A DNA stretch of 20,114 nt. Origin: a virus. Below, one piece after another: positions 1-20,114 of the stretch. Below the pieces are notes generated by a model. That model did not search any database, was not told where the DNA came from, and was given only the letters and a program-made list of their open reading frames with translations. The position numbers and the translations under genes were made by a program. Positions within the stretch are counted from its first letter, which is position 1; each line of letters starts with the position of its first letter. The stretch covers positions 1 to 20,114 of the IMG/VR virus record IMGVR_UViG_3300023284_000592; one strand, given 5' to 3'.

Positions 1-170
1 ACTTTATCAGCAGTAATTGCATCAGACAAATCAACACTTTCAGCAATGCGCATTGCGGTATTACATTCGTGTAAGTTTCTGTCTTCTGAAGCAGAGATAG
101 TAATACCCATATCATTGAGGGGCACAGCCACTGCTGGGTCAGATGTTATGTTGCGAGCAATCAAGCTCAT
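1..170 (-). CDS. Partial virion-region protein, C-terminus outside window
   Basis: An open frame of 56 codons starts with ATG at 170 and runs off the left edge without a stop. The start overlaps the stop of the upstream gene by 4 nt (ATGA at 167-170), the coupling used across this operon, which fixes the start. The visible N-terminus begins MSLIARNITSDPAVAVPL and continues as a soluble, weakly polar sequence with no signal peptide or motif that I recognise. Its place after the capsid, gp36-like and neighbouring genes suggests a virion or head-tail protein. That role is inferred from position only. Confidence 0.6.
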   Translation of the reverse strand, partial: MSLIARNITSDPAVAVPLNDMGITISASEDRNLHECNTAMRIAESVDLSDAITADK

Positions 171-640
171 GGTAAACGCCACTTATAATAAAGGGTGCAA
201 TTGATATCATCGATCCTACCCCCAACACTGTCTGCCCTTACTTGTATTTTCTGAAGCTGGTTTATATCAAGGTTTCTGTCCACTGTTGCAATCTTAACCT
301 CACCAGCTACCCCAGGCATAGTTGCGATGGTCCCACCATTCTCTGGCAGTATTAAAGAATCTTCAATCCACACAGTCAAACTTTTTTCTTGTCCACGATC
401 ATCACCACAATGTACATGGGCTCTTACAATAGTTGCATTCATTGGCATTACAAAGCCAGTCAATGCATCCTGGGAAGCTCCAATTCTCATCCAGCCCAAA
501 TCATTTAAGGCTGTGGCTGAGAAGGTAAGAGCATGCTCCATTACTGAAAGCTTCTTACCGCGCACAGGGTCAAAGGCAAAAATGATATCTTGCCCACTGA
601 GTTTGGCAGACCCTATAAGTTTTGCAGCTATGAAGCTCAT
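167..640 (-). CDS. Putative virion protein, 157 aa
   Basis: The frame is open further upstream (to 808), but that part overlaps the 90-aa gene at 651-923 and is a shadow. The ATG at 640 (MSFIAAKLIGSAK) lies 10 nt after the upstream stop and has an AAGG-type ribosome site, so I take it as the start. The protein is mixed alpha/beta, ends in an aromatic stretch (CTLYYKWRLP) and has no signal peptide. Its middle, around residues 50-70, reads GWMRIGASQDALTGFVMP, a type of segment I associate with phage tail or fibre proteins, without a firm family. The gene sits in the virion operon and couples to the next gene by ATGA. Function unknown. Confidence 0.7.
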   Translation of the reverse strand: MSFIAAKLIGSAKLSGQDIIFAFDPVRGKKLSVMEHALTFSATALNDLGWMRIGASQDALTGFVMPMNATIVRAHVHCGDDRGQEKSLTVWIEDSLILPENGGTIATMPGVAGEVKIATVDRNLDINQLQKIQVRADSVGGRIDDINCTLYYKWRLP

Positions 641-650
641 GCGATCTGCC

Positions 651-923
651 TTACCATGCAAAGGCCCACAAGTCAGTAAGGTTACTGCCAGCTGCCACCC
701 GTTTAACTTGTACAGCCATGTTTGCCCATACAAAGTTGTCAAGCACAGTGGTTGCTTGAGCCTTAAGACGAAGATAAGGGCCAGTGCCAACCCTAAAAAA
801 CCCATCAATTACACCATCATTGATAATGGCAAGGTGGGTAAGGGACAGCCCAGGTGTTGCAGCCAACACAGTAACAGGGTTATCATCAGTGGTTGCTATT
901 GCGATTTCGCCCATTCCAATCAT
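651..923 (-). CDS. Small putative virion protein, 90 aa
   Basis: Starts MIGMGEIAIATTDDNPVTVL with an AAAGG ribosome site 9-10 nt upstream. An in-frame Met at residue 4 is an alternative start. The sequence is rich in Val, Ala, Thr and Leu in alternating patterns, suggesting a beta-rich fold, and ends in a tryptophan-rich tail (LTDLWAFAW). No family recognised. It lies between the lysine-rich gene and the 157-aa gene, 10 nt before the latter, in one transcription unit. A head-tail or tail protein is the likely role by position. Confidence 0.7.
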   Translation of the reverse strand: MIGMGEIAIATTDDNPVTVLAATPGLSLTHLAIINDGVIDGFFRVGTGPYLRLKAQATTVLDNFVWANMAVQVKRVAAGSNLTDLWAFAW

Positions 924-980
924 GGCATATCACCTTTCTTAGTGTGCTGCCTTGTCTTGCTTCCCCGATTAGTTTTCTTC

Positions 981-1406
981 TTAGCTTTCTTCTTGATCTT
1001 TCTTTTTCTTACTAGCTTTCTTTTTCGCTTTCTTCTTCTTGCCCTTCTTCTTGGTTTTCTTTTTGCCAGACTTTTTGCCAGACTTCTTTGAGCCACTGCC
1101 AGACTTTTTTACAGTGGGGTCTTCATCAACTTTCTCACTGTCAAAAGGATCATCAGCGATGGCATCAATGTCTGCAGTATTGAGCTTCACTTCATCGGGC
1201 GCATCGATCATGCCAAAATAAACCTGGGCTTTGGCAATGGTGCCTTTGTTGATTGGGCTACCATGAGCAATGAGCGCAGTGATAAAAGCCAAGGGTGTAG
1301 CATCGGCCATGCTCTCAGCATACTCTTTGACAATATCAAGCTTGAGCTGGCCTGTGCCTGTGTCTCTCAGATAATCTGTGACGCCAACGATTGAGGGGGA
1401 TGCCAT
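981..1406 (-). CDS. Virion-region protein with a lysine-rich C-terminal tail, 141 aa
   Basis: Residues 1-97 are an ordinary soluble, acidic-leaning domain (MASPSIVGVTDYLRDTG at the start). From residue 100 to 136 the protein becomes a basic low-complexity tail with 23 lysines in 37 residues, broken only by Ser, Gly, Ala and Thr, then ends in DQEES. The ATG at 1406 has an AAAGG site 9 nt upstream. The tail resembles histone H1 or nucleoid-protein tails and could bind DNA or RNA; that is inference. The A-rich coding strand (many AAG/AAA codons) may also be slippery for polymerase or ribosome. It lies between the gp36-like gene and the 90-aa gene. Confidence 0.75.
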   Translation of the reverse strand: MASPSIVGVTDYLRDTGTGQLKLDIVKEYAESMADATPLAFITALIAHGSPINKGTIAKAQVYFGMIDAPDEVKLNTADIDAIADDPFDSEKVDEDPTVKKSGSGSKKSGKKSGKKKTKKKGKKKKAKKKASKKKKDQEES

Positions 1407-1420
1407 GGTAAATGCCTTTC

Positions 1421-1861
1421 TTAGAAGATCACTGTTGGTGCAGTGGGGTGGTTATTTCTGGCAAGAGAAGCATTGAGCCTCATACTGCCAGCAATGTAAT
1501 CTTTCATTTCAAGCCTTACCCTTGTAAGGTCGCTTTCCAATTTGTTTTTCTTTGGTGTCTTTGGGTTGTTGGTGCTGTTCACTAGCCTAAATTTGAAAAG
1601 CCACCAAACGGAAATAACAGTTGCCCAGTCTTTCACTGTGGCTTGGCTCGGTGTGTCTAGAAGAATCAGGGGTACAACATAAAGGCTGTCCCTGAATTGA
1701 GCGTTAATATCCCCATCAGCTTTGTCTGTGGCCAACGTAATGGTGGCATCGATTGCAGGATCATCAATGTCAGGAATATTAGCGTCACGCTTTGCCCAAG
1801 TAAAAATATTGACAGCACCATAAGCAGCAATCAAGTCATCTTTTGAAGCGTACAAGCTCAT
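1421..1861 (-). CDS. Mu gp36-like (DUF1320) head-tail protein, 146 aa
   Basis: The start at 1861 (MSLYASKDDLIAAYG) matches the usual N-terminus of the DUF1320/Mu gp36 family, which opens with a Met-Tyr-Ala-x-x-x-Asp-Leu-x-x-x-(Tyr/Phe)-Gly pattern, followed by an acidic Asp-rich segment (DIDDPAIDATITLATDKAD) and a helical middle. The frame is open up to 1915, but that extension crosses the capsid terminator and is not coding. Length is normal for the family. In Mu-like phages this gene follows the major capsid gene and encodes a connector-type virion protein, and the order here is the same. Only a weak ribosome site is seen. A possible promoter lies within the terminator just upstream. Confidence 0.8.
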   Translation of the reverse strand: MSLYASKDDLIAAYGAVNIFTWAKRDANIPDIDDPAIDATITLATDKADGDINAQFRDSLYVVPLILLDTPSQATVKDWATVISVWWLFKFRLVNSTNNPKTPKKNKLESDLTRVRLEMKDYIAGSMRLNASLARNNHPTAPTVIF

Positions 1862-1867
1862 GAATTT

Positions 1868-1897
1868 ATTATATCCAAAAAAACAGAGTGGGCACAA
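1868..1897 (-). promoter_or_regulatory. Possible promoter for the gp36-like gene
   Basis: A perfect TATAAT lies at 1868-1873 on the minus strand, with TTGTGC 18 nt upstream (1892-1897) as a weak -35. Transcription would start at or next to the ATG at 1861, giving a leaderless message. The -35 falls inside the terminator hairpin, so this may be chance in an AT-rich spacer. Confidence 0.25.
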
Positions 1898-1909
1898 GTG
1901 CCCACCCTG
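1877..1909 (-). terminator. Rho-independent terminator after the major capsid gene
   Basis: On the minus strand an 11-bp stem (CAGGGTGGGCA at 1909-1899 with TGCCCACTCTG at 1894-1884, one G-U pair) closes a CTTG loop and is followed at once by seven Ts (1883-1877). This is a textbook intrinsic terminator about 40 nt after the capsid stop. A second, smaller hairpin (AGACAGC/GCTGTCT, 1922-1938) lies between the stop and the terminator and may stabilise the 3' end of the capsid message. Read-through or the weak promoter at 1868 would be needed for the genes to the left. Confidence 0.9.
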
Positions 1910-1949
1910 TAGCATTTACCCAGACAGCGTGGCTGTCTAGCGCTGGCGT

Positions 1950-3065
1950 TTATGGTGTTACATCACCGATCAGCAGAGCATTACCATTCATGAGGGTAAC
2001 CAGTACGGTGTCCCCAAAGAAATGCTCAATGCTGGGTGGGCTGATTTCCACTTTGGCAAAACTGAAAGCACCCTGCACAATGTCAAACTGAGACAAAGCA
2101 GCCAAGGCATCAGCAAAGATTTTGCCAACATCCCTGGGCACTGGGTAGCTTCCCTCAAGCCATTCCATCCATTCAGTACTAGGCTCAGGCACAAGTACGA
2201 TGGTATCCGGTCCCCAAAATTCAACCTTGGTGCCATCATCCTTTTCATAGAATGCCTGATCCATGGGCCACCACTCAAAGCCCATGAAGCCACTGGGAAT
2301 TTCACCAGTGCTTGAGACTGCTAAGCGATCTCTCAGCATGGGTGAGCGGTTAATCAGCTCTTTGGTTTGGTTGTTGTCGAGCAGATAGCCTGGGATATTT
2401 TCGCCATACAGGATGTGCTTGAGGCTCATGCCAACAGACTGCCTGTACTCTTTTCTGATTTGGCGAAGCTGGGTGATAATCTGGGTGGCAGCAGTTGCCC
2501 ATGAGGCACTGATGATATCCCCATTGCCCAGGATATCGAGCTGATTCAAGTTGCCAGCAGGTACATTGAAGTCAATGTCAACACCACCAGTGGCAGCTTG
2601 ATCAGTGATTTCAAGATCACCTGTGCTGCTGTAACTGATCTTGCCGCGCGTAAGCATGCTGTACAGCTGGCCCATTCGACCATTGCGAAAGCGCCTACCC
2701 TGCTCAATGGTTTGCCGAGTGATGGTCTGGTTGCCCAGACGTTGCTTGGCAGTATCACCTTCATTCATGAGATTCTGCAGCACAACAGGGTTATGCTCAA
2801 TGGTCTCAAAGAAGTGAGGCAGCACAACAGGCACATCTTGAATACCCGCTTTGCTTTGACGCTTGGGCTTGGCACCATAAGCAACCCGATTAGCAACCTT
2901 GCGAGTTGATTGGGTCTTGCGATAGGTGGCAGTATTGCCGTCAACTGGGCGGGTATCTCTGGTGAAAGAGGGGGGCAAAAGATCATCAGGTACACCACCC
3001 ACCACAGTTACAATAACCCTGGTGAGTTGCTTAGCCGATAAGATTTGTTGCAGGGTGGTTGTCAT
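1950..3065 (-). CDS. Major capsid protein, lambda gpE-type (HK97 fold), 371 aa
   Basis: The main shell protein of the head. Length and layout fit the Phage_cap_E family: an N-terminal arm, a middle domain with VPVVLPHFFETIEHNPVV near residues 79-96, a long central helix region (residues 195-220) and a C-terminal beta domain with WGPDTIVLVPEPSTEW near residues 285-300. The ATG at 3065 has GGAG 10 nt upstream. The gene follows the decoration protein and precedes the gp36-like gene. It alone is followed by a strong terminator, as expected for the most abundant product. The leader can fold so that the ribosome site is paired (see 3070-3139). Confidence 0.88.
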   Translation of the reverse strand: MTTTLQQILSAKQLTRVIVTVVGGVPDDLLPPSFTRDTRPVDGNTATYRKTQSTRKVANRVAYGAKPKRQSKAGIQDVPVVLPHFFETIEHNPVVLQNLMNEGDTAKQRLGNQTITRQTIEQGRRFRNGRMGQLYSMLTRGKISYSSTGDLEITDQAATGGVDIDFNVPAGNLNQLDILGNGDIISASWATAATQIITQLRQIRKEYRQSVGMSLKHILYGENIPGYLLDNNQTKELINRSPMLRDRLAVSSTGEIPSGFMGFEWWPMDQAFYEKDDGTKVEFWGPDTIVLVPEPSTEWMEWLEGSYPVPRDVGKIFADALAALSQFDIVQGAFSFAKVEISPPSIEHFFGDTVLVTLMNGNALLIGDVTP

Positions 3066-3069
3066 CTTG

Positions 3070-3139
3070 GCAATTCTCCAAACTTGGTTTGAGCCTTTGC
3101 GTACCAGCGCTAGACCTGTTCAAGCTGCCTGAGAATTGC
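3070..3139 (-). promoter_or_regulatory. Capsid leader with ribosome site in a long-range stem
   Basis: In the 81-nt gap before the capsid gene, GCAATTCTC (minus strand, 3139-3131) is a perfect 9-bp complement of GAGAATTGC (3078-3070), which includes most of the capsid ribosome site GGAG. Between the arms a small hairpin CAAAC-CAA-GTTTG directly abuts the ribosome site. If formed, the fold would limit capsid translation until opened by ribosomes or a protein. No promoter is evident here. Confidence 0.4.
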
Positions 3140-3146
3140 TTTTTAA

Positions 3147-3845
3147 TTATTCAAAAAAGTGGTCAAAAAGGAAGTTGCCTTGTCCTTGAGTATTCAGCTT
3201 ACTCACCAAGTACGCTTGCAGTGGTGCATTGCTTGGCCAATTAAGAATCTGGCTTGAATCGATCTGGCCAGCAATAAGAGGCAAAGCAAAAGGCGCATCC
3301 TGGGAAACTCGATCTCTGTCCGTAACTTTGATAAACACATTGTCATCAATCAAAGCAACAGGGTCACCACTGCCATCTTGGAACATAATAAACGAACCAG
3401 CGATAAAGGCAGCAGTGGTTGCATCAACTGTGATAACACCAGTGGTGGTATTGACAGCAGTGTAATCCACATCTTCAACAATGACAGTGCCACCTGCTGT
3501 GGGTGGGCCAACCAAGTTGAAAGCGCCAGTAGCACCAACGCGCCTCACAAGCTCAGCAGCTTGGGCTGCTGTGACTTCAATGGCTGTTGCAGTTGCAATT
3601 TCAGCATTGATGATTGGGGCAAGAATACTGGGGGCATACTTGCCAGTTGCAGTGACCTTACCCAGCATCAAGCCTGGGCGCAGTACATCGGTGTCAGTAC
3701 CATTGAGCGGGTCGCGAGAAAGCGTACCATCAACTGTCTTACCAGTGATGATGTAAGCACGATTCTCTGGCGTCAATCGGATAAGCCGATCTTGAAAATC
3801 TCGCTCACTCTTGATACCGGGAAGACCTGTAATTGCTTCAGTCAT
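3147..3845 (-). CDS. Head decoration protein (lambda gpD-type domain), 232 aa
   Basis: Residues 56-70 read RPGLMLGKVTATGKY, the start of the HDPD/lambda D-type fold, in which a Gly-x-(Val/Leu)-x-Gly-Lys strand is followed by a short Lys-Tyr turn. Known lambda D proteins are about 110-120 aa. This one is twice that, with a Thr/Val/Ala-rich middle (residues 85-160) that looks like an added beta domain. Such proteins sit on capsid threefold axes and stabilise the expanded head. Position between protease and major capsid is typical. The start at 3845 has GGGG 8-9 nt upstream. In the 64-nt spacer before it an AACCC/GGGTT-flanked CCAAT-TTA-ATTGG hairpin (about 3853-3875) overlaps the ribosome site. 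Confidence 0.7.
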   Translation of the reverse strand: MTEAITGLPGIKSERDFQDRLIRLTPENRAYIITGKTVDGTLSRDPLNGTDTDVLRPGLMLGKVTATGKYAPSILAPIINAEIATATAIEVTAAQAAELVRRVGATGAFNLVGPPTAGGTVIVEDVDYTAVNTTTGVITVDATTAAFIAGSFIMFQDGSGDPVALIDDNVFIKVTDRDRVSQDAPFALPLIAGQIDSSQILNWPSNAPLQAYLVSKLNTQGQGNFLFDHFFE

Positions 3846-3909
3846 TTCATCAACCCCAATTTAATTGGCTGGGTTATTTGTTCAGACGCTTAACACTTGG
3901 AAGTGTCGA

Positions 3910-4494
3910 TTACTCGCTTTTTGTTTTGGTGCCAGCAGCTTGGTTGGCCATGGCGTAACCTTCATCCAGAAGAGCTTGCTGGTCTTCAGTGGGTTTACCA
4001 TCACCAGCATCACCACCTGGGGCAGTGCGGCTCATGGCCACAGTTTGAATCTTGGTGAGTGTCTTGCCCAACTCAACTGGGTCATTTGCCTTTAAGGCAT
4101 CAAAGACAGTGTTGGCAATGCTTCTGCTCATGCCAGAGACTTTACGGGAAAGAGCAAAGGCGTTTCGCTTACCCTCTCCACCGATCAAAGAAGCTGCAAG
4201 CTTCTCACTCACAGCAGGGGTAATCTTTCCAGTGGCAACCAGATTGTCAAGCTTGCCCTGGGCACCTTCAGCAAGATCATCTTCAACATCAGGATCAAGC
4301 ACAGGCTTTTCATCTTTTGGGTTGTCAGTTTTAAACTGATCAAATTCAGCTTTCAAATCGACTTGGGCAGTGGTCAGGTCATTGAGCTTGGTGGCATCAC
4401 CTTCAAGACGCTCACCCAAAACTGTAAGAGCATTCTCTTCAGTAAGCTCTTCACCTGCGCCCAAGAGTGTCCGTAGTGCTTTAAGATCAATCAT
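3910..4494 (-). CDS. Internal in-frame scaffold protein (Mu gpZ-like), 194 aa
   Basis: Inside the protease gene, the Met at residue 231 (MIDLKALRTLLGAGEEL) is preceded by GGAG with 9-nt spacing (GTGGAGCAAGACACGATG), one of the best ribosome sites in the operon. The internal product would be exactly the helical, acidic scaffold half without the protease domain. Phage Mu makes its scaffold Z from an internal start of gene I, so the arrangement is established in the family; here it is read from the sequence and not proven. Confidence 0.65.
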   Translation of the reverse strand: MIDLKALRTLLGAGEELTEENALTVLGERLEGDATKLNDLTTAQVDLKAEFDQFKTDNPKDEKPVLDPDVEDDLAEGAQGKLDNLVATGKITPAVSEKLAASLIGGEGKRNAFALSRKVSGMSRSIANTVFDALKANDPVELGKTLTKIQTVAMSRTAPGGDAGDGKPTEDQQALLDEGYAMANQAAGTKTKSE

Positions 4495-5184
4495 CGTGTC
4501 TTGCTCCACATGAGGGGCTTGTTGTTCTGCTCCATCATAGGAAAAAGCAGCTGCCCCTGTCAAAAGATTATTGCCAGTCATGGAAGCAGCGATGGGTACA
4601 AAGTCTTCAAGCCCAGGCACAATAGGTGTTGGAGTCAGGCAAACATGAGTCATTGCCTCACCATAATCAATGCCCTTACCATCTTTAAAACCCTGCTCTA
4701 CGAACACTGAAACATCATTTCTGCTTGCAGCATCAATGTTATCTTTGCCCACCATTTCCATCACAGCAAACAATGATTTACCATCATTCTCTAAGCCCAC
4801 CACAAAGCCCCCATTATTCTTTGGGGTTACCAAGTGGTGGTCTTCATCATCAGAAACTGGCACAGGTACAGCCACACCATTCTTGCTCATTTGATCAAAC
4901 ACAGCAGCCCACTTAGCACGCCTTGCAGGATTTACATTAACCTGCCAGCCTGCACTTGGATGCTTATAGGTGCCATCCCTGATTACTTCTTTTCTGAATC
5001 GCTGTACAGGCAACCCATTCTTTTCAGTGGGCTCACCTATTACAGCAATGCTATCAGTGTTCAGTGAAAGAGCAGACAGCCTTGCCATGCCTTTGGGCTT
5101 CTTCTTTTCCTTGGCAATTTCGGCGCGTGCTTTCTTGATCTGATTGAGCTTTGATTTGGCTGCTGTGTGCTTGCTCATGGTCAT
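3910..5184 (-). CDS. Head maturation protease with C-terminal scaffold (Mu gpI-like), 424 aa
   Basis: Residues 1-30 are a basic lysine-rich leader. Residues 45-200 match the Mu I-like protease family (peptidase U35 type): GTYKHPSAGWQVNV near 71-84, a YGEAMTHVCLTPTPIVPG segment near 174-191 and FVPIAASM at 195-202. Residues 231-424 are acidic, helical and Ala/Lys/Glu-rich, as expected for a scaffold that fills the prohead and is then digested. The start at 5184 overlaps the stop of the upstream gene (ATGA). The Met at residue 3 has better spacing (10 nt) from the AAAGG site and may be the real start. Protease and scaffold share one frame, as Mu I and Z do. Confidence 0.82.
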   Translation of the reverse strand: MTMSKHTAAKSKLNQIKKARAEIAKEKKKPKGMARLSALSLNTDSIAVIGEPTEKNGLPVQRFRKEVIRDGTYKHPSAGWQVNVNPARRAKWAAVFDQMSKNGVAVPVPVSDDEDHHLVTPKNNGGFVVGLENDGKSLFAVMEMVGKDNIDAASRNDVSVFVEQGFKDGKGIDYGEAMTHVCLTPTPIVPGLEDFVPIAASMTGNNLLTGAAAFSYDGAEQQAPHVEQDTMIDLKALRTLLGAGEELTEENALTVLGERLEGDATKLNDLTTAQVDLKAEFDQFKTDNPKDEKPVLDPDVEDDLAEGAQGKLDNLVATGKITPAVSEKLAASLIGGEGKRNAFALSRKVSGMSRSIANTVFDALKANDPVELGKTLTKIQTVAMSRTAPGGDAGDGKPTEDQQALLDEGYAMANQAAGTKTKSE

Positions 5185-5591
5185 CTTGCCTTTCGATAAA
5201 CTGCTATCTCTGTTGATTTCCCAGGCTCTTCAACACAAACAAAGCTGGGTGATGCTATGCCTTGAATACTGAAGTGCCAGTTTCTTTCACCAGTCAACTC
5301 AAAGTGTTGACCTCTCATATCCATAAAATCAATAGGGTCATGCTCTTCACGACCCTCAATATTGGTAATCAGAATCTGCTTGAATGTTTTGTCATTGCAG
5401 CGAATATCTGACAAACAACCCAGCTCAATGTGAGCCCCTTGCTGCCCAGGCTTGATGAGCTGTGGCGATTCAATCACCACTGGCTTACTCAAATCAACTT
5501 GATCAGCCTGCACTGGTAGTGGTTTGTTTGCGAACACTGGCAACAATGCGAGTATGCCACCACCTAAAAAATCTCTTCTGTCCATGCCCAT
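5181..5591 (-). CDS. Small protein with a twin-arginine (Tat)-type signal peptide, 136 aa
   Basis: The N-terminus has a Tat-like signal: Arg-Arg-Asp-Phe-Leu-Gly-Gly at residues 5-11, a weakly hydrophobic Gly/Ala/Leu stretch to residue 21, and a possible cut after VQA at residue 29. The rest is soluble, with Cys at 59, 65 and 117 and a beta-rich look, and ends in YRKAR. The start at 5591 has GGG 6 nt upstream. It lies between the head morphogenesis gene (15 nt gap) and the protease (ATGA overlap), where virion proteins are normally cytoplasmic. No family recognised. An exported, folded protein is inferred from the signal alone. Confidence 0.7.
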   Translation of the reverse strand: MGMDRRDFLGGGILALLPVFANKPLPVQADQVDLSKPVVIESPQLIKPGQQGAHIELGCLSDIRCNDKTFKQILITNIEGREEHDPIDFMDMRGQHFELTGERNWHFSIQGIASPSFVCVEEPGKSTEIAVYRKAR

Positions 5592-5606
5592 GATTCACCC
5601 TGCCTT

Positions 5607-6581
5607 TCAACGCTTGGGGGTAATTGCTCTTTTGAGTATATCATTTACTTGTGGCACACTGAAAGCTTCACCTGGATTAAAGCTCCAGCCCTCATCAGGC
5701 ACTGGTGATACTAAGTTGCCATCAATCATCTTATCTTTGAGTGGGATTTTTCTGGCAAGAGTGTCACCCCTGATTATTTCAACAGTGGTACATCGACAAT
5801 TCCAGCCATTAGGTGGCCAAATGCTTGACCACTCTTGAGCATTCTTTGGCAGTCTCGCACCATCCATTGCGCGGTGCCTGTCCCTTACTCTTTCATCACC
5901 TGCTGTTACGTATTCATATCCCCAAAGAATTTCTTGTACATCAGGGTCTTGCAGCATCTGCCAGCGAGCAGCATTATAAGCTGTAAGTGTTTGCGTCCTA
6001 AAGATGGTCTCAAGTCTGTATGGATTGCCTGGATCAAGGCCAACTCTTGCCAGCTCTTTCCTTATCAGTCTGGCTGCTGCAGCTGGTGGTGTGCCTGCAA
6101 CAGTGGCATCAACAATCAGCCGATTAACTTCACCTGCAGTAAGATCACCAATGGCATCAACAACTTCAATGGCTCGCTGTGAATAGACTGCTTCAAGAAA
6201 TGCCAACTGCACAACAGTAAATTGCAACCTTGCCTGCATGATTGCAACAGCTCTGTCATAAACAGAGGGGGCTTTGATAGCTTCTGATTCTATAGAGAAT
6301 GAGAAAGGCTTATTTTCTTTCACACCCTTTGACACATTGGTGACTGTTCTAATTCTGGCAGCAAGATCAGCAGCCAGCATGCCTTTCATCAGCAGTCGCC
6401 TGTACAACTCAAGTGAAAGGCTGATTGCATCAGCAACAGGCTTACCAGTGCGGATTGCATTAGAGGCTTCACGTCTAAGATTTAAACCAATGCGAGCAGC
6501 TGCCCTGAGGCCCAGGGCTTCTAAGCGTCTGCGCTCTTTCTCTTGTATCAGTGCTTGAGCTTTCGCTTTACTGCTGGCCAT
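5607..6581 (-). CDS. Head morphogenesis protein, SPP1 gp7 / Mu gpF-like, 324 aa
   Basis: A minor head protein made with the portal and present in few copies. Residues 1-100 are basic and helical. Residues 195-268 form the Phage_Mu_F domain: ETIFRTQTLTAYNAARW, then YEYVTAGDERVRDRHRAMDG (222-241) and the end motif PPNGWNCRC (256-264), where His and Cys residues are conserved in the family. Length is usual. In Mu-like phages the gene follows the portal; here about 4.4 kb, including an opposite-strand cassette, separates the two. It precedes the Tat-signal gene and protease and is 12 nt after the 124-aa gene. Confidence 0.88.
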   Translation of the reverse strand: MASSKAKAQALIQEKERRRLEALGLRAAARIGLNLRREASNAIRTGKPVADAISLSLELYRRLLMKGMLAADLAARIRTVTNVSKGVKENKPFSFSIESEAIKAPSVYDRAVAIMQARLQFTVVQLAFLEAVYSQRAIEVVDAIGDLTAGEVNRLIVDATVAGTPPAAAARLIRKELARVGLDPGNPYRLETIFRTQTLTAYNAARWQMLQDPDVQEILWGYEYVTAGDERVRDRHRAMDGARLPKNAQEWSSIWPPNGWNCRCTTVEIIRGDTLARKIPLKDKMIDGNLVSPVPDEGWSFNPGEAFSVPQVNDILKRAITPKR

Positions 6582-6593
6582 CTAGATATGTTA

Positions 6594-6968
6594 TCAGGGC
6601 TCGCTGGTGCTGGCCATTTCTTTATCTTCTTTTTCAATCCTGAGCCTAAGCCTTTCATCACATCTTTTCTTTGCTGCTTCATCACCCTCATAGTTGCCAG
6701 ACCACCACTCAGCAAACTCTTCTTCTGATCTGCCAAGGTGTACAGTGTGGTGATGGTGCAGCAGTTTCTTTCTGCCAAGCTTCTCAGTAATCCATTGCAT
6801 GACTGCACCCCTATTAGAAACCTTTGCCCATTTGGTGCTTTGCTCAGGATCATCTAAGCCATCAGGCCAACCAAACCTGTTAAGCGTGCTGTACCACTCT
6901 GCAAGAGTATCATCATCTTGTGCCCTAAGCACTGGCAATTGTTCAGGTGTTGGTGTGCCTCTGTTCAT
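6594..6968 (-). CDS. Hypothetical protein, 124 aa
   Basis: Starts at 6968, overlapping the stop of the 59-aa gene by ATGA. The protein is hydrophilic, with a cluster of four histidines at residues 75-78 (LLHHHHTVH), many Trp residues (25, 34, 47, 59, 88-89) and a charged C-terminal half (DEAAKKRCDERLRLRIEKED) that is probably helical. No family recognised. It lies just before the head morphogenesis gene and after the XRE regulator, in the same leftward transcription unit. Confidence 0.7.
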   Translation of the reverse strand: MNRGTPTPEQLPVLRAQDDDTLAEWYSTLNRFGWPDGLDDPEQSTKWAKVSNRGAVMQWITEKLGRKKLLHHHHTVHLGRSEEEFAEWWSGNYEGDEAAKKRCDERLRLRIEKEDKEMASTSEP

Positions 6969-7144
6969 TTGGCTTTGTCCAATCGTGCAATCAATTCTTC
7001 TGCTGTCTCATTTTTTAGCCCATAGGGTTTACCTTTGATGATCACTGTGACAAACTCATTGTACTGGCGAATAGGCCCAACATCAGATGGGAAACACCAG
7101 ATGGTGCCATTGGCCACCAGCTCTATTTTTATTCTGTCACTCAT
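6965..7144 (-). CDS. Hypothetical protein, 59 aa
   Basis: A short gene that fills the gap between the XRE regulator and the 124-aa gene exactly: its ATG at 7144 overlaps the upstream TGA (ATGA) and its own TGA overlaps the next ATG (ATGA). The product begins MSDRIKIELVANGTIW, contains VTVIIKGKPYGLKN in the middle and ends in LIARLDKAK. It looks like a small beta-sheet domain with a helix at the end. No family recognised. Double coupling makes it a convincing gene despite its size. Confidence 0.75.
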   Translation of the reverse strand: MSDRIKIELVANGTIWCFPSDVGPIRQYNEFVTVIIKGKPYGLKNETAEELIARLDKAK

Positions 7145-7365
7145 TTCTTAAGCACCACATCAATCTTGCAGATTAGTTTCATCCCCAGAGAATTGGCCAG
7201 CTTTCTTACATTGGCTTCATTCATTCCCCGCTTACCAGCGAAAAATTCACTGATACGATTCTGAGCCAAGTGAGTCTTCTTAGACAGGGCACCTTGGCTG
7301 AGCTGTAAAAAAGCTGCTCGCTTTCGCAACTTGGTACTTATCTTTTTATCATCAATGATTGTCAT
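7141..7365 (-). CDS. XRE/Cro-family helix-turn-helix regulator, 74 aa
   Basis: Residues 18-58 form a HTH of the Cro/CI type: LSQGALSKKTHLAQNRISEF is helix 2-turn-helix 3, followed by GKRGMNEANVRKLANSLGMK, as in HigA-like antitoxins and small phage repressors. The start at 7365 (MTIIDDKKIS) has AAGG 5 nt upstream; the longer frame to 7431 is inside the upstream gene. It is the second gene after a promoter with a palindromic operator (7826-7841), so it is a candidate to bind the four shared operators and control itself. That link is inference. No toxin-like partner is evident, though the 77-aa gene upstream could be one. Confidence 0.82.
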   Translation of the reverse strand: MTIIDDKKISTKLRKRAAFLQLSQGALSKKTHLAQNRISEFFAGKRGMNEANVRKLANSLGMKLICKIDVVLKK

Positions 7366-7585
7366 GGGTGCCTTTTGTTTCTGCAAAGATTTTAAATTTA
7401 TCAAGATCAAACACAGGCCCAGTCTCTGCATTTACATGCTGCCTACCTTCAGCATCACAGCTGGGTACTGGCCCATTTCTCAAAACCTTAAAGCCATTCT
7501 CAGCACACCATAAGAGAGCATCAGCAAGCTCTTCATGCTGGCCAATGATGGTGACTCTGGTGAATGTTTCAAAAGATTTATTCAT
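7352..7585 (-). CDS. Hypothetical protein, 77 aa, first gene of the left operon
   Basis: The start is placed at 7585 (MNKSFETFTRVTIIGQHEEL), not at 7612, because codons upstream are the T-arm of a tRNA-like element. The ATG lies 2 nt after the tRNA-like discriminator base and has no ribosome site, which suggests leaderless translation after 3' processing. The protein is small and soluble, with ADALLWCAENGFKVLRNGP in its first half and a single Cys pair (29 and 46). It overlaps the XRE regulator by 14 nt. No family recognised; a partner of the regulator is possible. Confidence 0.65.
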   Translation of the reverse strand: MNKSFETFTRVTIIGQHEELADALLWCAENGFKVLRNGPVPSCDAEGRQHVNAETGPVFDLDKFKIFAETKGTHDNH

Positions 7586-7587
7586 AA

Positions 7588-7707
7588 TCGGCTGGGTGGG
7601 AATTGAACCCACTTAATCAGTGTCTCTGCCCTACAGCTGGCTGTTGCTGATTTATTGCGATTGCCTGCAGTCGCTCAGTGCTATCCAATTTTTGCACCTT
7701 CCAAGCC
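7588..7707 (-). ncRNA. tRNA-like element with long variable-arm-like insert
   Basis: The 3' end has a canonical T-arm: GTGGG, loop TTCAATT, CCCAC (7612-7596), then CCAGCCG and discriminator A (7588), without encoded CCA. A 5' GGCTTGG (7707-7701) can pair with CCAGCC with one bulged T. A D-like arm follows: GTGC / GCAC with a GG-containing loop. GCGA/TCGC could form a third arm, and AATCAG/CTGATT closes a long arm where a variable arm would be. No normal anticodon arm is present. It may be a decayed tRNA or a tRNA mimic. The next gene starts 2 nt after its 3' end. Confidence 0.45.
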
Positions 7708-7712
7708 TGTGT

Positions 7713-7740
7713 GGCTGAGCGCGGCGTAGTGCGCCCAGCC
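7713..7740 (-). ncRNA. Strong leader hairpin upstream of the tRNA-like element
   Basis: On the minus strand GGCTGGGCGC (7740-7731) pairs with GCGCTCAGCC (7722-7713) over 10 bp with one G-U pair, loop ACTACGCC. The same site on the plus strand has an A-C mismatch, so the minus-strand RNA is the better fold. It is not followed by a T-run and is not a simple terminator. The first 7 bases could alternatively pair with CCCAGCC at the 3' end of the tRNA-like element. CpG is locally abundant, unlike the rest of the window. Confidence 0.5.
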
Positions 7741-7757
7741 TTATCGGAGCTTTTCGT

Positions 7758-7769
7758 TTAATAACACAT
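7758..7769 (-). other. Leader minigene Met-Cys-Tyr-stop with near-perfect ribosome site
   Basis: In the leader made from the leftward promoter, AAGGGGGTGA (7782-7773) is close to the full anti-Shine-Dalgarno complement and is followed by ATG at 7769, two codons (TGT, TAT) and TAA. Nothing longer is open from this ATG. It could be a minigene of the lambda bar type or a ribosome-binding control site for the structured leader. It may also be chance. Confidence 0.3.
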
Positions 7770-7823
7770 AGGTCACCCCCTTGGTTAAAGGATTCTTTAG
7801 GCTTCTCACCTTGAAGACACTTC

Positions 7824-7852
7824 ACATTACACCAATGTAATTACTGTGTCAA
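7824..7852 (-). promoter_or_regulatory. Leftward promoter with operator, left operon
   Basis: TTGACA (7852-7847), 17-nt spacer and TAATGT (7829-7824) on the minus strand. The spacer and -10 hold the dyad ATTACACCAATGTAAT (7826-7841 on the plus strand), with perfect 6-bp arms ATTACA/TGTAAT. It directs transcription into the structured leader and the XRE regulator operon. Confidence 0.75.
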
Positions 7853-7888
7853 GTCTTAAGAATCATTGATACCAGCCAGCTAGGGGGC

Positions 7889-7917
7889 TTGACAGCTCAT
7901 TACACTTGTGTAATAAT
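7889..7917 (+). promoter_or_regulatory. Rightward promoter with operator, accessory cassette
   Basis: TTGACA (7889-7894), 17-nt spacer and AATAAT (7912-7917; TAATAA one base earlier is an alternative). The dyad ATTACACTTGTGTAAT (7899-7914), with perfect 7-bp arms, fills the spacer and overlaps the -10. It is divergent from the leftward promoter; the two operator centres are 73 bp apart, about seven helical turns. Confidence 0.8.
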
Positions 7918-7941
7918 ACATAGGTAAGAAAGGGCAGCAAA

Positions 7942-8187
7942 ATGAAACTCACCAAAAACCAACAAAAATTGCACAGCCAATCAATCCAAGAAGGCCCAGT
8001 TTGGTGCTACGGTGGGGGTACTCGCACAGCCTACAGCCTTGACCGCAAAGGCATAGGTCATACCACCAGCACACCACCCAATGGCCAGCCCTACAATCTC
8101 AGCCCTTATGGTACTTACTATGTTGCCAACAACTGGGCCTTTAATCAGGTCACTAAGCTATGGGAATTGGTGAATAATAAAAACTAA
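7942..8187 (+). CDS. Hypothetical protein, 81 aa, first gene of rightward cassette
   Basis: Starts with ATG at 7942 after an AAAGGG site. The product opens MKLTKNQQKLHSQSIQEG and is rich in Gly, Asn, Tyr and Thr in the middle (YGGGTRTAYSLDRKGIG; residues 23-39), with Trp near the start and end. There is no signal peptide or recognised family. It is the first gene after the operator-controlled rightward promoter, so it is probably an early or lysogeny-related product. It is followed after 13 nt by the 79-aa gene. Confidence 0.7.
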   Translation: MKLTKNQQKLHSQSIQEGPVWCYGGGTRTAYSLDRKGIGHTTSTPPNGQPYNLSPYGTYYVANNWAFNQVTKLWELVNNKN

Positions 8188-8200
8188 CCAGAAAGGGTAA

Positions 8201-8440
8201 ATGATGAAACCAGTGGGGAAGGTGATAAGCATTCACTATCGAGTTTTGCACCTTGATATTAAGTATGGCGTGCAATTTATGTCAGAGGGTAAAGGCTATT
8301 ATAACGTTACTGTGTCGCCAACCGGAATCGCTAGGCCAAACGAATATGAAACCTGGGATGCAAGCAAGCGATTCAGACCAAGCCAACTAGTGGCAAGAGA
8401 ATTTGTAGCACATTATTTGAAAATCCAAAGCACAAAATAA
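8201..8440 (+). CDS. Hypothetical protein, 79 aa
   Basis: Two adjacent ATGs (8201 and 8204) follow an AAAGGG site; the second has the better spacing. The protein starts MMKPVGKVISIHYRVLHLDI, with an alternating hydrophobic pattern that suggests beta strands, then a basic segment (WDASKRFRPSQLVAREF, residues 53-69) that looks helical. No family recognised. It is the second gene of the cassette and is followed by an intrinsic terminator at 8452-8489. Confidence 0.7.
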   Translation: MMKPVGKVISIHYRVLHLDIKYGVQFMSEGKGYYNVTVSPTGIARPNEYETWDASKRFRPSQLVAREFVAHYLKIQSTK

Positions 8441-8451
8441 GACATTTACCC

Positions 8452-8489
8452 AGGCAGCCAGTGCTGGCTTAGGCTGGCTTGCCTTTTTC
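8452..8489 (+). terminator. Rho-independent terminator
   Basis: AGGCAGCCAG (8452-8461) pairs with CTGGCTTGCCT (8474-8484), with one bulged T and a 12-nt loop, and runs into TTTTT (8484-8488). It lies 11 nt after the stop of the 79-aa gene. The next gene starts only 29 nt later, so read-through probably supplies it. Confidence 0.65.
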
Positions 8490-8517
8490 ATTCTCTGGCA
8501 GAAAAGGAATATTAAAG

Positions 8518-8841
8518 ATGGAAACTCATTTAAAAATAAAACATAAAACACCTTGCAGAGATTGCCCTTGGCGCAGAAAGGCAGGCCCAGGCTGGCTTGG
8601 CTCAGAGCAAACGCCAGAGCAATGGGCAGAGACTGCACACTCTGATGCTTACGTTGAATGCCATGTTAATCAGGGCAAGCAGTGTGCTGGTGTTGCGATC
8701 TTCAGAGCCAATAACTGTAAGGTGCCCAGGCAAAGGGATAACATGCGAGCCAAGCCAGACCATAAAAAAGTGTTCTCAAGCAGTGTTGAGTTTGTCGAGC
8801 ATCACAGGAGTGGTGGTACTGTAAGCTCTGAGCTGAGCTAG
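8518..8841 (+). CDS. Cysteine-rich protein, DUF6283-like, 107 aa
   Basis: The start at 8518 (METHLKIKHKTPCRDCPWRR) has AAGGA with 9-nt spacing; the longer frame from 8479 begins inside the terminator. Cys-x-x-Cys-Pro-Trp-Arg-Arg at residues 13-20, a Trp-Leu-Gly, then ECHVNQGKQCAG (residues 47-58) and a late Cys at 67 are the pattern I associate with DUF6283, small proteins with probable metal-binding cysteines and no known activity. The C-terminus is Ser/Val-rich. It lies in the rightward accessory cassette; the next promoter follows directly. Confidence 0.7.
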   Translation: METHLKIKHKTPCRDCPWRRKAGPGWLGSEQTPEQWAETAHSDAYVECHVNQGKQCAGVAIFRANNCKVPRQRDNMRAKPDHKKVFSSSVEFVEHHRSGGTVSSELS

Positions 8842-8870
8842 TTGACAGCCCATTACACTAGTGATAGGAT
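8842..8870 (+). promoter_or_regulatory. Second rightward promoter with degenerate operator
   Basis: TTGACA (8842-8847), 17-nt spacer and TAGGAT (8865-8870). The spacer begins GCCCATTACACTAGTG, with the left operator arm intact (ATTACAC, 8852-8858) but the right arm decayed (GTGATAG for GTGTAAT). Transcription should start about 8877, 2 nt before the ATG at 8879, so the message is probably leaderless. Confidence 0.65.
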
Positions 8871-8878
8871 TGCCCACC

Positions 8879-9061
8879 ATGTCAACAGTCACCCTGCAAG
8901 ATTTAAGAGACAGGCTCAAGCTTCAAGAAGCCCTGCTTAAAAAACAATCTGCCAAACTTAATAGGCTCATGGCAGCAGCCAGTATTGTTGATATCAATAT
9001 TACAAGAAAACAATCAATAATCTTAGAGCTGAAGCAAAAGATTGCTGGCCTTGAAAGGTAA
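8879..9061 (+). CDS. Small coiled-coil protein, 60 aa
   Basis: I place the start at ATG 8879 (MSTVTLQDLRDRLKLQEALL); a GTG at 8861 lies inside the promoter. The protein is almost entirely helical with Leu/Ile at heptad-like spacing (LKLQEALLKKQSAKLNRLM, then ILELKQKIAGLER), so a coiled-coil dimer is likely. No ribosome site is seen and the promoter predicts a leaderless message. Function unknown; its own promoter with a weakened operator suggests expression when the other operators are closed. Confidence 0.65.
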   Translation: MSTVTLQDLRDRLKLQEALLKKQSAKLNRLMAAASIVDINITRKQSIILELKQKIAGLER

Positions 9062-9093
9062 GCACTTACTCAAACCAGAAAGAGAGCAACCCC

Positions 9094-9294
9094 ATGCAGA
9101 ATGCACCCAGCAAAGCGAACACCCAGCCACCCAAAATCAACCCCAACCCCAAGCGTAAGAAGTTTAGGTTTTGGATACCAACCCTTTCACAGTTTACCCA
9201 AGGCCCCAAGCCCAGAACAGACAGAGGCAAGCGCCGACATAACGCAAGATGTGAAGATCGCAGAGCCCATGCCAAAGCATGCTGGCTGAATTAA
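9094..9294 (+). CDS. Hypothetical basic protein, 66 aa
   Basis: ATG at 9094, 32 nt after the coiled-coil gene, with only a weak GAGAG site. The product is Pro/Asn/Lys/Arg-rich: residues 13-27 read QPPKINPNPKRKKFR and the C-terminal half is Arg/His-rich with two Cys. A second plus frame (9101-9289) and a hydrophobic minus frame (9066-9275) compete for the same DNA. I prefer this one because it has the cassette's direction and ends 28 nt before a plus-strand terminator. It may be noncoding. Confidence 0.4.
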   Translation: MQNAPSKANTQPPKINPNPKRKKFRFWIPTLSQFTQGPKPRTDRGKRRHNARCEDRRAHAKACWLN

Positions 9295-9321
9295 AAGCTG
9301 GTAGGCGGAGCAGCTTGAAAG

Positions 9322-9345
9322 GCCCCAAGAGATTGGGGCTTTTTT
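9322..9345 (+). terminator. Rho-independent terminator ending the rightward cassette
   Basis: GCCCCAA (9322-9328), loop GAGA, TTGGGGC (9333-9339), then six Ts (9340-9345). The T-run lies only on the plus strand side. A small hairpin AAGCTG/CAGCTT (9295-9316) precedes it. The convergent lipase gene ends 8 nt further on. Confidence 0.92.
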
Positions 9346-9352
9346 AATTGTG

Positions 9353-10114
9353 TCATTCTGCGATCACAGATGTGTCATTCTCTTCAGGCCAGATACCTAC
9401 ATAATTCTTCATGCTGTGGTGTGCTGGGTCACCCTTAAGCACTGACCATACCCAGGCCCAGATGCCCATTCGCTTCTTGAGCTTCTTACCACACCACCAC
9501 TGCAGCTTGCCAACGTGCCTGAAGCCCATTACCCACATCGGCAAGTGTGGTACTGGGTCATTTCTAAAATGATATCGGTAAGTTATCTTGCCCAAGATCG
9601 CATTGTATAAACGTCTGAAGGTGCTGTTGCCCACCCTCGGTGCGCCGAAGGTAACCACTGCAACTGGCTTTGAATCTCGCCTACTGAGCATCATGGCAAA
9701 GAGACAAGCAAGCGAGCCACCCAGGCTGTGGCCTGTAATGAAGATATGCTTGCCCTCATGGGCCTGTACCAGCTTCCAGAGCTTTGGCCATACTATCTCA
9801 ATGGCTTGGTGAAAGCCTCTGTGGATTGAGCCCCAGGCCACTGGCACCTTTCTAAACTGCAGATCAGTAATGATATCCCTGAATTTATCTTTAAGGTGTT
9901 TCAGCCAGCCAAAGAAACCACTGTATGTGCCCTTGGATTTCTCAATCGGCTCAGTGCCCCTGAAAGCGAACACCAAAAAGTCAGCATCCTCAAATATATA
10001 TACCTGGGTGCCATTATTCTGGATGAGATCAACCTGATAATCAGGGTGGGCTTTCTTCACCTGCTCAAGATCGCCATAAGCAGAGAGTGACATTTTGGCT
10101 AAGGTGTCATGCAT
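9353..10114 (-). CDS. Class 3 lipase (alpha/beta hydrolase), 253 aa
   Basis: A Lipase_3 family enzyme expected to cleave acyl esters of lipids. Visible: FRGTEP at residues 51-56 (oxyanion region), the nucleophile elbow GHSLGG at 128-133 with Ser130, FGAPRVGN at 156-163, Asp186 in NDPVPHLP and His232/His233 in AHHSMKNYVG, so the triad is complete. There is no signal peptide. The region 195-225 is rich in Trp, Lys and Gly and may touch membrane. It is the last gene of the leftward operon, after a probable lipoprotein. A role in lysis, membrane attack or virion entry is possible; none is shown. Starts at 10114; the Met at residue 8 is an alternative. Confidence 0.88.
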   Translation of the reverse strand: MHDTLAKMSLSAYGDLEQVKKAHPDYQVDLIQNNGTQVYIFEDADFLVFAFRGTEPIEKSKGTYSGFFGWLKHLKDKFRDIITDLQFRKVPVAWGSIHRGFHQAIEIVWPKLWKLVQAHEGKHIFITGHSLGGSLACLFAMMLSRRDSKPVAVVTFGAPRVGNSTFRRLYNAILGKITYRYHFRNDPVPHLPMWVMGFRHVGKLQWWCGKKLKKRMGIWAWVWSVLKGDPAHHSMKNYVGIWPEENDTSVIAE

Positions 10115-10116
10115 GA

Positions 10117-10404
10117 TTAAAGCCCAGGGAAGTCAAGCTCAAGCTTGCCCTCTTGCTCTGTGTTGGTGGAGTTGCCCCCACCCAATTCAACCTCAGTGGC
10201 TTGCTCATACTTGATGATGATGATGTTGTTGCTGCCCTTCACATTCACAATCACTTGCTTGCTTGTTGGCAGTGTTGGCGACTGCGAGAGAGAGGCTGAG
10301 CAACCTGCACAATTCATTACAGCGACTGACAACACCACCCAGACAGCAATGAGTAAGCCCAGATGCACTGCATGATACAGAAAGGTTTTAGTTGATTGCT
10401 TCAT
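10117..10404 (-). CDS. Small membrane-anchored protein or lipoprotein, 95 aa
   Basis: Residues 9-30 are a strong hydrophobic segment, followed by MNCAGCSAS with cysteines at 32 and 35 that could be lipidated, although neither matches the lipobox well. The mature part (about 60 aa) is polar, with a strand-like stretch QVIVNVKGSNNIIIIKY and an acidic C-terminus. The ATG at 10404 overlaps the upstream stop (ATGA) and the lipase follows after 2 nt. Possible roles are spanin-like (Rz1-type) lysis factor, lipase partner or surface exclusion protein. These are inferences from size, signal and context. Confidence 0.72.
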   Translation of the reverse strand: MKQSTKTFLYHAVHLGLLIAVWVVLSVAVMNCAGCSASLSQSPTLPTSKQVIVNVKGSNNIIIIKYEQATEVELGGGNSTNTEQEGKLELDFPGL

Positions 10405-10760
10405 GAGCTGCCTGCACTGTGAGTGGTCATGGGTATCAGGTCTTCAGTCTCTGTTGCAGCAAAGCATTTATCACAAACACGTTTATTGCTGATTTGACCT
10501 CTGCCCCAGGTAAGCAGCATATTGGTTTGCTCGCCACAGCCACCAACACATAAGCCAGATGACCTTACTGCATAGTGCCTTGACCTCTCAACAGTGTGCT
10601 TGTGGTAGCAAGCCTCTGCTTCTTTTTGGGTGTCATGAGGCCCATGGTAAGCACAGGCACCAATAGGCCGAACCTGCTTATCATTGTCATTGTATCTGGT
10701 GAAGTGCCACTTGCCTTTATTGGGGCCTGTCTCAATTTGTCTTGCTTGACAGAAATTCAT
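10401..10760 (-). CDS. Cys/His-rich phage protein, 119 aa
   Basis: Starts MNFCQARQIETGPNKGKWH at 10760, coupled to the upstream gene by ATGA. Residues 36-54 (CAYHGPHDTQKEAEACYHK) match a Cys-x-x-His-Gly...Ala-x-x-Cys-Tyr pattern that I recall from small proteins in many phages, followed by LCVGGCG (71-77) and VCDKC (95-99). The cysteines and histidines suggest one or two zinc sites. The C-terminus is Thr/Ser-rich. No activity is known to me. It sits between the portal and the lipoprotein-lipase pair. Confidence 0.72.
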   Translation of the reverse strand: MNFCQARQIETGPNKGKWHFTRYNDNDKQVRPIGACAYHGPHDTQKEAEACYHKHTVERSRHYAVRSSGLCVGGCGEQTNMLLTWGRGQISNKRVCDKCFAATETEDLIPMTTHSAGSS

Positions 10761-10927
10761 TCTTCACCTGCTTGCATTTTGGTTGATCGAAACTTACTCG
10801 CCTTGGCTGGGTTATCAATCAGCCATTGCTTGTGTGCTGAGCATCCTGCATTGTGTCCAGATGCAGTGGGCTCTTTCACTTCAGGAAAGTTGCAGAGGCA
10901 GTTACTTGGTTTGGTTTCTTCGGCCAT
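10757..10927 (-). CDS. Small cysteine-containing hypothetical protein, 56 aa
   Basis: I choose ATG 10927 (MAEETKPSNCLCNFPEV) because AAGGGG lies 8 nt upstream; the frame is open to 10954 without a ribosome site. It has a Cys-x-Cys at residues 10-12 and a later Cys at 29 near His (HNAGCSAH), so a metal site is possible. It ends KMQAGEE and overlaps the next gene by ATGA. No family recognised. It follows the portal after a 57-nt gap that holds no other gene. Confidence 0.62.
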   Translation of the reverse strand: MAEETKPSNCLCNFPEVKEPTASGHNAGCSAHKQWLIDNPAKASKFRSTKMQAGEE

Positions 10928-10984
10928 ATCTCTTACCCCTTGGTAATCCTGCATCAGTCAAATCACAAAGCCAGTTGATGCACA

Positions 10985-12622
10985 TTATTCTTCAACCTTT
11001 GCTGGCTTAAACTTCTCAGCTATGCCAACCATCTTAACTGCAGTGGGCCTGTCAAGACCGACAGCAACAAGCAACTCAATGCCAACTTCAGCTGGCATTC
11101 TACCAGCGATCACATCACCAATCACATCTTTAGCTGCAGTGATTTGTGCGCCATTGAGCTTAACACCTTCAACGATTGTTTCAGCACCCCCACCTTCTGG
11201 AGCAGAAGCCCCAGGTATTACCAGCTTATCCGGTTTGGTTGGATCAATTGGCTTACCTGTGGCATCAACCAAGGGAGCAGGCTTAAGCCCAGGTAATAAA
11301 TCTTCAAGGGGTGTTGCTTCTGATTGAGGCACGTCTGCTTGATCTAAGATTTGCTCAAGGTCTAGCATGTCAAACAACAACTCAAACCCAACAGGTGTGC
11401 CAATGACTTTCTCAATGATGCCTCTTAAGAAGAGCTTGTCTTGATCGATGATAGGCCCATGCTCTAAGAACACAGTGCCCTTAGCTTCTTCACCAAAGTT
11501 AAGCACAAGCAGCTGGTCAATGATGTATCGATTAACACACCCAATAATATCATCAAGCAATTCTTCAGCGACAGCAAAAGCAATATCAATGTGAGCGACT
11601 GCTTCAGCCTTAGTGCCATGCTGACCTTCACTGATTGCACGCTCAGGCACCAGCCAACCTCTGATCATATTCACATCCCAGTACTTGAGCTGGGTAACAA
11701 AGTCACCACCATGATTGCCTTTTGTTTCCAGAAATGAAATGAGCCATGGGCGCAACTGTGCAGGGTCAATACCTCTGCCTATCCATTCGCTTGGGTTTGC
11801 CCACTTAGCAAAAGTATTGGGCATCGCTATGCCCTTCATCTTAGTACCCAGATGATCCATGATGCCTTGGGCTAGAGCAAAGTTTGATTGCATTGACCCG
11901 CTTGCATCCCTGCTCTCACCTTCAGGGTAAGTGATGATGGGAATAACACCAGCAACTTTCCTGCCATAGTCGCCCATTCTGATTGAAGTATCTAACCAGT
12001 TTTTCCACTCTCGCCTAAGGTTCTCATTTCGAGCCCTGCCATACACACTGCCTGCTTCAGAATCATTCACATAACAAAAGACTTTTTCAGCTGGCAGCTT
12101 CACATTCTGTTGCTCAAGCCCAGCAAACTTGCCTGTATCTTTTTCAAGTGCGATCTTGGTGATATCCACCAGCAGAGGCTTAAGCTTGCTCAGTACAATC
12201 TTGCCATCTTTTGAATCAAAGACCTTCTCAAAAGGGCTGTACCCATAGTCAAGAGCAAAGAGGCTGTTGTTTCTGATCCATGGCCACATAGGCACAATAT
12301 GCTTCTTGACAAATTCAACTGCCTCTTCACGCGCATCATCGGTGCTGCCAACACTTATTTCTGCTTTCTTAACAGGGGCTGTGGCAGCGATCCTGGCCAT
12401 AGCAACAGTTGGATTGCTTCTCATTCGCCGGTAAACGCTGAATGTCCCAGGGGGTGGCTCAGATAGCCCAGGCTGGCTTACCTGTATTGATATGCCCCCT
12501 GAGCCCATTTGAGTCTGTCCCTTGGTCTGCTCGCTCATCATCCCAGGTACTGGTGAGCCTAGAGCATCCTTTTGGGATTTGACACCACTGGCAAAGCCTC
12601 TGCTTCTTCTCTTAATCTTCAT
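10985..12622 (-). CDS. Portal protein, Mu gp29/DUF935-like, 545 aa
   Basis: Forms the dodecameric ring at the head vertex through which DNA enters. The DUF935 pattern is clear: an N-terminal GTFSVYRRMRSNPTVAMAR segment (residues 59-77), WPWIRNNSLFALDYGYSPFE near 112-131, GRARNENLRREWKNW near 195-209, and the late LVLNFGEE region. The C-terminus is Pro/Gly-rich, followed by a helical tail with VGLDRPTAVKMVGIAEKF. Length is usual for the family. The start at 12622 overlaps the upstream 75-aa gene by 11 nt. In Mu-like phages the head morphogenesis gene follows directly; here accessory genes intervene. Confidence 0.9.
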   Translation of the reverse strand: MKIKRRSRGFASGVKSQKDALGSPVPGMMSEQTKGQTQMGSGGISIQVSQPGLSEPPPGTFSVYRRMRSNPTVAMARIAATAPVKKAEISVGSTDDAREEAVEFVKKHIVPMWPWIRNNSLFALDYGYSPFEKVFDSKDGKIVLSKLKPLLVDITKIALEKDTGKFAGLEQQNVKLPAEKVFCYVNDSEAGSVYGRARNENLRREWKNWLDTSIRMGDYGRKVAGVIPIITYPEGESRDASGSMQSNFALAQGIMDHLGTKMKGIAMPNTFAKWANPSEWIGRGIDPAQLRPWLISFLETKGNHGGDFVTQLKYWDVNMIRGWLVPERAISEGQHGTKAEAVAHIDIAFAVAEELLDDIIGCVNRYIIDQLLVLNFGEEAKGTVFLEHGPIIDQDKLFLRGIIEKVIGTPVGFELLFDMLDLEQILDQADVPQSEATPLEDLLPGLKPAPLVDATGKPIDPTKPDKLVIPGASAPEGGGAETIVEGVKLNGAQITAAKDVIGDVIAGRMPAEVGIELLVAVGLDRPTAVKMVGIAEKFKPAKVEE

Positions 12623-12839
12623 CAGCCAACAGCCTATCTGCCTCTTGGGCGCTCAGGTTATTCATATCCACGCCAGCAGCCATGAGTAATTCAACCTCTT
12701 TTATCTTACGTAAAGTCAGCAGATTCTGCCCAGGGGCCTTTAATCGCTTGCCCATTTCAGCCTGTACATGCTGCTCACCCTCGATAATATCGCAAAGGCA
12801 AGTTACTCTCACTGGGTTATTTACGCTGGGTTCATTCAT
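12612..12839 (-). CDS. Hypothetical protein between terminase and portal, 75 aa
   Basis: ATG at 12839 overlaps the TGA of the upstream gene (ATGA) and the stop overlaps the portal start by 11 nt, so coupling supports it. The protein starts MNEPSVNNPVRVTCLCDI, with CLC at residues 14-16, and continues as a helical Leu/Lys/Glu-rich stretch (NLLTLRKIKEVELLMAAG, residues 39-56), ending in acidic ADRLLADED. No family recognised. A helper in packaging or portal assembly is possible by position. Confidence 0.7.
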   Translation of the reverse strand: MNEPSVNNPVRVTCLCDIIEGEQHVQAEMGKRLKAPGQNLLTLRKIKEVELLMAAGVDMNNLSAQEADRLLADED

Positions 12840-13111
12840 GCTGGCACCTTCTGGGCAGCTTGGGCTTTGCGATCTTCCCTATACCACTGCCTCATTCTCT
12901 GGGCAACATAATGGGCCTCATGCTTAGCAGTGCAGTGGCCTTTAAGCAGCACATCTTGGGGCATCTGCCAGCTGATTTTTAATGATGCTTTGGGCGCATA
13001 CCACTCAAAGACAATGAGGCTTGTGTAACTGTCACTGTCATCAAGACACATCCAAAGCTGGCCAAAGCCCAGGTGACTTTTCAAAGCGATATAAAATTCT
13101 TCAGCATTCAT
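12836..13111 (-). CDS. Hypothetical protein after large terminase, 91 aa
   Basis: ATG at 13111 with AGGA 7 nt upstream, 4 nt after the terminase stop. The N-terminal half alternates aromatic and hydrophobic residues (LGFGQLWMCLDDSDSYTSL), suggesting a beta-sheet domain. The C-terminal half is a basic helix with His and Tyr (TAKHEAHYVAQRMRQWYRED). No motif recognised. It overlaps the 75-aa gene by ATGA. Position between terminase and portal is where some phages keep small packaging accessory genes. Confidence 0.7.
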   Translation of the reverse strand: MNAEEFYIALKSHLGFGQLWMCLDDSDSYTSLIVFEWYAPKASLKISWQMPQDVLLKGHCTAKHEAHYVAQRMRQWYREDRKAQAAQKVPA

Positions 13112-13115
13112 TGCA

Positions 13116-14597
13116 TCATCCTAAGATTATTCTGGCACCTTCACCTGGGCCATCTAAAGCGTCTGGGGCTCTGACCCTGCGAACAGTATACACCCAATGA
13201 CTGAAAGCCTCTGAAGCATGTGTAATCTGTTGGTCGCCCTTATCAACATTGGTGCCTTGATCATTCCACACCACATTTTCAAAGTCAGTGTGCAAACGCT
13301 CGCACCTTGAGTGTACTCTTACGTGTCTGGTTTTATCAAAATCACAAAGGGCTTCATTGACTGAATTGGCAAGGTCAATGGGGCTTGGGTGACTGCGAGC
13401 AAAGTACAGCTCAACATTGATATCTGCAGCTTCAAGTGCCTGCTTGATTACATCGATTCTAGTAATGCCAGACTCAATACCTCTTGAGCCCCCAGCTGGA
13501 TCACCATACACCTTGACCGATGGGAAGGGGCCAACCTCTTTATAAAAAGCAATGAATGCTGTAAGCAGTTTCTGCAAGCTCATGCCATGGCCAAAGATTT
13601 CATAGGGCACAGTAAACATATCATCGATGCCATCATAATGCCCTATCTCTCCATGCATCCCAGGGTTAATGTTGAAGTCAACACACAAGCACAAAGGCTT
13701 ACTTTTATCAAGCCTGATTTCATCATTTATATTTGCATCTGAATAGCTGTCATACACAGCACCAACTGCTTGCTCCATGGGGCTCTGTTGATAGAGAGGC
13801 CCCCAGTTAACACCCATGTCTTTCTTGATTTGCTCAAGCGCCTTAAGGCTGTACCTCTCTGGGCAAAGAGGCTCACCCTTTTTCTGATACAGTCGGGGGT
13901 TATCCTCATCAGCAATCGCTTGGGCTGTAATAACATCCCATCCATCTTTGGTCTTGACATGGTGACTGATATCTTTCTTGTGCCATCGCTGCATTGTGAC
14001 AAGCACAGATGCCCCAGGCTCAGCCCTACTCATGAAGGTGGTGTCAAACCACTCACTTGTCTGTCTTCTATAGGTGGGTGAGTAAGCTTCTTTTCTGGAT
14101 TTAACAGGATCATCAACAATGCCCAGATCAAAACCAAAGCCAATGATAGGCGAGTTAACACCAGCACAGAGAACACCACCACCTTCAGGGGTAAGAAACT
14201 TACCAGCAGCATCCGCATCTTCTCTGAGCTTAATACTGATGAGGGGGTTGCCTCTGATCTCATCGCGCACAATCCGCCCAAACTCAACAGCGAGTGTATT
14301 ACCATAACTGGCAATGATTACCCTTTTGTGTGGCCAAGTCTCAAGAAACCAAAGAGCTGTCCAGACACTAGTGAGCAATGACTTGCCATGCCTGGGTGGG
14401 CCATTAAGAAGTAAGCGACCACCATCCTTGGCGACTGTATCAGCAATCGCTTCACCAACAGGGATGAGCCATTTGTAGGGCAGCCACTTACCACCAGATG
14501 CACGCTCAGCATAAGTGTGGGGCTGCACCTTCCATGCCCAGGGTGGCAGCTCTTTAGCTTTAGCCTTTTTCTTTTGTCTTTTAGTTTTGATCCTCAT
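13116..14597 (-). CDS. terL: Terminase large subunit (ATPase-nuclease), 493 aa
   Basis: The DNA packaging motor and cutter. Walker A is GPPRHGKS at residues 66-73; a Walker B-like LGIVDDP ends with Asp162-Asp163; TMQRWH at 201-206 matches the coupling region. The C-terminal nuclease (RNase H-like) shows CVDFNINPG with Asp307 and YGDPAGGSRG with Asp366. The N-terminus is Lys/Arg-rich. I chose ATG 14597 because AAGG lies 6 nt before it; the ATG at 14603 touches that site. It overlaps the NADAR gene by 17 nt. The small subunit lies about 4.3 kb upstream, separated by a terminator and new promoter. Confidence 0.93.
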   Translation of the reverse strand: MRIKTKRQKKKAKAKELPPWAWKVQPHTYAERASGGKWLPYKWLIPVGEAIADTVAKDGGRLLLNGPPRHGKSLLTSVWTALWFLETWPHKRVIIASYGNTLAVEFGRIVRDEIRGNPLISIKLREDADAAGKFLTPEGGGVLCAGVNSPIIGFGFDLGIVDDPVKSRKEAYSPTYRRQTSEWFDTTFMSRAEPGASVLVTMQRWHKKDISHHVKTKDGWDVITAQAIADEDNPRLYQKKGEPLCPERYSLKALEQIKKDMGVNWGPLYQQSPMEQAVGAVYDSYSDANINDEIRLDKSKPLCLCVDFNINPGMHGEIGHYDGIDDMFTVPYEIFGHGMSLQKLLTAFIAFYKEVGPFPSVKVYGDPAGGSRGIESGITRIDVIKQALEAADINVELYFARSHPSPIDLANSVNEALCDFDKTRHVRVHSRCERLHTDFENVVWNDQGTNVDKGDQQITHASEAFSHWVYTVRRVRAPDALDGPGEGARIILG

Positions 14598-15042
14598 TAG
14601 CATCCTTGCGTATCTTCATCAAGATCAGACCCAGCTGATTCTGCCCAAGCCCATTGCACATGCCCCAGAAAGTATCATGCCACTCATTGCCCTCAATCAG
14701 CTCTGCATTACCAGTGGCCTGCAGTAACCTCTTGAGATAGTGATTGGCAAACTTCTTGCGCAGTATACGCTCCATCACTTCAAGCTTCTCAGCATCCCAT
14801 CCTTCACGGATATGGATACCTTGGCCTGCTCGCGTAGCTTGGCCTGGAGTACTCTTGTTGGCGATGAATAATTTAACATGGCGATGCTTGCTCTTCTGTG
14901 CTTGGTATGCATGCTCTGATGATGGGTACTGAATGCCCCCAAAGTCAACAGCGCACAAATAGAAGTTGCTTAAAAAGTGGTGGTCACCTTTGAAAGAAGT
15001 GATGGGGTCTAATTGTTTTTTCTTAATCTTCACTTGACTCAT
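14581..15042 (-). CDS. NADAR-domain (YbiA-like) ADP-ribose enzyme, 153 aa
   Basis: Nearly the whole protein is a NADAR domain: FLSNFY at residues 23-28, YPSSEHAYQAQK at 39-50, a Gly-rich AGQGIHIREGWDAEKLEVM region at 72-90, LIEGNEWHDTFWG at 115-127 and GQNQLGLILMKIR at 133-145. These include the conserved Glu/Asp and Trp positions of the family. NADAR proteins have been shown to remove ADP-ribose from guanine in DNA; others act in riboflavin metabolism. A phage copy next to the terminase may counter DNA ADP-ribosylating defence (DarT-type). That role is inference. Start taken at the second of two ATGs (15042/15045) after AAGG. Confidence 0.88.
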   Translation of the reverse strand: MSQVKIKKKQLDPITSFKGDHHFLSNFYLCAVDFGGIQYPSSEHAYQAQKSKHRHVKLFIANKSTPGQATRAGQGIHIREGWDAEKLEVMERILRKKFANHYLKRLLQATGNAELIEGNEWHDTFWGMCNGLGQNQLGLILMKIRKDANEDQN

Positions 15043-15247
15043 CATCCTTGATGGGTTCACCACAGCTGGGGCAATAATCAAATAATGTGCAGTACTCAGC
15101 AAATGATTCAGCTAGTGGATCGATTGCAGCTTTTGCAAAAACAAAGAGTTCCATTTTTAAAGTATTCAAACTAATCAATGCAACAATGCAGCCCTTATCA
15201 CTATCACAATCATGCTCAAGTTTTTTAGCTTTGCTCATGTGCAGCAT
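15023..15247 (-). CDS. Small protein with CPSC zinc-knuckle end, 74 aa
   Basis: Four in-frame Mets are possible (15253, 15250, 15247, 15238). I choose 15247 because AAGGA lies 6 nt upstream. The N-terminal half has Cys residues (HDCDSDKGC), the middle is hydrophobic (LFVFAKAAIDPLAESFAEYC), and the end has Tyr-Cys-Pro-Ser-Cys-Gly-Glu followed by an acidic tail. A single CxxC and scattered cysteines suggest a small metal site. It overlaps the 58-aa gene upstream and the NADAR gene downstream. No family recognised. Confidence 0.65.
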   Translation of the reverse strand: MLHMSKAKKLEHDCDSDKGCIVALISLNTLKMELFVFAKAAIDPLAESFAEYCTLFDYCPSCGEPIKDDESSED

Positions 15248-15401
15248 CATCATTCCTTTCTTCACAATCGCAGCATGGGTCTGGCTGCTTAAAGAAGTCA
15301 GCAGGCAAAGGCTTAGGCGATAAGATCACATTGCCTTTGTGAATTGTGACATGCTTTCTATTGGCGTCCTGCTCTTTTAATTTATCGCAAAGCTCACACA
15401 T
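15225..15401 (-). CDS. Small Cys-rich protein, 58 aa
   Basis: ATG at 15401 overlaps the end of the upstream gene by 8 nt. The product starts MCELCDKLKEQDANRKH, with CxxC at residues 2-5, and has a second cluster PCCDCEERN near residues 43-51, so a four-cysteine zinc site is likely. The longer frame to 15530 lies inside the upstream gene and is not coding. No family recognised. It is one of several small zinc-type proteins in this operon. Confidence 0.62.
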   Translation of the reverse strand: MCELCDKLKEQDANRKHVTIHKGNVILSPKPLPADFFKQPDPCCDCEERNDDAAHEQS

Positions 15402-15885
15402 GGCACACTTGCTTTGCTGCAGTCTTCTGCTTCTTACGAATCTTCCAGAGGCCCCTTGGCAGTGAGCTTGCAATGATGAAGTTAATGCCCAGCTCTTCAC
15501 CCCTGACCATGAGCAGCATGGCCATGCCATAGGCTTCCCACTTGTAAGAGCCTGCTCTTCCCTTCCCCATCATCAGAGCTTGCCTGTACTGGCCCAGTTT
15601 CTTATGCATCTCATCATGAGGCTCCCACAGCCAGCCTGATTTGTATTGCCCAGGATCAAGCTTCAATGCTCTTAAGATACCTTCAAAGGCAAGCTCAGTG
15701 GGCTTGTCATAAGTAATATTATTCATTTCTTCTGGTGTAAGCTTGCCATCATCAGCCCAGCCAACCATGACATCAAGTGGACAACCTAGCGTCCATGCAG
15801 TGGCACCGATCGCGCACATTGAGCCCTCATCATTTGCAACTGTGCCTGCCTTTGCCTGGGTCATATCAATCATTACATCAATCAT
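15394..15885 (-). CDS. Hypothetical protein, 163 aa
   Basis: Start placed at 15885 (MIDVMIDMTQAKAG), with AAAGGG 6 nt upstream; the frame continues to 15948 through the 52-aa gene. The protein is helical with a Cys-containing first part (EGSMCAIGATAWTLGCPLD, residues 20-38), a Trp-rich middle (SGWLWEPHDEMHKKLGQYR) and a hydrophobic stretch around YGMAMLLMVRGEELGINFIIAS that is too polar for a clear membrane span. The C-terminus is Lys-rich. No family recognised. It overlaps genes on both sides and so is translated as part of the operon. Confidence 0.72.
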   Translation of the reverse strand: MIDVMIDMTQAKAGTVANDEGSMCAIGATAWTLGCPLDVMVGWADDGKLTPEEMNNITYDKPTELAFEGILRALKLDPGQYKSGWLWEPHDEMHKKLGQYRQALMMGKGRAGSYKWEAYGMAMLLMVRGEELGINFIIASSLPRGLWKIRKKQKTAAKQVCHV

Positions 15886-16036
15886 CATCAGCCCTTTCTG
15901 GTTTATTTTTGTGCCAAGCAAAATGCTTTGCGTTTTCTTCTGCTTCATCGCTGTAGAATCGAGCCACTATAAATGGCCCATCTTTGGTTACGATCCAAAC
16001 ACTACCTCTTTTCTTTGCTTCATACATGGGGCTCAT
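15878..16036 (-). CDS. Hypothetical protein, 52 aa
   Basis: A short gene filling the gap between the zinc-ribbon gene and the 163-aa gene: ATG at 16036 overlaps the upstream TGA (ATGA), and TGA at 15880-15878 overlaps the next start by 8 nt. It begins MSPMYEAKKRGSVWIVTKDG, includes PFIVARFYSDEAEENAKHF and ends in acidic ADDD. The first half looks like a beta-hairpin, the second half helical. The start at residue 4 is also possible. No family recognised. Confidence 0.7.
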   Translation of the reverse strand: MSPMYEAKKRGSVWIVTKDGPFIVARFYSDEAEENAKHFAWHKNKPERADDD

Positions 16037-16236
16037 CCTATCATGCTGTTCTGCACGCTTGGATTCTCTCTAGTCTCTGTGTTGATCTTCTCAACCAAGT
16101 CTTTGGCATGCAAGTCTTCTGTCTTAACCCAGTCAATTTTCCAGCTGAAGGTACGACCACATCGGGTACACTCCAGCCTGTTGGAATGTACCACCCAGTT
16201 TTGACAACCACAAGAGCATGTTGCTACTTCAGGCAT
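16033..16236 (-). CDS. Zinc-ribbon protein, 67 aa
   Basis: CSCGCQNW at residues 7-14 and LECTRCGRTFSW at 21-32 form a CxC...CxxC zinc ribbon. The rest (VKTEDLHAKDLVEKINTE) is a charged helix. Start at 16236 shares its A with the upstream stop (TGATG). Zinc ribbons in phages bind DNA, RNA or protein partners; the target here is unknown. It lies in the early part of the LuxR-led operon. Confidence 0.72.
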   Translation of the reverse strand: MPEVATCSCGCQNWVVHSNRLECTRCGRTFSWKIDWVKTEDLHAKDLVEKINTETRENPSVQNSMIG

Positions 16237-16667
16237 CAGCCACCATCCTTTTCATCTTCATCAAGGTCAAGTAATTCTGACTGCCATTTACCCTCGATAA
16301 GCTTTGCAGCACCAACAATCTCTTCAGTCTCTTGCTCACCCTTCACAACAATTACAGCACTGTGTTTTTTACCTGCATCATCTTCAGTACTCAAGATCAT
16401 GATTGCAGCACCAAGCTCATCAAGAGCTTCAAACAAACCAGATACGGTGCCTGCCCCATCCTTTTCACAATCACTGTATTTTGTATTAGGATCAACATTA
16501 AGCTGCTCACATATCTTAATCAAAGCATCCTCATATTCATCAGGTGGTGTGGTTGATTGCAGATGCTCTAATGAAGATAAGATATCATCAAGAGTACCAT
16601 TGTGCCTTGCCTTATTCAGCTCGCTATTGCTTGCACTGTAATCTGGATCGCTTGCACCCCAGCCCAT
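16236..16667 (-). CDS. Hypothetical acidic protein, 143 aa
   Basis: Starts MGWGASDPDYSASNSELNKA at 16667, sharing its A with the upstream stop (TGATG). The protein is strongly acidic (EYEDALIKICEQL, then the C-terminal LLDLDEDEKDGG), with a conserved-looking core of alternating strands and helices: AAIMILSTEDDAGKKHSAVI around residues 87-106, then VVKGEQETEEIVGAAKLI. No family recognised. Acidic small phage proteins are sometimes DNA mimics or inhibitors; nothing here proves that. Confidence 0.72.
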   Translation of the reverse strand: MGWGASDPDYSASNSELNKARHNGTLDDILSSLEHLQSTTPPDEYEDALIKICEQLNVDPNTKYSDCEKDGAGTVSGLFEALDELGAAIMILSTEDDAGKKHSAVIVVKGEQETEEIVGAAKLIEGKWQSELLDLDEDEKDGG

Positions 16668-16840
16668 CAGTCACCCCCAAATGTTTCTGCACCAAGCTGC
16701 TCCATATCGCTAATCAAATCTTCCAACAGCTCTTTATTTTCCTCTTCAACAGCAAACTTGTTAAGCCACAGAGCTGCCTCAATCAACAGTAAAAGTTTAT
16801 CTTCAGTAAGCGACAGCTCAACCTCTTCTTGCTCTGCCAT
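16667..16840 (-). CDS. Small acidic helical protein, 57 aa
   Basis: ATG at 16840 shares its A with the stop of the LuxR-type gene, and its own TGA shares an A with the next start (both TGATG), so it lies in a fully coupled series. The product begins MAEQEEVELSLTEDKLLLLI, is about one quarter Glu/Asp, and is helical with leucine runs (EENKELLEDLISDMEQLG). It may dimerise as a coiled coil. No family recognised. Position next to a DNA-binding regulator suggests a possible partner; this is speculative. Confidence 0.72.
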   Translation of the reverse strand: MAEQEEVELSLTEDKLLLLIEAALWLNKFAVEEENKELLEDLISDMEQLGAETFGGD

Positions 16841-17166
16841 CAGTCACCACCTTCATCAAAAGTAATAAGCCCTTCACGCAAAGCACGCTTTACAAGAGCA
16901 ACAATGCTCCTGCGCCCATTGCCTTTTAATTCAAGCTTCACATAGATTGAGCTTACATGGTTCTGTATGGTTCTAATGCTTCTGAATAGAAGCTGAGCAA
17001 TTGCCTTGTCATTAAGCCCACTGACCATAAGCCTTACAATCTCAAGCTCTCTGGGCGAAAGCAGATCAGCCATGGTGGCAGGCCCAGCATATTCCCCAGC
17101 AGCTATTGGCTCATGCCCTTCAAGCTTCAGTGGGTAACTGTCATTATTCATGTATTCATCATTCAT
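16840..17166 (-). CDS. LuxR/GerE-type HTH regulator, 108 aa
   Basis: Residues 35-98 are a GerE domain: LLSPRELEIVRLMVSGLNDK, IAQLLFRSIRTIQNHVSSIY (recognition helix near 64-73) and KLELKGNGRRSIVALVKRA. There is no receiver or autoinducer domain, as in small regulators of the Spo0A/GerE type. The frame is open to 17253 but that part is tRNA-like sequence; the true start at 17166 (MNDEYMNNDSYPLKL) lies 2 nt after the tRNA-like 3' end without a ribosome site. A second Met at residue 6 is possible. First gene of the operon that holds large terminase and portal, behind a promoter with the shared operator. Confidence 0.85.
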   Translation of the reverse strand: MNDEYMNNDSYPLKLEGHEPIAAGEYAGPATMADLLSPRELEIVRLMVSGLNDKAIAQLLFRSIRTIQNHVSSIYVKLELKGNGRRSIVALVKRALREGLITFDEGGD

Positions 17167-17168
17167 AA

Positions 17169-17237
17169 TGGGCTGAGCTGGAATTGAACCAGCGACCTGG
17201 GTATTCACCCTGCTCTGCCAAACTGAGCTACCAGCCA
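17169..17237 (-). ncRNA. tRNA-like element lacking an anticodon arm
   Basis: Cloverleaf parts in order: acceptor TGGCTGG (17237-17231) pairing with TCAGCCC (17176-17170) in 6 of 7 positions (first pair T/C mismatched); TA; D-arm GCTC-AGTTTGGCA-GAGC; A; a 12-nt hairpin GGGT-GAAT-ACCC where 17 nt are expected; variable AGGTC; T-arm GCTGG-TTCAATT-CCAGC; discriminator A at 17169. CCA is not encoded. The short middle arm has no 7-nt anticodon loop, so it cannot decode normally. It could still be cut by RNase P or RNase Z. The LuxR-type gene starts 2 nt later. Confidence 0.65.
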
Positions 17238-17249
17238 CCACTGCCAAAG

Positions 17250-17278
17250 ACATTACATCACTGTAATTGATATGTCAA
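17250..17278 (-). promoter_or_regulatory. Leftward promoter with operator, LuxR-terminase operon
   Basis: TTGACA (17278-17273), 17-nt spacer and TAATGT (17255-17250) on the minus strand: the same boxes and spacing as the promoter at 7824-7852. The dyad ATTACATCACTGTAAT (17252-17267) has perfect 6-bp arms and lies at the same distance (5 nt) from the -35. Transcription starts near 17243, a few bases before the tRNA-like element. Confidence 0.78.
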
Positions 17279-17283
17279 GGTAA

Positions 17284-17361
17284 AAGGCTGGGGCCTGCTC
17301 AGTTGTCAAACTGTCCTGTTGATCTGGGGCGATCAGAAATGAGAGCAGGCCACCCAGCCTT
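17284..17361 (-). terminator. Large branched hairpin / terminator before the LuxR promoter
   Basis: On the minus strand AAGGCTGG-GT-GGCCTGCTC (17361-17343) pairs with GAGCAGGCC-CCAGCCTT (17300-17284): 17 bp with only a 2-nt bulge. The 42-nt interior holds two smaller perfect hairpins, TGATC-GCCCCA-GATCA and CAGTT-TGAC-AACTG, giving a three-way junction. The stem begins in the stop codon of the upstream gene and ends in TTTT (17285-17282), so it should terminate the small-terminase operon. The size and branching exceed what a terminator needs. Confidence 0.75.
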
Positions 17362-17719
17362 ATTGCTTCAGTATTGCTCTTAGCTCAGCAGCACACTGCT
17401 TTAGGGTCTCACCCTTTATGCGAGCAGCAGGAGCCTGCATCGCTTCTAGCCTTTCCCCTTCAGTGTGCCAATGATTGGCGAACCTTTCAAGCGTACTCTG
17501 CCCAGGCACAGACACAATCTCAAAGGCTCGATTAGATGGGCAGAAGCAGATATAGATAATCTCATCTTTAGCCTTACCACACTTCCCAGGCTCAATGACT
17601 ACTGCAGGCCCTGCAAAGTTTGAATAGGTGTCTTCCATCACTTTAAGTACACCCCAATAAGTGTTGCTTAAGATGGTGCCTTTTAGTATCTGTTGATTTG
17701 GTTTCGTTAACTCACCCAT
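17360..17719 (-). CDS. Hypothetical protein, 119 aa
   Basis: Starts MGELTKPNQQILKGTILSNT at 17719, 17 nt after the previous stop, with a distant AAAGGG. The middle shows IIYICFCPSNRAFEIVSVPG (residues 54-73), with two Cys, followed by a helical C-terminus (RLEAMQAPAARIKGETLKQC). No family recognised. It is the last gene before the branched terminator, and its stop codon is part of that stem. Confidence 0.72.
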   Translation of the reverse strand: MGELTKPNQQILKGTILSNTYWGVLKVMEDTYSNFAGPAVVIEPGKCGKAKDEIIYICFCPSNRAFEIVSVPGQSTLERFANHWHTEGERLEAMQAPAARIKGETLKQCAAELRAILKQ

Positions 17720-17736
17720 TGGACGCCAGCCCTTTC

Positions 17737-18024
17737 TTATTCTTCAAGCATGTTAAGTTGTTCTGCTCTCGCAATACCATCACTAAAGCCTGCTTCCCAA
17801 TCTGTGTACTGTGGTGAAGCATCCCAATCAAAGTTTGAGTTTGAGGGTGAGTAAGGATTGGCTGGAGCATCTGTTTCACCATCTGATTCTTCCCACCAAT
17901 ACTTGCCTGCCTCATAGCCCTCATGGTAAGCCCAAGTGGTTGGCATGCTATTCTTCAGCAACCACAACATCACAAACACTAAAGCGATCAACATGAAAGT
18001 AAGAATTACAATCAGCTCAATCAT
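17737..18024 (-). CDS. Small membrane protein, 95 aa
   Basis: The second of two ATGs (18024) has AAGGGG 6 nt upstream. Residues 2-24 are a single membrane span (MIELIVILTFMLIALVFVML), followed by a polar tail with aromatic and acidic residues (YEAGKYWWEESDGETDAP) and a C-terminal FSDGIARAEQLNMLEE. One span near the N-terminus, with the tail either in the cytoplasm or outside. A holin or antiholin partner is possible with the next gene upstream, which is also a single-span protein. This is inferred only. Confidence 0.72.
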   Translation of the reverse strand: MIELIVILTFMLIALVFVMLWLLKNSMPTTWAYHEGYEAGKYWWEESDGETDAPANPYSPSNSNFDWDASPQYTDWEAGFSDGIARAEQLNMLEE

Positions 18025-18286
18025 CATCGGCCCCTTTGTCTGACTCGCTTGTAATCAGTTTCTCAAATCGTTTCCACATCAGATCAACCCTAAATGAAGT
18101 CTGCATCTGACGCTCATGATAATCACGCTCAGTCTGACCTTCAGGCAAGAGAGGCTTAAGCTTCTCATTGTCTTTGGCATCATACTTGCGCTTAAGATAA
18201 TAGTACACCACAGCAGCGATCACACAGACTGTGAAGCACACAGGCCCCAGTATCTTCATTGCTGTAATGACTGTCTCACTGTCCAT
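18017..18286 (-). CDS. Small membrane protein, 89 aa, possible holin-type
   Basis: I take ATG 18286 (MDSETVITAMKILGPVCF) with GAGAG 7 nt upstream; a TTG start at 18316 is also open. Residues 10-32 form one span (AMKILGPVCFTVCVIAAVVY) followed by a basic YYYLKRKYDAKD segment and a long charged tail ending in GADDD. The basic residues after the span put the tail in the cytoplasm. Pairing of two small single-span proteins in a late phage region resembles lysis modules, but no lysin lies nearby. It overlaps the next gene by 8 nt. Confidence 0.68.
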   Translation of the reverse strand: MDSETVITAMKILGPVCFTVCVIAAVVYYYLKRKYDAKDNEKLKPLLPEGQTERDYHERQMQTSFRVDLMWKRFEKLITSESDKGADDD

Positions 18287-18319
18287 GGCACCACTCTCTG
18301 GGATGAGACCCAGCAAGCC

Positions 18320-18529
18320 TTAGTCTGGTTTGGGTGTGTCAATTAAAGTTTGGGGTGGCCCATCATTTGTGGTCTTCCAAGTAAATCTTATTCCACAGTA
18401 TGGGCAGTATTGGGGGTTAAACTCTGGAGCATTAAATACAAAAAATTCATTCGTACAAGAGGCACAGTTACAGCACCTGATTGGTACAGTGCGACCATCA
18501 GACAGATTGGCATGCAGCTCATTACTCAT
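18320..18529 (-). CDS. Zinc-finger protein, 69 aa
   Basis: The ATG at 18529 (MSNELHANLSDGRTVPI) has AAGGA 6 nt upstream; earlier TTG/ATG codons are less well spaced. CCNCASC near residues 19-25 and YCPYCG near 41-46 make a CxxC...CxxC zinc ribbon, with FFVFNAPEFNP between. The C-terminus is Pro/Thr-rich. The family is unknown to me. It resembles the other small zinc-ribbon genes at 16033 and 15225 in size and layout but not in sequence. Confidence 0.7.
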   Translation of the reverse strand: MSNELHANLSDGRTVPIRCCNCASCTNEFFVFNAPEFNPQYCPYCGIRFTWKTTNDGPPQTLIDTPKPD

Positions 18530-18538
18530 CATCAATCC

Positions 18539-18757
18539 TTAAGGGTCATGCCGAATAAATCCACAGCCTGGGAAAATCAGGTACTCAACACCATCAACCT
18601 TGATCTTAAAGACTTCACCCTGTCTTACTTTGTAAATTGCTTCTGCTTGAGGTAAGTCTGGGTGCTTATCCTCGGTGATTGCCACTATTGGTGCTGCAGC
18701 AAATATGCCAACAAACATGATGCCACATAAGATTATAAGACACTTGCTCCAATTCAT
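18539..18757 (-). CDS. Small exported or membrane protein, 72 aa
   Basis: The ATG at 18757 (MNWSKCLIILCGIMFVG) has AAAGGA 6 nt upstream. Residues 5-27 are hydrophobic (CLIILCGIMFVGIFAAAPIV) and may be a signal peptide with a cut near AAA, or a membrane anchor. The mature part has KVRQGEVFKIKVDGVEYLIF, a compact beta-type segment, and ends GCGFIRHDP. No family recognised. It lies 2 nt after the 58-aa gene. Confidence 0.7.
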   Translation of the reverse strand: MNWSKCLIILCGIMFVGIFAAAPIVAITEDKHPDLPQAEAIYKVRQGEVFKIKVDGVEYLIFPGCGFIRHDP

Positions 18758-18759
18758 AA

Positions 18760-18936
18760 TCAATCCTTTTCTAAATGTCGTTTGATCGCTTCATTGAGTT
18801 TGATGCCTGCTTGCTGCATGGTGGCTTGAGCATCGCCCCACTTACGAATACCCCACTGCTTGTGATTCATGGCAGCCAACCCACAGGCTCGCCCTGCTTT
18901 GTATCTGGCTATTGCAAGTAATGCTATCTCATTCAT
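18760..18936 (-). CDS. Hypothetical protein, 58 aa
   Basis: ATG at 18936 (MNEIALLAIARYKAGRACGL) overlaps the end of the small terminase gene by 8 nt; the longer frame to 18984 lies within that gene. The protein is a short basic helical domain with Trp pairs (HKQWGIRKWGDAQATM) and a C-terminal NEAIKRHLEKD. No family recognised. Its coupling to the small terminase gene suggests co-production. Confidence 0.65.
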   Translation of the reverse strand: MNEIALLAIARYKAGRACGLAAMNHKQWGIRKWGDAQATMQQAGIKLNEAIKRHLEKD

Positions 18937-19510
18937 GTCTCTGCTCAATGATAGTTTCTTTTGGATCAGTAACAGTGCATTCAATACGCTTCACCCCAGC
19001 ATCAACAGCACGCAATGCCTGGAGTAATTGAGGATCAGCCAAAGCTTTCTCAACAACAAGCCTTTCTTGCTGCAGCTCTTTTACTGAATCATCAACACCC
19101 ACAACAAGCCGATCATTAAACCGCTCAGGTCTTGCTGCTCTCATCAGAACGATAAGAAGCCTATCAGAGTACTTACGTATTGAGCCCACCTGTTCACCCT
19201 TCTGAAACACAGGCTCAAGCACACCTTCTACTGCTCTTCTGCGAGCCTCAAACTCAAGGCCATCATAAGCAATCTGCAGGGCATCATTCCATTCTTGCTT
19301 AAAGGTCTCATTGCGCCGGCGCTCACTGTAAGCAGTCTGCCTTGTCACACCTACAGACACAGCTGCATAAGTGACATTACCTTTGAATGCCAACAAGGCG
19401 AGAAACTGCACGCGCGTAGTACTGGTAAACCTTTGAGCAGGCATATCATCAGGCTTCTTATCGCGCCCAGGCTTATCCTTACGCTTTTTCTTTCGCTTTT
19501 TAATATTCAT
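18929..19510 (-). CDS. terS: Terminase small subunit-like HTH protein, 193 aa
   Basis: Residues 1-22 are very basic (MNIKKRKKKRKDKPGRDKK). Residues 33-65 form the HTH: FLALLAFKGNVTYAAVSVGV and TRQTAYSERRRNETFKQEW. Next come YDGLEFEARRRAVEGVLEPV and RKYSDRLLIVLMRAARPERF, a stretch seen in many phage small terminases and related DNA-binding proteins. It should recognise the packaging site and recruit the large subunit. No clear ribosome site precedes ATG 19510; an inner Met at residue 23 is an alternative. Separation from the large subunit by about 4.3 kb is unusual. Confidence 0.8.
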   Translation of the reverse strand: MNIKKRKKKRKDKPGRDKKPDDMPAQRFTSTTRVQFLALLAFKGNVTYAAVSVGVTRQTAYSERRRNETFKQEWNDALQIAYDGLEFEARRRAVEGVLEPVFQKGEQVGSIRKYSDRLLIVLMRAARPERFNDRLVVGVDDSVKELQQERLVVEKALADPQLLQALRAVDAGVKRIECTVTDPKETIIEQRHE

Positions 19511-19512
19511 TT

Positions 19513-19719
19513 TTAAATATTACAGAAGTTTGCAAAGAGACCATCAAGGGTTACTACCTGTGCTTCTTGCTTAAAAACAGTCTGCACCCAATTGCCTTGA
19601 GCATCAACCAAATGCCTTAGGCCACCTTTTTCAACCACCTTTACTGCCTGAGGGAAGTGCTGATTTTTATAACCTTTGCATCGAATACTTAAGCCAGTGC
19701 CAAATATATTGCCAAACAT
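19513..19719 (-). CDS. Hypothetical protein, 68 aa
   Basis: Starts MFGNIFGTGLSIRCKGYKNQ at 19719 and ends 2 nt before the small terminase start. The sequence is mixed, with Gly- and Val-rich strands (HLVDAQGNWVQTVF, residues 36-49) and two Cys residues (14 and 67). No family recognised. An AAAGAGAG-type ribosome site lies about 7 nt upstream. It is cotranscribed with the small terminase gene. Confidence 0.68.
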   Translation of the reverse strand: MFGNIFGTGLSIRCKGYKNQHFPQAVKVVEKGGLRHLVDAQGNWVQTVFKQEAQVVTLDGLFANFCNI

Positions 19720-19736
19720 AAATGCTGCTCTCTTTC

Positions 19737-20005
19737 TTAGTCTTTGATGGCTGGCATGCCAACACCAGTTTCATCAGGGTTAAGCTCATTGGGATTACAT
19801 CCCACCTTACGCGCCAGATCAGCTTGAACCAGTCGCCTTGTACGCTTCTGCTCAAGCTTAGTCTCTTTGATATCTCCAGCCATTTTTAAAATGGTGTCTT
19901 CTTTTTCTTTCTCATCAATCAGTACCTGCTCAATCGGTCTGCCCCAGAAAAAGAATAGTAAGAAGGGGTGTGAACCTTCTGAGCAGATGCGCAGTGTATA
20001 CTTTA
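19737..20005 (-). CDS. Hypothetical protein with unresolved 5' end, at the inverted repeat
   Basis: The C-terminal part looks coding: EKEKEDTILKMAGDIKETKL, then QKRTRRLVQADLARKVGCNP and a Pro/Gly-rich end, charged and helical. The frame stays open into the 109-bp inverted repeat, and beyond 20005 its codons come from the antisense of the other arm, so the first about 27 residues of the longest ORF (to 20084) cannot be trusted. An inner ATG at 19883 (MAGDIKETK) has no ribosome site. I mark the range that lies outside the right arm. No family recognised. Confidence 0.45.
19837..19945 (+). repeat. Left arm of a perfect 109-bp inverted repeat
   Basis: Bases 19837-19945 are the exact reverse complement of 20006-20114. 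I compared the arms block by block and found no mismatch. A 60-nt spacer (19946-20005) separates them. The arm is inside a coding frame. The right arm ends at the last base of the window. Confidence 0.95.
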
Positions 20006-20114
20006 GGGGCAGACCGATTGAGCAGGTACTGATTGATGAGAAAGAAAAAGAAGACACCATTTTAAAAATGGCTGGAGATATCAAAGAGACTAAGCTTGAG
20101 CAGAAGCGTACAAG
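20006..20114 (-). repeat. Right arm of the 109-bp inverted repeat, at window end
   Basis: Exact reverse complement of 19837-19945, reaching the last base of the window, so the true length may be greater. It carries no gene of its own on the plus strand other than an inverted copy of the neighbouring coding frame. Perfect identity over coding sequence at a contig end is typical of a fold-back assembly or amplification artefact, but a real terminal repeat cannot be excluded. Confidence 0.9.

Follow-up and report, generated by a model that had tools for sequence, protein, structure and literature searches.

tRNA-like elements between operator-controlled promoters and genes without a Shine-Dalgarno sequence: a candidate RNA-processing cassette in a tailed phage

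Introduction

In animal mitochondria, tRNAs punctuate the transcripts (Ojala et al. 1981, cited in PMC8003010). As that system is outlined there, a tRNA-shaped RNA abuts a start codon that has no ribosome-binding site, the cut yields a nearly leaderless mRNA, and odd tRNA shapes are tolerated, all of which recalls the phage units described here. The units differ from it in that they belong to a phage in a bacterium, have their own regulated promoters, and include at least one element (E2) that is non-decoding and would serve processing only.

Leaderless phage mRNAs are known as well, that of lambda cI being an example (PMC9031893, PMC4633059). As predicted for our units, mRNAs of this type carry regulatory phage genes at or next to the 5' end, with no Shine-Dalgarno sequence. 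The lambda cI mRNA is leaderless through its transcription start, whereas the 5' end in our units would come from processing of a tRNA-like leader. HK022 put offers another likeness, in that two related structured RNAs lie directly behind two promoters of long operons; put differs from our elements in that it does not imitate a tRNA and does not stand at a set distance from a start codon.

Phage-derived substrates of RNase P include the C4 antisense RNA, the M3 RNA and the T4 gene 32 mRNA (PMC11143913). They resemble our units as phage RNAs that imitate a tRNA for a host processing enzyme, and differ from them in being antisense RNAs or mRNA folds cut by RNase P. In contrast to our units, no T-arm/acceptor element right before a start codon is described in PMC11143913, and the units have no Rfam match among the RNAs treated there. 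Mitochondrial punctuation, leaderless phage mRNAs and phage RNAs cut by RNase P are each known singly. We found no report in open-licence papers of leaderless phage genes behind tRNA-like elements, nor of these parts being joined in a phage.

Results

Two promoter units in a tailed phage

The window, by which we mean the whole stretch of DNA analysed, comprises all 20,114 bases of one IMG/VR record, which comes from a tailed phage. It encodes a Mu-type portal (PF06074), a Mu F-like protein, a terminase and a capsid protein of the Phage_cap_E family, and nearly all of its structural genes are carried on the minus strand (Table 1). The phrog_1017 protein of the structural operon resembles a NADAR-type domain protein. 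IMG/VR searches with LuxR and portal profiles recovered only two relatives, L004 (7.1 kb, terminase 80% identical to that of the window) and the more distant L005 (a 43.6-kb contig, terminase 61%); L004 is the one close relative in the collections. A search of genome contigs with the portal protein for host or prophage relatives gave no match. As a side observation, L004:6440-6860 holds short repeated units (ATGGATAGT..., CCCCCCTA) surrounding an operator-like site, possibly a replication origin, and TATACTGTTC repeats occur at 5880-6220 in L005.

Two units on the minus strand share the layout TTGACA-N5-ATTACA-N4-TGTAATGT, followed by a tRNA-like element (E1 or E2), a discriminator base, TT and ATG. 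The initial annotation had drawn attention to this common order, to the identical -35 and -10 boxes with a dyad operator, and to a discriminator-TT-ATG junction without a ribosome site; both units lie where it had placed them, and the junction is present in each, with no Shine-Dalgarno sequence. The two promoters are identical in the -35 TTGACA, the 17-nt spacing and the hexamer TAATGT, which is a poor -10 (3/6 match) and overlaps the operator. Exact copies of the operator ATTACA-N4-TGTAAT stand in both units (Table 1) and, within the divergent promoter at 7889(+), at 7899-7914, and sites with up to two mismatches number 8 in the window, against 0.9 expected. The probable terminator that precedes the E2 promoter has a counterpart at the matching position of L004, where a terminator is present but different.

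Table 1. Features of the two units and their surroundings in the window.
Feature	Position	Strand	Evidence or remark
Strong intrinsic terminator (12 pairs, T6) within the E1/structural operon, following the major capsid gene	1883-1910	-	sequence
XRE/HTH_3 regulator, second gene after E1	7141..7365	-	PF01381 E 2e-4, below cutoff; 47% identical to L005 gene
77-aa gene, first in the head-morphogenesis operon	7352..7585	-	L005 homologue, 30% over 66 aa, E 6e-7
Junction TT-ATG at the start of the 77-aa gene; Shine-Dalgarno absent	7583..7587	-	sequence
E1, tRNA-like: D-like arm (loop A...GG..A), long variable region, canonical T-arm, bulged 5' acceptor strand	7588..7707	-	fold
10-bp hairpin GGCTGGGCGC...GCGCTCAGCC upstream of E1	7713..7740	-	sequence, fold
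ATG-TGT-TAT-TAA after AGGGGGTGA in the E1 leader, possibly a leader peptide of 3 codons	7758..7769	-	sequence
E1 promoter-operator, TTGACA-17 nt-TAATGT, operator 7826-7841	7824..7852	-	sequence
Divergent promoter, operator ATTACACTTGTGTAAT; its gene 7942-8187 has a Shine-Dalgarno	7889..7917	+	sequence
Promoter TTGACA-17-TAGGAT with half operator; ATG 9 nt past the -10	8842..8881	+	without tRNA-like element
Esterase/lipase, phrog_21992	9353-10114	-	in structural operon
Conserved phage protein, phrog_1017	14581-15102	-	in structural operon
LuxR/GerE-type regulator, 108 aa, heads the terminase-portal operon	16840..17166	-	PF00196 E 2e-11
Junction TT-ATG at the start of the LuxR-type gene; Shine-Dalgarno absent	17164..17168	-	conserved in E1 and L004
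E2, tRNA-Phe-like element, anticodon arm reduced to GGGU-GAAU-ACCC	17169..17237	-	RF00005
E2 T-arm GCTGG-TTCAATT-CCAGC	17177..17193	-	two compensatory pair changes vs E1 and E3
E2 promoter-operator, TTGACA-17 nt-TAATGT, dyad ATTACA-N4-TGTAAT at 17252-17267	17250..17278	-	spacing as in E1 and L004
Probable intrinsic terminator of the upstream operon, AAGGCTGGG...CCCAGCCTTTTA, just before the E2 promoter	17283..17361	-	sequence

One tRNA-Phe-like element and one weaker fold

Of the two elements, which had both been annotated as tRNA-like folds, E2 bore out the description and E1 did so weakly. E2 matched the tRNA family RF00005 at 39.4 bits (gathering 29, E 1.8e-7) over model positions 1-71, exactly from 17237 to 17169, a match that needs permissive filters and was missed by the default ones. 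It has a D-arm with GG in the loop, a T-arm and an acceptor, with a mismatch at position 1-72. E2 aligns to phage tRNA-Phe, and several of its best blastn matches are Phe tRNAs. The anticodon arm has been shrunk to a 4-bp stem with a GAAU tetraloop, so that E2 has no 7-nt anticodon loop and cannot decode, although the shrunken loop retains the UGAA of the Phe anticodon loop. The element begins about 5 nt past the predicted transcription start.

E1 remained below the RF00005 gathering score, and neither that model nor ARAGORN called a tRNA. It has no 7-nt anticodon loop; its fold scored z -2.65 when the flanking hairpin was included and only -1.1 for the cloverleaf alone. With an ambiguous 5' acceptor strand it is the weakest of the elements, and it begins about 110 nt past the predicted transcription start. 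BLAST also finds a 27-nt 3' part common to E1 and E2. The 5' strand of the hairpin upstream of E1 could alternatively pair with the 3' acceptor strand of E1, and the short leader frame plus this downstream hairpin form a possible attenuator-like leader.

The genes behind the units had been taken for regulators. This holds for the LuxR gene directly after E2, but the order behind E1 is the 77-aa gene, the XRE gene and then the head genes, and the XRE gene (start 7365) has its own RBS-like AAAGG. The units thus supply more than mRNAs for regulators: they head the two structural operons.

A third unit in the close relative

L004 holds one such unit, E3, with TTGACA-N5-ATTACAGCACTGTAATGT as its promoter, the element at 2514-2439, and, after TT-ATG, a homologue of the 108-aa LuxR/GerE gene (51% identity). 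Its 3' part reads T-arm GTGGG-TTCAATT-CCCAC, TCAGTCT, G, TT, ATG. The middle is a 10-bp hairpin with a 7-nt UUCUAGU loop, and there is no D-arm. E3 fell below the RF00005 threshold; its fold reached z -3.6 to -4.2, and 0/200 shuffles were as good. The acceptor can lengthen to 9 bp, taking in the discriminator, and the predicted transcript begins within a few nucleotides of the element. An assignment of E3 as tRNA-Pyl(CUA) was rejected, the acceptor being in the wrong register and having mismatches.

Promoter spacing, T-arm, 3' acceptor strand, discriminator, TT and ATG are common to the three units in the two phages, whereas the RNA middle differs in all three. Loss of the fold or the spacing in related genomes had been proposed as a test of the processing idea, and L004 retains the promoter spacing, the T-arm and the TT-ATG around a rewritten RNA middle. 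Pairs 2 and 3 of the T-stem are T-A and G-C in E1 and E3 but C-G and T-A in E2, both sides having changed, so that GTGGG/CCCAC versus GCTGG/CCAGC amounts to two compensatory changes. To judge from these comparisons, conservation covers the acceptor/T-arm domain together with the spacing and the promoter, and it is the would-be decoding part that varies. Differing RNA middles are what one would expect were conservation of the RNA confined to the acceptor/T-arm domain, which is what processing enzymes read. In folds of the full-length transcripts, the acceptor strands are partly paired elsewhere and the acceptor stem is not always kept. IMG/VR-wide scans with the promoter-operator pattern and with the T-arm-acceptor-TTATG pattern each matched only L004 besides the window.

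Chance expectation and controls

We compared the window with 1,500 simulated windows of the same dinucleotide make-up. The window has two T-arms with 5/5 pairs and TTCRANY, compared with 0.33 per simulated 20 kb. When an ATG was required exactly 3 nt past the 7-nt acceptor strand, there were again 2, compared with 0.010 per simulated window, and when an acceptor partner and an ORF of 60 or more amino acids were added, the 2 observed cases stood against none in the 1,500 simulations. Shine-Dalgarno sequences precede 14/26 genes of the window, compared with 5/26 control sites, and none was found at the starts behind E1, E2 and E3.

In regions of five cultured phages, none of the 88 tRNAs had an ORF start 1-8 nt downstream, and 0/45 tRNA-like matches from bacterial genomes with a short anticodon arm and intact stems had an ORF start within 12 nt. 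Since both controls lack adjacent starts, the arrangement at E1 and E2 is not a general side effect of tRNA genes. A tRNA/tmRNA scan with ARAGORN and Rfam at gathering score found no tmRNA, and Rfam scans gave no match to C4 antisense RNA at gathering score. Compared with punctuating tRNAs, all three elements have a 3' end that abuts the start codon (discriminator-TT-ATG), whereas E2 has no anticodon with which a released tRNA could decode; E2 would therefore work like a punctuating tRNA rather than be one.

Leaderless starts at related promoters

The syntenic operon of L005 has three operators, spelled ATTACC-N4-GGTAAT, at 15690-15803. Between L005 and the window, the operator spelling has diverged together with the XRE gene (47% identity). 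In L005 the homologue of the 77-aa gene starts about 8 nt past the -10 TAATAT, with no tRNA-like element between, and because of this short distance its mRNA should be leaderless. Transcription from the window's 8842(+) promoter is predicted to start within about 3 nt of the ATG and should likewise be nearly leaderless. Since the first gene of the syntenic operon in L005 and the window's 8842(+) gene are both predicted to start in this way, leaderless or nearly leaderless starts at regulated promoters seem to be a habit of this phage group. An element cut at its 3' end would give the same near-leaderless product, and this is our main argument for processing. Further T-arm-like sites in the phage of L005 (L169, 15268 minus) lie inside coding sequence.

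A possible processing cassette

The promoters, the elements, their exact spacing, the conservation, the compensatory change and the lack of Shine-Dalgarno sequences are all observed. We propose that each unit is a tRNA-like processing cassette that lies between a promoter and a gene without a Shine-Dalgarno sequence and whose 3' cut yields a UU-AUG mRNA, and we give this proposal a near-even chance of being right. We infer the cut and its enzyme, leaderless translation, and any gating along the following lines. The repressor-controlled promoter would give a transcript that starts with the element (E2, E3) or soon contains it (E1). The element would offer a tRNA acceptor stem and T-arm, in E2 without an anticodon, to the host tRNA 3'-trimming enzyme (RNase Z/BN, or RNase E in some hosts), which would cut past the discriminator base and free an mRNA beginning UU-AUG. 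70S ribosomes would then read this mRNA without a Shine-Dalgarno sequence; owing to the two spacer bases it is near-leaderless, not strictly leaderless. As long as the RNA is uncut, the stem, only two bases ahead of the AUG, would stand in the way of initiation, and processing may therefore gate the first gene of each structural operon.

The initial annotation had named RNase P and RNase Z as enzymes that recognise the acceptor/T-arm fold, and had suggested that tRNA-like processing may release nearly leaderless mRNAs. Because the predicted transcripts of E2 and E3 begin within a few nucleotides of the element, RNase P would hardly be needed there, and the cut that matters is the 3' cut. The annotation's processing idea is strengthened in part by the conservation in L004 and the compensatory T-stem changes, while the weak E1 with its ambiguous acceptor, the 1-72 mismatch of E2, the 9-bp acceptor of E3 and the acceptor-disturbing folds count against it. 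For the LuxR genes, translation could also truly begin further in, at an ATG that is conserved (M32 in the window protein).

A broader reading would make this a dedicated phage part, in which a promoter, a non-decoding tRNA-like cassette and a leaderless gene are combined, the cassette derives from a tRNA (E2 from a tRNA-Phe that lost its anticodon), and punctuation of starts by tRNAs is widespread in uncultivated phages whose remaining genes use Shine-Dalgarno sequences. We put this forward as doubtful, if possible. Were processing to take place as proposed, tRNA mimicry would make mRNA 5' ends in a bacterial virus, the start of the structural operons would hinge on a host tRNA enzyme, and mitochondrial-style tRNA punctuation would extend to phages. 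It would also account for phage genes without a ribosome-binding site that abut tRNA-like sequence, and would give a reason for phage tRNAs that are unable to decode.

Alternative explanations

The element might instead stay on the mRNA, stabilising the 5' end or controlling initiation, for example through a tRNA-recognising protein. E2 and E3 start within a few nucleotides of the predicted transcript start, which would make the tRNA-like fold the 5' end itself, and the AUG is only 2 nt from the stem. We consider this unlikely, though not negligible, since an AUG without a Shine-Dalgarno sequence 2 nt past a stable stem is a poor start unless the stem is removed, and a tRNA-like 3' end with a discriminator is a standard substrate for RNase Z or an exonuclease. 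An antitermination RNA of the put kind, that is a structured RNA behind a late-operon promoter which binds RNA polymerase in cis and reads through terminators, seems quite improbable. Its appeal lies in the position of both elements directly behind promoters of long structural operons, in the two related copies per phage, as with putL and putR, and in the strong terminator (12 pairs, T6) at 1910-1883 within the E1 operon. What is conserved, however, is a tRNA T-arm with TTCRANY, of which put RNAs have no need; E2 matches the tRNA family from end to end, and antitermination leaves the fixed TT-ATG unexplained.

The elements could also be decayed tRNA genes, once phage tRNAs (E2 a tRNA-Phe), that lost the anticodon arm and abut gene starts by chance. 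The alignment of E2 to tRNA-Phe and the UGAA kept in its shrunken loop agree with such an origin, as do short-anticodon tRNAs in bacterial genomes that have no gene behind them. Relics would not be expected to show two compensatory changes in the T-stem or three conserved units of promoter, element and TT-ATG, and only the anticodon part is affected, which makes simple decay rather unlikely. If the T-arm region instead encoded an N-terminal extension, GSIPxQPIM, of two proteins, the RNA fold would be incidental. In each of the three units the reading frame does cross the T-arm without a stop (GSIPTQPIM, GSIPAQPIM, GSIPTQSVM), and in E3 a GGGTGA precedes an in-frame ATG. But the T-stem changes alter amino acids yet keep the pairing, E2 has no start codon where E3 has one, a TAA closes the E1 frame just before the T-arm, and the extension is missing from the homologue of the 77-aa gene in L005, so that we hold a coding role to be very improbable. 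Barely credible is a remnant of integration sites, with tRNA 3' ends serving as attP-like sites: phage integrases often use tRNA T-arm sequences, but here two copies stand in one phage, each within a promoter unit, with a third in L004, no integrase was recognised among the proteins searched, and the tRNA-like part of E2 extends beyond the 3' half.

tRNAs abutting start codons in other phages

A scan of IMG/VR for GGTTCRANTCC-N11-TTATG matched at least 120 contigs, a count from which the frequency of the arrangement cannot be judged because the pattern was chosen to find such cases. Of the 122 distinct matches listed, 74 start an ORF of at least 50 codons. Ordinary phage tRNAs followed by discriminator-TT-ATG and a real gene without a Shine-Dalgarno sequence occur in L043-L160, for example at L059:9846+, L071:1907+, L082:2625+ and L084:2249+. 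Among the matches listed, the protein family match begins at residue 1-2 behind the tRNA-TT-ATG for a phosphoesterase (L059, L071), an oxygenase (L082) and endonuclease V (L084). Shine-Dalgarno use is normal in the tRNA-TT-ATG contigs listed (392/687, against 162 in the control). The other tRNAs in IMG/VR loci chosen for one such case had 10 ORF starts at 2 nt, compared with about 2.7 per position, a modest excess that is suggestive within these pattern-selected contigs. The generalisation that phage tRNAs abut starts did not hold in the five cultured phages (88 tRNAs); the modest IMG/VR excess leaves it as a candidate pattern.

Miniature tRNA-like elements, consisting of an acceptor and a T-arm with at most a short middle hairpin, were seen by the ATG of phage genes at L087:11379-11431, L145:1289-1329 and L150:3759-3814, of which the L150 element was dropped, its gene having a Shine-Dalgarno-led ATG four codons in. 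Another phage contig, L142, carries a D-armless tRNA-Ser(GCU)-like element on the minus strand, near 6862 of the reverse complement. In bacterial genomes, L218 and L270 contain tRNA genes with a shortened anticodon arm (GACATTATGTC and GCATTGTATAATG) and intact stems, which are apparently non-decoding.
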